Part shown: in pieces, positions 1 to 64,000 of the stretch
Layout: every line of letters starts with the position of its first letter
Position numbering within the stretch: the stretch's first letter is position 1
Origin: Komagataeibacter sucrofermentans DSM 15973
GTDB lineage: Bacteria; Pseudomonadota; Alphaproteobacteria; Acetobacterales; Acetobacteraceae
Length of the DNA stretch: 64,000 bases
Assembly (NCBI RefSeq): GCF_040581405.1
Contig: NZ_CP137159.1
Span: 124,001 to 188,000, forward strand
Direction: 5' to 3'
Program-made: the position numbers and the translations under genes
The notes under the pieces: model-generated
Seen by the model: only the letters and a program-made list of their open reading frames with translations
The model's database searches: none
Told to the model about the DNA's origin: nothing

Positions 1-690
1 CGGGCCAGGGCCCTCGATCCGGATCATCTCGTCACCGTTACCGAATTCCCAGGGGTAGGTAGAATTATCGCCAATCCGCATCTGAATGCACTGATGCTGA
101 TATATATCCGAGGGTTTCAGAGGGTGTCCGTGACGGTTCAGATACTCGGGAGCGCCAGCGACGACCCAGCGGAGCGGTTTGGTAAGAGGTATGGCGATCA
201 TATCTTGCGGTACACGGTCCAGGAATCTGATGCCGGCGTCATATCCGCTTTCCACGATATCAGTGAGGCGATCATCGACCATGATGTCGAGATGGATGAG
301 CGGGAAACGAGCAAAAAAATCCTCCCACACAGATGCTAGCAGTAACTGCCCCGCATCTTTCGAAACATTAAGACGAAGGCGCCCTGTTGGCTCTGTACGT
401 TGTCCTTCGAGCGCTGATAATCCGCTGGCAATAGCCTCGAACCCAACGTGCAAGGCTTTCGACAGATCATCACCTGCTGCCGTAAGCGCTACCGAGCGAC
501 TGGTCCGATGCAGGAGCCTCACACCAAGCCGGCTCTCCAGGCGACGCATCGCATGGCTTACCGCGGAAGTCGTCAGGTTCAGGTCAACGGCAGCCAGGCG
601 GAAACTGCCGCAACGCGCAATAGCCAGAAATACATTCAGATCAGCGAGATCGGAGCGATCGACGTGACGCAAAAGATGATCCTGTTTCAA
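1..690 (-). CDS. LysR-family transcriptional regulator (3' end beyond window)
   Basis: Reading the minus strand from a TTG at 690 gives 230 codons that run off the left edge. The N-terminus carries a typical LysR winged helix-turn-helix (DLADLNVFLAIARCGSFRLA, then TSAVSHAMRRLESRLGVRLL), followed by the start of the periplasmic-binding-like effector domain, with the YPWEF motif common in this subgroup. No ATG is in frame: a TGA lies a few codons upstream, so TTG at 690 is the best start, though only weakly supported. It is divergent from the aldo/keto reductase at 835, the usual layout for a LysR regulator and its target. The effector is unknown. Confidence 0.85.
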   Translation of the reverse strand, partial: MKQDHLLRHVDRSDLADLNVFLAIARCGSFRLAAVDLNLTTSAVSHAMRRLESRLGVRLLHRTSRSVALTAAGDDLSKALHVGFEAIASGLSALEGQRTEPTGRLRLNVSKDAGQLLLASVWEDFFARFPLIHLDIMVDDRLTDIVESGYDAGIRFLDRVPQDMIAIPLTKPLRWVVAGAPEYLNRHGHPLKPSDIYQHQCIQMRIGDNSTYPWEFGNGDEMIRIEGPGP

Positions 691-834
691 TGTTGCGTTG
701 AACCAGGGTCATCGTAAGGCCCTTTCGGCGATCAGGGAAAGTGCCTAATTTTTGTGTGCACCAGTCGGGTGTTGGCGAACGGCTATGCAGATACCTGACA
801 ATAATCGGCTGTAAGACAGAAGGAATTTTCAATC
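691..834. promoter_or_regulatory. Divergent LysR / aldo-keto reductase promoter region
   Basis: A 144-base gap between two divergent genes. It must hold both promoters and, by LysR precedent, the regulator's binding site. I could not single out a convincing T-N11-A operator. A weak AAGGA ribosome-binding site precedes the ATG at 835. Confidence 0.5.
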
Positions 835-1857
835 ATGACATGGACACCGTCATCGCAGCGTTATGAACAGGCAACCTTCCGGCGGTGTGGTCGCTCAGGC
901 TTGGATCTGCCACCGATTTCGCTCGGGCTGTGGCACAATTTCGGGGGGGAGGATGTCTTCGAGACTGGTCGGGCGACGATCAGGCGGGCATTTGATCGTG
1001 GGGTGACCCATTTTGACCTGGCTAACAATTACGGTCCCCCTCCTGGTTCTGCTGAGGAAAATTTTGGCCGCATCGTGGAACTGGATTTTCAGAGTCACCG
1101 TGACGAAATGATCATCTCATCGAAGGCCGGATGGGATATGTGGCCGGGACCATACGGCAATGGCGGATCACGCAAATATCTTCTGGCCTCACTGGACCAG
1201 AGCCTCATGCGTATGAAGCTGGATTACGTTGATATCTTCTATTCACATCGCCCTACTCCGGATGTGCCACTGGAAGAGACGATGGGCGCGTTGATTCATA
1301 TGCACCGTCAGGGCAAGGCATTATATATCGGTATCTCGTCTTATGGACCGAAAAGAACCCGCGAAGCTGCCCGGATACTTCAGGAGGCCGGTGTCCCTTT
1401 GCTGATCCATCAGCCATCCTATTCAATGCTGAACCGGTGGATCGAAACGGAACTTCTGGATACGCTGGATGAACTGGGCACGGGTTGCATCGCTTTTTCA
1501 CCGTTGGCGCAAGGGTTGTTGACCGGAAAATACCTCAACGGCGTTCCGGAAGCGTCCCGTGCGGCGGCGGGCGGCTCGTTTAGCCGCGATATGCTGAGCG
1601 AAGAAAACCTCAACCATATCCGTGCCCTCAACGATATTGCCCGGAGCCGTGGCCAGTCATTGGCGCAGATGGCGATTGCATGGGTCCTGCGCGATCCCCG
1701 CGTTACGTCCGCGCTGGTCGGCGCGCGAAATACCAAACAGCTTGATGACTCACTTGATGCACTGAAGAATCTTACCTTTGATGCGGAAGAGCTGCACACG
1801 ATTGATCGTTATGCTCGTGAGGGAAACATTGATCTTTGGCGTGGTTTGTCCGACTGA
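835..1857 (+). CDS. Aldo/keto reductase, YghZ (Gpr) type
   Basis: A 340-residue NADPH-dependent aldo/keto reductase, the usual length for the YghZ/L-glyceraldehyde-3-phosphate reductase group. Visible family features are the FRRCGRSGLDLPPISLGLW start, the catalytic Asp-Tyr stretch (FDLANNYGPP, about residue 60), the Lys in SSKAGWDMWPGPYG, the His in YSHRPTP, the IHQPSYSMLNRW strand, and the C-terminal cofactor loop (SALVGARNTKQL). The family reduces small aldehydes such as methylglyoxal or L-glyceraldehyde 3-phosphate in the cytoplasm; the exact substrate cannot be read from sequence. It is probably controlled by the divergent LysR gene. Confidence 0.93.
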   Translation: MTWTPSSQRYEQATFRRCGRSGLDLPPISLGLWHNFGGEDVFETGRATIRRAFDRGVTHFDLANNYGPPPGSAEENFGRIVELDFQSHRDEMIISSKAGWDMWPGPYGNGGSRKYLLASLDQSLMRMKLDYVDIFYSHRPTPDVPLEETMGALIHMHRQGKALYIGISSYGPKRTREAARILQEAGVPLLIHQPSYSMLNRWIETELLDTLDELGTGCIAFSPLAQGLLTGKYLNGVPEASRAAAGGSFSRDMLSEENLNHIRALNDIARSRGQSLAQMAIAWVLRDPRVTSALVGARNTKQLDDSLDALKNLTFDAEELHTIDRYAREGNIDLWRGLSD

Positions 1858-2059
1858 TGTTTTTTAGGCTGCCGCTGCGGATCGCACCATCTGTGATGCT
1901 TGGCCCGGTAGCAAAGGCAGCAGGAAGAACAGGCTAAGCGGCGGCGCAGGCGCAACAGTGACTTTCTTGAAATCCGGTGCAGAAATTTCTAAGCCTGCTT
2001 GCATCCGCTGTTGTTCTGATAGCTGTGCTGATCGTCATCGTATAGCCAATCTGCCGCCA
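1858..2059. other. Unassigned gap
   Basis: No supported reading frame, repeat or RNA was seen. It lies between an intact aldo/keto reductase and decayed aldo/keto reductase sequence, and may be further decayed coding DNA. Confidence 0.5.
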
Positions 2060-2408
2060 TGTCGCCAGGTAGGGTGACGTCTCGTGGGATTACACCCTAT
2101 GCGGTTCCCAAAAATGCGACTGCTGCGCAAGTAGCCGAAGCGCAGACGATCGCACCAGTCGTATGCATGCAGAAACCATTCCAACCTCGTTCATAGAAAG
2201 GATGATAAACTGATCGATGCGTTGACGACACAGGGCATTGCCGATGTACTATTTTTTTCCGTTGGGTGGGTTCAGCCCGATCCAGTCAAATGTCCTGTCC
2301 GAGATCGCAACCAATATCGGGGGGAGCCCGTTGCAGGTGGCGCTTGCCCGCGCCCATGCCGACATGGAAAGCCGCAAGACGACCGGCAAGCTCCTGCTGA
2401 TTCCCTGA
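2060..2408 (+). pseudogene. Aldo/keto reductase remnant with frameshifts and a foreign tail
   Basis: Spliced across frames, this stretch reads as the C-terminal half of a second aldo/keto reductase: AAQVAEAQTIAPVVCMQ, then NHSNLVHRKDDKLIDAL, then FFPLGGFSPIQSNVLSEIA. At least two frame changes are needed, one in the A-run near 2171-2173 and one in the seven-T run at 2252-2258. The N-terminal half is absent. After IGGSPLQVALA the frame continues into HADMESRKTTGKLLLIP, which looks like the end of a zinc-type alcohol dehydrogenase or quinone oxidoreductase instead of the expected IPGTSS motif. It may therefore be a fusion of two decayed genes. It is not expected to make a functional protein. 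Confidence 0.7.
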
Positions 2409-2466
2409 AAAAACCGGAAATCCGGGATTGTCCGGGGCACGCAGCCGTGCAGTTTATAACCAAGAC

Positions 2467-2500
2467 TTGCGGTTTTATGCATTATATTGCGTGTTTATGC
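2467..2500. promoter_or_regulatory. Paired direct repeat, candidate DeoR operator
   Basis: Two near-identical 14-mers, TTGCGGTTTTATGC (2467-2480) and TTGCGTGTTTATGC (2487-2500), repeat with a 20-base period, about two helical turns. They lie 22 bases before the DeoR start. DeoR/GlpR regulators often bind tandem repeats of this size, so autoregulation of the operon at 2522-4862 is likely. This is inference from position and spacing. Confidence 0.5.
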
Positions 2501-2521
2501 GGTATTTGTTAGAGACCGCAT

Positions 2522-3265
2522 ATGAGCAAACTTTCACGCCAACATCGCCTGCTCGCGATGCTGACCGACACGGGCGAACTGCTCGTGTCTGAGGCAGCGG
2601 CGGCTCTGGACGTGTCGGATGACACCATCCGGCGCGACCTGTGCGAGCTGGAAAAGCAGGGCTGCCTTCACAAGACACACGGTGGGGCCGTGTCGATTGA
2701 TCTTGGCGGCATGGCGCGCACGACACGCTCCGGCCTGCTGCCCGTGCAGAAAAAACGGATTGGCAAAGCAGCGGCGGCGGCCGTTCCGGCCGGGGCCACG
2801 CTGTTCCTTGATGCCGGTAGCACAACGCTTGCAATGGCCGAGGCACTGACAGTGCCAGCAACGGTCATCACCAATTCGCTCGATATCGCCAGCCGGATCG
2901 AGGGACGGCCAGCACTCCGGCTGATTCTGGCGGGTGGGGAATGGGATTCCCGGCAACAGCTGTTTTCCGGTGCGGCGGCCCGGGCCGTTCTGGGCCTGTA
3001 TCGCGCCGACATTGCCATTCTTGGGGCCTGCGCGGTCAGCGCCCACGGAGCGGTGACAGCAGGCGAGGAACGCGACGCCGACATGAAACGGAGTATGATC
3101 GATGCTGCCAGCGAAGTCTGGCTGCTCGCCGATCATCTCAAATTCGGCCATGTCGAACCGCACCACGTCGCAGACCTAGCGCAATTCTGCCGTGTCTATT
3201 CGGACCGCTCTCCGGCCAGCGCCGACATAGGGCAAACGGGGCCGGAATTCATCATAGCATCCTGA
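2522..3265 (+). CDS. DeoR/GlpR-family transcriptional regulator
   Basis: 247 residues, the normal family length. The N-terminal DeoR helix-turn-helix is clear (RQHRLLAMLTDTGELLVSEA, then VSDDTIRRDLCELEKQG and the conserved HGGAV). The sugar-phosphate-sensing domain follows, with DAGSTTLAMAEAL, TNSLDIA and the C-terminal LLADHLKFG. Members of this family respond to phosphorylated sugars or polyols. It is first in an apparent operon with the dehydrogenase 14 bases downstream, which points to control of a sugar or polyol pathway. Confidence 0.93.
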   Translation: MSKLSRQHRLLAMLTDTGELLVSEAAAALDVSDDTIRRDLCELEKQGCLHKTHGGAVSIDLGGMARTTRSGLLPVQKKRIGKAAAAAVPAGATLFLDAGSTTLAMAEALTVPATVITNSLDIASRIEGRPALRLILAGGEWDSRQQLFSGAAARAVLGLYRADIAILGACAVSAHGAVTAGEERDADMKRSMIDAASEVWLLADHLKFGHVEPHHVADLAQFCRVYSDRSPASADIGQTGPEFIIAS

Positions 3266-3279
3266 AGGGGCATCGGATC

Positions 3280-4350
3280 ATGAGCCAGTTTCCTCCCGTC
3301 ATCCGCGTCGGCCTGATTGGCTACGGATTTGCGGGAAAGACATTTCACAAACCCCTGCTGATGGCCGAACCGCGCATGCGGATTACCCGTGTCGCATCGA
3401 GCGACAGCGAGAAGGTGCATGCCGATCTGCCCGATGTTGCGGTTGACGCTGATCCCGCAACCCTCATTGCAAGTGAGGATGTCGATCTTGTCGTTATCGC
3501 AACGCCGAACGAGTACCATGCCCCGCTGGCACGACAGGCGCTGCTTGCTGGCAGGAACGTCGTCGTGGACAAACCCTTCACGCTAACCCTGGCGCAGGCG
3601 CGCGAACTGGTGGCGCTGGCGGCCCGGCAGGACAGATTGCTGTCCGTCTTCCATAACCGGCGCTGGGACAGTGACTTTTTGAGCGTAAAGAATGCGCTTG
3701 CAGGCGGACTGATTGGCCGGGCGACGCATTTTGAATCCCATTTCGACCGCTTCCGGCCTGTGGTCCGCAAACGCTGGCGCGAAGGCCGCGAGCCTGGGGC
3801 TGGCCTGTGGTTCGATCTTGGCCCGCATCTGGTCGATCAGGCGCTGTGCCTGTTTGGCCTGCCCCGCGCCGTGCATGGCGACCTGATGAAGCAGCGTGAA
3901 GGCGCCCTGTCGGACGACTGGGCGCATGTCGTGCTGGAATATGACCGGCATCGCGTGATCCTGCACGGCAGCATGCTGGTTGCAGGCGGGGTGCCGCGTT
4001 TCGTCGTACACGGCGAGAAGGGCAGCATCCTCAAACGCAGGCCGGACGGTCAGGAAGCCCAACTCCTTGCAGGCATGACACCCGGCGCTGCTGGCTGGGG
4101 GCATGATCCCGACCCGCTTCTTGGCTACGGTGGAAATGGATCGGAACAGGAGATTCCGGCACTCATGGGCGACCAGCGACGCTATTATGCCGGCATCGCG
4201 GACGCACTGACAGGTATTGGTCCGAACCCTGTCCCGCCGATTCAGGCACTGGCCGTGATGGCCGTGATCGAAGCTGCGAACCGATCCGCCCGTGAGAAAG
4301 CATCTGTAGGGCTGGATCTCACCAATGAGGAAATCGCCGCATGGCCATAG
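3280..4350 (+). CDS. Gfo/Idh/MocA-family oxidoreductase
   Basis: 356 residues from the ATG at 3280. An N-terminal Rossmann fold binds NAD(P) (VGLIGYGFAGKTFHKPLL), followed by the family's VATPNEYH and the EKP-like motif VVDKPFTLTLAQA with its catalytic Lys near residue 95. The C-terminal alpha/beta domain contains WFDLGPHLVDQAL. It resembles the YdgJ/YvaA branch, which oxidises sugars or inositols. A longer in-frame extension upstream would run through the DeoR gene in another frame and is not credible. The stop overlaps the start of the UPF0303 gene by ten bases, so the two are probably translationally coupled. The substrate is unknown. Confidence 0.92.
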   Translation: MSQFPPVIRVGLIGYGFAGKTFHKPLLMAEPRMRITRVASSDSEKVHADLPDVAVDADPATLIASEDVDLVVIATPNEYHAPLARQALLAGRNVVVDKPFTLTLAQARELVALAARQDRLLSVFHNRRWDSDFLSVKNALAGGLIGRATHFESHFDRFRPVVRKRWREGREPGAGLWFDLGPHLVDQALCLFGLPRAVHGDLMKQREGALSDDWAHVVLEYDRHRVILHGSMLVAGGVPRFVVHGEKGSILKRRPDGQEAQLLAGMTPGAAGWGHDPDPLLGYGGNGSEQEIPALMGDQRRYYAGIADALTGIGPNPVPPIQALAVMAVIEAANRSAREKASVGLDLTNEEIAAWP

Positions 4351-4862
4351 CAGATGACCTGCGCATGATCGCGCAGCAGGAGCGCGAACTTGCCTTTGCG
4401 AACTTCGACGAGGCCGATGCATGGCAACTGGGCCAGTTCCTGCGGGAATGGGGACAAACGAACCGGGCGCCGATCGCCATAGATGTCCGGACCTTCAACC
4501 GTCCCCTGTTCTTTGCCGCCCTACCCGGATCGACGCCGGACAATACCGACTGGATCCGGCGCAAATGCAACGTGGTCGATCGTTATCGGCGGAGCAGTTA
4601 CGCAATCGGGCTTGAAATGAAAGCGAAGGGCGCGACGCTTGAGGAACGCTATGGCCTGCCGCTCCGGGATTATGCCCCGTATGGCGGCGCCTTCCCGATC
4701 GTGCTGGACAAAACCGGCGTGATTGGCTCCGTAACCGTCTCGGGACTGGACCAACGGGAGGACCATATGCTGGTTGTCACGGCGCTCTGCACGGTTCTCG
4801 GGCTGGACGCGAAGGAATATCGACAGGACATCATCTTGCCGATGCCGCCATTGACGGACTGA
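4341..4862 (+). CDS. UPF0303 / heme-degrading-domain family protein
   Basis: 173 residues matching the UPF0303 (YBR137W-like) group of the HbpS/GlcG fold. Features seen: an N-terminal ERELAFANFDEADAWQLG, the conserved IDVRTFNRPLFF core, and PYGGAFPIVLDKTGVIGSVT followed by HMLVVTAL. The family is often paired with Gfo/Idh/MocA enzymes, as here, but its biochemical role is not settled. The last dozen residues after KEYRQDI do not look conserved, and AEC-permease coding starts at once in another frame, so the C-terminus may have been replaced at a deletion junction. Confidence 0.85.
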   Translation: MAIADDLRMIAQQERELAFANFDEADAWQLGQFLREWGQTNRAPIAIDVRTFNRPLFFAALPGSTPDNTDWIRRKCNVVDRYRRSSYAIGLEMKAKGATLEERYGLPLRDYAPYGGAFPIVLDKTGVIGSVTVSGLDQREDHMLVVTALCTVLGLDAKEYRQDIILPMPPLTD

Positions 4863-5059
4863 ACGCGAGCTACGCCAATACGGGATTCGTCGGCTTCCCG
4901 CTCGTCCTGCCTCTTGTCGGCAATACCGGCATGGCGCCGACGCTCATCGCCACGATCGTGACGGTCTGTGTGCTGTTTGTCATCGCGATCGTCCTGATCG
5001 AGGCCGGACTGCAGACCGAAGCACGACCGCGCGACATCGTTGCGAAAACGCTCTTCTCG
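4859..5059 (+). pseudogene. AEC-family (auxin efflux carrier) permease fragment
   Basis: In the frame starting with the CTG at 4859 the sequence reads LNASYANTGFVGFPLVLPLV, then GMAPTLIATIVTVCVLFVIA and EARPRDIVAKTLFSL, which is the middle of an AEC permease. The N-terminal membrane segments are missing. The 3' part is cut by the IS5-family element. Without a start and with only two or three membrane helices left, it is a remnant. Confidence 0.75.
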
Positions 5060-5063
5060 CTAG

Positions 5064-5909
5064 GCTCAGGACCTATTAATTTATTGAACTGAGTGGGGCA
5101 TTGTGATTCACAGGCTTACCGATGGAGATTAGGCTGTGAGTGACGTGTTTTTGCTGTCTGAGAGCCAGATGGAACGGATCAGTCCGTTTTTCCCTCTGGC
5201 ATACGGAGTGCCACGCGTGGATGACCGTCGTGTTCTGAGCGGGATTGTTTACGTGATCCGCAACGGTCTTCAGTGGAAAGACGCCCCGAAAAGCGTATGG
5301 TCCGCACAAGACCTTATACAACCGCTTTATCCGGTGGAGCCGCCTGGGTGTCTTTGACCGGATCTTCGTCGCCCTGACAGAACAGACTGGCCGTTCGAAG
5401 CGCCTGATGATCGATGCGACACATCTGAAAGCACACCGGACAGCAGCCTCCCTGCTTAAAAAGGGGTTTTTCTCCGCCATATCGGACGCACGAAAGGCGG
5501 CCTGAACTCAAAACTCCATGCCGTGTGCGATGGTCAGGGCCGACCGATCCGGCTTCATCTGACTGCTGGACAGGTCAGTGACTTCAAAGGAGCAGATGTT
5601 CTTCTGGCGCACCTGCCGGAAGAAACAGAAGAGGTCATCGGGGATCGGGGTTATGACAGCAACCGGATCAGACGATCTCTTGTCGAACGGAACATTACCG
5701 CCTGCATTTCACCGAGGAAGAACCGGAAATCAAAGCCATCTTACAACTGGCACCTGTATAAAAAGCGCCACCTTATCGAAAACATGTTCGCAAAGCTGAA
5801 AGACTGGCAACGTGTAGCGACCAGATACGACCGCTGCGCTCATACATTCATGTCTGCAATCCACATCGCAGCAAGCTTCATCTTTTATCTCAAAGAATGA
5901 GTCCTGTGC
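5064..5909 (+). mobile_element. IS5-family element (IS427-like, CTAG target)
   Basis: An 846-base element bounded by imperfect terminal repeats: GCTCAGGACCTATT at the left and GCACAGGACTCATT (reverse complement) at the right, 11 of 14 matching. CTAG flanks both sides (5060-5063 and 5910-5913), the target typical of the IS427 group. It encodes a transposase spread over three frames. The right-hand CTAG is also the left-hand CTAG of the IS701-type element that follows. Confidence 0.82.
5136..5900 (+). pseudogene. IS5-family transposase, frame-disrupted
   Basis: The N-terminal part starts at a GTG at 5136 (LSESQMERISPFFPL, then GIVYVIRNGLQWKDAPK). It changes frame in the GAAAAG run near 5289 to continue as YGPHKTLYNRFIRWSRLGVF and MIDATHLKAHRTAASLLKKG. 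It changes again at the A/G/T homopolymers near 5460-5470 to GRTKGGLNSKLHAVCDG and the C-terminal GDRGYDSN, then YKKRHLIENMFAKLKDWQRV. DDE residues are visible in DATHLK, GDRGYD and ENMFAKLKD. One frame change could be the programmed shift known in this group. Two suggest that the copy is inactive. Confidence 0.8.
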
Positions 5910-5913
5910 CTAG

Positions 5914-7324
5914 CACTACAGTTGCATTTTGTGTCGTGAGTGAGCGCGGATAGCACTGGCCTGATGCGTTCGTCGAAAGACGGACCATCTGAGGATGTGA
6001 GAGACGGGTAGTCTGCGTTGTGCAAGTTTTACGACGAGGCGCCTGATCTCCTGAATGGACCAGCGGACAAGGACTGTCGTGTTCTGAGTTGTGTTTTTTT
6101 CGGTTTCAGTGAGTTTGCCTGGTAACGGACACTGGCCATGACGGCATAGGCCAGCATGACCAGAGAGACATGCCGATGCCAACCATGCCAGGAGCGGGTC
6201 TCGTTATGATCAAGACCAAATTCGTTTTTGGCCGTCTCGAACCCTTCTTCGATCCTCCAGCGCGTCCCTTCAACGTTCACCAGTTCCTGCGTGGTTGTCC
6301 CTTTCGGGCTCCAGGTCGTAAAATAGGCAAGGTCCCCGTCAGCGATGTTTCGGCGGATCAACAGGCCACGTGTCCATGGTCCGGCTATAGGGCAGTCAAA
6401 TTCTTCAGCATCCAGATCAGCAAGCGGAAGATACGCCCAGTCATAAAGTCGCTCACCTTTTGTGCCGTGCCCCGCTGACAGACGACGCCAGGCCTGGTCT
6501 GGCAGTCCTGCTGCAATATCTTTCGCCTCTCCGGCAATCAGCGGTTCCGTTGCCCATGATCCGAACCAGTGATTGCCCTTGACCCCAAGCACATATCCAA
6601 TTCCTGCCCGGCGAAGCGTGCGTTCTACGTCGCCCACGCCATACACGCTGTCTGCTGCAACCCAGCGGAACGGCACACCGGCCTCAATACTTCGCTCAAT
6701 CATCATCGAGGCTAACGCCGGTTTGGTTGCAAACACCACGTCATCGGGAACGTGGGCCCGCTTCAGACGCTCAGGCTTTGATGTCCAGTCTTTCGGGAGA
6801 TACAGGGCGCGGTCAATAAAGGCATGCCCCCGTTCCGAAACATAAGCGCCAAACACACCAATCTGGCAGTTCGTGATCTTGCCGGCAGATCCCGTATACT
6901 GCCGCCCCACACCGCAGGACGCCTGACCCTTCTTCAGAAAACCGGTCTCATCAATGACCAGCACGCCCTCTTCAGTGCCCAGATGCTCAATCACATAATC
7001 CCTGACGACGTCACGAAGGGCATCGGCATCCCAGTGCCCGCGTCCCAGAAGCGCCTGCTGCCGCCATGGACCAGGATCTCCTGCGGCTTCCGCTCGCATC
7101 CATCCCGTCTTGCGTGGTTCATTGCCAATCAAAACATCAAGAAAAGCACAGGCCGAATCTACGACACGTTTTTGCGTGAACAGCGGCGCCATCCGATCCT
7201 TGGCGGACCGAAGCGAGCGCGCCCATAATTCCAGCGTCTCTTCAACAGACGTACCGCCACTCATCATATCCTGAATCATGGTTACCCATAGATTCAGAAC
7301 TCAACACAAAATGCAACTGTAGTG
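5914..7324 (-). mobile_element. IS701-family element with perfect 21-bp ends and CTAG duplication
   Basis: A complete 1411-base element. The two ends are perfect 21-base inverted repeats beginning CACTACAGTTGCATTT. CTAG lies on both flanks (5910-5913 and 7325-7328), the 4-base target duplication known for IS701. A single intact transposase gene fills the minus strand. Intact ends and gene suggest a recent insertion, later than the decayed neighbour sequences. Confidence 0.92.
6029..7279 (-). CDS. IS701-family DDE transposase
   Basis: 416 residues, the expected size. The catalytic triad is readable: Asp in GVLVIDETGFLKKG, Asp in FRWVAADSVYGVG and Glu in WRIEEGFETAKNEFGLDHNE. The family pattern SWHGWHRHVSLVMLAYAVM follows. 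It starts 45 bases inside the right terminal repeat. It is an uninterrupted frame and probably active. Confidence 0.93.
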   Translation of the reverse strand: MIQDMMSGGTSVEETLELWARSLRSAKDRMAPLFTQKRVVDSACAFLDVLIGNEPRKTGWMRAEAAGDPGPWRQQALLGRGHWDADALRDVVRDYVIEHLGTEEGVLVIDETGFLKKGQASCGVGRQYTGSAGKITNCQIGVFGAYVSERGHAFIDRALYLPKDWTSKPERLKRAHVPDDVVFATKPALASMMIERSIEAGVPFRWVAADSVYGVGDVERTLRRAGIGYVLGVKGNHWFGSWATEPLIAGEAKDIAAGLPDQAWRRLSAGHGTKGERLYDWAYLPLADLDAEEFDCPIAGPWTRGLLIRRNIADGDLAYFTTWSPKGTTTQELVNVEGTRWRIEEGFETAKNEFGLDHNETRSWHGWHRHVSLVMLAYAVMASVRYQANSLKPKKTQLRTRQSLSAGPFRRSGASS

Positions 7325-7355
7325 CTAGAAGCTCGGGCGCCCAGAAATCTAGGGA

Positions 7356-7618
7356 CTATTCAATGTGCGTCAACGGCCGCCGCTGCCGGCTATCCCCTGC
7401 GGGATGCCACCCTGAAGGGCACTGTCAGTCTTCTGACGAAAACGGACTCCACCCTGACGTCCTCCATGTTCCGGGATCTGCTGCAGGATGCGCCTGTGGA
7501 GGCGCAGCAGATTATTGGTGATCTGGTCAGGCGAGCACGCGTCCATCAGATCCCTACACCTATCCTGGATCTCACGGATCTGAATCTGCGCGTGTATGAA
7601 CAGCAAAGGCACGCGTGA
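7356..7618 (+). pseudogene. Ketopantoate reductase (PanE/ApbA) C-terminal fragment
   Basis: Only the ApbA C-terminal helical domain is left: STAAAAGYPLRDATLKGTVS, then STLTSSMFRDLLQDAPVEAQ and QIIGDLVRRARVHQIPTPIL, ending LRVYEQQ. The NADPH-binding N-terminal domain is gone. The upstream boundary coincides with the IS pair, whose other flank is an unrelated AEC permease, so sequence was lost here, perhaps by IS-mediated deletion. Confidence 0.8.
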
Positions 7619-7798
7619 AGACGCACAGAGCAGACACGAGACGCCGGCAGACATATTCGCTTCGGAGATCATGCCCTTTTTGTTCGACGATAATTTTTCA
7701 TGCATGAACAGCTGGAATGGAAAGTCTGCCTTGGGGAGCATTGGAATGTCCGGTTTCGGACACCTGTCTTCAAACTCAGACGTTTTCGCCGATGGCGA

Positions 7799-8947
7799 CT
7801 AAGGCTTGGAATTCAGTGACTCGATGAGCGAGTAGACCGCCTTCACCCGGGATTCATTCGGATAGTTTTTGTTCGCCAGGACAACTATGCCGATATTTTC
7901 ACCGGGCAGGATCGCAATATAGCCACCAAAGCCGTTCGTTGATCCAGTCTTGTTCAGGAAAACATTTTTCTGGGGGGAGAGCGGCGCGCTCAACTTCTGT
8001 TCTGGTTGTGGCTTCATAATAAAGTCATAGCCATTTCCCAGTGTCATCTTCTGCAGCTCAGTGGGCCAGGCGTATTGCTCCCAGATCATATCCTGCGTGA
8101 AGAACGCTGTTTTGTACTGTCCTTCATGGGTTCTCCTGACTGCCTTACGCAATTCTTCCGAAGCTGTCCCCTGCCCCATCTCCACATCCAGGACCTTCAG
8201 CATGTCCCGGGCGCTCGATTTTACGCCGTAGGCTTCATTGGCCAAAACGCCAGGGGTCATTCGAATTGGTGCGTTGGTCTTTCGGTCATATCCCCAGGCG
8301 TACTGGCCCATTTCGCTCTCTGGTACGTCAATCCAGGTATGCTGCAGCCCGAACATCGGAAAAAGCAGGTCTTGCACGACCTGCTTATAGTTCGAGTTCA
8401 TGGCCTTGCCGGTGATATAGCCGAGCATTCCGATGCTGATATTGGAATAGCTTCTTGCTCCCGGTTCCGGCGGGTGCCAGTTCTTTAGCCAGGTCACCAG
8501 CCCATCGACGTCGGTTATGTTGTCTGGCACCTGTAAAGGCAGTCCTCCCGAATGGTGCGTTGCCAGATCCATGAGGGTCAGCCGATTGCCTATCGAGCAG
8601 GCGTCTGCACAGACATGATGTGCCACTGTGTCATTGAGGCTGAGTTCACCGCGTTCCTCGGCCAATGCTGCAAGCGTTACATTGAAAATTTTGCTTATTG
8701 AGCCGAGTTCAAACAGAGTATCAGGCGTGGCAGGGCGGTTATCGGCTCGTGATGCTACTCCAGCGGCATAAAATTCATGTTTGCCGTTGCGGGTAATGCC
8801 GACAACAAGGCCGGGTATATCGTATTCCTTCATCGCGGGTTGGAACGCATCCCGCGTTTGTTCAGCAAAACTGTCAGCTTTTGCAGGCAAAATATTTGAA
8901 GCGATCATGGCAATGGAGAGCGCCACAAGACACGACCGCTTATTCAT
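7799..8947 (-). CDS. ampC: Class C (AmpC-type) beta-lactamase
   Basis: 382 residues with a Sec signal peptide (MNKRSCLVALSIAMIASNIL, cleavage near PAKA-DSF), so periplasmic. All three active-site motifs of serine class C enzymes are present: the nucleophile box SISK (about residue 91), YSN (about 180) and KTG (about 346). Length and motif spacing fit AmpC, and the TWIDVP and YAWGYD stretches are typical. It hydrolyses cephalosporin- and penicillin-type beta-lactams. No AmpR gene is adjacent, so expression is probably constitutive or remotely controlled. A GGAG site sits seven bases before the ATG. It lies in an IS-rich stretch. Confidence 0.92.
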   Translation of the reverse strand: MNKRSCLVALSIAMIASNILPAKADSFAEQTRDAFQPAMKEYDIPGLVVGITRNGKHEFYAAGVASRADNRPATPDTLFELGSISKIFNVTLAALAEERGELSLNDTVAHHVCADACSIGNRLTLMDLATHHSGGLPLQVPDNITDVDGLVTWLKNWHPPEPGARSYSNISIGMLGYITGKAMNSNYKQVVQDLLFPMFGLQHTWIDVPESEMGQYAWGYDRKTNAPIRMTPGVLANEAYGVKSSARDMLKVLDVEMGQGTASEELRKAVRRTHEGQYKTAFFTQDMIWEQYAWPTELQKMTLGNGYDFIMKPQPEQKLSAPLSPQKNVFLNKTGSTNGFGGYIAILPGENIGIVVLANKNYPNESRVKAVYSLIESLNSKP

Positions 8948-9250
8948 CTATATGCTCCACACTTGGATTTCTCTCGTGGGTTCGTGAGAATACAGTGGGC
9001 TTCCAGTATCACAAGTCATAGTCCAGACATGAAGCTTCACGGCAACTATAACTGATCCCTTGTGATCATAGGTCCGCTTACCGAATGGTCAAGCAGCCTT
9101 CTGGGTGCTTGAAATAAGGGCGACTACAGCCTGCAGGCCGCCATTCGTTGAGCAGGTAGGCTGTTTAGACGGGGGAGAGGCATTGAATGGTCGTTCAAGA
9201 GCAAACGTACGCTGGAGTTATTATCGATGGAGGTCTCCGATGATCGGAAG
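8948..9250. other. Intergenic region, nothing recognised
   Basis: About 300 bases between the ampC start and the end of the GNAT gene. It should hold the ampC promoter. No conserved frame, RNA or terminator was identified. Confidence 0.5.
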
Positions 9251-9904
9251 TCAGCGCGGTTTCTGTCTGACCATGATCCAGTTCGGGAAGCTACGGCCAT
9301 TGATGGCAATGGGTTCGTCGTTCGTCACCTGAAATCCCAGCTTCTCATAGAAGGTCACGTTTTGTGGTTTCTGGGTAACAAGTGATGCCGGGAATGGGGA
9401 TGTATCAACTACGTATGACAGTTCGCGCCGCAATATGCTGGAACCCAACCCGCGCCCCTGGCAATCGGAACGAACAACCATATTATTGAGATACCAACTT
9501 GGGTGCCCATTCAGGCATGCTTTCCGCCGGGCCTCGATCATGTTGATGACTTTCAACGTGCATCGAAAGGTCTCCAGCCCATGGCGGAAGGGCAATGCCA
9601 GAAGGCCATGACGTGCCAACAGAGCAGGAGATGCTTCAGGAGAGCCGGGTGGGTGCCAGAACCCCATGGCGGCAACCCTTTCCCTATGGTCACGCGCCGC
9701 AAAACTCCGTCCCAGCGCGAACTGGACGCCAAGGTTCGCCTTCATCAGCCACATCAGGCGCGCGCGCCGGGTTACGGCATCGGGATAGAGGAAAACATGG
9801 GCCGGATTGTCAAAAAAAGCCTGGGTGAGGAGAACGGAGACTTCATCGCGATCGAAAATGGTCAGGACCGCATCACTGAAAGCACCTATCATAGTATCCT
9901 TCAT
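9251..9904 (-). CDS. GNAT-family N-acetyltransferase
   Basis: 217 residues. The C-terminal half is a GNAT fold: WYLNNMVVRSDCQGRGLGSS contains the acetyl-CoA-binding Q-G-R-G-L-G loop, and PQNVTFYEKLGFQVTNDEP is the typical last motif. The N-terminal part (LLTQAFFDNPAHVFLYPD) resembles GNATs acting on small molecules. A second ATG four codons in is preceded by AAGGA at short spacing and could be the true start. The substrate is unknown. Confidence 0.88.
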   Translation of the reverse strand: MKDTMIGAFSDAVLTIFDRDEVSVLLTQAFFDNPAHVFLYPDAVTRRARLMWLMKANLGVQFALGRSFAARDHRERVAAMGFWHPPGSPEASPALLARHGLLALPFRHGLETFRCTLKVINMIEARRKACLNGHPSWYLNNMVVRSDCQGRGLGSSILRRELSYVVDTSPFPASLVTQKPQNVTFYEKLGFQVTNDEPIAINGRSFPNWIMVRQKPR

Positions 9905-10083
9905 TTCAAGGCAGTCATTAGTTGACGTTCTATTGATCTCCCAATCTTTACATCTCTTTGGGCTCCCTTCAGAATTGAATCCATTTTTTCAAGAGAAGTC
10001 ACCATCACGAATATCTGCTTTCTGGTTTATCTGGAATGACCTCAATGTCCGAAATGAAGGCATAAGCCGACCACCGTCGCGTT

Positions 10084-10389
10084 TCAGAAACCTGTGAGAA
10101 GCAGATCGAGCGCCTGAGTAATTTCGTCCTGGCAAAGCGACAATGAAGCAATGATCTTCTTCAGATCACGGTCAGGAACTGCGGCCATAAACTGCGTCAT
10201 CATGACAAAGGGACAACCGTCAACCATAAACACCGGGTTCAGCCTCTTTGCAGGCTTTGGTGCGGTTCCCTGCGGCAGCAGCGGAACAACGACACGGGTA
10301 CCCAGAGCATCCAGAAGATCTGCCTGCACATCCAGAACGAAACGTGCTTCTCCCCGTCCGGCCAGACGATACACATCAAAACGGGCCAC
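10084..10389 (-). CDS. ccdB: CcdB-family toxin
   Basis: 101 residues, matching CcdB in length and sequence: MARFDVYRLAGRGEARFVLD, RVVVPLLPQ, PVFMVDGCPFVMMTQFMAAV and a C-terminal helix ending LLLTGF. CcdB poisons DNA gyrase. The gene begins directly after the antitoxin stop (no gap), the usual antitoxin-toxin order. The C-terminal Trp-Gly-Ile found in F-plasmid CcdB is replaced by LTGF, so potency against gyrase cannot be assumed. Confidence 0.9.
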   Translation of the reverse strand: MARFDVYRLAGRGEARFVLDVQADLLDALGTRVVVPLLPQGTAPKPAKRLNPVFMVDGCPFVMMTQFMAAVPDRDLKKIIASLSLCQDEITQALDLLLTGF

Positions 10390-10635
10390 TTAGAAGTTCC
10401 GATAGTCCGCCAGGGGAAGCCCGTTCTCTTCAACATATTGCCGTGAAGCTTCGAGGGAAGCGCGATTGTCTGCCAGCCATTGCTGAGCACGGATCGACGC
10501 GATCGCTGACCTAATCCCCTGCTCGCAGGCCTGCGATATGTTGAGATCTAACGACTTGGCTTCTTCGAGCAGCTGAGCGGGTAGCGTCACATTTGTGGGG
10601 CGACGTGATGGAGTGCCAGAATGCACGCGAACCAT
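10390..10635 (-). CDS. ccdA: CcdA-family antitoxin
   Basis: 81 residues: an N-terminal ribbon-helix-helix DNA-binding part (RRPTNVTLPAQLLEEAKSLD, then NISQACEQGI) and a C-terminal CcdB-binding tail (WLADNRASLEASRQYVEENG, then LPLADYRNF), the hallmark of CcdA. It has a good GGAG ribosome-binding site. It should repress its own operon and neutralise the CcdB homologue. Confidence 0.9.
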   Translation of the reverse strand: MVRVHSGTPSRRPTNVTLPAQLLEEAKSLDLNISQACEQGIRSAIASIRAQQWLADNRASLEASRQYVEENGLPLADYRNF

Positions 10636-10776
10636 AGCTTTGCTCCTATAGACTGGTGATCAAGATATAGCACATGTTTATGTACATTTGTATGCCCATA
10701 TTTTTGCGCGAAGGTATGACCGCTTTCGGAAGGCCTCGACGGCTTTTCTTATGACCCACATGAAAGCGTCTGCGGC

Positions 10777-10806
10777 CTGTCCGCTTCACATTCCTTGAGC
10801 GGACAG
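10777..10806. repeat. Perfect 9-bp hairpin upstream of the IS91-type recombinase
   Basis: CTGTCCGCT and AGCGGACAG flank a 12-base loop. It lies between ccdA and the recombinase gene. It could be part of a terminal structure of the IS91-type element or a host repeat. Just before it, ATGACCCACATGAAAGCGT resembles a sequence at about 15465-15484 beside the VapC gene. Confidence 0.4.
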
Positions 10807-10932
10807 AACGAACCCGCTGCGCGGGATTGGTGCGGTGTGCAGGTCTGTCACCACGGCGTGAGCGATCTGTTTTATTTGGAACTGTCCTGATCGGGCCAAG
10901 CACTCTGGCTTCTTCCCACCAGAAGGAGCCGG

Positions 10933-11844
10933 ATGATGACAGAGTCCCTGTGCATTGCTGCAATCAGTCCCCTTCGCCAGCGCCTGCTTGATGACATGGC
11001 GGTGCGGCGGTTCTCCCGGGAGACGCAGCGCAATTACCTTCGCGATGTCGGCCGTTTCGCCACGTTTCTGGGCCGCTCACCTCACACGGCAACAGTCGAG
11101 GATGTGCGCCAGTTCCAGATTGCGCAGAACGCGGCTGGCATGCCGACACCGACCATGAATGCCATCGTGTCGGCGCTGCGGTTTTTCTTCACCCAGACGC
11201 TCGACCGCCCCGACCTTGCACGCAAGCTGGTCCGGGTGGCGCAGCCCCGCAACCTGCCCGTCGTGCTGAGCCGCGATGAGGTTGCCCGTCTGCTCAACGC
11301 GACCGTATGCCTCAAACATCAGGCCGCCCTGTCGGTCGCCTACGGGGCAGGCCTGCGGGTGGCCGAGGTCGCCGCTCTCAAGATCAGCGATATCGACAGC
11401 GAGCGCATGCTGCTCAGGGTCGAACGGGGCAAAGGGGGACGATATCGCAACGCCATGCTTCCGGCAGACCTTCTGCCCCTGCTGCGGGAGTGGTGGAAGG
11501 CCGGACGCCAGCAGGGCGTGATGCATTCCGGTGGCTGGCTTTTTCCCGGGCAGGACACCATGAGGCCCATCAGCACACGGCAGCTCCATCGTGTGGTTGT
11601 CGATGCCGCGCGGGCTGCTTCGATCACCAGACGTGTGGGGCCTCATACCCTGCGGCACAGCTTTGCCACGCACCTGCTTGAGGATGGTGTCGATGTCCGC
11701 GTGATCCAGGTTCTGCTGGGTCATTCCCGTCTGGAGACCACGGCCCTTTATACAAAAGTTGCGACACGGACCGTGCGGGCCGTCATCAGTCCGCTCGACA
11801 GACTGGGCATGCTGGCGACAACGCAGGCGAGGCCCGACGGCTGA
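10933..11844 (+). CDS. Tyrosine-type recombinase of the IS91-like element
   Basis: 303 residues with an N-terminal core-binding domain (RRFSRETQRNYLRDVGRFAT) and a C-terminal catalytic domain. Catalytic residues are visible as Arg in AYGAGLRVAEVAAL, the HTLRHSFATHL box (His-x-x-Arg), His in LLGHSRLETT, and the nucleophile Tyr in ALYTKV. An AAGGAG site precedes the ATG by four bases. It ends 19 bases before the transposase gene and is probably co-transcribed with it. Confidence 0.92.
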   Translation: MMTESLCIAAISPLRQRLLDDMAVRRFSRETQRNYLRDVGRFATFLGRSPHTATVEDVRQFQIAQNAAGMPTPTMNAIVSALRFFFTQTLDRPDLARKLVRVAQPRNLPVVLSRDEVARLLNATVCLKHQAALSVAYGAGLRVAEVAALKISDIDSERMLLRVERGKGGRYRNAMLPADLLPLLREWWKAGRQQGVMHSGGWLFPGQDTMRPISTRQLHRVVVDAARAASITRRVGPHTLRHSFATHLLEDGVDVRVIQVLLGHSRLETTALYTKVATRTVRAVISPLDRLGMLATTQARPDG

Positions 11845-11863
11845 TCCCCGGGCGGGGGCGGTC

Positions 11864-13054
11864 ATGTCCGCCTCCCTCGCACTGGGGGACATCTTCCGGG
11901 CTGCCGGTCCTGCCTGGCGGGCAGCCCATATCGGCCGTCTCCCCCTGCAGCAGCTCAAGGTCATGGCGGCGATCGAACACTGTCGCACGGCAGCCCTTGG
12001 TGGTCATGTCGCGGCCTGCGGGGACTGCGGACACTGGCGGATCGCCTATAACAGCTGCCGCAACCGTCATTGTCCGCGCTGCCAGGGGAACGCCGCGCGG
12101 ACATGGCTGGCCGATCGGGAGGCCGATCTGCTGCCGGTCGGGTATTTCCATGTCGTCTTCACCCTGCCGGCGCGGATCGCCGACATCGCGCTCCAGAACA
12201 AGGCCGTTCTCTACGCCCTGCTGTTCCAGGCCGCCTCGGAGACGATGATGACGATCGCCGCCGATCCCCGGCATCTGGGTGCCCGCATCGGCATCACCGC
12301 CGTGCTGCACAGCTGGGGTTCGGCGCTGACCCACCATCCCCACGTGCACATGATCGTGCCGGGTGGCGGTCTCTCGCCCGATGGCCGGCGCTGGATCTCG
12401 TCACGCCCTGCCTTCCTGCTGCCCGTTCGCGTGCTGGGCAAGCTGTTTCGCCGTCTGTTCCTCACCCGGCTGCTCGCACTTTTCGATGCCGACCGGCTGG
12501 TCTTCCGGGGGCAGCTTGCCCCTCTCGCAGACCGTCGTACCTTTCTGCGGTATCTGGCCCCCGTGCGCGGCAGGCGCTGGGTCGTTTACGCCAAGCCGCC
12601 TTTTGCCGGCCCCAAAGCGGTGCTGGCCTACCTGTCGCGCTATACCCACCGCGTCGCCATCTCGAACCGTCGCCTCCTGGCGTTCAACGAAAACGGCGTG
12701 ACGTTCCGCTACAAGGACTACCGGCGGGACACGGCCCACCAGCAGCAGGTCATGACACTCGCCACGGATGAGTTCATCCGTCGCTTCATGCTGCATGTCC
12801 TGCCACGGGGATTTCATCGCATCCGCCATTATGGCCTGCTGGCCAGTTCCAGCCGCAAGGCCAGCCTCGCCCGGGTGCGGGAACTGCTGAATGTCATATC
12901 CACACCAGCGCCAGAAGTCCCGGAAGCCGAACCGGTCACGCCACCGCCGTGCCCATGCTGTGGTGGTCCGATGGTCGTCATCCAGATCCTTCCCCGATGG
13001 TGCCAGCCCCGAGGGCCGCCACAGGCGAGTGATCCAACCAAGGGATCACCATGA
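11864..13054 (+). CDS. IS91-family HUH transposase
   Basis: 396 residues from the ATG at 11864. The N-terminal zinc-binding region (ACGDCGHWRIAYNSCRNRHC, then PRCQ) is typical of IS91/ISCR proteins. The metal-binding HUH motif is in THHPHVHMIVPGGG (about residue 160). A catalytic-type tyrosine lies in YLSRYTHRVAISN. These proteins start rolling-circle transposition by nicking and covalently binding one strand. A longer reading starting inside the recombinase gene is not supported. Confidence 0.92.
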   Translation: MSASLALGDIFRAAGPAWRAAHIGRLPLQQLKVMAAIEHCRTAALGGHVAACGDCGHWRIAYNSCRNRHCPRCQGNAARTWLADREADLLPVGYFHVVFTLPARIADIALQNKAVLYALLFQAASETMMTIAADPRHLGARIGITAVLHSWGSALTHHPHVHMIVPGGGLSPDGRRWISSRPAFLLPVRVLGKLFRRLFLTRLLALFDADRLVFRGQLAPLADRRTFLRYLAPVRGRRWVVYAKPPFAGPKAVLAYLSRYTHRVAISNRRLLAFNENGVTFRYKDYRRDTAHQQQVMTLATDEFIRRFMLHVLPRGFHRIRHYGLLASSSRKASLARVRELLNVISTPAPEVPEAEPVTPPPCPCCGGPMVVIQILPRWCQPRGPPQASDPTKGSP

Positions 13055-13495
13055 CAGCCCGCAGATACGACAGCATGACCGATCCCGATGTCGGAGTGGC
13101 TCCGCGCCGGCAAACCGGGGCTCCTGTACGCATCACCGGAAAAACCGGGAAAATCGCTGTCTGCACCGCCAGTTCTGTCATCGCGTCATGCAGATCCGGT
13201 CACAAAAACCCGTTCCAGTTCCACAAACGCACCTGTATGCTCTGGCTCAGGCTCTCCCCCGGGTAGCGCCAGTTGCAAATTCCCCATAACTGAGTCCCGG
13301 TGTCGCGGGTTCGGTCTTCCCAGACTTTCGTACGCCTCGCGGCGCCCGAAACCCTTCAGGGGAAGCGGAACGTCGGCTTAGTCGCCGCTTCTTTCAGAAA
13401 GGGACATTTCAGCATTTACATTCGAGGTGGCTGCAAGGTCAGAATGACCAGTACAGCGTCTTGCGATTCAAAACGCGGACCTGTAAGGTCCTCGT
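13055..13495. other. IS91 3' flank and Rrf2 promoter region
   Basis: No supported gene. Short frames here look random. The first part probably contains the end of the IS91-type element, and the last 100 bases the promoter of the Rrf2 operon. I could not locate the boundary. Confidence 0.5.
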
Positions 13496-14038
13496 ATGGC
13501 ACTTTATGGCGCAAGAACCGAATATATCCTGCACAGCCTGCTCTGGCTGGTCGATAATCCCGAACCTGTCAGCAGTCTCGATTTGGCAGAACTGCAGGAC
13601 ATTCCAGCGGCGTTTATCGCCAAGCTGCTTCCCAAGCTTGAAAAGGCGGGCCTGCTAACCGCGGTGGAGGGCTTGAGAGGAGGGTACAAACTGGGCAGAA
13701 CGGCTGAAGAGATCAGCGTTCTGGCGGTGGTGGATGCAGTTGAGGGTCCAAAGGACCTTTTCAACTGCCAGGAAATTCGCGGTCGCTGCGCTCTCTTCGA
13801 TCAGCGGCCGCCCGAGTGGGCAACGCAGGGTGTTTGCGAAATTCATGGTGTCATGCTGCGAGCTGAGCAGGCCATGCGTCGGGAACTGGCGCAGATTTCC
13901 CTGGCCGATCTGGCACGCTCCGTGCGGGATAAGGCTCCTTCTCCCTTTCTCGGAGAGGCGCAGTCGTGGTTCGACGAGCGTATCCAGACCCGCCGTACCA
14001 GCAAAGTCAGGCAACGGAAACGGTTGAACATATCCTGA
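13496..14038 (+). CDS. Rrf2-family transcriptional regulator
   Basis: 180 residues. The winged helix is typical of Rrf2: TEYILHSLLWLVDNPEPVSS, then IPAAFIAKLLPKLEKAGLLT and VEGLRGGYKLGRTAEEISVL. Three cysteines follow in the order CQEIRGRC then GVC (about residues 90-115), the arrangement that binds an iron-sulfur cluster or acts as a redox switch in IscR/NsrR-like proteins. It leads an apparent operon with a secreted cupin and an SDR, so a redox or stress signal probably controls those two. Confidence 0.9.
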   Translation: MALYGARTEYILHSLLWLVDNPEPVSSLDLAELQDIPAAFIAKLLPKLEKAGLLTAVEGLRGGYKLGRTAEEISVLAVVDAVEGPKDLFNCQEIRGRCALFDQRPPEWATQGVCEIHGVMLRAEQAMRRELAQISLADLARSVRDKAPSPFLGEAQSWFDERIQTRRTSKVRQRKRLNIS

Positions 14039-14073
14039 CCACTACAAAGCTTTTACCAATTGGAATATTGAAA

Positions 14074-14463
14074 ATGCGCAAGTTTATTGCTCTTGCTGCT
14101 GTGGCTGCAGGGTTCTGGCCCCAGTCTCTTCATGCTGAGACCAAAGTCACGCCTCTGCTAGCCCATGATCTTTCGGATATTCCCGGCAAAGAGGGGGCCA
14201 TGCTGACGGTCGATTACGCCCCCGGAGGCTCGGATCCAATCCACAGACATAATGCTTCCGTTTTTGTCTATGTCCTGAAGGGAAGCATCACCATGCAGGT
14301 CAAAGGTGACGCGCCCGTAACGCTGAAAGAAGGACAGAGCTTCTTTGAGGGACCAGACGAGGTCCATCTCGTTGGGCGTAATGCCAGTCAGACAGCGCCA
14401 GCGCGTTTCCTTGCGTTTTTCGTCAAAGATAAAGCGGCTCCATTTGTCTTTCCCGCGAAGTGA
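14074..14463 (+). CDS. Secreted cupin-domain protein
   Basis: 129 residues from the ATG at 14074. A signal peptide (MRKFIALAAVAAGFWPQSLH, cleavage after HAE or nearby) directs it to the periplasm. A single cupin barrel follows, with metal-ligand His in PIHRHNASVFVYVLKG and the second motif near DEVHLVG. Small secreted cupins of this type usually have unknown function. It sits between the Rrf2 regulator and the SDR, with short gaps on both sides. Confidence 0.88.
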   Translation: MRKFIALAAVAAGFWPQSLHAETKVTPLLAHDLSDIPGKEGAMLTVDYAPGGSDPIHRHNASVFVYVLKGSITMQVKGDAPVTLKEGQSFFEGPDEVHLVGRNASQTAPARFLAFFVKDKAAPFVFPAK

Positions 14464-14484
14464 TCAAAAGGATATCGAATTATC

Positions 14485-15393
14485 ATGAAGGTTCTAGTGG
14501 CTGGAGCCAGCGGTGCATTGGGCCGTCCGCTGATCAGGATTCTGCGGGATTCTGGGCATGAGGTCTGGGGGCTAGCCCATCGTCCCGAGAGTCTGAAAAC
14601 GATCGAAAGGCTCGGTGTTCATCCTGTGAATGGTGATGCACTTAATCGGACCAATATTTTCGAACTCATTGAGCAGATCCGCCCGGACGTGGTGATCGAT
14701 CAGCTGACTTCCCTGCCGTCCAGTCCTTTCGACCTGCCACAGCGCCTGCCTGCTGATCGCCGACTGCGGCTGGATGGCGGTGGTAATCTTTTCGAGGCAG
14801 CCAAGACTTTCCAAGTAAAACGTTATGTCCAGCAGTTATCCGGGTTTTATCTGGATGGTGGAAAAGGGCTTGCAACGGAAGCGTCACCCTTGAGGATCAA
14901 TGCTCCAGGGACGATCGGTGACAGTGCCCGTATGTATGCCGCGTTGGAACAGAGGGTTTCAAGCGCACAGGAAATGGAAGGTATCGGGCTGCGCTATGGG
15001 TTCTTCTACGGTCCCGGGACATGGTACTGGTCCGACGGTGCATTCAGTCGCCATCTTCTCAAGGGGGAAGTTTCTCTGATCGGCAAGGGGAGCAGCATAT
15101 TTTCCTTCATCCATGTAGAGGATGCTGCACAGGCAACGGTGGCGGCCCTTACAGCGCCAAGCGGCATCTACAATATCGTAGATAACCAACCGACGACAAT
15201 GTCTGACTGGCTACCGGCATATGCAAACTGGATCGGAGCTGATGCTCCTCCCTACCTCGATGAGCAGAAGGCTCTTCAACTCTTAGGTAAGGAAAGTGTC
15301 TATTTCCAGAACAGCCTGACAGGCGCATGTAATCGGAAAGCCCTTCGGGTACTGGGTCTCAGCCCACAATGGCCTTCATGGCTCAAAAAATAA
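14485..15393 (+). CDS. Atypical SDR / NAD-dependent epimerase-type oxidoreductase
   Basis: 302 residues. An N-terminal Rossmann fold has the extended-SDR motif VAGASGALGRPLIRIL. The active-site Tyr region is shifted (RYVQQLSGFYLDGG), and GLRYGFFYGPGTWYW and FIHVEDAAQATVAAL are typical of NAD(P)-binding epimerase-like proteins. It is the third gene of the Rrf2 operon. Substrate unknown. Confidence 0.88.
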   Translation: MKVLVAGASGALGRPLIRILRDSGHEVWGLAHRPESLKTIERLGVHPVNGDALNRTNIFELIEQIRPDVVIDQLTSLPSSPFDLPQRLPADRRLRLDGGGNLFEAAKTFQVKRYVQQLSGFYLDGGKGLATEASPLRINAPGTIGDSARMYAALEQRVSSAQEMEGIGLRYGFFYGPGTWYWSDGAFSRHLLKGEVSLIGKGSSIFSFIHVEDAAQATVAALTAPSGIYNIVDNQPTTMSDWLPAYANWIGADAPPYLDEQKALQLLGKESVYFQNSLTGACNRKALRVLGLSPQWPSWLKK

Positions 15394-15503
15394 ATTCGAA
15401 CTTATTCTTTTCATAACGGACATAAGACGTCCCCGCTTACGGGATAAAGTTTTGCACCCTTATATGACCGACATGAAGGCGTAGTCTGACGGCAATTTCT
15501 GCT

Positions 15504-15887
15504 TCACGAACAGCGTATTCGCTTGACGGGGTAGTGATCCATTTGTCCGTCTTCCGAAAGGAATGTGGCGTGTTCAGCTTGTGCCTGCGCCATCAGGAGA
15601 TGGTCAAACGGATCACGATGATGCAGAGGCAAAGACATCAGGATCTGCAGGTGTTCGGGTTGTATTTGCAGCAGAGAGAAACCTTCCGCAGGAATGGCTG
15701 CCAGAATATCGTTCATATCCGCATCCAGTTTTCCGATACAGATTTTGATCGCAATCTCCCATAATGATACGATACTCACCAGAATATCGTGGACCGGATC
15801 TGCAATGATCTCCCGTGCATTCTCACCCAGCCGGTCGGAGTCCGAAAGCCACCAGAGCAATGCATGCGTATCGAGCAGAACCTTCAC
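15504..15887 (-). CDS. PIN-domain toxin, VapC-like
   Basis: 127 residues. The PIN acidic residues are present: Asp in MKVLLDTHALLWWLSD, Glu in VSLWEIAIK, Asp in HHRDPFDHLLMAQA, and a late acidic in FLSEDGQM. It is expected to be an RNase that cleaves tRNA or other RNA when freed from its antitoxin. Its ATG overlaps the antitoxin stop by four bases. Confidence 0.92.
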   Translation of the reverse strand: MKVLLDTHALLWWLSDSDRLGENAREIIADPVHDILVSIVSLWEIAIKICIGKLDADMNDILAAIPAEGFSLLQIQPEHLQILMSLPLHHRDPFDHLLMAQAQAEHATFLSEDGQMDHYPVKRIRCS

Positions 15888-16156
15888 AGGTCACGTTCCA
15901 TGCTTTCAAGAATGTCCGGCGGTGTCGCATCAAAATCTTCGCGCATTCTGATCCGCCCGCGAAGAGCTCCTGGCTGACGGCGGGGGCGATAGGAAGGAGC
16001 TGGTGGCCGCAGTTCAGCCACAACCTCGTCATGAGACGTCACGAGGATCGTACTGCCCTGTCTGACCTGACGCAGATACGCTGTCAGGTTCCCCCGGAAT
16101 TCCCGAACACCGATTTTCTGTGGGGATGCGGCGTTATCTGAAAGATGCTCGCTCAT
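15884..16156 (-). CDS. Phd/YefM-type antitoxin
   Basis: 90 residues from the ATG at 16156, chosen because a strong AAGGAGG lies about seven bases upstream; a longer in-frame start would ignore it. The core IGVREFRGNLTAYLRQV, then ILVTSHDEVVAEL, is the Phd/YefM DNA-binding fold. The basic/acidic C-terminus should wrap the toxin. It is translationally coupled to the PIN toxin. Confidence 0.9.
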   Translation of the reverse strand: MSEHLSDNAASPQKIGVREFRGNLTAYLRQVRQGSTILVTSHDEVVAELRPPAPSYRPRRQPGALRGRIRMREDFDATPPDILESMERDL

Positions 16157-16230
16157 GGTCTCCTCCTTGTGTGTCATCATATCATGTACACAGAAGGAGG
16201 AGGTAGAGAATTCCTGAGGCATATTCGATT

Positions 16231-16340
16231 TCAGAGATCAGTGGCATCTGACAGTGCCACAGCGTCCTCGACATCCACCACAAGGTATCGAACCGTACTA
16301 TCCAGTTTTGAATGAAGTTGGCAACGCCGGGCAGGTTGGC
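16231..16340 (-). pseudogene. Tyrosine-recombinase C-terminal remnant
   Basis: On the minus strand this reads HSKLDSTVRYLVVDVEDAVA and ends LSDATDL-stop. That is the C-terminal tail typical of plasmid/phage-type tyrosine recombinases (pattern STVRYLGI(E/D)VDDAL). Only about 35 codons are left, with no catalytic Arg or His. It abuts the toxin-antitoxin pair and may mark an old integration. Confidence 0.55.
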
Positions 16341-16342
16341 GA

Positions 16343-16624
16343 TTATGTCTTTGAATAATGTGCCCTGTGCAGTTCTTCCTTCAGTTTGTCCATGAGCTGA
16401 CCCACTGGCATAGCCCGGGCCAGTGGGGCGCCCTGTCCGGCCCAATAAGCACCAAAACCACTTTCACCACAGTTTCTGGCAGCCTTGTTGAGTGCTTTCC
16501 CCGCATCATAGGCAATGGGGCAATCGGGAAGCGGTGGAATGCCGACACTGTCACTCAGGCTCGTAAACCGGTTTTGAAGACAGCGCGCAGGCCGTCCTGA
16601 AATGAGATCGGTCAGCCGGTCATA
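16343..16624 (-). pseudogene. Nitronate monooxygenase C-terminal fragment
   Basis: The minus strand reads LTDLISGRPARCLQNRFTSL, then PIAYDAGKALNKAARNCGES and FGAYWAGQGAPLARAMPVGQ, which is the C-terminal end of a 2-nitropropane dioxygenase-like (nitronate monooxygenase) FMN protein. The barrel that holds FMN is missing. The frame continues upstream into unrelated sequence. Confidence 0.75.
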
Positions 16625-16747
16625 CGACGCGCATACGTGTTCACTGCGTAAAAAGAGGTCCCCTGAAGGACCGGACGGACAGGATCCAAACGACACAGGA
16701 AAGCGCATTGGAATACTGAAATTTTCCATATCAGGATAAAATTCCCC

Positions 16748-17863
16748 CTATCCCGCATGCAGAGTGAAACGGGTGATCTCGGATGGCCTGCCCAGCCGGA
16801 GCGCAAAGCCCGGCCACAGCCCGGTGCCATTGCTGACGTAAAGCACCATACCCCCCACATCATAGCGCCCGGAAACAAACCCGCTGTTGCCGCGCGCGAC
16901 AAGACGGTCGAGGCCAACAATCATCCCGCCATGTGTATGCCCCGACAGTTGCAGGGCAACACCCTGTGCGGCAGCTTCACGCGCGTCCCCGGGCTGGTGA
17001 TCAAGCAGCACGACCGGGGCACCGGCAGGAATACCCGCAAGGGCCGCAGCCAGATCGGGGCCAGTCTGCCCATGCGCGGGTGCTGACTGGTCGGTAACAC
17101 CTGCAATGACCAGCCTGGCGCCTCCCCTTGTAATGACCGCATGGCGGTTCAGTAGCATGCGAAAGCCCAGTGCCGACAGGTGCTGCATCCAGTCGGTGTA
17201 ATCGAAGAAATATTCATGGTTGCCCGGGACTGCCAGAACACCATCCAGCGCATGCAGCCCCGCAAGCGGGACGACGTCAGCACGACGCATGGCCACCGAC
17301 CCGTCAATGAAATCGCCCGTCACGACGATCATGTCGGCCCCGGCCGCATTAGTGCGCTCCACGACTGCCCTTACCCATCGGGCGGGAAACAGCCGGCTGA
17401 TATGCATGTCGGTCAACTGGACCAGCCGATAGCCGTCAAATGCTGGCGACAGGCCGGGAATGGTCACACTCACATCCCTGATCGGCGGTACCCGCAGCGC
17501 ATTGGCGACGCCAATTGCAGAAAGCATCCCGGCAAGACCACCCACACCCGCCCGCGCAGCCACCGGGATACGCACCGGCTGCCACGTTATCAGCGCAACC
17601 AGCAGTGCACCGATATCAAGCGCGATCTGGAACAGCATGAGAAACGCGATCGCCCCGAATGCCCAGTTGAACAGGATAATGACAGGCCGGGGAAATTCCG
17701 GGGCAAAGATGGAACCCGAGGAAAGCCGGGACCAGTAGTGGTAAAGTGCGGCCACGACCACCAGTGCCGCAGCAATTCCCTTCATCCCCAGCGGAAGCGG
17801 TAACGGCCAGAGCCAGTTCAGGATCACGACCAGAAGGGGCAGGCCGAAAACAACAAGGCGCAT
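16748..17863 (-). CDS. Membrane-anchored metallophosphoesterase (YkuE/YaeI-like)
   Basis: 371 residues. Three or four hydrophobic N-terminal segments span about residues 1-120, followed by a calcineurin-like phosphoesterase domain. Its metal-binding motifs are in order: LTDMHIS (DxH), VTGDFIDG (GD), PGNHEYFFD (GNHE), LLDHQPGDA and SGHTHGGM (GHTH). Relatives act on UDP-diacylglucosamine or other membrane-linked phosphoesters. It is monocistronic as far as can be seen. Confidence 0.9.
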   Translation of the reverse strand: MRLVVFGLPLLVVILNWLWPLPLPLGMKGIAAALVVVAALYHYWSRLSSGSIFAPEFPRPVIILFNWAFGAIAFLMLFQIALDIGALLVALITWQPVRIPVAARAGVGGLAGMLSAIGVANALRVPPIRDVSVTIPGLSPAFDGYRLVQLTDMHISRLFPARWVRAVVERTNAAGADMIVVTGDFIDGSVAMRRADVVPLAGLHALDGVLAVPGNHEYFFDYTDWMQHLSALGFRMLLNRHAVITRGGARLVIAGVTDQSAPAHGQTGPDLAAALAGIPAGAPVVLLDHQPGDAREAAAQGVALQLSGHTHGGMIVGLDRLVARGNSGFVSGRYDVGGMVLYVSNGTGLWPGFALRLGRPSEITRFTLHAG

Positions 17864-17991
17864 TCAATATCCTCGCACGGAAGCGCAGGGAGACATCTTC
17901 CATCCCCCTGCGTCCGGGCCATTCATATCGGTAAACTGTCTGTCCGGGCGTCAGGAGCGTCCATTATGCCACAAACAGGAACAGGGGTGAC

Positions 17992-18963
17992 TCAGGAGAA
18001 TTTTTCCCCGACCATTTCCTCGCTTTTGGCCCACAGCGCCTCGGCATGTGCGGGATCGACCGCGTAAGCCCGCACCCCTTCACTGACCAGGCTGATCGGC
18101 TGGTCATCGGGCACGACCGGGCTGACGTGGCAGTCTTCGCAGTAATGGCCACCAACCGCATCAGCCGCCCCCACTATGCCCGCCCAGACTGCCGTGGCCG
18201 CCCCCTGCGGAATGGTCTTGAACTGGAATGGTGGTTTTCCCTCAGCCGCAGCCTGTTCATTGATCCGCGCCACCATCGCCTCAATGCCACCTGCTGGCAT
18301 GTAACGCGTCAGTTCGGTCAGGATTCCACCCGGATGAACCGCTGTAGCACGCACGCCGCGCGCGCGGTGCCGTGTGTCAAAGGCTATGGCAAACAGGATG
18401 TTGGCTGTCTTGGAGCGCCCGTAGGCGATGAACGGATCGTACGGCGTATGCTCGAAATTCGGGTCCTTCAGGTCCACATCCGCAAAGCGATGTCCGGCCG
18501 AGGACACGTTGACCAGCCGCGCACCGGCGCGCATCAGCCCCGCAATGCGGTTGACGAGGACGAAGTGCCCCAGATGGTTGGTGCCGAACTGCGTCTCGAA
18601 CCCGTCCTTCGTATGGCCGAATGGCGTCGCCATCACGCCCGCATTGGCGATCACCAGATCGAAAGGAAGGCCGGTTGCGTTCAGTTGATCGGCGCAGGCG
18701 CGGACACTGCCCAGATCCGCAAGGTCAAGGGCGACCAGTTCGAAGCTCCCGCCCCCACGCGCCGCATCCGCACGGACCTGCGTGGTGGCCTGTTCTGCTT
18801 TTGCCAGATTGCGCGCGGCACCCACCACATGGGCAGCAAGGGCGCGTACGGTTTCAACGCCCAGACCGGCAGAAACGCCGGTTACAAGCACGCGTTTGCC
18901 CTGCAGCGATACGCCGGAGAGGACATCGTCCGTTGTCGAGCTTGCGCCAAAAGTCTGTGTCAT
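17992..18963 (-). CDS. Short-chain dehydrogenase/reductase
   Basis: 323 residues from the ATG at 18963; longer starts would run into the divergent TetR promoter. Classical SDR motifs: TGVSAGLGVETVRAL (cofactor loop), VIANAGVMATPFGHTKDGFE, Ser in NVSSAGH and the catalytic Tyr-x-x-x-Lys in AYGRSKTANILFAIA. The family includes retinol-dehydrogenase-like proteins with unknown bacterial substrates. It is divergent from the TetR gene and shares its operator region, so it is the likely TetR target. Confidence 0.92.
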   Translation of the reverse strand: MTQTFGASSTTDDVLSGVSLQGKRVLVTGVSAGLGVETVRALAAHVVGAARNLAKAEQATTQVRADAARGGGSFELVALDLADLGSVRACADQLNATGLPFDLVIANAGVMATPFGHTKDGFETQFGTNHLGHFVLVNRIAGLMRAGARLVNVSSAGHRFADVDLKDPNFEHTPYDPFIAYGRSKTANILFAIAFDTRHRARGVRATAVHPGGILTELTRYMPAGGIEAMVARINEQAAAEGKPPFQFKTIPQGAATAVWAGIVGAADAVGGHYCEDCHVSPVVPDDQPISLVSEGVRAYAVDPAHAEALWAKSEEMVGEKFS

Positions 18964-19025
18964 GGGGAAAACTCCCTGAAAGGATGCATCCGTTTTTTGC
19001 CGAAATGGCCTGCGGGATGTTATGT

Positions 19026-19064
19026 GGAGTGTAGCTCCGCTTGATATATGCGGAGTATTGCTCC
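19026..19064. promoter_or_regulatory. Two-site TetR operator between SDR and tetR
   Basis: GGAGTGTAGCTCC (19026-19038) and GGAGTATTGCTCC (19052-19064) are two imperfectly palindromic 13-mers with GGAG/CTCC arms, 26 bases apart. They lie between the divergent SDR and TetR starts. Similar GGAGNNNNNCTCC sites are known before SDR/TetR pairs. Repression of both genes by the TetR protein is inferred. Confidence 0.65.
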
Positions 19065-19084
19065 GTTTAACAAGAGAGAAACCG

Positions 19085-19666
19085 GTGACCGACGAAAAAA
19101 AGCCGCGCCGCCGACCGCGCAGCGATGGACAGCGCAACAGGACAAACCTGCTGAACGTGGCCAAGGCCGCGTTCACGGCGGGGGAAGTCGATATCCCGCT
19201 GGATGAGATCGCCCGACGTGCAGGCGTGGGGATCGGCACGCTTTACCGCCACTTTCCCAATCGTGATGCACTGATTGAGGCGGTCTATCGCGCTGAACTG
19301 GACCGCCTTGCCGATGCGGCACCGGTCCTCGCCGCCCAGCATCCGCCCGTCGAGGCGCTGCGGGCGTGGATGCGGCTGTTTGTTGACTATATTGCCGCCA
19401 AGCTGGTGATCGCCCCTGCCCTCAACGGGCTGGCAGGCGGCACGGGCGCACTTTATGCCCAGTCCGGCACGGTCCTGCAGGGTGCGATTGACGGGCTTGT
19501 GGCAGCCGCCGTGGCCAGTGGTGACATCAGCGCGGATATTGAGCCGGTTGACCTGCTGCGCGCCCTGGCGGGTGTATCGAACTATGCGGCTGGTCCCGGC
19601 TGGGAGACCAGTGCGAAGCGTCTGGTCGATATTCTCATCGCCGGATCGCGGGTATCGGCATCGTAA
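19085..19666 (+). CDS. TetR-family transcriptional regulator
   Basis: 193 residues from the GTG at 19085; starting farther upstream would translate the operator. The TetR helix-turn-helix is evident: RTNLLNVAKAAFTAGEVDIP, then LDEIARRAGVGIGTLYRHFP and NRDALIEAVYRAE. The C-terminal ligand domain contains a YAQSGTVLQGAIDGLV stretch. It probably represses itself and the divergent SDR. Confidence 0.92.
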   Translation: MTDEKKPRRRPRSDGQRNRTNLLNVAKAAFTAGEVDIPLDEIARRAGVGIGTLYRHFPNRDALIEAVYRAELDRLADAAPVLAAQHPPVEALRAWMRLFVDYIAAKLVIAPALNGLAGGTGALYAQSGTVLQGAIDGLVAAAVASGDISADIEPVDLLRALAGVSNYAAGPGWETSAKRLVDILIAGSRVSAS

Positions 19667-19903
19667 TCTGGCGGGCGGAATGACCGTCGCCCTGCATGAC
19701 GGATATAGCCCTGCCGCCATTCCTTGCGGGAACGTCCCGTCTGTTGTAACGCTCAGACCCCGCGAAAAACGACTGCCCATGGCCCACTGTCAGGCTCCAA
19801 GGCTGTCGCCCGTACGTCCTTCATGCCCCGGCATGATCGGCCAGCGTCTCCGAAAAACACAGCCCGCATTGGCAGATGCCGATGCGTTACAGGGAGCGCG
19901 ATC

Positions 19904-21046
19904 ATGCGACGGACCATTGCGATCATCGGGGCTGGCCCTGGCGGCCTGACCCTTGCCCGTATCCTGCACCTGCACGGGATCGAGGCCACGGTCTACGAGG
20001 CCGAGACATCACCTGCCGCCAGAAAACAGGGCAGCCTGCTTGATATCCATGAACATAACGGCCAGCGTGCGCTGAAGGCGGCGGGGCTACATGATGCTTT
20101 CCGCCGCCTTGTCCGTCCCGGCGAGGATGCGAAGCGGATTGTGGACAGTAAGGGGGCCATCCTGTTCGACCGGGCGGGACAGACCCTGTCCCCGCGCCCT
20201 GAAGTTGACCGGGGCGAACTGCGCCGCATGCTGATCGCTTCCCTGCCCCCTGCCACGATCCGGTGGGGTCATAAAGTCACGTCTGTATTGCCGGTTACCA
20301 GCGGCCAGCATAAGATCGTTTTTACCAATGGCGCCAGAACCACAGCGGATCTGCTGGTCGGTGCAGATGGTGCCTGGTCGAAAGTCCGCCCGCTTCTCAC
20401 CCCTGCCCGGCCCGTCTATTCAGGCACCTGCTTTATCGAGATCGCATGTCCTGTGGCCGACGTGCATAGTACGATAATCGGCACGGGCACCCTGATGGCA
20501 GTGGCACCGGGCAAGGGCATCATCGTGCATCGCAATGCCGATGGAAGTGTGACGGGATATGTGGCGCTAAACCGGCCGGAAACATGGCTCAGGTCCATTG
20601 ATTTCAGCAATAGCCACGCGGGATTGGACGTAATCGCACGGCAGTTCGCGGGCTGGGCACCGCATCTGACACGCGTCATTACCGGCAGTATTGCCGATCC
20701 AGCGATCCGCCTGATCCATGCCCTGCCGCCCGGACTGCGGTGGCAGCATCGACCGGGCGTGACCCTGATTGGCGATGCCGCACATCTCATGTCCCCGTTC
20801 GCGGGTGAAGGGGCCAATCTTGCCCTGTATGACGGCGCGGAACTCGGCCAATCGCTCATCGCCCGCCCCGATGACATGAACGCGGCCGTGGCGGCCTATG
20901 AGGCGGCACTTTTTCCACAAAGCCACGCAGTGGCGCGCCGGTCCGCACAGAATCTGGACCTGTTTTTTGGACCGGATGCACCCGGCAGCGTGGTTGATCT
21001 GTTTAAGAGTGATATGGTCCTTCAGAGGACAGGCAGATGCGTCTGA
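19904..21046 (+). CDS. FAD-dependent monooxygenase, TetX-like
   Basis: 380 residues from the ATG at 19904. Group A flavin monooxygenase signatures are complete: FAD-binding IAIIGAGPGGLTLARIL, a late Glu-Ala beta strand (TVYEAETSPAARKQG), the DG motif LLVGADGAWSKVRPLL, and GVTLIGDAAHLMSPFAGEGA. SLLDIHEHNGQRALKAAG resembles the TetX/oxidoreductase branch that includes tetracycline-inactivating enzymes, but most members act on other aromatics. It lies 237 bases after tetR, so co-regulation is possible but not shown. Confidence 0.9.
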   Translation: MRRTIAIIGAGPGGLTLARILHLHGIEATVYEAETSPAARKQGSLLDIHEHNGQRALKAAGLHDAFRRLVRPGEDAKRIVDSKGAILFDRAGQTLSPRPEVDRGELRRMLIASLPPATIRWGHKVTSVLPVTSGQHKIVFTNGARTTADLLVGADGAWSKVRPLLTPARPVYSGTCFIEIACPVADVHSTIIGTGTLMAVAPGKGIIVHRNADGSVTGYVALNRPETWLRSIDFSNSHAGLDVIARQFAGWAPHLTRVITGSIADPAIRLIHALPPGLRWQHRPGVTLIGDAAHLMSPFAGEGANLALYDGAELGQSLIARPDDMNAAVAAYEAALFPQSHAVARRSAQNLDLFFGPDAPGSVVDLFKSDMVLQRTGRCV

Positions 21047-21087
21047 AACACTACAGGTCCGGCGGGCATTACAACGGATGATACCCG

Positions 21088-21306
21088 TCAGGCATCGTTC
21101 CGTGCGACCCAGACGTTACCGTCCTTGACGTATTTACGCTTAACTGCCGCCCACGCCACGCGATTGGCTGCTTCCTCGGGGTCTTCACCTTTCGCGCCAT
21201 ATTCGGTCCAGGCATTGTTGAATGCGGCCCGGAAAATTTCCTGGGCATGGGTGGGCAGGTGCAGACGGACCCGGTCTGGCAGATCGTGGATTGATGAGTA
21301 AGGCAT
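21088..21306 (-). CDS. chaB: ChaB-family protein
   Basis: 72 residues matching ChaB: MPYSSIHDLPDRVRLHLPTH, then AQEIFRAAFNNAWTEY, AANRVAWAAVKRKYVKDGN. ChaB was described as a regulator of the ChaA cation antiporter, but most homologues occur without chaA and have no settled role. No antiporter gene is nearby. It converges on the monooxygenase gene. Confidence 0.9.
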   Translation of the reverse strand: MPYSSIHDLPDRVRLHLPTHAQEIFRAAFNNAWTEYGAKGEDPEEAANRVAWAAVKRKYVKDGNVWVARNDA

Positions 21307-21583
21307 CAGGTCACCCCATTGGTCAGGACTTCATCTGTCACGCACAGGCCTGTCGGGGCAACCTTCAGGTCATACCATGGCGGGTCGGGTGCAATACCTG
21401 TGCTGAAGCAGGTCAATCCGGACAGTTTTCGTGGTTCGCAGGCAGTTATGCCGAAAATGACCTATGGTGGAGGAAGTTGCCTAACCGCTCCCCTGACGGC
21501 ATCAGTCCGTCATGAGCGTAGCATATGTCATCTCAGAACCGATCCAAAAGAAATGAGCCGGGTACGGCCGGTCTACACCCCAT

Positions 21584-22927
21584 TCATTCGGCGGCGTTAC
21601 CGGACACACGCCATACGACACCGCCCACATCGTCTGCCACCAGCAATGCGCCCGACCTGTCAATCGCAAGGCCCACGGGACGACCATGCACATGCGCTTC
21701 GTCCGGTATCAGGAAACCCGTCAGCACATCAACCGGCGACCCGGACGGCTTCCCATCGGCAAACGGCACATAGATGACCCTGTAGCCACTCTTGGGACGG
21801 CGGTTCCACGATCCATGCTGTGCGACGAACAGTCCATGGCGCCAGGCGTCCGGAAGCTGGGTAGCATCCTGAGAGAAGGTGATGCCAAGGGAGGCCGTAT
21901 GCGGACCAAGCGCGTAATCTGGCGCGATCGCCTGCGCGACGAGGTCCGGTCGCTGTGGCGAGACCCGGACATCAACATGCTGGCCGTAATAGCTGTAAGG
22001 CCAGCCATAGAATGCGCCTTCCTTGACTGATGTGATGTAGTCGGGGACGAGGTCGCTACCGATTTCATCGCGCTCGTTGACCACCACCCACAGGGCACCA
22101 CTCTCCGGCTCAAAGGCCAGGCCGTTCGGGTTGCGCAGCCCGGTTGCATAGGGTGTCAGCTTTCCCGTGGTGAGATCGAGCCGGTCGATCCGTGCCCGTC
22201 CTTCTTCGACCTCCATCCCGTTATCGGCAACATTGCTGTTGGACCCGACGGTCACATACAGGAAACGCCCGTCCGGGCTTGCGAGCAGGTTTTTTGTCCA
22301 GTGGTGGTTGTAGCCTGCCGGCAGGTCCACAACCTTGGTTCCCGGTGCATCAATCCGCGTGTCGCCATCATGATAGGGAAAGCGAAGGATTGCATTGGCA
22401 TTGGCGACATACAGATCATTACCCACCAGCGCCATGCCGAAGGGCGAATAGAGATGATCGAGAAACACCGTGCGGGTATCCGCTGCCCCATCGCCCTTAG
22501 TGTCGCGGAGCAGGATAATCCGGTTCGGGCTGGCCTCCCCCGCACCAACCTTGCCCATCACGAACCCGGCAATGCGATTTTTGAGTGTCTGGACATCCGT
22601 TTTGGGCGAGTTGCTCTCGGCCACCAGAATATCGCCATTGGGCAACCGATAAAGCCATCGGGGGTGGTCGAGCCCCTTTGCATAGGGTGCAACCGTCAGC
22701 CCCTGAGCGGGTGCGGGCGTCTGCCCGTCTGCCCAGCCCACGGGCGTCGCGACATTGACGGTCGGGAACAGGGTATGGTTGGGCCGCGGCAGATCAGGAT
22801 GCGGGCCTGTTCCTGCCGTCACGGGAAGGGATGCACTTTCCGGACGCAGGACGAGCTCCCATGTCGCTGCACCAAGCACTGCCAGGCTGACCACTCCGGC
22901 GCTGCCCCAACGTATCCATGTCTTCAT
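21584..22927 (-). CDS. L-sorbosone dehydrogenase-like protein, PQQ-sugar-dehydrogenase superfamily
   Basis: 447 residues with one N-terminal membrane anchor or signal ([20 protein letters not shown]). The rest is a six-bladed propeller of the soluble glucose/sorbosone dehydrogenase type: [80 protein letters not shown] and [17 protein letters not shown]. The enzyme should act in the periplasm on a sugar or aldose derivative. PQQ dependence and substrate are inferred from the family. Acetic acid bacteria carry several such proteins. Confidence 0.88.
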
Positions 22928-22974
22928 GTTATTCTCTCGGTTCCATGTTGTCCGGCAAAACCCTGCGATCCGGG

Positions 22975-23586
22975 CTACGATTCAGCGCCACCCTTTGGCA
23001 GGACAAAGCCAAGAACTTCTGCGAGGTGGGCACGATAGCGCGCGACGGTCCGATCAACCGCCGGTTCCTTCATAACGTTTGACGCAAGATACGTTGCAAG
23101 CGGCGTCATGCCCAGGAACTGGTTGGCCTTGTGGAAAGGGAAATAGACCGCATCAATCCCCTTCCCTTCAAAGAACTGTGCCGGATCGACAAAGGCTTCT
23201 TCCGGGGCGTTCCATGTCACGGAAAGCATGTAATGCTTCCCCTGCAGCAGGCCACCTGACCCGTATTTGCGCCCAGGATGCGACCGGCTGCGCCCATCAT
23301 TGGCATAAAGCGTGCCATGACCGGCGGTAAAGACTTCATCAACATACTTCTTGACCGTCCATGGCGCGCCCATCCACCAACCCGGCATCTGATAGATGAC
23401 CAGATCAGCCCACAGGATATTCTCGACTTCCGCCTGAATGTCATACCCGGCGTCGATCTTTGTCTGCCGCGTGCTGAAACCCGCATTCGACAGCAGTTCA
23501 AGGGCGGCGCCATGCAGCGTATCGTTCAGACGACCATGAGAATGGGCGAAAGCCTTGCCGCCGTTCAGAAGGAGAATGTTTTTCAT
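22975..23586 (-). CDS. mdaB: MdaB-type NAD(P)H:quinone reductase
   Basis: 203 residues from the ATG at 23586; the frame extends 19 codons upstream but [13 protein letters not shown] is the conserved start. Family features: [40 protein letters not shown] and [10 protein letters not shown]. MdaB is an FAD-binding quinone reductase that protects against quinones and oxidants. It is divergent from a LysR gene and ends 47 bases before the sorbosone-dehydrogenase-like gene, with which it may be co-transcribed. Confidence 0.92.
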
Positions 23587-23786
23587 CGCAATAGTGTCCT
23601 GCAAAAAGTATTCTGGATACGCCTGACCAGGCTTCAGAGCCAATCTCCGGAAGAATTTTCAATATGACGGCGCATCAGTGGTGCGAGCGGCATCTGTTCC
23701 CTACACAACATGATGAACTTGACAGGCTTTGATAATCTGTCGCTTCTCCACATCACCTGTGAACCCGTTTCATCAAAGAGGCGCTG

Positions 23787-24689
23787 ATGGACAACCGGAT
23801 TGGCGAAATGCAGATGTTTCTGCGTGTCGTGGAACGCGGCAGTTTTTCCGAAGCAGCGCGCCTGTCAATGACAACGCCCTCGACGATAAGCAAACTGATT
23901 GCCCGCGTTGAGACACGCCTTGGCGTACGCCTGCTTGAACGTTCGACACGGCGGCTTTCCGTCACGCCGGAAGGGCAGCTTTACTACGAGCGTGCTCAGG
24001 CGCTGATCGCTGATCTTGACGATATGGAACATGCGCTCACCACAGGATCGGTTCGGCCGGGCGGCACTGTGCGCATCAACGCCTCGGTTGCCTTCGGAGC
24101 GCTGGCGCTTGAGCCTCTCCTTCCAGAGTTCTGGGATGCCTATCCGGATATCATCGTTGATCTGTCGCTCTCCGACGAACTGACGGACCTTTATCTTGAT
24201 CGCACGGATGTCGCCATTCGGGTCGGACCGATACAGGATTCAAATCTGACAGCCCGGCGTATCGGCACGGCCCGACGCAAGATTGTCGGGTCGCCAGATT
24301 ACCTGAACCGGTTTGGTACACCACGGAGCATTGATGATCTGGACCATCATAAATGCCTTGGCTTCAATTTCCGGCGTGCCGCCCCTGTCTGGCCGCTGCA
24401 GGAGAAAGGCCGCATCGCAGATCGTATCGTCCAAGGCCCCCTGCTCGCCAATAATGGCGAAACAGTCAGACGCCTGACATTGCGGGGTGCAGGGCTGGCG
24501 CGGCTTGGCGACTACCATGTGCGCGATGATATCAAGGCCCGCCGTCTCGTTGAGGTTCTGGCCCATGCGGACGCGCAGGATGAAGAAGAGATCCATGCGC
24601 TCTATCTTGGCAGCAAACAGACGCCCCAGCGCGTGAGAGTGTTTCTGGACTTTGTCATTCCGCGCCTTCAGGCGTATTTGCGTGCCTGA
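23787..24689 (+). CDS. LysR-family regulator, divergent from mdaB
   Basis: 300 residues. The DNA-binding domain is MQMFLRVVERGSFSEAARLS, then PSTISKLIARVETRLGVRLL, and the effector domain contains VAIRVGPIQDSNLTARRIG and GLARLGDYHVRDDIKARRLV, as in the CrgA/DsdC-like branch. The 200-base intergenic region to mdaB should hold its site. It probably controls mdaB in response to quinone or oxidant stress, by analogy with other mdaB/LysR pairs. Confidence 0.92.
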   Translation: MDNRIGEMQMFLRVVERGSFSEAARLSMTTPSTISKLIARVETRLGVRLLERSTRRLSVTPEGQLYYERAQALIADLDDMEHALTTGSVRPGGTVRINASVAFGALALEPLLPEFWDAYPDIIVDLSLSDELTDLYLDRTDVAIRVGPIQDSNLTARRIGTARRKIVGSPDYLNRFGTPRSIDDLDHHKCLGFNFRRAAPVWPLQEKGRIADRIVQGPLLANNGETVRRLTLRGAGLARLGDYHVRDDIKARRLVEVLAHADAQDEEEIHALYLGSKQTPQRVRVFLDFVIPRLQAYLRA

Positions 24690-24813
24690 ATGTCGCGCCT
24701 TCTGTCAGATCAGAAGCGAAGAATTGATCTCCGGACGATGCGTTCACGCACGCGCCAATATAACCTGCAGCCCGCTTCGCTTCCAGCATCTCCAGCATGA
24801 TGGGTGAGATATC

Positions 24814-25275
24814 TTATGCAAAGCTTGCGTTCTTGACCTTCAGGAGGGGGATGTCGGTCTTCATACTTCGCACGCCTTTGATCCGTGCAAGGTGTTCACG
24901 CTGAAAACGTCTCAGTCCTGGAAGGTCTTCTGCAACAACGCGCAACAGGAAATCACAATCTCCCGCAAGGACATGTGCTTCCGTCACCTGCGGAAGCTTC
25001 CCGATTTCCTCGACGAAATGCTCGGACTGCCGCTCGTCTTCTCCCGTCAGCCATATCCTGACAAAAGCCGTTACGCCGAACCCGGCTTTTGCGGGATTCA
25101 CAACAGCGACATACCCCTCGATAACGCCACTTTCTTGCAGCATCCGCACCCGGCGCAGGCACGGCGAGGGAGAAAGCCCGACGCGCCTCGCAAGTTCATT
25201 GTTGGGACAGCGGCCATCTTCCTGAAGAACACGAAGAATACGCCGATCAATCGCATCCAGTTTCACTGGCATCAT
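24814..25275 (-). CDS. Lrp/AsnC-family transcriptional regulator
   Basis: 153 residues, the standard length. The N-terminal helix-turn-helix is LDAIDRRILRVLQEDGRCPN, NELARRVGLSPSPCLRRVRM. The C-terminal amino-acid-sensing RAM domain contains YVAVVNPAKAGFGVTAFVRI and EAHVLAGDCDFLLRVVAEDL. Such regulators usually control an adjacent divergent gene for amino-acid transport or breakdown. Here that gene is destroyed by the IS21-family insertion. Confidence 0.93.
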   Translation of the reverse strand: MMPVKLDAIDRRILRVLQEDGRCPNNELARRVGLSPSPCLRRVRMLQESGVIEGYVAVVNPAKAGFGVTAFVRIWLTGEDERQSEHFVEEIGKLPQVTEAHVLAGDCDFLLRVVAEDLPGLRRFQREHLARIKGVRSMKTDIPLLKVKNASFA

Positions 25276-25420
25276 ATATCATGAATGAAATTTCTGACGC
25301 AATCATATGCCAGATATTGGCGGATAAATTGGCATAAACGCAACCCCCTGTCCGCTGGTCCGCACTATCCTGTCCTCTCTCGCGTCGCAGGAATAGTGAT
25401 CCGGAGCATAATCGGAGAGC

Positions 25421-25466
25421 ATGAAAACGCCGCGGGACCTTGTGGATTTTCTTCTAAAGCGCCGTG
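25421..25466 (+). pseudogene. 5' stub of a gene cut by the IS21-family element
   Basis: An ATG at 25421, preceded by CGGAGAG, opens MKTPRDLVDFLLKRR and is cut at the IS end. It is divergent from the Lrp gene, so it is the probable regulated partner. The stub is too short to identify, and I could not recognise its continuation beyond the right end of the element. Confidence 0.4.
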
Positions 25467-25578
25467 TGTTGATTTTCACTGAGAACTGACCCGGGTAGGG
25501 CGGAAATTTTCATCGAGATTTGACCCATGCCTTCACACTCCCCGGCAGCATCTGCTGGGGGTTTGAGGAGTGATTGAC

Positions 25579-27102
25579 ATGGAGCTTCTGAGTGTGATCC
25601 GTCGGTGGCACTGCCGGGATCATCTTCCGATCCGCGAGATCGAACGCCGGACGGGACTGTCACGCAATACGATCCGGAAATATCTCCGGGCACAGAGTAT
25701 TGAACCACGGTTTCAGGTTCCCGAACGTCCCAGCCGACTGGACCCGTTTGCTGACAGGCTGAGGGGATGGCTGGTCCTGGAAGCCGCTCGCCCCCGCAAG
25801 AACCGGCGCACGGCGCGACGACTGCATGAAGACCTTGTGGCGCTGGGTTATGATGGGTCCTACGGACGGGTGGCCGCTTTCATCCGGCAGTGGAAACACG
25901 AACAGCGCCAGGCACGCCAGACAACGGGTCGGGGTGTTTTCGTGCCCCTGTGCTTCCAGCCCGGGGAAGCCTTCCAGTTCGACTGGGGCGAGGACTGGGC
26001 GGTGATTGCCGGGCATCGCGTCAAGCTGCAGGTTGCCCACACCAAACTGTCCTTCAGCCGGGCCTTCATACTCAGGGCCTATCCCCTGCAGACCCACGAG
26101 ATGCTTTTCGATGCGCTTACCGAGGCCTTCCGCGTGCTCGGTGGCGTGCCGCGGCGGGGTATTTTTGACAACATGAAGACCGCCGTGGACCGGATTGGGT
26201 CGGGCAAGGCACGTCAGGTCAATCTGCGCTTCATGGCCCTGGCCAGCCATTATCTGTTCGAGGCGACCTTCTGCAATCCGGCAGCCGGATGGGAGAAAGG
26301 GCAGATCGAGAAGACCGTGCAGGATGCCCGGCGCCAGATCTGGCAGGATCTGCCTGCCTTTCCTGATCTGGGGGCGCTGAACGCCTGGCTGGAAGCCCGC
26401 TGCCTGGACTGTTGGGAACGGCTGCAGCATGCTGAATTGCCGCACAGCGTCTCCGAGGTCCATGCCAGCGAACGTCCCCACCTCATGATCCCGGGGCGGC
26501 CCTTTGACGGGTTTGTCGAACAGACCAAGCGCGTCTCACCAACCTGCCTGATCCAGTTCGAAGGCAATCGCTACAGCGTGCCGGCCTCCTTTGCCAATCG
26601 TCCGGTCAGCCTGCGGGTTTATCCCGACAGGCTACGCATTATCGCCGAAGGGCAGGTTCTGTGCGTGCATGACCGGATCATCACGCGTTCGCATGGTGTG
26701 CCAGGCCGCACGGTGTATGACTGGCGGCATTATCTGGCGGTCATCCAGCGCAAACCGGGCGCCCTGCGCAATGGCGCGCCGTTTACCGAATTGCCAGCCG
26801 CCTTCCGGACCCTGCAGGATCAACTGCTCAGGCGGCCTGGAGGCGACCGGGAAATGGCTGAAATCCTGGCCCTTGTGCTGCAGCATGATGAGCAGGCTGT
26901 CCTCTGCGCGGTTGAACTGGCACTTGAAGACGGCGTGGCGACCAAGACCCATGTTCTCAATACGCTTCATCGCCTGATCGATGCCAAGAGAACCGTGGTT
27001 CCCCGGCTTGATGCCCCACAGGCCCTGGTGCTCGCACACGAACCGTGCGCCGATACAGGGCGGTATGACATCCTGCGAAGGGACAGCCGCCATGCGTCAT
27101 GA
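25579..27102 (+). CDS. istA: IS21-family transposase IstA
   Basis: 507 residues from the ATG at 25579, eight bases after GAGGAG. An N-terminal helix-turn-helix ([20 protein letters not shown]) recognises the ends. The DDE core has Asp in [13 protein letters not shown], Asp in [14 protein letters not shown] and Glu in [20 protein letters not shown]. The C-terminal domain includes [20 protein letters not shown]. The frame is intact. It overlaps istB by 11 bases. Confidence 0.95.
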
Positions 27103-27871
27103 TCCTGCTGCTGCTTCACTTGTCGTCATGCTCCGTGGATTGCGGATGTATGGCATGGCCCAGGCCACGGCCGACCTCATCGAGCAGGGCGCGCCCGCCT
27201 TCGAGGCGGCCATCCCCATCCTCTCGCAGCTCCTGAAGGCGGAACTGGCCGAACGCGAAGTCCGCTCCATCGCCTACCAGACAAAGACCGCCCGGTTCCC
27301 CGCCTACAAGGACCTGTCCGGGTTCTCCTTTGCCGATACGCAGGTCAACGAGCCCATGATCCGCCAGCTCCATGGCGGGGACTTCATCGAGCGTGCTGAA
27401 AATGTCGTGCTGATCGGTGGCCCGGGAACCGGGAAAACCCACCTGGCGACCGCGCTGGCCATCCAGGCGATCACCCATCACCGCAAGAAGGCGCGCTTCT
27501 GGTCAACGGTCGACCTGGTCAATGCGCTCGAACAGGAAAAGATCACCAACCGGGCCGGGCAGATTGCCGACAGGCTGCTCCGCCTGGATCTCGTGATCCT
27601 TGATGAACTCGGTTATCTCCCCTTCAGTGCATCAGGGGGCGCCCTGCTGTTCCATCTGCTCAGCCGCCTCTACGAGCGCACCAGTGTCATCATCACAACC
27701 AATCTCAGCTTCAGTGAATGGGGTGATGTCTTTGGTGACCCGAAGATGACGACGGCGCTCCTCGATCGGCTGACCCATCACTGTCATATCCTCGAGACAG
27801 GAAATGACAGCTACAGGTTCCGCGCCAGCACCGCCGCGTCAAAAAACAAAAAGGACAGATCCTCTTCTTGA
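27092..27871 (+). CDS. istB: IS21-family ATPase helper IstB
   Basis: 259 residues. AAA+ ATPase with Walker [15 protein letters not shown] and Walker [13 protein letters not shown], plus the family's IIIATNL-like [18 protein letters not shown] and [20 protein letters not shown]. IstB assembles target DNA and activates IstA. Start chosen at [10 protein letters not shown], overlapping the istA stop as is usual. Confidence 0.95.
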
Positions 27872-27957
27872 CCGCCCGCCTCACTATGCCTGAAATAGCA
27901 TCTGGCTGGGTCAATTCCTGATGAAAAACCCGGGTCAGTTCTCAGTGAAAATCAACA

Positions 27958-28217
27958 GCTACTGTCTTTTGTCAACAGAACCTACCAGGCCCTGGCCAGA
28001 CACATGCCCCGATCTACGATCGGGAGACCTGCCATAGCATCGACCTTGATATGTATCTGGTCGCGTTATCGCACGTGCGCCAGCTTCAGATTACGTCTAC
28101 AGTCGGCAATCATTCCTTGAGACCGGAGATGGGAGGGGCCGGTTATCGAAAAGACCTTGATTTGCTGTTTCTATCTGGCGGAATACAGGAAACGATATTC
28201 CGCTCACCAGACAGGCC
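27958..28217. other. Intergenic region with a 17-bp palindrome
   Basis: No supported gene between the IS21-family element and the M20 hydrolase. A perfect palindrome, CCCGATC-TAC-GATCGGG, occupies 28008-28024. It is not followed by a T-run, so it is more likely an operator or an IS-flank relic than a terminator. Confidence 0.45.
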
Positions 28218-29471
28218 TCAGGCGAGGTCGAAATGCTCATCTGCTGCCATGATCGCACGCATCAGTACGTTTGCACCCGCTACGATATCATCCGGTTCGG
28301 CATATTCAGCCTCGTTGTGGCTCAGCCCATCACGGCAGGGAATGAAAATCATCGCCGTCGGGCAAATCCGGGCCATATAGGCCGCATCATGCCCCGCGCC
28401 GGAAATGATGTCGCGATGGCTCAGCCCCGCCTTTGCCGCCGCATCGCGCACCATACCGATGCAGGCCGGGTCAAACGGTACGGAAGGCGAGCCCCAGCTT
28501 TCCTCGATCAACAGTTCAATGCCCGCCCTGCGTGCAATCTCGCCCGCCTGCGTGCGAAAGTCAGCTTCCATCCTGTCGATCACCGCATCATCAGGGTGGC
28601 GCAGGTCCAGCGTCATGCGCACTTCACCCGGCACTACGTTGCGGCTGCCGGGACTTGCGTCAATGATGCCGATGGTTGTCTTGGCATCGGGCCCGTGCGC
28701 TGCCGCCACATCCGCCGCCAGCACCATCAGGCGGCCTGCTGCGAGCAGCGCGTCCCGGCGCAGTTCCATGGGGGTGGTGCCGGCATGGGCTTCTTGGCCA
28801 ATCAGGGTCACGTCAAACCACCGCATGCCCTGCACGCCCGTCACGACGCCAATGGTTTTGCCCTCGTTTTCCAGCACCGGCCCCTGTTCGATATGCAACT
28901 CGAAATAGGCGGCAAGCGGGTGAGCACCACAGGGTTCATCGCCTTTATAGCCGATCGCCTGCAGGGCATCACCCAGACGGACTCCATCACGGTCGGCAAG
29001 GCCATAGGCCTGCTCCAGCGTAAACACACCGCTAAAAACGCCTGATGCCGTCATGGCCGGGGCGAAACGCGCCCCTTCCTCATTGGTCCAGTTGGCCAGT
29101 TCGATTGCATGGCGCGGCACATATCCCGCCGCACGGAAGGCCCGCAAGACGGCCAGCCCCCCCAGCACGCCATAAATGCCATCATAGCGGCCACCCGTGG
29201 GCTGGGTGTCGAGGTGGCTGCCCATCATCAGCGGGGGCAAGGTCGGATCACTCCCCTCAAGGCGCAGGAACTGGCTGCCCATGGTATCGACCGCAAGGGA
29301 ACAGCCAAGTGCCGCACCCTGCGCGGCCAGCCAGTCACGGACAAGGCGGTCCTCCGCCGACAGGGCCAGCCGGCGGATGCCGCCCCGTGGCGTTGCGCCA
29401 AAACGGGACGTGAAGGCGATGTCCTCGTTCAGGCGAAGACCATCAATCGTGATATTGGCGTTCTTGTGCAT
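28218..29471 (-). CDS. M20-family Zn-dependent amidohydrolase (N-carbamoyl-amino-acid hydrolase/allantoate type)
   Basis: 417 residues, the normal length for the HyuC/AllC group. Metal ligands: His and Asp in GSHLDTQPTGGRYDGIYGV, Glu in NWTNEEGARFAPAM, His in FELHIEQGPVLE and His in GAGHDAAYMARICP. The dimerisation domain includes GQEAHAGTTPMELRRD. The family cleaves N-carbamoyl amino acids, allantoate or ureidoglycine. It is the last gene of a minus-strand run containing a kinase, an aldehyde dehydrogenase and two amidases, 15 bases after the kinase gene, which points to release of an amino compound from an amide or ureide. Confidence 0.92.
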   Translation of the reverse strand: MHKNANITIDGLRLNEDIAFTSRFGATPRGGIRRLALSAEDRLVRDWLAAQGAALGCSLAVDTMGSQFLRLEGSDPTLPPLMMGSHLDTQPTGGRYDGIYGVLGGLAVLRAFRAAGYVPRHAIELANWTNEEGARFAPAMTASGVFSGVFTLEQAYGLADRDGVRLGDALQAIGYKGDEPCGAHPLAAYFELHIEQGPVLENEGKTIGVVTGVQGMRWFDVTLIGQEAHAGTTPMELRRDALLAAGRLMVLAADVAAAHGPDAKTTIGIIDASPGSRNVVPGEVRMTLDLRHPDDAVIDRMEADFRTQAGEIARRAGIELLIEESWGSPSVPFDPACIGMVRDAAAKAGLSHRDIISGAGHDAAYMARICPTAMIFIPCRDGLSHNEAEYAEPDDIVAGANVLMRAIMAADEHFDLA

Positions 29472-29486
29472 CTGACTAACCTTTTT

Positions 29487-30590
29487 TCATGGTCCTGTGC
29501 TGGTGGCGGCGGCGAAAGTCAGCATCCTGTCGCGCAGGGTGTCCTGCAACGCCTCCAGCCGGGCCAGGCCCTCCCACGCGATCGCCTGATTGCGCGTGAT
29601 GTATGGGGCATCGGCGGGATTGCGGCTGGCCCGCCATGAACTGATGCCCAGCGACATGACCAGCCGCGCACCCATCATGGCAGGCAGGCAGGCCAGTTCC
29701 GCCCGTGTGAGCGCAATGGTCTGGCAATAACCGGAAAGGATGGCCATGAACTGCTCCACTGGCTGCGTGCCGGTGCCCATCATGTATGATGCGGCGATTG
29801 CCAGATCCTGCACGCGCGGGGCGCGGATCACATCGCCAAAGTCAATCACACCCTCGATGGCGTGCGCGCTGCACAGGATATTATGAACATTGAAGTCGTT
29901 ATGGATCACCTGCATGGGCAATGTCGCCATGACAGGCAGCACCTGCTGCTCGAATGCCGCCAGCGCGGCGTCAGCCAGGGCCTTCTGCTCCTCGGTGGGG
30001 AAATAACGGATGAAATTGCGCATATAGGCCGCATTGCGCAAATTCCACAAAAGGGCATGGAACTGGGCCGGATGGTGAAAGCCCGTCAATGCCTGGTCCA
30101 GCCGTCCCAGCATCCCCCCGATCGAGGTGCACAGTGGCACCGTGGCTGACCGGTTGCCCAGTGGCGTGCCGGGCAGGAATGTCACCATCCGCACGATCCG
30201 TTCTTCTCCCGCCTGATCGCGCCAGACGGCACGCGGGACGGATGGCTCCAGCAGCTCCGGCACGGCCAGCGTCGGGTCTTTTGCCCTGAGGTAGCGCAGG
30301 ACACTGTCCTGCAGGTCGAGCATATCCGGCTGTTCGGCACAGTGGGCGATTTTCAGCACGTAATCCCCGCCCTGGGCGGTGCGGAGGCGGAAATTCCGGT
30401 CGCGCTCTCCCGGCAGGCGTGACACCATGCCGGTCATGCCAAACATGTCACGCGCGATCCGGGTGGCTTCCTCCACCGATACGGGCTGCGATGGCTGTTC
30501 AAGTATGATCAGCGCCGCTTCAAAGTCGGCTTCGGTTTTGGCCTCGCCAACACAAGGGACAGGCACGTCCATCGGATGCCTCCCGTTCAT
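29487..30590 (-). CDS. APH-fold phosphotransferase, hydroxylysine-kinase (HYKK/AGPHD1) type
   Basis: 367 residues. The aminoglycoside-phosphotransferase fold is clear: [20 protein letters not shown] holds the nucleotide loop and Lys, [13 protein letters not shown] is the catalytic loop, and [20 protein letters not shown] is the metal-binding DFG-like motif. The ERDRNF pattern and overall layout are those of hydroxylysine-kinase-like proteins, not drug-resistance kinases. Its ATG overlaps the aldehyde dehydrogenase stop as ATGA, so the two are translationally coupled. Likely role: GTP- or ATP-dependent phosphorylation of a hydroxyl on an amino compound. Substrate inferred, not shown. Confidence 0.85.
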
Positions 30591-32032
30591 ATATAATCCA
30601 TTGACGTCACCAGACGGGTATCGAGGTAGGCATCGAGCGCCTCCGAGCCACCTTCCGAGCCATAACCGGAATCCCCGATCCCGCCAAAGGGAATTTCCGG
30701 CAGGGACAGGCCGATATGGTTGATGGTCAACATGCCCGTACGCACCGTATCACGCAGGCGCGCTGCAACCCCGCCCGCCCCCGTAAAGGCATAGGCCGCC
30801 AGTCCGTATGGCAGGCGATTGGCCTCGGCAATCGCATCCTCCAGCGTATCGAAGGGGCAGAGCAGCGAGATCGGGCCAAAGGGCTCCTCGTTCATGATGC
30901 GCATATCAGCCGTCAGCCCCGTCAAAACGGTGGGCGCATAGAAATAACCCGGCCCTGCCAGGCGCATGCCGCCGGTTTCCACCTTTGCGCCCCTGTCGCG
31001 CGCCTCATTGACTAGAGCCTCGACCGCCTCCAGCCGCCGCTGGCTGACCAGGGGCCCCATCTGCGTGCCCGGGCGCTGGCCATTGCCCACCACAAGCGCT
31101 TGCATGTGGGCGACATAGGCGGCCCGGAATTCCTTAAAGACCCCTTTTTCGATCAGGAACCGCGTGGGAGAGACGCAGACCTGCCCGGCATTGCGGATCT
31201 TGGCTGCAGCAAGAAGGGAAACCGCACGCGTGATGTCGGCATCCGCCGTGACAATCACCGGACCATGACCGCCGAGTTCCATGGTCACGCGCTTCATGTG
31301 CGCGCCCGCAAGGGATGCCAGGATCTTGCCAACCGCCGTTGACCCCGTGAAGGTGACCTTGCGGATGATATCATCGGCGATCAGCGTTTCCGAGATTTCG
31401 GCGGGCGTGCCGTATACCAGCCCGATCACCCCAGCAGGCACACCCGCATCGGCAAAGGCACGGATCAGCATCGCAGGCGAGGCCGGTGTCTCCTCCGGGG
31501 CCTTGACGATGATGGAGCACCCGGTGGCAAGTGCTGCGCTGACCTTGCGCACGACCTGATTGACCGGGAAATTCCACGGACAGAACGCCGCAACCGGGCC
31601 AACGGGCGTGCGGATGACAGACTGCGTGACCCCCATGAGGCGCGCGGGTACGAGGCGCCCATAGGCGCGCCGTCCCTCCTCTGCCATCCAGTCGATGATA
31701 TCGGCGGCCGCCGCCATCTCGGCACGCGCCTCCGCCACGGGCTTGCCCTGTTCGAGCGACATGCAGGTTGCCGCTTCCTCTGCGCGTTTACGCAGCAGCG
31801 CGGCAGCGCGGCGCATGATCTGGTAGCGCGCGAAGGCGGGCGTGGCGCTCCATACGGCAAAGCCGCGCCGTGCCGCTGCCAGCGCCTGCGCCAGTTCGGG
31901 CTGCCCCGCATGGGCGACAGTGCCGATCACCTGTCCGGTCGCGGGGTTGAGCACGTCAAGCGTACGCCCATCGCTGGCTGCCTGCCACTGGCCATCAATA
32001 AACAACAGGGTATCGGGGTAAGACATCATCAT
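30587..32032 (-). CDS. NAD(P)-dependent aldehyde dehydrogenase, succinate-semialdehyde type
   Basis: 481 residues from the first of three consecutive ATG codons (32032, 32029, 32026); the frame extends 16 codons further without a plausible start. Features: [54 protein letters not shown], the general-base Glu in [13 protein letters not shown] and the nucleophile Cys in [12 protein letters not shown]. Closest in pattern to GabD-like succinate or aminoadipate semialdehyde dehydrogenases. Coupled to the downstream kinase, so the aldehyde is probably made from that pathway. Confidence 0.9.
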
Positions 32033-32127
32033 GTTTCTCTTGCGAAAATATCGACACATGCGTGGCAGGCAGTACTGCATTACAAAGAGCGCGACCGCAG
32101 CATCATGGCACTGCGGTCGCGCGGGGA

Positions 32128-33558
32128 TCAGCTTTTCCGCATGGCCTTGTCAAAGGCTGCGGCCGGATCGGGGCGCGCCTCAGCCAGCAGGCCTTCGAGT
32201 GTCATGCTCAGGCGCAGCACGCCGATATCATCATTGATGCGGCCACCAATCTGGATGCCCACCGGCAGACCACCCGAAGAATATCCCGCCGGCAGCGACG
32301 AGGCAGGCTGGCCCGTCATATTGTACAGCAGGGAGAACCCGGCCCATTCCAGCCAGTCTGGCCAGTTGTCATCGGGCACCGTCAGCCCCGCCTTGAGCGG
32401 CAGGATGGAAACGGTGGGCGAGATGACAAAGTCAACCGCTGCATGCAGGCGCGCGCATTCCTGGCGGTAGGCCAGCCGCGCCATCATCGCATCAACGTAA
32501 TCCCCGGTGGGAATATGCGCGCCATGGTCGCCCCAGCCACGGAATTCGGGGTCAAGCAGGTCACGCTCGGCCGAGGTCAGGCGGCGCTGGGACTGCCATG
32601 CCCCCACCTGCCACAACGTGCGATAGGTCGGGCGCCAGTCTTCCATGGGGGCCAACGGCACCAGAACGGCACCAGCCGCCTCGATGCGCGCGATGGCGGC
32701 GCGGTACACCTGCGCCACTTCGGGATCAACCTTCATGAAGCCGAAATCTTCCGTTACCCCTATCCTTACCCCTGCCAGAGGCAGCGGTGTGACCGGAAAA
32801 TCCGAGGCCGGGAGCGGATCGGTGGTAAAGGGGTCCAACGGATGACGCCCTTCAATAACAGAGAACATCAGGCCAGCATCCGCCACCGTACGGGTCATCG
32901 GGCCAAAATGCGCCATGTCGGAATAATGCGGGCCGATGGGGTACATCGGCACGCGGCCGAATGTTGCCTTGAAGCCAAACACGCCACTGAAGCTGGCCGG
33001 CACGCGAATGGAGCCGCCGCCATCGCTGCCGAGTGCCAGCGGGCCACACCCGGCGCTGATGGAGGCCCCCGCCCCGCCACTGCTGCCGCCGGGCGTGTGG
33101 TCGGTATTATGCGGGTTGCGGGTGATGCCGGTCAGCGGGCTGTCGGTCACCGCCTTCCAGCCCCCTTCGCAGGTGGTGGTCGAGGCAAACAGCACGGCAC
33201 CAGCCTGGCGCAGACGCTCGACAGAGGGAGAATCCTGTGTTGCGGGTGGATTATGTTCGGCCAGGCGCGAACCACGGGCAAAGCGCCAGCCTTTCACCAT
33301 GGCCGTATCCTTGATGGAAACCGGCACGCCTTCCAGCGGGCGCGTGGGCAGGCCAGCCGCCCAGCTCCGCTCGGCCGCGACTGCGGTAGCGAGGGCGCGT
33401 TCGGGGTCAAGGCTGCAAAACGCATTGAGCACCGGCTGTACCGCCTCGGAACGGGCGATGACATCGCGGATCACCTCTACCGGTGAGAGCTTCCGAGCGG
33501 CATAGAGCGATAGAAGCTCAACGGCCGATAGTTCACATAATTCAGTCATGGAAATCAT
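32128..33558 (-). CDS. Amidase-signature family amidase (first of two)
   Basis: 476 residues from the ATG at 33558 (another ATG lies three codons later). The amidase signature is complete: Lys in [11 protein letters not shown], the cis-Ser in [16 protein letters not shown], and the nucleophile in [16 protein letters not shown]. The N-terminal [20 protein letters not shown] is typical. It hydrolyses an amide bond in an unknown substrate. It lies in the minus-strand catabolic run, about 240 bases downstream of a second amidase. Confidence 0.92.
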
Positions 33559-33796
33559 CTCTGCTTCTTGATGTGCCCCAAACCGGGAACACGCGAACCT
33601 GAGCCGGTCACCCTGAGCACCGCCATGGCTCATGCGGTCTGCTCCGAACCGGCCAGACAAACACGGATATGAAAAACTAAGTCAGCCCCGCAAAAGGAAC
33701 AGCAGGCACCGGAGCCTGTGCCAGGGGATCATTGCAATGCCGTTCCATCCTGATGCGCCAGATCATGCGGAGTTGTGAAAGGGCATGGGCATGTCA

Positions 33797-35230
33797 TCAT
33801 GTTTTCTCCCTGATGTATTCCAGACAGTTCAGGTCAGGTCGCACCGCGCTCCATGGGCGGGCCTCCTCCCATGCTGCGCAGGCCTGCAGCACGCCCAGGT
33901 CATCAAAGCGGCGGCCGACCACCTGCAGGCCCACCGGCAGGTGGTCAGCGCCAAAGCCACAAGGGATGCTGGCTGCCGGGTTGCCCGCCCAGTTGAAGGG
34001 ATAGGAAAACTCCGCCCAGCTCAGCCAATCCCAGTCATGTCGTGGCCATGTATCGGGCTGGAGTTGCGTGGCGGGGAATGCCGTCACACTGACGGCGGGC
34101 GTGAGCAGGAAGTCCCATTGGGTAAAGAACTCATGGATTTCGACCGCGTAGGCAAAACGCCTCTCACGCGCGAGGGTAAAGTCCTGCATCGTGCGGCCCT
34201 GCGTTTCCTTGAGCATCGCCACCAGGCCGGGGTCCATCAGCGGTTCCCACTCAGGCAGGAGCGTGCATTTTGCGCTATAGGTGGCAGGCCAGAAAAAACG
34301 CGCCAGTTCCGGGCCTTTTGGCCCCCAGGCAGGAGTGACCTCCTCGACCGTGGCCCCCATGGCCTCGAACACACCAACCGCCGCCGCAACGGCTTCGGCC
34401 ACATCGGGATCGACACGGGCGTGCCCCAGGTCAGGGCTATAGGCGATCCGGCGCCCTCTGAGCGGGGCGGAGAGCATGGTTGAATAAGGTAGAGGCGCGG
34501 CTTCGAGGGAGGTATAATCCCACGGATGCGGGCCACTCATGGCCTCGAGCATCAGGGCTGCATCCTTTACCGTACGCGTGAGCGGCCCCATATGCGTTGC
34601 CAGGTCATTATTGCTGATGGGCCAGTTCGGTATCCGACCATGGGTCGGTTTCATGCCAAACACCCCGCAGAAATGCGCGGGCATGCGGATGGAACCGGCT
34701 CCGTCACCGCCCTGGTGCAGAGGGCCATAGCCGGCTGCCGCCGCAGCCCCCGCCCCGGCTGAGGAGGCTCCTGCGTTGTATCCTGCCTTCCACGGGTTGC
34801 TGGTTACACCTGTGAGCGGACTCCCGCTGACACCCTTCCAGCCGAATTCCGGCACGGTCGTCTTTCCCAGCATCACTGTGCCAGCATCATGCAGCCGCGT
34901 GACGCACGGGGCATCCACGATGGGCACATTATCCTTGCGCGACCATGAACCGTAGCGGGTCGGGATATTCGCGGTTTCCTGAAGGTCCTTGATGGTAACC
35001 GGTACGCCCTCAAGCCGGCGGGCCGTGCCTGAGCGGTAGGCCGCCTCCGCCCGCCGGGCACCGTCCATGGCCTGCGTGGCGGTCACCTCGACCATGGCGT
35101 TGATCTTTGTTTCCGTCGCTTCAATATGGCGCAGAACCGCAGCCACCACCTCAACGGGAGAGAGGCGGCCGCTCTCATAATGCGCGGTCAGTTCCGCTGC
35201 TGATATGAAACCGATTTCTTCGTCAGACAT
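33797..35230 (-). CDS. Amidase-signature family amidase (second of two)
   Basis: 477 residues from the ATG at 35230 (MSDEEIGFISAAELTAHYES). The catalytic set is kept: Lys in VTIKDLQETANIPT, Ser in NAGASSAGAGAAAAAG (a slight variant of the usual GGSSGGA) and Ser in GGDGAGSIRMPAHFCG. It differs clearly in sequence from the neighbouring amidase, so this is not a recent duplication. They may act on different amides of one compound. Confidence 0.9.
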   Translation of the reverse strand: MSDEEIGFISAAELTAHYESGRLSPVEVVAAVLRHIEATETKINAMVEVTATQAMDGARRAEAAYRSGTARRLEGVPVTIKDLQETANIPTRYGSWSRKDNVPIVDAPCVTRLHDAGTVMLGKTTVPEFGWKGVSGSPLTGVTSNPWKAGYNAGASSAGAGAAAAAGYGPLHQGGDGAGSIRMPAHFCGVFGMKPTHGRIPNWPISNNDLATHMGPLTRTVKDAALMLEAMSGPHPWDYTSLEAAPLPYSTMLSAPLRGRRIAYSPDLGHARVDPDVAEAVAAAVGVFEAMGATVEEVTPAWGPKGPELARFFWPATYSAKCTLLPEWEPLMDPGLVAMLKETQGRTMQDFTLARERRFAYAVEIHEFFTQWDFLLTPAVSVTAFPATQLQPDTWPRHDWDWLSWAEFSYPFNWAGNPAASIPCGFGADHLPVGLQVVGRRFDDLGVLQACAAWEEARPWSAVRPDLNCLEYIREKT

Positions 35231-35293
35231 CTCGCATCTTCCCCACCCGCAGGCCACCGGGCACATTGTCCATCATATGAGGGCCATGCCGCA

Positions 35294-35497
35294 TCATTCA
35301 GGATGATGCCTGCGGTCGAACATGACCCAGCACAGACCAAGGCAGCCCGATGTCAGCAGGAACCACGCAAAGATCCAGACCATGAAGAAAGGCAGTCCAG
35401 CAATATCAATCCCGACCTTGTCAATTACGGGAAAAAGCAGGTCGATCATGACCATGGGAATGACAAGTCCAATAATAAAGCTGCTCTTTGAAGGCAT
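35294..35497 (-). CDS. DUF3311-type small membrane protein
   Basis: 67 residues from the ATG at 35497. Two hydrophobic segments (IIGLVIPMVMIDLLFPVI and FFMVWIFAWFLLTSGCLGL) precede a short basic tail. Small DUF3311 proteins are normally encoded next to a sodium:solute symporter. Here the only such symporter is at 43193, about 7.7 kb away on the other strand, which suggests that a rearrangement split the pair. A longer start at 35755 lacks conservation and is not used. Confidence 0.7.
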   Translation of the reverse strand: MPSKSSFIIGLVIPMVMIDLLFPVIDKVGIDIAGLPFFMVWIFAWFLLTSGCLGLCWVMFDRRHHPE

Positions 35498-35600
35498 TGG
35501 AAGCTCGCTTTCATGTAAAGGGAAGCAGAGACCGGAATGACTGGCTGCGGCAGGGGCGGTGACGCTCCTGCCGCCTCCATGTAGCCAGATGCGCACGGCA

Positions 35601-38066
35601 TCAGAACCCGACCGTAAGCGCGCCAGACATCGCAAAACCACCACCAATATTGTAGCCGGGCTGGCCAGCGGCGATCCACTGCCCGTTTGCCGCACGGACA
35701 CCCTTGGCCGTTGGCGTGAAGCTGGCAGCCTGGGCGTAATACAGGTTGTTGCCAATATTCATGAAATTGAGCTGGAACTGCGGCTTGTAGACCATGAACT
35801 TGTCGATACGGACATTATGCAGCCGGTAACCAAGCGTGATGTCGGATGTCAGATAACCGGGAATGTCCTGATCGTTCATGAAGGTCGTATAGCGCTTGCC
35901 GATATAGTTCAGCCCGAAATTGCCAAAGAATGTGCCATCATCATAGGAAAGGCCGACTGCCCCCGTAAACTCAGGTGTATTGACCGAACGTTTGCCGCGG
36001 GTATCGATATAGGTACCCTGGATCTGGAAATTGTTGTCCGTTGTGGCATGGACATAAGACCCCGAAAGATACGGGCTGAAATGGTGCCATGGCCGCAGAC
36101 CAAGCTCGAGCTGGGCGCCACGCACGGTTTCACCACCCATGTTGATCGGCGTGGTCACGAGCGAGCCACCGGATGAATAGGCGGTCGAGTTTACGTCGTG
36201 ATTGGTCAGGTTGTAGTTGAACAGTGATGCGGCAATATGTACCAGGCCGTTATGGCGGAAGCCGATTTCCTCACCAATCGCATATTCTGGCTTCAGGTTA
36301 CCAGGATGCACGTCAATGGGGGAAGGAGACTTCGCATCATACATGTCCAGATAGGCTTCGGTCCGGTCCGGAGCGCGGAAGCTGGTGGTACCGTTCACAA
36401 AGATCTGGTCATGCTTCGTGATGTTATAGCTGATGGCGACCTGAGGCAGCGGCTCCGCATAGTTGCCGCCATTCTTGCGATCAGGAATGCCGGGCAGGTC
36501 GTTCGTGGCCCAGCGATTGATCATGACTTCCTTGAAACCGGCAGTCAGTTTGAGGCGGTCATTGAGTAGCGACAGCGTATCATCAAAATAGATGGAGACC
36601 TGCTGCTGGCGGAAAACGAGGTTCCACGGGCTGAGCGCCTGACCCGCGGCATCCTTGACACTGTATCGCCCCCAGGCATTGGCGGGCAGGCCATTGGGGC
36701 CGACAGCGGCATAATTGGCCGGCTCCACCATATCAAGATAGGAATACATGGCCCCGATGCGGAACAGGTTGTTCCTGTGTTTCCAGTCCAGATGCCCCAT
36801 CAGCGCCAGGGTATGCTGGTGCTGTTCATCGACGACCTGTGTCGTATCGACCCTTGTGCCATTGGCCAGGGTCACGGCCGTTGGCAGGTTGAGCGCGCCC
36901 ACGTTCTGTGTGCCGAGATAGGCCTGTGAATCATTGATGTTTTCACCAAACCCGCTGTCCTTGTCCCAGTTGATGAAATAAGGCGTTAGATGCAGGTTGA
37001 GGTTATGGCCCAGGTTGAACTTCATTGGTGCCATGACCGCGATGGTTTTGTTCATCAGGCGGTTCATGCGATAATAGTTGGGACTACCGGGTGTATAGTT
37101 CGGGTTGAGGTAGAGTGAGGACGTACCTTTAGCCTCGAAGGCCGCCATGGTTGGCGTTGCCGCACCGTTGGAGTTGATGCCGCTGGACGAGTACTGTCCA
37201 AAAATCATCTCTACGGCAACCCTGTTCCCCTGCCCCCATTCCTTCACCAGCTTTGCATCGACATGGTGGCGGTTGATGGAACCCGGCGTCTGCCAGAAAT
37301 TACTGAACATGTAGGAATAGGACATGAAGGCACGGATACCTGTATGCCCGATTTCACCGGTATCAAACCGGACGAATTCCTTTTTCATGTGATAGCTGCC
37401 GTAGCTGCTCTCGATCATGCCGCCCCGGCGGCGGGAAGGATCGCGCAAGGTGACGTCAACAGATGAGCCAACCGCGTTATAGGACGGGCTCGTGATATCG
37501 GGCGACCCCTGGGTGAGGGAAACCGAGGACATGTTTTCGGCATCGGGTGAACTGCCGATGGAATCCGGCTGGTAATACACACCATCCACCAGCGGCACGC
37601 CATCAACCAGATACCCGATTTCGCTTTGGTTCATGCCACGCACCACAAGGGCGCGGGACGTCAGGCCATAGGGGTCGGTACGGGCATAGGCCACACCCGG
37701 CATCATGGCCACAAGAGCCTGTGGCGTTGTATTGGAACTCTGCTTGGCAATAAAATCGCGCGTTACTTCACTGCGCGCCTTTGGCACGGTCTGTACTGGC
37801 ATGAGGCCACCACCGGGGGTCGTGCCGGTCACGCCGTTTGGCGTACGCATGCCGGTGCTGACGTGAATGGTTTCCCCGTCGCCCCGGGCAACCATGCCCG
37901 CGGGCCTGGTATCGGGCTGCGGCGAGGGGCCAGCATGCACCCTGGCGGGCCGATTGCGGGCCGTGGCCGGAGGAGTGGCCGCTTTTGCATCGCTGTGCTG
38001 TGTCGCAATCAGGCCCGACAGGACGGTTGTAGACAACACAAGAGCACCGAAGGAACAAAATCGCAT
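35601..38066 (-). CDS. TonB-dependent outer-membrane receptor
   Basis: 821 residues. A signal peptide (MRFCSFGALVLSTTVLSGLI, cleavage near DAKA) and a Pro/Ala-rich linker lead into a plug domain (TPQALVAMMPGVAYARTDPY, RALVVRGMNQSEIGYLVDGV, SSVSLTQGSPDI) and a long beta barrel ending with the canonical aromatic terminus (SGALTVGF). It imports a ligand using TonB energy. The ligand is not readable, but the position among amidases and aminotransferases suggests a nitrogenous or chelated nutrient. GGGAG precedes the start. No FecIR-type sensor genes are adjacent. Confidence 0.93.
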   Translation of the reverse strand: MRFCSFGALVLSTTVLSGLIATQHSDAKAATPPATARNRPARVHAGPSPQPDTRPAGMVARGDGETIHVSTGMRTPNGVTGTTPGGGLMPVQTVPKARSEVTRDFIAKQSSNTTPQALVAMMPGVAYARTDPYGLTSRALVVRGMNQSEIGYLVDGVPLVDGVYYQPDSIGSSPDAENMSSVSLTQGSPDITSPSYNAVGSSVDVTLRDPSRRRGGMIESSYGSYHMKKEFVRFDTGEIGHTGIRAFMSYSYMFSNFWQTPGSINRHHVDAKLVKEWGQGNRVAVEMIFGQYSSSGINSNGAATPTMAAFEAKGTSSLYLNPNYTPGSPNYYRMNRLMNKTIAVMAPMKFNLGHNLNLHLTPYFINWDKDSGFGENINDSQAYLGTQNVGALNLPTAVTLANGTRVDTTQVVDEQHQHTLALMGHLDWKHRNNLFRIGAMYSYLDMVEPANYAAVGPNGLPANAWGRYSVKDAAGQALSPWNLVFRQQQVSIYFDDTLSLLNDRLKLTAGFKEVMINRWATNDLPGIPDRKNGGNYAEPLPQVAISYNITKHDQIFVNGTTSFRAPDRTEAYLDMYDAKSPSPIDVHPGNLKPEYAIGEEIGFRHNGLVHIAASLFNYNLTNHDVNSTAYSSGGSLVTTPINMGGETVRGAQLELGLRPWHHFSPYLSGSYVHATTDNNFQIQGTYIDTRGKRSVNTPEFTGAVGLSYDDGTFFGNFGLNYIGKRYTTFMNDQDIPGYLTSDITLGYRLHNVRIDKFMVYKPQFQLNFMNIGNNLYYAQAASFTPTAKGVRAANGQWIAAGQPGYNIGGGFAMSGALTVGF

Positions 38067-38358
38067 TCATATTCTCCCTGTCGTCCCGTTCGGGAAGAAA
38101 CTGATGGCATAAATGAAAAAGATGAAGACCGGGCAGGAACTAAGATGAACCTGCATTCTCGATGGGTTTCCGTAACGACATTTAATTATTAGTTCGTAAC
38201 ATTTTTCAAGAGACAAATGTCCGATATTTTAACGTTTCTCGTTCCATTGGTATTTTTGCATCAATATGAGCCATATAGGCTCAATTTTAAGTATTGGTAT
38301 AAACGGTTATAATGATTGTCATAAATTTATTTATGTCAGCCAGCAGCTATCGGCGCCT
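38067..38358. promoter_or_regulatory. AT-rich promoter region of the TonB receptor
   Basis: AT-rich DNA upstream of the receptor start, also containing the terminator-side flank of the 2-hydroxyacid dehydrogenase gene. No strong inverted repeat or Fur-like box was recognised. Confidence 0.4.
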
Positions 38359-39306
38359 TCAATAACCCCGGCTGATATCAAAAACCTGCTCCGGGCGCTC
38401 CCCGCGCTGCAGGGTCCTTATGCAACCAATCAGATAATCGACCCGGGCACAGACCGAAGCCTGCGATGCGATATGTGGCGTGACGATTACGGATGGATGC
38501 GTCCATAAGGGCGAAGTCACCGGTAGCGGCTCATGCTCGAAAACATCAAGCACAGCGGCCGACAGCACACCGTCATCCAGTGCCGATAAAAGATCGCTTT
38601 CAACAACGTGCTCCCCTCGCCCGACATTGATGAACGCCCCGCCGGGTCGAAGCCCCCGCAGCACCTGGGCATTGATAATATTACAGGTCTGGGGGGTATG
38701 GGGCAGCAGACAGATGAGGATATCGGCCCCGGCCAGAAATGGCTTCAGCCCGACTGCCCCATCAAAGGTCTTGACCCCTTCGATGTCCTTGGGCGAGCGC
38801 GACCAGCCCCGCACGGTAAAGCCGCACTGGCTGAGATGCCCGGCTACATAACGACCCAGTTGCCCAAGCCCCATGATACCCACGACACAGTCTGCTGCCG
38901 AGCGCGTGACGACCGTGCGTTTCCATGACCGCTCGTTCTGCTGTAACGCCCACCCGCGTGCGCCACGGATTACGCTGATACAGGCCCATAGCAGGTAATC
39001 CGCCATCAGGCGGCCGGTTTCCTCTCCCGCCATGCGGATAAGCGGCAGGTGCACCGGCCAGTCGGGATCGCGCGCCACGATATGATCAACCCCGGCAGAC
39101 AGGCTGAAAACCGCCTTGAGCGCAGGTAGGCACGCAAGGTCGCCTACAGGGGGCATCCATACCAGCGCGTAGTCAATCCTGTCGGGCGCCTCCAGGGCGG
39201 TAGCCCAGTCCACCACATGGATATCTGGCGCCCGCTCGGCAAACGCTTCCTTTACCTGCCTGAAATAGTCAGCATCGTCTTCAACATAAACGGCGATGAA
39301 AACCAT
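38359..39306 (-). CDS. D-2-hydroxyacid dehydrogenase, GhrA-like
   Basis: 315 residues. The NAD(P)-binding loop is VGIMGLGQLGRYVAGHLSQC and the catalytic triad is Arg in INVGRGEHVVES, Glu in DVFEHEPLP and His in VTPHIASQASV. It resembles glyoxylate/hydroxypyruvate reductase A, which reduces alpha-keto acids in the cytoplasm. With an aminotransferase and an aldolase next door, it may reduce the keto acid that they form. Confidence 0.92.
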   Translation of the reverse strand: MVFIAVYVEDDADYFRQVKEAFAERAPDIHVVDWATALEAPDRIDYALVWMPPVGDLACLPALKAVFSLSAGVDHIVARDPDWPVHLPLIRMAGEETGRLMADYLLWACISVIRGARGWALQQNERSWKRTVVTRSAADCVVGIMGLGQLGRYVAGHLSQCGFTVRGWSRSPKDIEGVKTFDGAVGLKPFLAGADILICLLPHTPQTCNIINAQVLRGLRPGGAFINVGRGEHVVESDLLSALDDGVLSAAVLDVFEHEPLPVTSPLWTHPSVIVTPHIASQASVCARVDYLIGCIRTLQRGERPEQVFDISRGY

Positions 39307-39349
39307 TTCACAACTCCATTACAAACATATTACTTTATTTATATTCTAC

Positions 39350-39372
39350 ATTATTCATTTTAAGTGAATAAT
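39350..39372. promoter_or_regulatory. Perfect inverted repeat upstream of the 2-hydroxyacid dehydrogenase
   Basis: ATTATTCA and TGAATAAT flank seven bases (TTTTAAG). It sits in the AT-rich 87-base gap between the aminotransferase stop and the dehydrogenase start. The inner TTCA-N7-TGAA fits the T-N11-A pattern of LysR operators, so the LysR protein encoded at 42076 could bind here. A factor-independent terminator is less likely because the stem is AT-only. Confidence 0.45.
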
Positions 39373-39393
39373 ATAAGTCTGATCCATAATCAC

Positions 39394-40791
39394 TCAGTAG
39401 AACTGGCCGGAGCTGATCTCCTGCTCCATCTGCGCAAGGACATCCGCTACGCCATCAAAAATCATATCGACCTGCTCGCGCGTGATGATCAATGGCGGCG
39501 AAAATGCCAGCGTATCGCCCATGGCACGCGCAATGACGCCCTTGTTCTGAAGCAGCCCGAAAGCATATTTCGCCAATTGCCCGACTTCTAGCGACGAGGA
39601 GCGCGTGGCCTTGTCCATGACCAGTTCCAGCGCCCCGATCAGCCCCACGCCACGCGCCTCACCCACCAGCGTGGAGGAGGCGCCCAGTGCGCGCAACCTC
39701 GCCTGGAAATGTACGCTGACATCACTGACATGCGTCATCAGGTCGCGCTCTTCCATGATGTTCAGCACCTCGATCGCCACGGCAGCGGCCGTCGGGTTGC
39801 CACCGTTGGTAAAGCCATGGGCAAAGGCGCCAATGGCGTGCGACTCATCGGCAATCGGTTCAAACACCATGTCATTCATGAGAATGGCAGAAATGGGCAG
39901 GTAGGATGATGAAAGCTGCTTGGACAGGATCATCATGTCGGGTCGGATATCAAAGGTCTGGCTGCCAAACATGCGCCCGGTCCGGCCAAACCCGCAGATA
40001 ACCTCGTCCGCGACCAGGATAATGCCGTATTTTTTCAGCACGGGCTGCAATTTTTCCCAATAGCCCTGCGGAGGAACGATCACCCCGCCCGCCCCCATAA
40101 CGGGCTCGGCGAAGAAGGCGGCAATGGTCTCGGGCCCCTCGGCCACGATCAGCGCCTCGATCTCGTTCACCAACCGGGTCGAGAATGCGTCCCCGCTCTC
40201 GCCCTCCAGGCCTTCGCGGTAGTAATGCGGCGCGGTCACATGCAGGAAACCGGGCAGCGGCAGATCAAAGGACTGGTGATCGACAGGAATGCCGGTCAGA
40301 CTGGCAGAGGCAATCGTGATGCCGTGGTAGCCCCGCTTGCGGCTGATGATCTTCTTGCGCTTTGTCTCTCCCAATGCATTGGAGCGGTACCAGATCATCT
40401 TAATCGCGGTATCATTGGCTTCTGACCCGGAATTGGTAAAGAACGCCTTGCTCATCGGCACGGGCGCCATCTCTACCAACCGGGCGGCCAATTCTATCTG
40501 CGGCGCATGCGATTTTCCGGTGAAGGTGTGGTAGTACGGCAGCTTCTCCATCTGGCGCACAGCCGCATCAATCAGCCTGCGTTCACTGAAGCCAAGGCCG
40601 ACACTCCACAACCCGGCAACTGCCTCAAGGTATTTCTTGCCGGCACTATCGTAGACAAAAACGCCTTCGCCCCGGTCAATCACCATCCCGCCGCCCTGCA
40701 GGTTGGCCCGTGCATCCGTAAAGGGATGCATCAGGTAACGGGCGTCCTTCATTTCCAGGATATCGGCTTCGTCAGACATTTTTTCCATCAT
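39394..40791 (-). CDS. Class III aminotransferase (pyruvate-dependent omega type)
   Basis: 465 residues from the ATG at 40791; the next ATG is adjacent and another lies three codons on. PLP-enzyme features: GLWSVGLGFSERRLIDAAVR, FFTNSGSEANDTAIKMIWYR, GYHGITIASASLTG, the aspartate in LVADEVICGFGRTGRMFG and the PLP Lys in ILSKQLSSSYLPISAILM. It resembles omega-amino-acid:pyruvate transaminases that act on diamines or beta-alanine-like amines. Its gene is followed by the 2-hydroxyacid dehydrogenase and preceded by the aldolase. Confidence 0.93.
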   Translation of the reverse strand: MMEKMSDEADILEMKDARYLMHPFTDARANLQGGGMVIDRGEGVFVYDSAGKKYLEAVAGLWSVGLGFSERRLIDAAVRQMEKLPYYHTFTGKSHAPQIELAARLVEMAPVPMSKAFFTNSGSEANDTAIKMIWYRSNALGETKRKKIISRKRGYHGITIASASLTGIPVDHQSFDLPLPGFLHVTAPHYYREGLEGESGDAFSTRLVNEIEALIVAEGPETIAAFFAEPVMGAGGVIVPPQGYWEKLQPVLKKYGIILVADEVICGFGRTGRMFGSQTFDIRPDMMILSKQLSSSYLPISAILMNDMVFEPIADESHAIGAFAHGFTNGGNPTAAAVAIEVLNIMEERDLMTHVSDVSVHFQARLRALGASSTLVGEARGVGLIGALELVMDKATRSSSLEVGQLAKYAFGLLQNKGVIARAMGDTLAFSPPLIITREQVDMIFDGVADVLAQMEQEISSGQFY

Positions 40792-40818
40792 TCCCAAACC
40801 TTCTGGCCACTTGTCGCA

Positions 40819-41577
40819 TTATGAACAGTATGACTCTTTTTCATCCGCAATCAGGCTGAGAGCCGCAGTCCAGGCGCGCTGGATGATTTCTTCAGCCTCC
40901 TCACGCTGGAACTGCTCCGCCGTACGCCGCCGCACATCCTCCGGCGGGTAGGAGAGTTGCCTACCCCCGGCAAGCGCATGGATCTGGATCTGGCAGGCGC
41001 GTTCGAGGAAATAGATTTCGTGGAAGGCATGCGCCACATGCCGCCCCCCCACCAGCAAGCCATGATTGCGCAGGATCATGGCATTATTGGTGCCAAGGTC
41101 AGCAATCAGGCGCTCTTTTTCCTCGGCCCGCAGCGCGATCCCCTCATAGTCATGGTAGGACAGGCAGCCATAAAACTTCAGGGCATGCTGGCTGATTGGC
41201 AGCAGCCCGTCCTCCTGGGCCGAAACCCCAGCCCCGTTTGGCGTGTGGGTATGGATGATGCATTTCAGGTCAGGCCGGGCCTGATGAATGGCGGAATGGA
41301 TGACAAAGCCCGCCGCATTCACATTGGACTGCTCCAGCCGCAACTCCTTCACATGGCCGAATTTGTCAATCCGCACCAGGTCGCTGGCGCGCATCTGGTC
41401 AAAAACCTTGCCGTAGCGATTGATGAGGAAATGCCCCGGATCATCGGGAAGGGCCATGGATATGTGGGTATCGATCAGGTCCGTCATGCGGAAATGAGCA
41501 ATCAGCCTGTAGAGCGCAGCGAGCTCACAACGTGCTTTCCACTCACTTGCGGAGAAGGAGTCGGATGGAAGGGTCAC
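40819..41577 (-). CDS. Class II aldolase/adducin-family protein
   Basis: 252 residues from the GTG at 41577, chosen because GGAGG lies seven bases upstream; starts farther out would ignore it. The metal-binding histidines are in IIHTHTPNGAGVSAQ and ILRNHGLLVGGRHVAHAFHE, and an N-terminal ALYRLIAHFRMTDLIDTHIS is typical of the bacterial adducin-like branch. Members are aldolases or decarboxylases for sugar phosphates or keto acids; this branch is poorly defined. It is first in the minus-strand run facing the LysR gene. Confidence 0.88.
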   Translation of the reverse strand: MTLPSDSFSASEWKARCELAALYRLIAHFRMTDLIDTHISMALPDDPGHFLINRYGKVFDQMRASDLVRIDKFGHVKELRLEQSNVNAAGFVIHSAIHQARPDLKCIIHTHTPNGAGVSAQEDGLLPISQHALKFYGCLSYHDYEGIALRAEEKERLIADLGTNNAMILRNHGLLVGGRHVAHAFHEIYFLERACQIQIHALAGGRQLSYPPEDVRRRTAEQFQREEAEEIIQRAWTAALSLIADEKESYCS

Positions 41578-42075
41578 AGATAAGCCTCCGGAAAACATAA
41601 AGACGCACACAGGGCGAACGGACACAGCCGTATCATTTTTCCTACTATGCGATCATAATTACACGAACCTTTCGATATGAAAACAATAAATAGTCATTAA
41701 AATTAATAATAATGCCCATTAATTGTATGCCTTATGAAATATATTCGTTAGTTCCCGAAAATATATACTTTAACGCTCTTGCGAATCATGCCCCATCTGT
41801 CCAAGCTCGACCGCACCGCATTCTCATCCGCATGCGGTGGCCAGAAACAGAAATAATGATGGGCAGGCCGAATGATTAATTGACATCATGCTTTCGAATA
41901 TCTCATTATGTATATGTAACGTTTTGACGCTCCGGCTCCTGACAGAAATAGCGCTGCAGGTCCGGTGCAGTACCCGGCGTACGTCGCCATGAAAGTACGA
42001 ACGGACATCATGTAATGCCGCAGGTTAGGTTTATGAAGCCCTGTAACCTGAAAACAGAAATCGGGCTGTATCCCC
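41578..42075. promoter_or_regulatory. AT-rich divergent control region of the catabolic island
   Basis: About 500 bases between the aldolase (minus) and LysR (plus) genes. It holds a long AT-rich block at about 41640-41790, a probable promoter zone for the minus-strand run. I could not pin down a single operator. No gene was recognised. Confidence 0.5.
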
Positions 42076-43122
42076 ATGAGTACGCTCTCTTTTCCACCCA
42101 TGTCTGATCCTGCCAACCGAACGGCCGAAGCGGGCCATGGCATCCCCAGGAAAAGTGAACAACTGATCGACCGGTTGGACTGGAACCTGCTGCGCACGTT
42201 CATCGCCATCGCACATGAAGGCAACATCACGCGCGCGGCCAGCAGCCTTCGCCTGACGCAGTCAGCGGTCAGCCAGGCCCTGCGGCGGCTGGAAAAGCAG
42301 ATCGGCTATGCCCTTATTGTCCGTAACGGAAGCCGCTTTACGCTTTCCAGCCATGGCGAGAAGGTGCTGCGTTTGGCATCCGATATCTATGGCTCGATCA
42401 AGGCGATCAGCAACGAGATCGAATCAGGGGCGGAAGAAGTGGGCGGCCATATCCGCCTGCTTACGCTCAGCAGCATTGAATCCGTTACGTATGATACGTT
42501 CCTGGCCAGCTTTCACGAGCGTTTTCCACGCATATCGCTTGAAATCATCTGCATACGCAGCGAGGACATCCTCAGTTCCCTCCAGAAAAAGACGGCCAAT
42601 ATCGGCATAGGGCTCTGCCCGCGCGCCCTTCCGCGCATCGGGCGCTCGCTGATCATGGAGCAGTCCTATGGCCTGTACTGCGGGCGATCCCACCGCTTTT
42701 TTGGCAAGAATGACATTTCCCTGCGGGATCTGGCGCAGGAGAATTTCGTCCGCTCTGAAGCGGACAGGATTGACGGGCTTCTCTCCAACATCACCATCTT
42801 CCGTAACGAGATGGATTTCAGCGGATGGATAGCGGGCACATCGTGTTCCATCCAGGAAATCACCCGCATGATCGTTGCAAATTACGGGATCGGGTGCCTA
42901 CCTGAACATATTGCGCAGCCATGGGTAGATGCCGGCAGGCTGTGGCGCCTGCCACCGGCCTCTGGCATCACCACATCGGGGATATTCCTACTGTGGAATC
43001 GTGACGGGCGTTACAGCAATAGTGAACGTATCTTTCTCGAGCAGTTCCAGAACCATCTGCAGATCTCTCCGTCATCGCCTGATAGCTGGGCGGCCAACAC
43101 CACATCCGCCAATACAGGGTAG
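42076..43122 (+). CDS. LysR-family regulator of the catabolic island
   Basis: 348 residues. After about 30 unusual N-terminal residues comes a classical LysR domain: DWNLLRTFIAIAHEGNITRA, ASSLRLTQSAVSQALRRLEK, QIGYALIVRNG. The effector domain contains LLTLSSIESVTYDTFLASFH and GIGLCPRALPRIGRSLI. A second ATG at codon 9 would give a more usual N-terminus; no good ribosome-binding site settles it. It lies between the minus-strand amidase/aminotransferase run and the plus-strand symporter, which it probably controls. Confidence 0.9.
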   Translation: MSTLSFPPMSDPANRTAEAGHGIPRKSEQLIDRLDWNLLRTFIAIAHEGNITRAASSLRLTQSAVSQALRRLEKQIGYALIVRNGSRFTLSSHGEKVLRLASDIYGSIKAISNEIESGAEEVGGHIRLLTLSSIESVTYDTFLASFHERFPRISLEIICIRSEDILSSLQKKTANIGIGLCPRALPRIGRSLIMEQSYGLYCGRSHRFFGKNDISLRDLAQENFVRSEADRIDGLLSNITIFRNEMDFSGWIAGTSCSIQEITRMIVANYGIGCLPEHIAQPWVDAGRLWRLPPASGITTSGIFLLWNRDGRYSNSERIFLEQFQNHLQISPSSPDSWAANTTSANTG

Positions 43123-43192
43123 TCCACCAACCGTTCTTTACAGAATACGTTGAAATAAAAAGGTTTCTTTCTGGTGCGCCGGGAGCGTATTA

Positions 43193-44647
43193 ATGGCAAT
43201 CATCTTCTTCATTCTTATCCTCACCGCGTCGATCATCGTGGCGATCATTTCAAAGCGGCGTGCCGGTGCGCAGAACATCAAGGACTATCTTACGGCCTCA
43301 CGGTCCTTTGGTTCGGTATTCATATTCTTCCTGGGCATTGGCGAGACCTACAGTATCGGCATGATGACTGCCTTTCCCGGCGGCATCTATCATTCCGGGT
43401 ACCCGTTCGCGTCATGGTTCCTATCCTATGTCCTCCTGGCCTATCCTGTCGGCTATTTCCTCACCCCGCGCATCTGGCAACTCGCGCGCAATACCAACGC
43501 TGCTACTGTGCCAGACATTTTCCGCAAGGTGTTCAACAGCCGTGCGCTTGAAATTACCGTTGCCTTCAACATCATATTTTTTATGATCCCGTGGGCGACC
43601 ATCCAGTTTTCCGGCCTGACCCTTGTGCTGTCTGGACTGAACATCGTCTCCTCACGCTGGCTGCTCATGCTGACCGCGGGCGGGATCGTTTTTATGTATA
43701 TTGCCATTTCCGGCATCCGGGCCTCGGCCTATGTCTCGGTCATGAAGGATCTGCTCGTGCTGTTCATTATCGGCACGATCGTCATGGCGCTACTCAAGAC
43801 AGATAACCCCGCCACCCTGTTCCAGATCGGCACGGATGAACTGCACAACACGGCAATCACCGGCCGGCAGGAAAGCTTTGCCATGTCCACGATGTTTTTT
43901 CAGGCAATCGGCATGCCCATCTTTCCACTGACCTGCGCGTACCTGATGACGGCGCGCAGCGCACGGACCGTAATGCGGGCACAGATCTTCATGCCTCTTT
44001 ACATGGTAGTCTTTCCGTTCATGATGCTGATCGCCTTTTATGCCAAGTATCATCACCTGACCCTCTCTTCTCCCAATGATGCCTTTATCGAGACAGTAAA
44101 AACCCTCCTGCCGCCTGCCATGATCGGGGTTGTGGCGGGCGGGGCTGCCCTGTCCGCGTTGGTGGTGCTTTCTGGTACATGCCTTGTCATCGGGTCGCTG
44201 GTTGCACGCAACCTTGTGCCCGGACTGCCGGAAAAACGCCAGAAAACCGCCTCACAGATGGTCATCATGCTCTATATTGTCGTCTCCATGGTTCTGGCGA
44301 CCATGGTGCCTACACTGGTTGCTCACCTGTATAACATGACGTATTTTGGTGTAACGCAGCTCCTGCCCTGCTTCCTTCTGGCAATCCTGTCGATCCGCGT
44401 CAGACCCCGTGCGCTATGCGCCGGGATCATCCTGGGTGATGCCTTGGGGTGCGGACTTTATCTGAGCGGAGTCGATACGCTCGGCATCAATCCCGGCCTG
44501 ATCGGCCTTGTTGTCAATACCGCCATCGTATTCCTGGCCGGAAACTGCCAGAGACCCCAGAAGGTCCAGCATCATGCGGAGCAGGAATACATCGTGGTCG
44601 AGGAAAACTGGACGGAGCGCCCATTATCCACCTCTTCGGGATCATGA
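43193..44647 (+). CDS. Sodium:solute symporter (SSS family)
   Basis: 484 residues with about 13 membrane segments. SSS features: ASIIVAIISKRRAGAQNIKD, YLTASRSFGSVFIFFLGIGE, a long series of helices and GGAALSALVVLSGTCLVIGS. The family uses a sodium gradient to import sugars, amino acids, urea or carboxylates across the inner membrane. Adjacent genes (a PLP enzyme downstream and amidases and aminotransferases upstream) suggest an amino compound. Good GGGAG site before the ATG. Confidence 0.9.
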   Translation: MAIIFFILILTASIIVAIISKRRAGAQNIKDYLTASRSFGSVFIFFLGIGETYSIGMMTAFPGGIYHSGYPFASWFLSYVLLAYPVGYFLTPRIWQLARNTNAATVPDIFRKVFNSRALEITVAFNIIFFMIPWATIQFSGLTLVLSGLNIVSSRWLLMLTAGGIVFMYIAISGIRASAYVSVMKDLLVLFIIGTIVMALLKTDNPATLFQIGTDELHNTAITGRQESFAMSTMFFQAIGMPIFPLTCAYLMTARSARTVMRAQIFMPLYMVVFPFMMLIAFYAKYHHLTLSSPNDAFIETVKTLLPPAMIGVVAGGAALSALVVLSGTCLVIGSLVARNLVPGLPEKRQKTASQMVIMLYIVVSMVLATMVPTLVAHLYNMTYFGVTQLLPCFLLAILSIRVRPRALCAGIILGDALGCGLYLSGVDTLGINPGLIGLVVNTAIVFLAGNCQRPQKVQHHAEQEYIVVEENWTERPLSTSSGS

Positions 44648-44776
44648 TCCCGTTCCAGGGGGGATGGCCTGCCTCACGGTTCGTGCCTTCCGGCCCTTTT
44701 CACCATCCTCAGACCACTGCCGCCCGCAAGCACTTCACTTGCGTGTTTCAATTTCCCATTCCGGACTGGACACCCC

Positions 44777-45994
44777 ATGACGCCGCCCCTCCTTGAACGC
44801 CGCCAGCAGTTACTCAGTCCGTCTTACCGGCTATTCTATGATGAACCGCTCCACCTTGCATCAGGCCAGGGGGCATGGCTGACCGACGTGCATGGCCGTC
44901 GCTTTCTGGATGCCTATAACAATGTTGTGCCCGCCGGGCACTGCCACCCGCGCATCGTGTCTGCCATCGTAGCCCAGACAGAACGGTTAAACACGCATAC
45001 ACGTTACCTGCATGATACCATTGTGGATTATGCAGATGCCCTGCTCGCGACCTTCCCTTTCCCCGCGCAGGCAACATTTACATGCTCGGGCAGCGAGGCC
45101 AATGACCTGGCCATCCGGATCGCCCGCCATGTCACCGGCGGCGATGGGCTGATCATAACCAAGAATGCCTACCATGGCGTGACCTCCACGACAGCCGAGA
45201 TTTCTCCCTCACTGGGTAAAAGCGTCAATCTCGGGGCGCATGTCCGTACGGTTCCCGCTCCGGCGGCCGGTACGGATTTTGCTGCGGGTGTCAGCGACGC
45301 CATTGCGGACCTGCAACGCCATGGTATCCGGCCCGCCCTGCTGGTGGTCGATACGATCTTCTCCTCGGATGGAATATTTTCTGATCCCGCCGGTTTCCTG
45401 GTCCCTGCCGTTAAAGCGATTCGTGAAGCGGGTGGTCTGTTCCTGGCTGACGAAGTGCAACCTGGCTTCGGGCGGACCGGTACCCATATGTGGGGTTTTG
45501 AACGCCATGGCATTGAGCCGGACATGGTTTCCATGGGCAAACCTATGGGAAACGGATACCCGGTTGCAGGGCTTGTATGCCAACCGGACGTGATCCAGAA
45601 TTTCGGGGCCAGCATCCGTTATTTCAATACATTTGGCGGCAACCCGGTTGCCATGGCTGCGGCGCTGGCAACACTGCGCGTGATTGAGGACGAGAACCTG
45701 ATGGAAAACGCCCATTCGGTCGGCACCTATCTACGCACGCAACTGGCCCGGCATCACGGTGTTGAGGCTGTTCGCGGAGCGGGTCTTTTTATTGGCGTCG
45801 AACTGGCGGATGGGGCCATTGCCTCCCGGGTGGTCAATGAAATGCGTGCCCGCGGTGTGCTCATCAGTTCTTCTGGTCCAACCGGAAATGTCCTGAAAAT
45901 CCGTCCGCCTCTCATATTTTCCCATGAGCAGGCGGATATCCTGAACGACGCGGTAGGCGCCGCTCTTGACGTGATTCAGACGAATGGGGATTAA
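44777..45994 (+). CDS. Class III PLP enzyme resembling phospho-lyases (ETNPPL/PHYKPL)
   Basis: 405 residues. Sequence pattern differs from ordinary transaminases and resembles animal and bacterial ethanolamine-phosphate/5-phosphohydroxylysine phospho-lyases: NVVPAGHCHPRIVSAIV, LNTHTRYLHDTIVDYADALL, FTCSGSEANDLAIRIARHVT, GYHGV-like NAYHGVTSTTAEI. The PLP Lys is in MVSMGKPMGNGYPVAGLV, and LADEVQPGFGRTGTHMWGF is kept. Phospho-lyases remove phosphate and ammonia from a phosphorylated amino alcohol to give an aldehyde. With the hydroxylysine-kinase-like gene at 29487, this is the second step of a plausible pathway. An ordinary aminotransferase remains possible. Confidence 0.82.
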   Translation: MTPPLLERRQQLLSPSYRLFYDEPLHLASGQGAWLTDVHGRRFLDAYNNVVPAGHCHPRIVSAIVAQTERLNTHTRYLHDTIVDYADALLATFPFPAQATFTCSGSEANDLAIRIARHVTGGDGLIITKNAYHGVTSTTAEISPSLGKSVNLGAHVRTVPAPAAGTDFAAGVSDAIADLQRHGIRPALLVVDTIFSSDGIFSDPAGFLVPAVKAIREAGGLFLADEVQPGFGRTGTHMWGFERHGIEPDMVSMGKPMGNGYPVAGLVCQPDVIQNFGASIRYFNTFGGNPVAMAAALATLRVIEDENLMENAHSVGTYLRTQLARHHGVEAVRGAGLFIGVELADGAIASRVVNEMRARGVLISSSGPTGNVLKIRPPLIFSHEQADILNDAVGAALDVIQTNGD

Positions 45995-46089
45995 TGCCCA
46001 ATCACCCGGAACTGAAATAAGCATCATTATATGATGTTCCTGTCGCACTGACGGGAACAGAACGATGGCGGGACGATAGGCAGGTCAGG

Positions 46090-46929
46090 TGCTGCTGAGT
46101 CCGCAGGCGCGAACGTTTCTTGAAGGGCAGGTCCGGCGTCACAAGGTGCCGGCGAAGCCGTAGCCATCCATCCGGCACAGCCTGTGGTCACTGCCCCGAA
46201 TGTGCGCGCAAACAGCGCAACCTGTGCCGCAACATGCAGTTCCTGGGAAGTGCCGCACGTGATCCCCATACCAATGGCGGCTTTCGGCGGGCGATGACTG
46301 TCAAGGCCACACAGCTCCATCCCCTTCCTCCCGGCCTGACTCTCCGCCAGGCCTGTCTTGCCGAACCGTTATCCGTAGCCCTGCATGCCATTGCGCGCGC
46401 AGGCGATGTACGGGGACGTAACGTGATGGTGCAGGGTGCGGGGCCAATCGGGCTGTTCATCGTGGCGGGGCTGGTCCACCACGGCGCAAAACGGATTGTG
46501 GCAACCGATCTGGAGGATTTTCCACTCCAGTGCGCAACCCGGCTTGGCGCAAGCCAGTGCTACAATACCCGCCATGCCGCAGTGGAGGAAGAATTCGATA
46601 TCCTGTTTGAAGCCACAGGCGTGCCAGCCGCCCTGCCTGCGGCCATAGCCCGCACACGGCGGGGCGGCATACTGGTGCAGGTTGGCATGTTCCCGCCAGG
46701 CGACATTCCCGTGCCGATTGCCCAGATCATCAGCCGTGAACTTGATTTTCGGGGAACATTCCGTTTTGACACGGAATTCGATGCCGCACTGGTCTTGCTG
46801 GCTGAACGACCCGAAATTGCCGACATTGTGGTTACCCGGCAGTTTTCCCTGAGCGAATTTGCCGCAGCCTTTGCCCTCGCGCCAGACCGCAGGCAGGCTT
46901 CCAAGATCCTGCTATCCCTGAGCACCTGA
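46090..46929 (+). pseudogene. L-idonate 5-dehydrogenase-like, N-terminally destroyed
   Basis: From about 46180 the frame is intact and reads as a zinc alcohol dehydrogenase of the idonate type: CGHCPECARKQRNLCRNMQF (structural zinc), GGFRRAMTV, NVMVQGAGPIGLFIVAGLVH and FRGTFRFDTEFDAALVLLA. Upstream, related sequence (VRRHK, then GEAVAIHPAQP) appears only when frames are changed near 46137 and 46170. The catalytic N-terminal region (Cys, His and the GHE motif) is missing. An internal start would leave a protein without catalytic zinc ligands. It converges on an intact gluconate 5-dehydrogenase. Confidence 0.8.
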
Positions 46930-46937
46930 CAGAACGC

Positions 46938-46975
46938 TACCCATTTCCGCTGGAACATACTGGCGGAAATGGGTA
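46938..46975. terminator. Bidirectional terminator between idonate and gluconate dehydrogenase genes
   Basis: TACCCATTTCCGC and GCGGAAATGGGTA form a perfect 13-base stem with a 12-base loop. It lies exactly between two converging genes. A-rich and T-rich bases flank the stem only moderately, so it should stop transcription from both sides but may not be strictly factor-independent. Confidence 0.75.
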
Positions 46976-46992
46976 AAGAATTTAGCTTCCAT

Positions 46993-47763
46993 TTACACGG
47001 AAGCGATTATGCCCCCGTCAACCATGAGCACATGCCCGTTGACGAAGCTAGAGGCATCGGAAGACAGGAAGACAGCCGCCCCGACAAGTTCCTCCACATT
47101 CCCCCACCGGCCGGCAGGCGTGCGCTGGCACAGCCATTGGGTGAAGGCCTGGTCGGCCACCAGCTTTTCATTCATTTCTGTTTTAAAATAACCCGGCGCA
47201 AGTCCATTGACCTGCAGACCGTGACGGGCCCAGTCCGTTGCCATGCCCCTGGTCAGGTTTTTGACCGCTCCCTTGGTTGCGGTATAGGGCGCGATGCCTG
47301 GTCGTGCCAGTTCGCTCTGCACCGAACAGATATTGACGATTTTCCCCCGTCCACGCGGCAGCATATGCTTTGCTACGGCCTGCCCGACAAAAAAAACCGC
47401 GTTCAGGTTCGTGGCGATCAGGGCATCCCAGTCCGCCCGGCTGAACTGATCGAGCGGGGCACGGCGCTGGATGCCCGCATTGTTGATCAGGATATCAACT
47501 GGGCCGTATTCGGCCTCTATCTTTTCAACCCCCGCAATGACGGCGTCCTGATCAGTCACGTCAAAGGGCGCAATCACGGCCTCCACCCCTTCGCGTTCCA
47601 GCATGGCGCGGGCGGCCTCCAGTGGTTCGGGATGGCGGCCATTCAGCACAATTTTCGCCCCATGCCGGCCAAGGCCACGCGCCAGGGTCAGGCCAATGCC
47701 ACGGGAGGCTCCGGTAACAAGTGCGCGTCTTCCGGCAAGTGAAAAAAGGGGATCGTCCTGCAT
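46993..47763 (-). CDS. gno: Gluconate 5-dehydrogenase (SDR)
   Basis: 256 residues from the ATG at 47763, the exact size of the Gluconobacter 5-keto-D-gluconate reductase. SDR motifs: VTGASRGIGLTLARGLG, NNAGIQRRAPLDQFSRADW, catalytic Ser in NICSVQSELARPG and Tyr-x-x-x-Lys in YTATKGAVKNLTRGMA. Ends VDGGIIASV. It interconverts 5-keto-D-gluconate and D-gluconate with NADP in the cytoplasm. Facing the gluconate permease, it supports use of 5-ketogluconate or idonate. Longer in-frame starts are not used because they precede the conserved MQDDPLFSLAG. Confidence 0.92.
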   Translation of the reverse strand: MQDDPLFSLAGRRALVTGASRGIGLTLARGLGRHGAKIVLNGRHPEPLEAARAMLEREGVEAVIAPFDVTDQDAVIAGVEKIEAEYGPVDILINNAGIQRRAPLDQFSRADWDALIATNLNAVFFVGQAVAKHMLPRGRGKIVNICSVQSELARPGIAPYTATKGAVKNLTRGMATDWARHGLQVNGLAPGYFKTEMNEKLVADQAFTQWLCQRTPAGRWGNVEELVGAAVFLSSDASSFVNGHVLMVDGGIIASV

Positions 47764-48189
47764 GACAATGTCCGTCCGTATTATCAGGGCCATGATCATA
47801 GCAGGACCACACGCCAATGCCCCCACACGTCTGCGCGTGCAACAGGGTCATCGTGCCGCAGGTCCGTTGCCCTGTGTCGGGCAACCTGTCATCCCGATGG
47901 GGCTGTTCCATGCGATCTGCCGGAATCGCGCGGGCCACCACGACACAATTCAACAATTCCTCAACCTGCGGCCTGTACCGGACATTGTGCGCTGCACAAT
48001 TTATAAAAAATCTGTCTGTAAAAGACATGTATATTTTTAGTTTCGATATCTATTTTTATTTCATATCCCTTCGCAGTATCGGAACAACTATAGTACAAAA
48101 GATGTTTTTATAACATTTTCTTTATAGACTGACCTTCCCGTCAACCGCAGGCGTTAGGCGTTGTGTCAAATCATGGGAGTATTTACGGG
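47764..48189. promoter_or_regulatory. Divergent control region of gno and gluconate permease
   Basis: 426 bases between the divergent starts, with an AT-rich core at about 47995-48125. It should carry both promoters. Weak inverted repeats are present (for example TGTCT and AGACA around 48011-48025), but none is strong enough to name. No gene was recognised. Confidence 0.45.
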
Positions 48190-49533
48190 ATGAGCACTGC
48201 ATTTGCCATCTCTCTTGCGGTAACGGCAATTCTGGCCGTTATTGTCCTGATCGCCCGGTTCCGTCTGAACCCTTTCATTGTTCTTTTCATCGTATCCGTA
48301 GCCCTTGCCCTTTTTGCGGGCATGCCAGCGGATCATGTCGTTGCGTCCTTTGAAAATGGCGCGGGCCATGTACTTGGTCACGTTGGTACCGTTATTGCGC
48401 TGGGCACCATGCTGGGCAAGATGCTGGCGGAATCTGGTGGTGCAGACCGTATTGCACTGACCCTGTCCGCATTTGCGGGGCGAGAGCGCGTGGACTGGGC
48501 CATGATGGTGATTGGTCTGTTGATCGGCCTGCCGGTATTTTTCGAAGTAGGCTTCGTCCTGCTCATTCCATTGGTATTCGTGCTCGCTGACCGCACCAAC
48601 ATGCCCCTGCTGCGGGTGGCATTGCCCATGGGCGCGGCGCTGTCGGTCACGCATGCGCTTCTTCCGCCGCATCCTGCAGCGCTGATGGCCCTTAACGCGT
48701 ATCATGCCAACGTCGGGCATACGATCATGCTGGGTATTGTGATCGGCACCCCCATTGCAGTCATTGCGGGACCGGTTTTCAGCCGCTTTGCCGCCACCCG
48801 CGTGCTGCTGACGGAAGCCAACCCACTGACGGAACAGTTCGTGAAACACGAGCACGCAGGCAATATGCCGGGCTTCTTCCTCACAGTGTTTACCATTCTT
48901 TCGCCTGTCTTCCTGATGTTGATCGGGTCGCTGGCCGACCGGATCACGACGGTACATGGCACGGCCAATACGGTGCTGCATTTTGTGGGCAATACGGACA
49001 TAGCCCTGGCGCTGGCGACATTGCTGTCCTTTTACGTGCTAGGGGTTGCGCAGGGTTTCTCGAACGCTACCATCCTGCGCTTCACCAACGAATGCCTTGG
49101 CCCCACGGCGCTTATCATGCTGCTGATTGGTGCAGGCGGCGGCTTTGGCCGGGTTCTGATCGACAGCGGGGTGTCGCACGCCATTACCGATGCGGCCCTT
49201 GGTGTCCATATGCCACTGCTGGTGCTGGCATGGGTTCTGGCGGTGATTGTGCGGGTGGCCTGCGGGTCCGCCACCGTCGCGATGGCAACCGCGTCCGGTA
49301 TTGTTGCCCCCATTCTAGAACACAGCACCGGGGTTTCACCGGAACTGATGGTGCTGGTGACAGGGGCGGGATCGGTTGCCTTTGGCCCGATGAATGATGC
49401 CGGTTTCTGGCAGATCAAGGAATATCTGGGTCTGACCGTACCACAGACCATCAAGACATGGTCGGTTCTGGAAACGCTGATTGCAGTCTTTGGACTGATA
49501 TTCTGTCTTATCGCCTCGATTTTCGTACATTGA
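48190..49533 (+). CDS. gntP: Gluconate:H+ symporter, GntP family
   Basis: 447 residues from the ATG at 48190 (GGGAG upstream); an earlier GTG is possible. About 12 membrane segments, with family landmarks: GHVGTVIALGTMLGKMLAES, GLPVFFEVGFVLLIPLVF, ALSVTHALLPPHPAALM, GAGGGFGRVLIDSGVS and CGSATVAMATASGIVAPI, FGPMNDAGFWQIKEYLGLT. It imports D-gluconate or a related sugar acid with protons. Twelve bases separate it from the porin gene, so the two are co-transcribed. Confidence 0.93.
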   Translation: MSTAFAISLAVTAILAVIVLIARFRLNPFIVLFIVSVALALFAGMPADHVVASFENGAGHVLGHVGTVIALGTMLGKMLAESGGADRIALTLSAFAGRERVDWAMMVIGLLIGLPVFFEVGFVLLIPLVFVLADRTNMPLLRVALPMGAALSVTHALLPPHPAALMALNAYHANVGHTIMLGIVIGTPIAVIAGPVFSRFAATRVLLTEANPLTEQFVKHEHAGNMPGFFLTVFTILSPVFLMLIGSLADRITTVHGTANTVLHFVGNTDIALALATLLSFYVLGVAQGFSNATILRFTNECLGPTALIMLLIGAGGGFGRVLIDSGVSHAITDAALGVHMPLLVLAWVLAVIVRVACGSATVAMATASGIVAPILEHSTGVSPELMVLVTGAGSVAFGPMNDAGFWQIKEYLGLTVPQTIKTWSVLETLIAVFGLIFCLIASIFVH

Positions 49534-49545
49534 AGGGGGAGCATC

Positions 49546-51024
49546 ATGATGTTTCCTGCGACTATGATGTCAGCGCGTGCGCGCACGACCCTGTATGCCG
49601 TTTCCCTTACGCTGGGCTGCCTCATTGATGGGGTTACACCTGCCAGGGCACAAATCATGGACCGCGATATCGGATCAGCCCCCAGTCTTCTGGTGTCGCG
49701 CCCTCTACCCAGGCATGTCACGCACAAGAGCTGGGTACCACCGTTTTCCCAACCGGAAGCGGTGGCACCCAACCCCGTGTCAAAATGGCTGCGCCACAGG
49801 GGAATCAACTTCCTTGTGGACAATACCAACGAATTCGCGGGTGCCATAACTCCCCCCACGCGCGGCGGGACGCCGGGGTTCAGCAATTACAAACAGGGTG
49901 CGAGCAATGCCGGGCAGTATGCCATGCAGCTTGACATAGACTGGGACAAACTGGCGGGCTGGCATGGTTTTGCCACCCATATGGTTACCATTGGCCGTTA
50001 TGGCACGACCGCCAACCGCATGTTTGGCGACTGGATGAATCATGCATCCGAAACTTATGGCGGTGGTGGCAACGTGGTCGTTCACTTCGTTTATGCCTAT
50101 GGGGAGGAAACGCTTTTTGGGGGACGGCTGGCAATTGCTGCGGGTCGTATGGCCGAAATATCGGATTTCGCGGCCAGTCCCCTGTTCTGCAATTTCCAGA
50201 ATGGCAGTTTCTGCGGACGGCCAAAGGGAATAACAGACACCAATTTCGCCGCCGGTTATCCCGCATCCACATGGGGTTTCCGCATACGCGGCCGTCCTGC
50301 CCGGTCCGTATACGTACAGACCGGCCTTTATCCAATTGAAGATGGCATCTACCAGGTGTTCCAGCACCGGACCGGGTTCAAATTCAATGCCGCGAACATC
50401 ATCGGTTATGCTGCGCCGATCGAAACCGCATGGGAACCGGTGTTCCGCCGTGGCACCCTGCCGGGGCATTACAAATTCGGCGCACAACTGTTCAGCACGC
50501 CACAGAACGACAATTACCTTGACGTGGCTGGCGCGCCCTACGCGCTGACGGGCCGCAAGCAGCGCCGGCATGGCGCGTCATGGTCTACATGGGTCATGTT
50601 CGACCAGCGGCTGCTGCATTATCATGACAAGGATTCAGGCCTGACCGCGCTTTCAGGTGCGATCTATAATGACCCGCGCACGTCACTGCGCAAATACCTT
50701 GTTTACGCAGCACTGCTCAATCGCGGTTACTTCCGCACGCGCCCGTATGACACGATGGGCTTTGCCATCACCTATACAAAAATTGCCGATGGCGTCACCC
50801 TTGCAGAACAGGACATGATTGATCGCGGCGCCAGAAGCAACCTGCCCAACCATGCAACCGGTGTTCAGCGCGATACGATCGTCATGGAAGCAAACTATGC
50901 CATACACGTCATGCCGGGCGTTATATTTACCCCCCTGTTCGAGTATTATATTCATCCCAATGCCCAGTCCAACCTGCGTAACGCCGCCCTGCTGGGCTTT
51001 AAAAGCCATATCCAACTAATGTGA
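49546..51024 (+). CDS. OprB-type carbohydrate-selective porin
   Basis: 492 residues with a signal peptide (ARTTLYAVSLTLGCLIDGVT, cleavage near ARA-Q). The outer-membrane beta barrel follows the OprB pattern: WLRHRGINFLVDNTNEFAG, GQYAMQLDIDWDKLAGWHGF, NFQNGSFCGRP, ASTWGFRIRGRPARSVYVQT, and a C-terminal strand ending GFKSHIQLM. OprB channels let sugars and sugar acids cross the outer membrane. It is in an operon with the gluconate symporter and should serve it. Acetic acid bacteria carry many such porins. Confidence 0.92.
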   Translation: MMFPATMMSARARTTLYAVSLTLGCLIDGVTPARAQIMDRDIGSAPSLLVSRPLPRHVTHKSWVPPFSQPEAVAPNPVSKWLRHRGINFLVDNTNEFAGAITPPTRGGTPGFSNYKQGASNAGQYAMQLDIDWDKLAGWHGFATHMVTIGRYGTTANRMFGDWMNHASETYGGGGNVVVHFVYAYGEETLFGGRLAIAAGRMAEISDFAASPLFCNFQNGSFCGRPKGITDTNFAAGYPASTWGFRIRGRPARSVYVQTGLYPIEDGIYQVFQHRTGFKFNAANIIGYAAPIETAWEPVFRRGTLPGHYKFGAQLFSTPQNDNYLDVAGAPYALTGRKQRRHGASWSTWVMFDQRLLHYHDKDSGLTALSGAIYNDPRTSLRKYLVYAALLNRGYFRTRPYDTMGFAITYTKIADGVTLAEQDMIDRGARSNLPNHATGVQRDTIVMEANYAIHVMPGVIFTPLFEYYIHPNAQSNLRNAALLGFKSHIQLM

Positions 51025-51036
51025 CATCGCAATGAC

Positions 51037-51098
51037 ATACGCAGCGGGAAGATTACGGATATCCGTAATCAACCGCCCATAGCCAAACCGCTGCGTAT
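51037..51098. repeat. Nested inverted repeats downstream of the porin gene
   Basis: An outer pair of perfect 11-base arms, ATACGCAGCGG (51037-51047) and CCGCTGCGTAT (51088-51098), encloses a perfect 18-base palindrome, ATTACGGATATCCGTAAT (51052-51069). It begins 13 bases after the porin stop. It could be a terminator or processing signal or the end of a small mobile element. There is no T-run after it. Confidence 0.6.
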
Positions 51099-51156
51099 AT
51101 TATGAAATATTACGGCAAAGAGAAATTGATGCAAGCCACGGAAAAGCCGTTTCTTG

Positions 51157-51237
51157 CTTTATAAAAAGCGAAACATCATCGAATGCGTGTTCGCCAGACT
51201 GAAGCAGTTCATCTCCGCTATCATCGGGCTTAACTGA
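51157..51237 (+). pseudogene. IS5-family transposase remnant
   Basis: The frame reads LYKKRNIIECVFARLKQFIS and stops at 51237. It matches the C-terminal Glu-containing helix of IS5-family transposases (pattern YKKRHLIENMFAKLKDW in the element at 5064) over about 20 residues. Everything else of the element is gone. Confidence 0.6.
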
Positions 51238-51428
51238 CGATACTTCCGGGCAGAATAATCATCAGGCCACAGGTAACCGGTTGACCTGAGCAGGTGCTTT
51301 CATCAATGCGTGATTTACAGAAAAACCGAGAGATGGCAGGCTGCCAATGCAGTGATGGAAGTAATATTTTGATTCTGTATTGTGAACTGACCATGTAGAG
51401 ACGCCTGCCTGTTTATGTTGCATAGCCG

Positions 51429-52397
51429 TTATAAGCTCCCTCGTATTCCCACATAAAGTGCATAAATGCCGTGCGATGCCGCCATGAACAGCCGGTTACG
51501 ACGGCTGCCGCCAAAACACAGATTGGCACATCGTTCAGGCAAGGGAATATGGGCGCGGGGCCTACCGTCCGGACCAAACACCATCACGCCATTCAGGTCC
51601 GGCGCACCGCCCCAGCCACACCATAGATTACCATCCGTATCACAGCGCAGGCCGTCTGCACGGGCATCGCGTGCTGGCTCTATCAGCAGGCAGCGGGATG
51701 CAATGCGTGTTCGCCGGGCATCCAGTCTGCATGCCCATATGGTATTGGGCAGGCAGCCACTATCAATAATGTAAAGAATATCGCCCGCAGGGGAAAAGCA
51801 TAGCCCGTTGGGGTTGATGAATTCCGTACTGACCTGCTGGAGCGCTCCATCACTCTCCAGGCGGTAAAGTGCGGTCGGCAGTTCCTGCTGCTCGGTCCCG
51901 CCCCCTTCATAAACGCTGAGCAGCCCGTAATCCGGATCTGTAAACCAGATCGCACCATCCGGGGCTACAACGACATCATTGGGCGAATTGAGGCGCCTGC
52001 CATCAAACCGGCTGGCCAGAATGGTAATCGTGCCATCATATTCAGTACGGGTCACCTGCCTGCTTTCATGCTCGCAGGTAATCAGGCGCCCCGCCCGGTC
52101 TCGCGTATTGCCATTGGCATGGCGTGAGGGATCGCGGAAGACAGATGTGCGCCGCGTTTCCTCCGACCAGCGCAGGATGCGGTTATTGGGGATGTCGCTC
52201 CACAGCAGGTAGCGTCCATCTCCGAACCAGACGGGGCCTTCACCCCATTCGGTGCCCCGTGCCAGACACTCCACATCGCTATGGGGCAGCAGGCAGGGCG
52301 CAAAGGACGGATCCAGGCAGACAGGCGCATAATCCAAGCGGGATAGATAAACGGGTTCCCGGGCATCACTGATACCCAGTGCGAAGGAAGGGATCAT
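51429..52397 (-). CDS. SMP-30/gluconolactonase-family lactonase
   Basis: 322 residues. Six-bladed propeller of the SMP-30 family. Metal ligands: Glu in GTEWGEGPVWFGDGRYLLWS, Asn in LNSPNDVVVAPDGAIWFTDP, and Asp in ARADGLRCDTDGNLWCGW. It hydrolyses a sugar lactone, here most likely D-galactonolactone, because it is the last gene of the galactonate operon and overlaps the MFS transporter gene by four bases. No signal peptide is evident, so cytoplasmic. Confidence 0.92.
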   Translation of the reverse strand: MIPSFALGISDAREPVYLSRLDYAPVCLDPSFAPCLLPHSDVECLARGTEWGEGPVWFGDGRYLLWSDIPNNRILRWSEETRRTSVFRDPSRHANGNTRDRAGRLITCEHESRQVTRTEYDGTITILASRFDGRRLNSPNDVVVAPDGAIWFTDPDYGLLSVYEGGGTEQQELPTALYRLESDGALQQVSTEFINPNGLCFSPAGDILYIIDSGCLPNTIWACRLDARRTRIASRCLLIEPARDARADGLRCDTDGNLWCGWGGAPDLNGVMVFGPDGRPRAHIPLPERCANLCFGGSRRNRLFMAASHGIYALYVGIRGSL

Positions 52398-53683
52398 GGG
52401 ACGATGCTTTCCTCACCTTCCATATGCCTTCCGGGCAGTACCGGTGGCTGGTAAAAAATGACAGCCGCCACCATGAACGTACCGATGACTACCGAACTTT
52501 CAATGGCTTGCGGCAGGCCCCACTGGCCACCCAGCCATGGCACCACAAAACCGCATACACCCTGGCCCAGCGCCGCCACCGCATAACTGCAGCCCATGCC
52601 CAGAGAACGGCTGGCCGAGGGAAAACGCTGCGACAGGTAATGCGGCACAAGGGCGAAAACGCTATTGCCAAACAGCCCCATGATCAGCGCGGCCCCGGCC
52701 AGGACCCACATGGAATGGGCGGAAACGAAAGGCCAGATATCCACGATCGTGATCAGGAAATATGTAATGAAGACTGTCCGCTCTCCCATCCGCGTGGCCA
52801 GCAGGCCACAGAGCGGCTTGCCGACAAGAGAACCCAGACAGTAGCAGCCCAGCAATAAAAAGACGTCGGCCGGGGTCAGGTTCTGCACCTTGCGCAGCAG
52901 GGTGGGGTAAAAGCTGTATATCGCGGCGTTCTGGAACTGGAGTACCGCCATGAACAGCAGGGCCTGTATTGCAGCACCATCCAGCCTGAGCCCCATGCGC
53001 GGGCGTGTGGCGGCCGGTGCGGGCGACATGGCGCGCAGGCGCAGCCAGACCGGGCTTTCGGCAACATCGCGGCGGATGAAGATGGCCAGAATGGCGGGAA
53101 TGACGCCAATCAGGAACATGGCCCGCCAGCCCCAGTAAGGCAGGACCACAGCCTGCACGGCAGCAGCGGCAAAGAAGCCGCATTCATACCCCGCCATCAT
53201 GATCGACGATGCCAGCGAGCGCGCGCGTGGTGGCACGCTTTCCATAAGCAGGGAAGCGGAAGCCGTCCATTCCCCTCCAAACCCGATGCCAAACAGGAAC
53301 TGCACCACCAGCATGCCCAGATAGGTCCATACCAGTGCCGTAAAACCAGAAAAGGCTGCAAACCACAGCACGCCGATCATGAATGTCAGCTTGCGGCCAT
53401 ATCGGTCCGACAGCCAGCCCCAGCTGGTATTGCCCAGAATGCGACCGACACTCTGGGCTGTAATGACCAGCCCCATGGCCGTCAGCCCCACGCCGAGGCT
53501 TTTGCCAATATCAGGCAGGCACAAAAGCAGGGCAACCTGATCGAATGCATCGAGAAACCAGCCCAGAAACGCCGCAAGGGTCACACGCCAATAGGGGCGC
53601 AGGAGCATGAAAGGGCTGAGCGTATCATCATCGTCCGGCATTGCCACAGGACCGGACATGGAGAGGGTGCGTTGATCCGACAC
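52394..53683 (-). CDS. MFS transporter of the galactonate operon
   Basis: 429 residues with 12 predicted membrane segments. MFS signatures include GWLSDRYGRKLTFMIGVLWF after helix 2 and FGIGFGGEWTASASLLMESV in helix 4, the pattern of the aromatic-acid/sialate proton symporter branch. Context, between dgoD and the lactonase, suggests D-galactonate or galactonolactone uptake, although E. coli DgoT belongs to a different MFS branch. Stop overlaps the lactonase start (ATGA). Confidence 0.9.
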   Translation of the reverse strand: MSDQRTLSMSGPVAMPDDDDTLSPFMLLRPYWRVTLAAFLGWFLDAFDQVALLLCLPDIGKSLGVGLTAMGLVITAQSVGRILGNTSWGWLSDRYGRKLTFMIGVLWFAAFSGFTALVWTYLGMLVVQFLFGIGFGGEWTASASLLMESVPPRARSLASSIMMAGYECGFFAAAAVQAVVLPYWGWRAMFLIGVIPAILAIFIRRDVAESPVWLRLRAMSPAPAATRPRMGLRLDGAAIQALLFMAVLQFQNAAIYSFYPTLLRKVQNLTPADVFLLLGCYCLGSLVGKPLCGLLATRMGERTVFITYFLITIVDIWPFVSAHSMWVLAGAALIMGLFGNSVFALVPHYLSQRFPSASRSLGMGCSYAVAALGQGVCGFVVPWLGGQWGLPQAIESSVVIGTFMVAAVIFYQPPVLPGRHMEGEESIVP

Positions 53684-53814
53684 TTCTTATCCTCCTGCAT
53701 GCCCACCAAAGTGCATGCCGCATGTTATGGATATTCGTTACCGTGGAGCGCGGTCCTTGTAATTTTACTGTTTGGCGGAACCTGCGGGCTTTATTGTCTG
53801 AAGAGACACGGGAC

Positions 53815-54963
53815 TTACCATTCCGCTACCGAACCATCTGTATGGCGCCAGACAGGATTGCGCCAGCGATGGCCTTCAGCAGCTTTTTCCCGGACGTAGT
53901 CCTCGTTGATCTCAATTCCCAGTCCGGGTCCGTCGGGAATGGCCACGGTGCCGTCAACGTAGGAAAAGACCGATGGATCAATCACATAATCCAGCAGGTC
54001 ATTACTTTTGTTGTAATGTATACCCAGGCTCTGTTCCTGAATGAAGGCATTGTAGCACAGCGCATCAAGCTGCAGGTTGGCCGCCAGTGCGATCGGCCCC
54101 AGCGGGCAGTGCAATGCGACCGCCACATCGTAGGCTTCCGCCATGGCTGCAATCTTGCGTGTTTCGGTAATACCACCGGAATGGGAAGGATCTGGCTGTA
54201 TGATGTCCACACAACCCTGTTCAAGTATTTTCTTGAAATCCCAACGCGAAAACAGCCGCTCGCCCAAGGCGATCGGGATAGAGCAATGGGCCGTTATTTC
54301 TGGCAGGGCATCGAAATTTTCACTTAATACCGGCTCTTCTATGAACATGAGGTCAAAAGGCTGCAGTTCACGCACCAGTACCTTGGCCATGGGCTTATGT
54401 ACCCGCCCATGAAAATCCACCCCGATACCAACATATGGCCCCACCGCCTCCCGGATGGCGGCGACACGAGCGATGGCGGCATCCACCTTTTCATGGCTGT
54501 CGATGAACTGCATTTCTTCCGTGCCATTCATTTTTACAGCCGTAAAGCCGCGGGCAACCATTTCCTGCGCCGCGCGGGCCGTATCGGCAGGACGATCGCC
54601 GCCAATCCATGAATAGACCCGGATACGGTCGCGGCATTTGCCGCCCAGCAACTGCCATACGGGCACGCCAAAGGCCTTGCCCTTTATATCCCATAACGCC
54701 TGGTCGATACCGGCAATGGCACTCATGTGAATGGCGCCACCGCGATAGAAACCGGCGCGGTACATGACATTCCAGTGGTCCTCGATCAGGAACGGATCCT
54801 TGCCTATCAGGTAATCGGACAGTTCCTCCACCATGGCCGCAACAGTTGCGGCGCGGCCTTCCACTACCGGCTCACCCCAGCCGGCAATGCCTTCATCCGT
54901 TTCGATCTTGAGGAACAGCCAGCGCGGCGGAACCATATAAGTATGCAGGGCCGTGATCTTCAT
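53815..54963 (-). CDS. dgoD: D-galactonate dehydratase
   Basis: 382 residues, the standard DgoD length. Enolase-superfamily ligands and acid/base residues are in order: [15 protein letters not shown] (metal Asp and a catalytic His), [15 protein letters not shown] (Glu), [15 protein letters not shown] (Glu), [20 protein letters not shown], and the catalytic His in [18 protein letters not shown]. It converts D-galactonate to 2-dehydro-3-deoxy-D-galactonate in the cytoplasm. 46 bases separate it from the upstream aldolase gene. Confidence 0.96.
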
Positions 54964-55009
54964 TGTCGTTTCCTATTATTTCTTTTTTTACTTCTGACGA
55001 TGTGCAGGT

Positions 55010-55627
55010 TCAGGGCAGGGCCTTCATAAAACGCTCTGCCGCACGGCCGACATCCCCGGCCGAATAACCGGCGCGGTACAATGCCGAACCCAGGCCAAAC
55101 CCTGCCGCCCCCGCATCCAGATAGGACTGCATGTTCTCAGGGGTAATGCCACCAACCGGAATAAAGCGGGTCCGGGGCGGGAAAACACTTTTCCAGGCGC
55201 TCAGGACCTTCGTGCCCAGCTGTTCGGCAGGAAACAGCTTCAGCGCATCGACCCCGGCATTGAGTGCGGCAAACCCTTCGGTCGGGGTCGCCACGCCGGG
55301 GGTGCAGATCATGCCGTGCTTCCGCGCTTCGGCAATGACCGCCAGATCGGCATGGGGCATGACCACCAGCCGCCCCCCATGGCGGGCGACCTCGGCCACA
55401 GCATCGGGAGATGTAACGGTGCCAGCCCCCACCAGCACCCGGTCCCCGAATGTGTTCTGCAGCAGGGCAATACTCTGATAGGGTGCGGGTGAGTTGAGGG
55501 GCACTTCGATGATGGTAAAGCCGGTGTCAACCAGCACGCGGCCGATGTCCAGCACCTCATGCGGCTGGATGCCACGCAGGATGGCGATAAGCGGACACCG
55601 GGTAAATGCCGTATCGAAGCAGGTCAT
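55010..55627 (-). CDS. dgoA: 2-dehydro-3-deoxy-6-phosphogalactonate aldolase
   Basis: 205 residues. KDPG/KDPGal aldolase family: LIAILRGIQPHEVLDIGRVL, the Glu in FTIIEVPLNSPAPYQSI, GAGTVTSPDAV, the Schiff-base Lys in DALKLFPAEQLGTKVLSAW and PVGGITPENMQSYLDAGAAG. It splits KDPGal into pyruvate and glyceraldehyde 3-phosphate. Its ATG overlaps the dgoK stop by four bases. Confidence 0.95.
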   Translation of the reverse strand: MTCFDTAFTRCPLIAILRGIQPHEVLDIGRVLVDTGFTIIEVPLNSPAPYQSIALLQNTFGDRVLVGAGTVTSPDAVAEVARHGGRLVVMPHADLAVIAEARKHGMICTPGVATPTEGFAALNAGVDALKLFPAEQLGTKVLSAWKSVFPPRTRFIPVGGITPENMQSYLDAGAAGFGLGSALYRAGYSAGDVGRAAERFMKALP

Positions 55628-56601
55628 GTGACAGCGCCTTTCTGGTCATGGAAACGGGAAGGGGCCTGATCAAGCAGGCCTGCGGCACAGGCCAGGCGGA
55701 ACAGGCCCGCAGGTGCGGTATTTCCTGCTATTGATGGTGCGGGATAACCCAGCGTCGTAAATGCCAGCTGATAGCGCTGGCACAGCGGCTGTTCCCCCAC
55801 CAGGACGGGCGTGGCCTGTGGTGTCATATCCATTGCCCCCATGCCGGCATGGATTTCCTCCCCGATCAGCAGCCCTGACAGGTAATCGGCGGTATACGCC
55901 CGCTCCAGCAGGTTCCGTAGGACAACGCTGCGGGCCGAAAACAGGCGCCCGGCAAGCGGGATGCCAGACCGCGCCGTCCGGACCCCCATAACAAAAGCCG
56001 CGTCACGCTGGCCCTCATCAGGCAGCGCGGTCGCAGGCAGGCGACCAAGGATGCTGTGCTGCATGAGCACGGCAAACAGTTCACCCGTCATGAAAGTGCA
56101 GAACTCTGTAATGGTATGCCCTTCCACCTTGGCCCATTTGGAATGTGTGCCGGGCAGGACAACGGAGCGATGACCTCCTCCATCAGTTCCCATCATGCCG
56201 ACAATCTGCGTTTCCTCGCCACGCATCACGTCGGGCAGGGGGCCGTCCTTAACCACGCCTGGCACGATATGCAGCGGGCCATGGGCCGTAGGCTGCACGC
56301 CCAGCCCATCAGCGAGTTGGAACAGGGCTGCAGGGGCAGGAAGGTAAGGCACATCCCGCCAGCCATTGATGCTGCCCACCATGCCGCAGGCCAGCATGGG
56401 CACTGTGTCTGCCAGCCACCATTGTGTCCGGATATCAGACAGAACCTGCGCAAAACCACCATCAGGCAGGTTGAGAATGCCCTGCCGGGCATAATGGGCA
56501 TGCAGGATTCTGCCCTGGGCATCCATCAACCATGCGCGTAGTGACGATGTGCCCCAGTCCAGCCCCAACAGCGCGGGTGTTGCGGGGTCAGGTAATATCA
56601 T
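55624..56601 (-). CDS. dgoK: 2-dehydro-3-deoxygalactonokinase
   Basis: 325 residues from the ATG at 56601; the frame continues upstream into the regulator gene, which is not credible as coding. The kinase start is LLGLDWGTSSLRAWLMDAQG (phosphate-binding loop) and VLPGTHSKWAKVEGHTITEF is a family landmark, followed by MTGELFAVLMQHSILGRLP. It phosphorylates 2-dehydro-3-deoxygalactonate. The gene overlaps the end of the upstream IclR gene by 14 bases, so it is translationally coupled to it. Confidence 0.94.
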   Translation of the reverse strand: MILPDPATPALLGLDWGTSSLRAWLMDAQGRILHAHYARQGILNLPDGGFAQVLSDIRTQWWLADTVPMLACGMVGSINGWRDVPYLPAPAALFQLADGLGVQPTAHGPLHIVPGVVKDGPLPDVMRGEETQIVGMMGTDGGGHRSVVLPGTHSKWAKVEGHTITEFCTFMTGELFAVLMQHSILGRLPATALPDEGQRDAAFVMGVRTARSGIPLAGRLFSARSVVLRNLLERAYTADYLSGLLIGEEIHAGMGAMDMTPQATPVLVGEQPLCQRYQLAFTTLGYPAPSIAGNTAPAGLFRLACAAGLLDQAPSRFHDQKGAVT

Positions 56602-57361
56602 GAGCCTGTCCTTTCCAGCCCATTTGCCGGGATATGATTTCCGCTGCGTCCAGAACCGTGGAAGACAGTTCTTCCATCCGCGCGCGGGGAAGATAGACCG
56701 TCGCGCTGGCAATGCTGATTGCGGCCACTATGCAGCCGCGCCCGTCACGCAAGGGAGCGGCAACGCAGTTGATGCCCGGTTCATTGTCTTCAAGATCGAA
56801 TACACAGCCGGTATCCCGGTAGGTGTGCATCCGTTCCAGCCATAGATCTGGGGACGCGCCTTTTTCTGTTGCGCGCCGGTATAACCGCCGCCATTCGGAT
56901 TTCGTGTCATCCAGCAAAAGCGCGCGTCCAACCCCGGTCAGGACGAGAGGCATGCGCTGGCCGATACGGGAGCGCATTTCCAGCCCACGCTGGCTGTTGA
57001 CCTTATCGAGATACAGGACATCATCTTCCGCCCGGATGCCGAGATGGATGGTGTCCCGCGTTTTTATACCCAGTTCACGCAGGGTGGGGCGGGCCATGAC
57101 CGTTATGGGGTTATCTTCCTGCGCACATTGTGCCAGTTCCAGAAAGCGCGGTCCCAGAAAATAAGTATCGCCCGGTACCTGCCGTAACCACCGGCCTTGG
57201 ACAAGGGCCGCCACCAGTCGCTGCGTGGTGCTGCGTGTGTAGCCTACATGAGTCACGAGGGCGGTTAGGGAACGATGGCCCTCACTGACCGCCTGTAGTA
57301 GGCAGAGCCCCCGCCCGAGGGTCTGTGTTCCATCCGGCCATTTCTGATCTCCTGGGAACAT
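56588..57361 (-). CDS. IclR-family regulator of the galactonate operon
   Basis: 257 residues. N-terminal winged helix (GLCLLQAVSEGHRSLTALVT, TRSTTQRLVAALVQGRWLRQ) and C-terminal effector domain (GIRAEDDVLYLDKVNSQRGL, MRSRIGQRMPLVLTGVGRAL, INCVAAPLRDGRGCIVAAIS). It is first in the dgo operon, where E. coli uses a GntR-type DgoR, so control here is by a different protein family. A perfect palindrome lies 79 bases upstream of its start and is the likely operator. Confidence 0.92.
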   Translation of the reverse strand: MFPGDQKWPDGTQTLGRGLCLLQAVSEGHRSLTALVTHVGYTRSTTQRLVAALVQGRWLRQVPGDTYFLGPRFLELAQCAQEDNPITVMARPTLRELGIKTRDTIHLGIRAEDDVLYLDKVNSQRGLEMRSRIGQRMPLVLTGVGRALLLDDTKSEWRRLYRRATEKGASPDLWLERMHTYRDTGCVFDLEDNEPGINCVAAPLRDGRGCIVAAISIASATVYLPRARMEELSSTVLDAAEIISRQMGWKGQAHDIT

Positions 57362-57818
57362 TGTATCTAGACCGCCTTGTTGTTTTTGTTTTCATGAGGC
57401 TAGAACACGTCATCTACGGAGTTCAATATATGAATGCACTACCCATATTATGGGTATATTTGGTGATATTTTGTTATGTGTTTTTTTGTCTTTTTTATTT
57501 TAATTTTATGAAATTTATATTGAAATTTCATTCACGCCCATATTTTTTATATAAAGAAATGCACCTTAATCACATTGAAGTTAACGCGTTCGAGACATCA
57601 TGCATGATCGAACAGGGCACTCTCTCACCTGCTGGATTTGGGCCCCAAAAGCAGCTTGATGACAACGGATACCCCAGGGGTTATGCACCCGGCCCTGTTG
57701 CATCAGGATATGGACATGAATTGCAAAACAGGACCGTTTACGAAGGAACCGGCTATCCGGCAGAATATGTACTGGTAATGTACGACGGACCAACGGGTCA
57801 TAACAGGAGAAAAAATCG
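57362..57818. promoter_or_regulatory. Divergent control region between two IclR genes
   Basis: 457 bases, very AT-rich at 57440-57570. It separates the dgo operon from the second IclR gene. Besides the palindrome at 57440 it contains GTTCGA (57588-57593) and TCGAAC (57608-57613) around ATCATGCATGAT, another candidate operator near the second IclR gene. A long frame across part of this region has no recognisable protein features and is not annotated. Confidence 0.5.
57440..57456. promoter_or_regulatory. Palindrome, candidate dgo-operon operator
   Basis: TACCCAT and ATGGGTA are perfect 7-base arms around ATT. It lies upstream of the IclR gene at 57361 in an AT-rich promoter. IclR proteins bind palindromes of about this size, so it is probably the autoregulatory site. 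Confidence 0.55.
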
Positions 57819-58625
57819 GTGGCCAAATTACGTGAGCGTGACGCTACTTTACGCGCACAGAACGCTGCAGGGCGCGATTTTTCGGAGGCGCTTGCGCGAG
57901 GCCTGAGCGTCATATCCGTGTTCAACGCAACGCGTCCGGCCCTGTCCCTGGCTGATATAGCCCGTATTATCGACCTGCCCCGCGCAACCGTGCGGCGCAC
58001 GCTGTTAACACTGGTCCATTTAGGCTATATGTCTGAAAATGGAAGGCTTTTCAGCCTTAGGCCGACTATTCTGCAGCTTGCTTCAGCCTATCTGGGCGCA
58101 GATCCCATCGCCACGATCCTGCAGCCGATCTGTGAGGAACTGGCAACCCGGCTGGAGGTAACCTGCTCGGTGGCCGTTCTGGATGGATATGATGCCGTTA
58201 TGGTGGCCTATGCCTCCCCGCGCAAGGTGCAGGCCTATGGCGTACTGGAAGGAATTGGCCTGCGGCTGCCAGCTTTCTGTAGTGCGGTCGGGGGTGTATT
58301 GCTGGCTAGCCTGTCCGAATCCGCAAGGGAAAACTTCCTAAAGGACCTGGTGCCCGAAAATGTGACCGCCCTGACAGTGACCGACAAGGCAGTGCTGCGT
58401 GCACGATGGAACACCGTGCATGAGGAAGGCTATGCCCTGATCGACCAGGAAGCCGAGATCGGGTATCGCGCCCTGGCCGTACCGGTATTCCGCCACGATG
58501 GCAGGCCGATTGCCGCGCTTAATGTGGGCATGCGGATTGAACAGGCTACGCCAGATGAGATGAAACAGCAGTATCTGCCCTGCCTACGTGATGTGACGGA
58601 AAGCCTGCGCACACAATTGCTGTAA
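57819..58625 (+). CDS. IclR-family regulator of the Rieske oxygenase cluster (PcaR/PobR-like)
   Basis: 268 residues from the GTG at 57819, with AGGAG 14 bases upstream. The helix-turn-helix (GLSVISVFNATRPALSLADI, ARIIDLPRATVRRTLLTLVH) and effector domain (EELATRLEVTCSVAVLDGYD, FCSAVGGVLLASLSESAREN, YRALAVPVFRHDGRPIAALN) are those of the branch that activates aromatic-acid genes (PcaR, PcaU, PobR, CatR). It is next to oxygenase, ferredoxin and reductase genes, so it should regulate them in response to the substrate or a product. Stop 15 bases from the converging reductase gene. Confidence 0.93.
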   Translation: MAKLRERDATLRAQNAAGRDFSEALARGLSVISVFNATRPALSLADIARIIDLPRATVRRTLLTLVHLGYMSENGRLFSLRPTILQLASAYLGADPIATILQPICEELATRLEVTCSVAVLDGYDAVMVAYASPRKVQAYGVLEGIGLRLPAFCSAVGGVLLASLSESARENFLKDLVPENVTALTVTDKAVLRARWNTVHEEGYALIDQEAEIGYRALAVPVFRHDGRPIAALNVGMRIEQATPDEMKQQYLPCLRDVTESLRTQLL

Positions 58626-58640
58626 TCTGCTGGCAGCACG

Positions 58641-59870
58641 TTACAGTAACTGACGGATGTTGAAGGCGGGATCAGCCACCCTATCGGCCGAGACCGACAT
58701 GCCGGCCGACAGTAGCTTGCGACCCAGCATGTGTTCAGCCGGCATGTTCACCGTCTCGATCGCCGCAAGCTTTCCAGCCATGTCATAATGATAATACGCT
58801 CCCTTTCCATCCCGGGGCGTGCCGCGTGTCACGCATAGCGAGCGTGTATCGGGCAGCAGGCCTACGGTCTGAAATTTCATGTCGAACTGGTCAGACCAGA
58901 ACCAGGGTACCTGATGGTAACGGGCATCTTGCCCGCATATGACCGCCGCTGCGACGCGCGCCTGATCATGAGCATTCTGCACACATTCCAGCCGTATCTG
59001 CCGCCCGGCATAGCCATTGAAATGACGCGTGCAGTCACCCGCCGCAAAGATTGCGCGATCCGCTGTCCTGCACTGTTCATCCACCAGGATTCCACCATCG
59101 CATGGCAGGCCTGCAGCCAGCGCCAGTTCCTGATTGGGCAGGACGCCCGTACCCAGCACCACCAGGGATGCAGGTATTTCCGTGCCATCCGACAGCACGA
59201 CACCACGGGCATTTCCACTGGCATCGATTGTGAACTGTCGCGCCTGAACCCCCATGCGCATGCCGACGCCATGCGCGCGGAACCGGTTCTCAACCACGGC
59301 TGCCAGTTCTGGTGATGCAGAGCGGGCCAGAAGCCGCGATGCACTGTTGACAATGGTTATGTCGCGCCCAGTTGTCATGCACCATGTTGCCGCAAGCTCC
59401 AGGCTGACATATCCCCCGCCCACCACCACGATCGGCCCGACCGTGTCCGCCACTGCATTGTGCAACCTGCGGGCATCATTCAGCGACCGCAGAGCAGACA
59501 CGTTATGTGGCAGGGCCTGCCCTGCCCATACACGCGGACGGGCACCAGTGGCGAGCATGAGCACGTCATAGCTCAAAATACTCCCATCGCTGAACCTGAC
59601 CTGCCGGGCGGCACGGTCGATTCCAATCGCTGAAAGGCCGCGTCGGAAATCGATACCAGCCGACTGAAAAAAATGCGGCCCGCGCAGGTTCAGGCTCTCA
59701 ACGCTGGCGGTTCCTTTCATGAACGCCTTTGAAAGCGGCGGTTTGTGATAGGGGAAATCTGGCTCATCACTGACAAGGGTGATCTGGCCCGTGTGGCCTT
59801 GTTCGCGCAGACTGGCCACAAACTGGACACCGGCATGCGATGCACCGATGGCCACGATCGCGCGCTCCAT
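58641..59870 (-). CDS. Ferredoxin reductase (FAD, NAD(P)H), BphA4/RhoA type
   Basis: 409 residues. Two Rossmann domains: the FAD-binding start IVAIGASHAGVQFVASLREQ, NAD-binding VVVGGGYVSLELAATWC, and GDCTRHFNGYAGRQIRLECV near the C-terminus. This is the pyridine-nucleotide-disulfide-oxidoreductase-type reductase used in three-component oxygenases (putidaredoxin, rhodocoxin or biphenyl dioxygenase reductase). It passes electrons from NADH to the ferredoxin encoded by the next gene, with which it overlaps by one base (TGATG). Confidence 0.94.
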   Translation of the reverse strand: MERAIVAIGASHAGVQFVASLREQGHTGQITLVSDEPDFPYHKPPLSKAFMKGTASVESLNLRGPHFFQSAGIDFRRGLSAIGIDRAARQVRFSDGSILSYDVLMLATGARPRVWAGQALPHNVSALRSLNDARRLHNAVADTVGPIVVVGGGYVSLELAATWCMTTGRDITIVNSASRLLARSASPELAAVVENRFRAHGVGMRMGVQARQFTIDASGNARGVVLSDGTEIPASLVVLGTGVLPNQELALAAGLPCDGGILVDEQCRTADRAIFAAGDCTRHFNGYAGRQIRLECVQNAHDQARVAAAVICGQDARYHQVPWFWSDQFDMKFQTVGLLPDTRSLCVTRGTPRDGKGAYYHYDMAGKLAAIETVNMPAEHMLGRKLLSAGMSVSADRVADPAFNIRQLL

Positions 59871-60193
59871 CAGAACTGACGATCCGGAATGCGTACCCGC
59901 AACCCGTCAAGGGCGTCGGTAACCGGAATCTGGCACGACAGGCGGCTGTTCGGCAGGCGTTCAGCCGCAACACCTTCTAGCATGTCCTCCTCGTCTTCCT
60001 GCGCGGGGGGCAGGCGGTCGACAAAAGCCTCATCAACATAAACATGGCATGTAGCGCAGGCACATGCGCCACCGCATTCGGCCTCGATTCCACGGATATC
60101 ACCCTGGATGGCCGCCTGCATGACCGTCATTGGACCACTTACATCAACTTCCGTGGTTTTATTGTCCGGCGTAACGAAAAATATCTTGGGCAT
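59870..60193 (-). CDS. Putidaredoxin-type [2Fe-2S] ferredoxin
   Basis: 107 residues. Adrenodoxin/putidaredoxin-type cluster ligands: Cys-x5-Cys-x2-Cys in AECGGACACATCHVYVDEAF and the fourth Cys in RLSCQIPVTDALDGL. It mediates electron transfer between the reductase (translationally coupled downstream) and the Rieske oxygenase encoded divergently. Other residues, such as DEEDMLEG, form the acidic partner-binding helix. Confidence 0.95.
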   Translation of the reverse strand: MPKIFFVTPDNKTTEVDVSGPMTVMQAAIQGDIRGIEAECGGACACATCHVYVDEAFVDRLPPAQEDEEDMLEGVAAERLPNSRLSCQIPVTDALDGLRVRIPDRQF

Positions 60194-60270
60194 GGGAAGT
60201 TCCGATCACAAAAAAATATTGATCCGAAGTCAAAACGACATTGCATCTTTTCTGGATTTCTTGCAACAAT

Positions 60271-60309
60271 TTGTTCGTATAACAAAACAAGGTTCGTTAG
60301 TCGAACGAA
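60271..60309. promoter_or_regulatory. Candidate IclR operators in the ferredoxin/oxygenase divergent promoter
   Basis: TTCGTT-AGTCG-AACGAA (60293-60309) is an inverted repeat with a 5-base spacer, lying 37 bases before the oxygenase start. A weaker similar site, TTGTT-CGTAT-AACAA (60271-60285), lies just to the left. The same arms and spacer recur before the TonB receptor at 63361. PcaR/PobR-type IclR proteins bind palindromes of about this size. Confidence 0.65.
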
Positions 60310-60345
60310 TCTCTGATCATAAATTGTGAAAGGCATGTTCCTGCA

Positions 60346-61674
60346 ATGCTGAGTGCCGCCCAAAATGACCTGATCACACGCATCACATCCGACAAGCCGG
60401 CCGGCAGGCTGCTTCGTTGTTACTGGCAGCCTGCCGCACTTGCCATTGAGCTGGAGGGAGATCGCGCCATCCGCCCGGTCCGGCTGCTGGGCCAGAACTT
60501 CGTGCTGTTCCGTGATGAAAACGGAAAGCTGGGCTTCCTTGACCGGGACTGCCCGCACCGCAATGCTGATTTGGCATTCGGGCGGCTGGAGGATGGCGGC
60601 CTGAGATGCCCGTTCCATGGGTGGCTTTTCGATACGGATGGCAACTGCCTGCAGACTCCCGCCGAACCCAAGGGCAGCAAGCTCTGCAAGCACATCCACC
60701 AGAAAGCTTATCCCGTTGTGGAAAAAAGCGGGATCATCTTTGTCTATCTGGGTGAAGGAGCCCCCCCGGCCTTCCCTGACATGGACTGTTTCCTTGCACC
60801 GGATTCCTATGTTTTCGCCTTCAAGGGGCTGATTGACTGCAACTGGCTGCAGGCGCTGGAAGTGGGCATGGACCCTGCGCATGCCAGCTTCCTGCACCGT
60901 TTTTTCAATGATGAAGAACAGGATACCGCATACGGTCGCCAGTTCCGGGCTACATCGGCTGACAGCAACATGCCCATGACCCGTGTGTTACGGGAATTCC
61001 CCTGCCCTGATATTGAAGTAGAACCTGCGGATTATGGCCTGCGCATCACCGCGTTGCGCTCGATCAATGCAACCAGCACCCATGTCCGTGTCACGAACGT
61101 ACTGTTTCCGCAGGCTTTTGTCATTCCACTTTCCAGTGACATGACCATCACACAGTGGCATGTGCCCATTGATGATACCAGTTGTTACTGGTACGCCATC
61201 TTCACCAGTTTCGGTCAGCCGGTTGACAAGGAAACGATGCGCGCCCAGCGCCTCAAGCTCTATACCCTGCCCGACTACCGCCCCCGTGTCGGACGGTTCA
61301 ATGATTACGGATTCGATCCGTATGAACAGGCCCACCATACCTATACCGGCATGGGCGAGGACATTAACGTGCATGACCAGTGGGCCATTGAATCACAGGG
61401 GAAAATTCAGGACCGCACGCGCGAGCACCTCGGCCAGACCGACAAGGCAATCATCGCTTTCCGCCGCATGCTGGTACGCGCCATCGAACAGGCGAACAGC
61501 GGGCAGACCCCCATGATGGTTCTCACCCCCGAGCAGGCAGCACATATACGCGGCCCCGCCACCATGGATGGCGTAGGCCCGACCAGCGAATGGGAAACAT
61601 ACTGGCGCACGGTTGACCAGCGCCGGCGTGAGGGCGCGCCATGGCATGGCGCCGATGTGGGAAAAGAGGAATAG
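60346..61674 (+). CDS. Rieske non-heme iron oxygenase alpha subunit (phthalate-dioxygenase family)
   Basis: 442 residues. The Rieske [2Fe-2S] ligands are CPHRNADLAFGR and CPFHGWLFDTDG (Cys-x-His-x17-Cys-x2-His). The mononuclear iron site is in GMDPAHASFLHRFF (DxxHxxxxH). It belongs to the alpha-only group (phthalate, vanillate, dicamba and similar oxygenases) that uses a separate electron chain, which is encoded divergently at 58641-60193. No beta-subunit gene is present. It hydroxylates or demethylates an unknown substrate. Followed after four bases by a glutamine-synthetase-like gene. Confidence 0.95.
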   Translation: MLSAAQNDLITRITSDKPAGRLLRCYWQPAALAIELEGDRAIRPVRLLGQNFVLFRDENGKLGFLDRDCPHRNADLAFGRLEDGGLRCPFHGWLFDTDGNCLQTPAEPKGSKLCKHIHQKAYPVVEKSGIIFVYLGEGAPPAFPDMDCFLAPDSYVFAFKGLIDCNWLQALEVGMDPAHASFLHRFFNDEEQDTAYGRQFRATSADSNMPMTRVLREFPCPDIEVEPADYGLRITALRSINATSTHVRVTNVLFPQAFVIPLSSDMTITQWHVPIDDTSCYWYAIFTSFGQPVDKETMRAQRLKLYTLPDYRPRVGRFNDYGFDPYEQAHHTYTGMGEDINVHDQWAIESQGKIQDRTREHLGQTDKAIIAFRRMLVRAIEQANSGQTPMMVLTPEQAAHIRGPATMDGVGPTSEWETYWRTVDQRRREGAPWHGADVGKEE

Positions 61675-61678
61675 CACC

Positions 61679-63115
61679 ATGGGATTCATTGAAAAGCATG
61701 ACCTATGGAATGCATTACAGGCCCGTCAGGCAGCCGATGTCGTACAGCGTATTGAAATGGATGACATCCAGACAGTACGTTTCTCTTTTGCCGACCAGCA
61801 CGGTATCCTGCGTGGCAAGGCAGTCGTCGCCGATGAAGTAAAAAGCGCCTTTTCCTCAGGTATTTCCATATCTTCATCACTGCTGATGAAAGATACGTCA
61901 CACCGGACCGTCATCCCCATATTTGAATCGGGCGACCAGTCGGACATGCCCGAAATGCGTGGTTCGGCCGACATGATCATGGTGCCGGATCCATCAACAT
62001 TCAAAATACTGCCCTGGGCGGAACATACGGGCTGGGTTCTGTGCGATCTGTATTTTCGTGACGGGCGCAAAGTACCACTTTCCACCCGCCACATTTTCCA
62101 GAACATGCTCGAAAAGCTCGATACGGCTGGCTACAGCTTCATGAGTGGACTGGAAGTTGAATTCCATCTCATGAAACTGACTGACCCCCGCCTTGCGCTA
62201 TCAGATGCCGGGCAGCCGGGCACGCCGCCTGATGTCGAATTGCTGCACAAGGGCTACAATTACCTGACGGAACTGTACTATGACCGGCTGGATCCCTTTT
62301 TTGAAATTCTCAGAAAGCACGTCCAGGCACTGGGGCTGGGGCTTCGTGGCATGGAGGTGGAGTTCGGTCCCAGCCAGGTCGAGTTCGTTTTCAATGCCGC
62401 CTGTGGCCTGAAGCCCGCAGATGACATGGTACTGTTTCGCAGTGCAGTCAAACAGATTGCGCAGCGGCATGGCTACCATGCCAGCTTCATGTGCCGCCCA
62501 CGCCTTCCCCATGTCATGTCCAGTGGCTGGCACCTGCACCAGTCGCTCTGCGATTCCACGGGGCAGCACAACCTGTTCATGGCACAACGCGAAGGCGCGC
62601 TCCTGTCGGATATCGGCATGCACTGGCTGGGCGGATTGCTGGATAATGCCTTACCTGCCACGGCTTTTTCAACACCCACCATAAACGGCTACAAACGCTA
62701 CCGTCCCTTTTCCCTTGCCCCAGACCGCGCCATATGGGGAGCGGACAACAGAGGGGTGATGCTGCGCGTACTGGGGGAGATGGGTGACAGGGCAACACGG
62801 ATTGAAAACCGTGTAGGGGAACCGGCAGCCAACCCGTATCTGTATCTTGCATCACAGATTGCATGCGGCATGGATGGCATACACAGGCGCAGCACGCCCG
62901 GCCCGTCGGCTGACACCCCTTATTCGACAGATGCCCCCTTCCTGCCCGCTACACTTGAAGAAGCCGTTAGTGCACTGGAACAGTCTGAACTGTTCAACCA
63001 GGCATTTGGAACGGATTTTGTAAGGTATTTCATAAAAATAAAGAAAGCCGAAATCAAGCGCTACAACCTGGAGGTTTCGGAATGGGAACACAGGGAATAT
63101 TTCGATATGTTCTGA
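61679..63115 (+). CDS. Glutamine-synthetase-like gamma-glutamyl ligase
   Basis: 478 residues from the ATG at 61679 (AGAGGAA upstream). GS fold: the beta-grasp DQHGILRGKAVVADEVKSAF, metal-binding Glu in SGLEVEFHL, Glu pair in GMEVEFGPSQVEFVFNA, His in VMSSGWHLHQSLCDSTG, GYKRYRPFSLAPDRAIWGAD and the Arg/Glu ATP region RIENRVGEPAANPYLYLASQ. It resembles the GS-like enzymes that ligate glutamate to amines (PuuA, gamma-glutamylanilide synthase), not true GlnA: it lacks the usual GlnA start and the tail is divergent. Tight coupling to a Rieske oxygenase suggests substrate activation as a gamma-glutamyl amide. Confidence 0.9.
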   Translation: MGFIEKHDLWNALQARQAADVVQRIEMDDIQTVRFSFADQHGILRGKAVVADEVKSAFSSGISISSSLLMKDTSHRTVIPIFESGDQSDMPEMRGSADMIMVPDPSTFKILPWAEHTGWVLCDLYFRDGRKVPLSTRHIFQNMLEKLDTAGYSFMSGLEVEFHLMKLTDPRLALSDAGQPGTPPDVELLHKGYNYLTELYYDRLDPFFEILRKHVQALGLGLRGMEVEFGPSQVEFVFNAACGLKPADDMVLFRSAVKQIAQRHGYHASFMCRPRLPHVMSSGWHLHQSLCDSTGQHNLFMAQREGALLSDIGMHWLGGLLDNALPATAFSTPTINGYKRYRPFSLAPDRAIWGADNRGVMLRVLGEMGDRATRIENRVGEPAANPYLYLASQIACGMDGIHRRSTPGPSADTPYSTDAPFLPATLEEAVSALEQSELFNQAFGTDFVRYFIKIKKAEIKRYNLEVSEWEHREYFDMF

Positions 63116-63281
63116 TTTCTTGCTCTGACATAAAAAAATATGCCGCGGAACAGATTGCTCCTGTGCATCAGGTAACTGCATGTAAATTTTATATTTTTTA
63201 CGCTGAAATATTGTTTCTTTATCGCATCAATATTCATTGACTCATTACGATCAATAAACGATAATATTTATTAGAAAAACG

Positions 63282-63298
63282 TTCGTTAATTGAACGAA
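63282..63298. promoter_or_regulatory. Second TTCGTT-N5-AACGAA operator, before the TonB receptor
   Basis: TTCGTT-AATTG-AACGAA repeats the arms and spacer of the site at 60293. It lies 62 bases before the receptor start in AT-rich DNA. This ties the receptor to the oxygenase regulon. Confidence 0.65.
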
Positions 63299-63360
63299 GT
63301 CCCGGTCAAATCAGATGCACTTTTCTGTCGCAGCACACACGGATGTGCCGAAGGAGAGAT

Positions 63361-64000
63361 ATGGATATGGCTTACGCTGGCACGACAAAACGATGGCTTT
63401 ATGTATCGACGTCCTCCCTCCTGCTTGCATGGGGCGCCGATAGCCACACGGCATATGCGCAGAATGCGCCCCCACGCGCCCGCTCGGCGCACGGTAATAT
63501 AAGGCCCCATGCCGCACGCACGGCCCCCACGCTCAAACCTTCCGCCCCCGCAGTGGCTGCCGCGCCGGAAAAACTGAGTGTATCGGTCGCGCGCATGCGC
63601 CATAACGGGCAGGACGTCGCAGCCTCTACTACTTATGTTTCCCAACAGGAACTACGAGAACGTAATATAACCAATACCGCCGAACTGGGTCGTATTGCCC
63701 CCGGTGTCATGATTTCTCAAATGGGGCAGGCCTCTACATCAACGGTCATTACCATTCGCGGCGTTGCCAATCTCGACTTTTCAGACCATCAGGAATCGCC
63801 CAACACGGTTTATTCCGACGGAGCCTATATCAGTTTTCCCGGCGCGATAGGTGGCGCCATGTTTGACCTTGATCGCGTGGAAATCGAGCGTGGCCCCCAG
63901 GGCACGACTGGCGGGCGCAACACGACCGGCGGTTCGATCAGACTTGTTTCAGCCAAACCGACAGACAAACTGACTGGGTATGCCCAGGCATCCTATGGCA
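63361..64000 (+). CDS. TonB-dependent receptor, 5' part (runs off the window)
   Basis: An open frame of 213 codons from the ATG at 63361 (GGAG just before) to the window end. Signal peptide (WLYVSTSSLLLAWGADSHTA, cleavage near YAQ-N), Pro/Ala-rich linker, then a plug domain: ELGRIAPGVMISQMGQASTS, ITIRGVANLDFSDHQESPNT, DLDRVEIERGPQGTTGGRNT and GGSIRLVSAKPTDKLTGYA. The ERGPQGT plug motif is the family hallmark. The receptor probably brings in the substrate of the oxygenase cluster and shares its operator. Confidence 0.92.
   Translation, partial: MDMAYAGTTKRWLYVSTSSLLLAWGADSHTAYAQNAPPRARSAHGNIRPHAARTAPTLKPSAPAVAAAPEKLSVSVARMRHNGQDVAASTTYVSQQELRERNITNTAELGRIAPGVMISQMGQASTSTVITIRGVANLDFSDHQESPNTVYSDGAYISFPGAIGGAMFDLDRVEIERGPQGTTGGRNTTGGSIRLVSAKPTDKLTGYAQASYG

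Follow-up and report, generated by a model that had tools for sequence, protein, structure and literature searches.

The pab operon of Paraburkholderia terrae KU-15 (PabA, PabB1-B3, PabC) reportedly converts 4-aminobenzoate, a folate precursor, to protocatechuate via gamma-glutamyl-4-carboxyanilide; the Pab oxygenase has no beta subunit, and PabC is a linked gamma-glutamyl hydrolase. In the literature that we searched, neither the glutamylation of 4-aminobenzoate nor the pab operon was found, and only the paper on the sad operon of Hydrogenophaga PBC surfaced. The accessible part of that paper describes a dioxygenase (sadA), a glutamine synthetase (sadB) and a ferredoxin (sadC) for 4-aminobenzenesulfonate, with SadD also involved, and lists no second oxygenase subunit, without stating the subunit make-up (PMC5632844).

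In the aniline and naphthylamine systems (AtdA, TdnQ/DcaQ, NpaA1), a glutamine synthetase (GS)-like ligase acts first and is followed by a Rieske oxygenase, as described in the accessible parts of two reports (PMC11335346, PMC4539516). In isophthalate dioxygenase (IPDO), according to the accessible part of its description, R234 binds the C1 carboxylate and the substrate is attacked at C3-C4 (PMC12445078).

Here, we have analysed a window of 64,000 nucleotides from Komagataeibacter sucrofermentans DSM 15973, the end of which (57819 to 64000) holds a cluster of this kind. Protein families, gene order, conservation, residues and palindrome-regulator covariation were computed, while we infer the substrate, the regiochemistry, the product, the binding and the direction of regulation. 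Judging from sequence comparison, we consider it likely that the cluster is a regulon for an acid-bearing aromatic amine, most probably 4-aminobenzoate, which would be glutamylated and then oxidised by the Rieske enzyme.

Genes of the cluster

All six genes of the earlier note are located where it had placed them, with the ligase starting four bases past the oxygenase stop. The genes and the candidate control elements are as follows:

57819..58625, plus strand: IclR-type regulator, PcaR/PcaU/PobR-like (Pfam IclR_C, HTH_IclR; TIGR02431)
58641..59870, minus strand: NAD(P)H:ferredoxin reductase (Pfam Pyr_redox_2 and Reductase_C)
59870..60193, minus strand: 2Fe-2S ferredoxin (Pfam Fer2), overlapping the reductase start by one base
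60292..60306, no strand: palindrome GTTCGTTAGTCGAAC, located where the ferredoxin and oxygenase genes diverge, a proposed operator for IclR
60346..61674, plus strand: Rieske oxygenase alpha subunit, LigXa/phthalate-type (Pfam Rieske, LigXa_C; PDB 9ina)
61679..63115, plus strand: GS-like ligase, putatively gamma-glutamyl-arylamine (PDB NpaA1, 8wwu; amine-loop residues; tree)
63237..63265, plus strand: sigma-70-like promoter TTGACT-17-GATAAT ahead of the receptor gene, a consensus match only
63281..63295, no strand: second palindrome copy GTTCGTTAATTGAAC, ahead of the TonB receptor gene
63343..64000, plus strand: TonB-dependent receptor, first 219 of 791 aa (Pfam Plug)

The top NCBIfam match of the reductase is AndAa (319.5 bits, below the cut-off of 650), and the receptor gene extends 1,718 bases beyond the window (L003:7343-9718). 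The sigma-70-like promoter is weak, since three such matches occur in the region and 3.8 are expected.

The contig ends 9.4 kb past the window; there, our survey of ORFs of at least 150 aa with Pfam matches gave, past the receptor, an IS3-type transposase, a HipA-like protein, an aminotransferase and a small P-loop ATPase. From the cluster to the contig end, neither a hydrolase nor a GATase gene was seen, and a gene for an oxygenase beta subunit was seen on neither side of the cluster, in agreement with the earlier description of an alpha-only oxygenase with no GATase gene in view; the gamma-glutamyl hydrolase that the same note had suggested looking for past position 64000 did not appear in those 9.4 kb. 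The C26-hydrolase matches of the genome are all located on another contig (C1), and no inner-membrane transporter gene was found in the cluster. We rejected the idea that the genes of D-galactonate type preceding 57.4 kb belong to the system: a separate IclR gene goes with them, and the search for palindrome copies found none among them.

Comparison with the described systems

The cluster has several features by which the Sad and Pab types may be recognised: no beta subunit gene (as in Pab), a linked GS-like ligase, its own ferredoxin and reductase, and basic loop residues, the last being a candidate feature that we derived from the present comparison and not a published definition. We take the cluster to have the same component list as the KU-15 pab operon, but it differs in the absence of a hydrolase gene, in having an IclR neighbour instead of a GntR/LysR one, and in the presence of a TonB receptor. 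The likeness to the sad operon, compared by description and not by sequence, lies in the dioxygenase, GS and ferredoxin and in a substrate with its amine on C4 and its acid group on C1, while the sad substrate is a sulfonate and the accessible part of the account mentions no TonB receptor. The design is thus less new than had been claimed, since the sad operon already pairs these components, as far as the accessible text describes it (PMC5632844), and a C26 or GATase hydrolase gene is present in the cluster in five of six betaproteobacterial plasmid relatives.

With the aniline and naphthylamine systems the cluster has in common the ligase step followed by the Rieske oxygenase; in those systems, however, the oxygenase also has a beta subunit, a GATase gene is present, and the ligases, 43-48% identical to that of the window, carry Phe or Val at position 75. 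The cluster therefore does not fit the aniline dioxygenase (AtdA) type, as neither of these two genes was seen and its ligase carries Lys, not a hydrophobic residue, at position 75; in our comparison, we ourselves labelled the Delftia pLME1 row as 'AtdA-type'.

The pairing of the oxygenase and the ligase is not due to chance, as every one of the best 80 of 420 loci contains both genes, which rules out the accidental linkage that the earlier note had left as an option. Among these 80, the oxygenase is located directly upstream on the same strand in 78, is separated by 1.8 kb in one and is cut by a contig end in another. It also accompanies the ligase in 32 of 37 loci of other Acetobacteraceae (two of the 37 duplicate loci of the best-80 set), and the five loci that do not have it hold the five most distant ligases (42-49% identical). 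The search for the five-gene neighbourhood thus recovered the pair, but the ferredoxin and reductase are linked to it in only 6 of the best 80 of 420 loci, 3 of the 37 and 9 of 13 plasmid loci. The system is widespread, occurring in Bradyrhizobium, Methylobacterium, Acetobacteraceae and Burkholderiales, and plasmid records with gene names place a 'glutamine synthetase family protein' beside an 'aromatic ring-hydroxylating dioxygenase'. By eye, the neighbours in Bradyrhizobium resemble Box-pathway and benzoate-CoA ligase genes.

Residues of the ligase and the oxygenase

The best PDB match of the ligase is NpaA1 (8wwu, 1-naphthylamine ligase; E 6.4e-131), with 440 bits vs 184 for the next. The GlnA of the same genome, encoded elsewhere, is 27% identical to it, and in a tree of 36 of 133 ligase rows and nine references the window ligase is located far from GlnA, together with the gamma-glutamyl-arylamine ligases; a single branch (94/97; 92% of 200 bootstrap trees) separates the 31 oxygenase-linked ligases included from all other rows. 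The earlier view that the ligase is not a true GlnA is upheld by these results.

The position of NpaA1 F75 is occupied by Lys in all 128 oxygenase-linked ligases (124 distinct), and that of S80 by Arg or Lys in 127 of them; the window ligase has Lys and Arg, respectively. Lys75 occurs in none of five oxygenase-less homologues and in none of the nine references, two of which, both GlnA, are gapped there; the references of the aniline/naphthylamine type have Phe or Val. E232 and E234 (NpaA1 numbering) are Glu in 128/128 oxygenase-linked ligases, and positions 86 and 235 do not separate the window ligase from the aniline/naphthylamine-type references. The loop of the window ligase has His at position 79 and Thr at 81, as do six ligases linked to PnbB (PF16155, 4-hydroxylaminobenzoate lyase), while the ligase of N. 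resinovorum SA1 has Asn at both.

The oxygenase matches IPDO (PDB 9ina; E 1.9e-61), and its Pfam matches, besides Rieske, are LigXa_C and VanA_C. Its residue R248 aligns with R234 of IPDO and is Arg in 118/118 oxygenases, while the second carboxylate ligand of IPDO, H257, is replaced by Gln in 118/118 (the 118 distinct of 122 oxygenase rows). Like IPDO, a trimer, the window enzyme is putatively of a single subunit type, with the carboxylate Arg and the D174/H177/H182 positions conserved; IPDO differs in the Gln position and in having no ligase step.

Regulator, palindrome and receptor

Against TIGR02431 (PcaR/PcaU/PobR), the IclR protein scores 256.3 bits (E 2.5e-76; curated cut-off 284.75). 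Where an IclR gene is linked, a palindrome-like site is located upstream of the oxygenase in 95 of 99 loci, and where none is linked, in 0 of 15, a count that is partly circular, because the consensus was derived from some of the same sequences, while the split by IclR presence is not. This set keeps 114 loci of 132: four duplicate loci were removed, and loci with no strong oxygenase match, with the oxygenase on the other strand or with fewer than 250 bases before it are omitted. In G. tumulicola, GTTCTTTAATCGAAC is located ahead of the orthologous receptor gene.

Within the window, three matches with at most one mismatch were found, where the mean is 0.63 and at least three were obtained in 5 of 100 shuffles; the one-mismatch search of the whole genome (23 matches vs 34 for the reversed control pattern) is uninformative. 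The proposed operator is thus put forward on the comparison across loci, i.e. the covariation of palindrome and regulator. In a pattern scan, both palindromes are terminator-like on the minus strand, where neither comes after a gene.

The TonB receptor seems to belong to the regulon, because the palindrome is common to its upstream region and that of the oxygenase. It scores 128.2 bits against TIGR01783 (siderophore receptor), below the cut-off of 223.5, and solved relatives gave no indication of its ligand, with the best matches located in and around the plug. The receptor may, as the earlier note suggested, take up the amine itself.

Proposed pathway and alternative explanations

In the pathway that we propose, the ligase would couple the aryl amine with the gamma-carboxyl of glutamate at the expense of ATP, giving gamma-glutamyl-4-carboxyanilide, with the Lys and Arg of the amine loop holding the ring carboxylate. 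The Rieske oxygenase, receiving electrons from NAD(P)H via the reductase and the ferredoxin, would grip the carboxylate through R248 and dioxygenate C3-C4; the product would collapse to protocatechuate, and the nitrogen would leave as glutamine (or as glutamate and ammonia). By way of a single palindrome sequence, the PcaR/PobR-like regulator may govern both the divergent promoters of the ferredoxin and oxygenase genes and the promoter of the receptor gene. The glutamylation and subsequent Rieske oxidation of an amine, as suggested earlier, gain support from the NpaA1-like ligase and the conserved link to the oxygenase; the amine itself had been called unknown, and although the literature covered reports no activity for any sequence of this ligase/oxygenase clade, 4-aminobenzoate is now the best candidate.

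Of 13 plasmid loci, six encode PnbB close to the pair, as a Pfam check confirmed for Caballeronia insecticola and Methylobacterium nodulans, and five encode a nitroreductase; in C. insecticola, which holds the pair, the gene order equals the locus-tag spacing of pnbB/pnbR/pnbA in KU-15 (PMC9302171). The pnb link rests on plasmids of other genera, as none of the best 80 of 420 genome loci and none of the 37 Acetobacteraceae loci has a gene for PnbB, a nitroreductase or a C26 hydrolase close to the pair; a linked gamma-glutamyl hydrolase, found in 4 of the 13 plasmid loci, is likewise absent from both sets and from the window cluster. The search for PnbB in the own genome gave no match, and its controls also matched nowhere. 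PcaHG is present in the Afipia cluster, the only one of the best 80 of 420 loci with PcaH near the pair, and pca genes are near the pair in Palleronia.

These observations also bear on the identity of the substrate. It is rather unlikely that another acid-bearing arylamine is used, e.g. 3-aminobenzoate, 4-aminosalicylate, aminophthalate or an aminobenzoate conjugate: the residues require only an aryl amine with an anionic group, and the TonB receptor, together with the carboxylesterase, secretory-lipase and amidohydrolase genes of the Acetobacter papayae cluster, hints at a larger or esterified compound, but the PnbB genes on plasmids favour 4-aminobenzoate, and the regulator type and the pca genes of Afipia and Palleronia fit protocatechuate. 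The same chemistry on 4-aminobenzenesulfonate (sulfanilate), giving 4-sulfocatechol, is unlikely; it has a published precedent in sadA/sadB/sadC, and the sulfanilate degrader N. resinovorum SA1 has the same pair on plasmid pSA3, with a maleylacetate reductase gene nearby. However, the pair is only putatively the sulfanilate enzyme of SA1, whose Asn residues at 79/81 differ from the His/Thr that the window shares with PnbB-linked ligases, and the 2017 sad paper, in its accessible part, expects a natural look-alike as the original substrate (PMC5632844).

As to the reaction, the LigXa_C and VanA_C matches could point to ipso hydroxylation, which would remove the carboxylate and lead via gamma-glutamyl-4-hydroxyanilide to 4-aminophenol; LigXa/VanA-type oxygenases also perform reactions other than ring dioxygenation. 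We regard this as improbable, since by homology the Arg holds the carboxylate away from the attacked C3-C4, and pca genes adjoin the pair in Afipia and Palleronia. That the ligase is a conventional GlnA with ammonia as its substrate, in an accidental neighbourhood, as its only Pfam match, Gln-synt_C, might suggest, is barely credible in view of the separate GlnA gene, the tree and the conserved linkage.

No intradiol dioxygenase (PF00775) was found in the own genome, and the single LigB-family match is DOPA-dioxygenase-like. The intradiol family is also absent from six of seven acetic-acid-bacterial entries of a 12-genome set, i.e. from four of five species (K. intermedius and K. oboediens are entered twice each). 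The pathway may thus come to a dead end at protocatechuate, and its actual product or its purpose could be a different one; the benefit of the proposed 4-aminobenzoate oxidation is probably nitrogen or amine removal, with protocatechuate left or excreted.

Tentatively, and with considerable doubt, acetic acid bacteria may have put the pair to a new use, in which one IclR operator serves both amine oxidation and a TonB receptor, in genomes where intradiol cleavage was not found; the receptor would import a larger 4-aminobenzoate conjugate or an iron complex of the catechol of the pathway, for nitrogen or iron supply and not carbon catabolism. The conjugates considered for the receptor were a plant glucose ester and a folate breakdown product.

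The enzyme pair is therefore of a known kind, while its control site here seems common to the TonB receptor gene. The loop Lys separates the clade from the aniline-type ligases compared, so that many genes could be named, and 4-aminobenzoate is a candidate answer to the question, left open in the accessible part of the sad paper, of the natural original substrate of the sad dioxygenase (PMC5632844). The acetic-acid version, with the receptor apparently in the regulon and no intradiol enzyme found, poses a clear, testable physiological question.

The locus and its genomic setting

All six genes noted earlier from the sequence (IclR regulator, ferredoxin reductase, ferredoxin, Rieske oxygenase, glutamine synthetase (GS)-like ligase and TonB receptor) are present at the locus: the ferredoxin and reductase genes are located on the minus strand and overlap by one base, the IclR gene is convergent with the reductase gene, and the oxygenase, ligase and receptor genes are located on the plus strand, separated from the divergent ferredoxin and reductase genes by a 152-base gap. 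The contig continues for 9.4 kb beyond the window; in the following list, L003 positions are those of a stretch of this contig that reaches past the window.

60346-61674, plus strand: Rieske oxygenase
61679-63115, plus strand: GS-like ligase
end at L003:9718, plus strand: TonB receptor gene, ending past the window
L003:9875-10753: IS3-type transposase (rve, HTH_21), directly 3' of the TonB receptor gene

Beyond the transposase, a HipA-like gene, an aminotransferase gene and a small P-loop ATPase gene are found. The ligase is present in only three of the 19 Komagataeibacter genomes, own included, and the window copy shares more identity with its Gluconacetobacter tumulicola counterpart (73%) than with the other Komagataeibacter ligases (65-66%); it thus looks horizontally acquired. 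The IS3-type transposase and the nearby contig end also fit horizontal gain. A separate sugar-acid cluster at 49546-57361 of the window, with an OprB porin, an SMP-30/gluconolactonase, an MFS transporter, a mandelate-racemase-type dehydratase, a KDPG-type aldolase, a 2-keto-3-deoxy-galactonokinase and a second IclR gene, looks like one for D-galactonate use.

Conserved linkage and a putative regulatory palindrome

The best 80 of 420 loci, mostly from Bradyrhizobium, were kept from a search of genome_contigs with the ligase; the oxygenase is found in all 80, directly upstream on the same strand in 78, 1.8 kb upstream in one, and cut by the contig end in one. Ligases at E 1e-110 or better occur in 38 of 397 Acetobacteraceae genomes, and the oxygenase is found in 32 of the 37 Acetobacteraceae loci other than the window (directly upstream in 31), the five loci that lack it having the most distant ligases (42-49%). 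A linkage by chance, which the earlier note had named as a possible refutation, is contradicted by these counts. The conserved core is IclR-oxygenase-ligase, since 70 of the best 80 of 420 loci also carry a linked IclR gene, seven of the ten exceptions being on contigs broken off near the oxygenase. Linked ferredoxin and reductase genes occur in 6/80 of these loci, 3/37 Acetobacteraceae loci and 9/13 plasmid loci, and a TonB receptor resembling one of three queries in 4/80 and 4/37.

A search of 114 loci for GTTCG-N5-CGAAC, with at most one mismatch and within 300 bases 5' of the oxygenase, has revealed this palindrome in 95 (0.5% per region for 40 shuffled palindromes). The palindrome goes with the IclR regulator: it is found in 95 of the 99 IclR-linked loci versus none of the 15 without such a gene, many of the 95 being related Bradyrhizobium loci and hence not independent; it also occurs in Acetobacteraceae, Methylobacterium, Chelatococcus and Afipia. 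In the own genome (3.44 Mb), GTTCGYTNNNYGAAC has three exact matches: one 5' of the oxygenase gene, one 5' of the receptor gene, and one on another contig, C1, apparently inside the reading frame of another TonB receptor; at one mismatch, the own-genome search performed no better than the control. The receptor palindrome is retained, with one mismatch, in G. tumulicola, but no copy was found 5' of the different TonB receptor genes in the G. sacchari, A. papayae and K. intermedius clusters; thus, in the window and in its closest relative, the receptor appears to belong to the regulon. The own genome has 22 TonB plug domains. Both window palindromes are flagged by a pattern scan as terminator-like on the minus strand, a reading that was rejected because neither stands behind a minus-strand gene.

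The active sites of the ligase and the oxygenase

The nearest solved relative of the ligase is NpaA1 (8wwu; 440 bits, next 184), described as a 1-naphthylamine gamma-glutamyl ligase (PMC11335346). In a tree of 45 sequences, a single branch (94/97; present in 92% of 200 bootstrap trees) sets the 31 oxygenase-linked ligases included off from the aniline/naphthylamine ligases, and GlnA is distant from them. PuuA and IpuC likewise fall outside the group, on long branches whose position is uncertain. The comparison that the earlier note had proposed, with PuuA, IpuC and GlnA, therefore does not place the window-type ligases with GlnA.

In the NpaA1 report, the amine is contacted by loop V68-M81 of the adjacent subunit, with F75 forming part of the tunnel, and the amino group is held by E232 and E234 (PMC11335346). 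Among 128 oxygenase-linked ligase rows (124 distinct sequences), position 75 is Lys in all, position 80 is Arg or Lys in 127, and E232 and E234 are retained in all. Lys75 extends even to ligases with 47-49% identity from Nitratireductor, Pseudooceanicola and Palleronia, whose genes are close to an oxygenase of this type, and is found in none of five oxygenase-less homologues and none of nine references (two GlnA being gapped at 75). From the basic residues of the loop and the retained glutamates, we read the pocket as a putative binding site for an arylamine whose ring bears an acidic substituent. The oxygenase-less homologues (L172-L176, loci of other Acetobacteraceae; 42-49%) have Phe or Met at 75 and Trp at 235. 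Three cluster with a Streptomyces tendae plasmid ligase, which is adjoined by a carbon-nitrogen hydrolase and a GATase.

The nearest solved relative of the oxygenase is isophthalate dioxygenase (9ina), in which R234 is reported to bind the C1 carboxylate and H257 the second one, with C3-C4 of the substrate toward the iron (PMC12445078). In all 118 distinct oxygenases, R234 is Arg (R248 in the window enzyme) and H257 is Gln, and D174, H177 and H182 are retained; judged by the first two positions, the site would expect one ring carboxylate. If, by analogy, attack occurs at C3-C4, C4 would be the carbon that bears the glutamylamide of 4-aminobenzoate, and the predicted product would be protocatechuate.

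Gene context in relatives and the candidate amine

In KU-15, a pab operon reportedly converts 4-aminobenzoate to protocatechuate through the ligase PabA, the oxygenase system PabB1-B3 and the hydrolase PabC. The pair in Caballeronia insecticola belongs to a run of PnbB (4-hydroxylaminobenzoate lyase, PF16155), an aromatic-acid MFS transporter, LysR, a C26 hydrolase, reductase, ferredoxin, ligase, oxygenase, GntR and a nitroreductase, the last (L092:8666-9354) annotated as two pieces. In P. terrae KU-15, the locus tags of pnbB (35480), pnbR (35500) and pnbA (35570) (PMC9302171) make them the first, third and tenth of ten successive genes, the same spacing as in C. insecticola. PnbB is near the pair in six of 13 plasmid loci (C. 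insecticola, P. phymatum, Caballeronia NK8, C. necator, C. pinatubonensis and Methylobacterium nodulans), and is missing from the remaining seven, Polaromonas among them, as well as from all of the best 80 of 420 loci and all 37 Acetobacteraceae loci. Among the best 80 of 420 loci, PcaHG occurs in the Afipia cluster only; in Palleronia, pcaCHGD is close to the pair. Directly after the ligase, N. resinovorum (L089:13572-13913) and Pseudooceanicola (L091:13368-13706) encode a small protein with the annotation 5-carboxymethyl-2-hydroxymuconate isomerase, and Palleronia has an unnamed protein of similar size.

Possible physiological role

No intradiol dioxygenase match was found in the own genome, by a search that matches four of 14 control genomes, so intradiol cleavage probably does not make the expected product available as carbon; the sole LigB-type match is DOPA-dioxygenase-like. 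Among 12 genomes examined, intradiol enzymes are present in all five non-acetic-acid bacteria and absent from six of seven acetic-acid-bacterial entries (four of five species). The benefit may be nitrogen gain (net amine + glutamate -> glutamine), amine removal, or use of the catechol itself. The C26 hydrolase and GGT-family proteins encoded elsewhere in the own genome could cleave glutamate off any stray conjugates.

The carboxylesterase, secretory-lipase and amidohydrolase genes (Pfam) of the A. papayae cluster hint that the food may be the amine in ester or amide form. The pair also occurs with another TonB receptor there (L006:2704-15124); by eye and tblastn, K. intermedius (L007:2715-17396) has look-alikes of these genes, together with another GS-like gene of about 30% identity.

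The earlier note had proposed a new variant in which an amine is taken up by the receptor, glutamylated and then oxidised; its observation is confirmed and its interpretation only partly supported. A sad operon for 4-aminobenzenesulfonate, with dioxygenase, glutamine synthetase and ferredoxin, is among the systems already published (PMC5632844). The system is probably a ligase-first Rieske oxidation of acid-substituted arylamines, a kind already known; what is unusual is its regulon in acetic acid bacteria.
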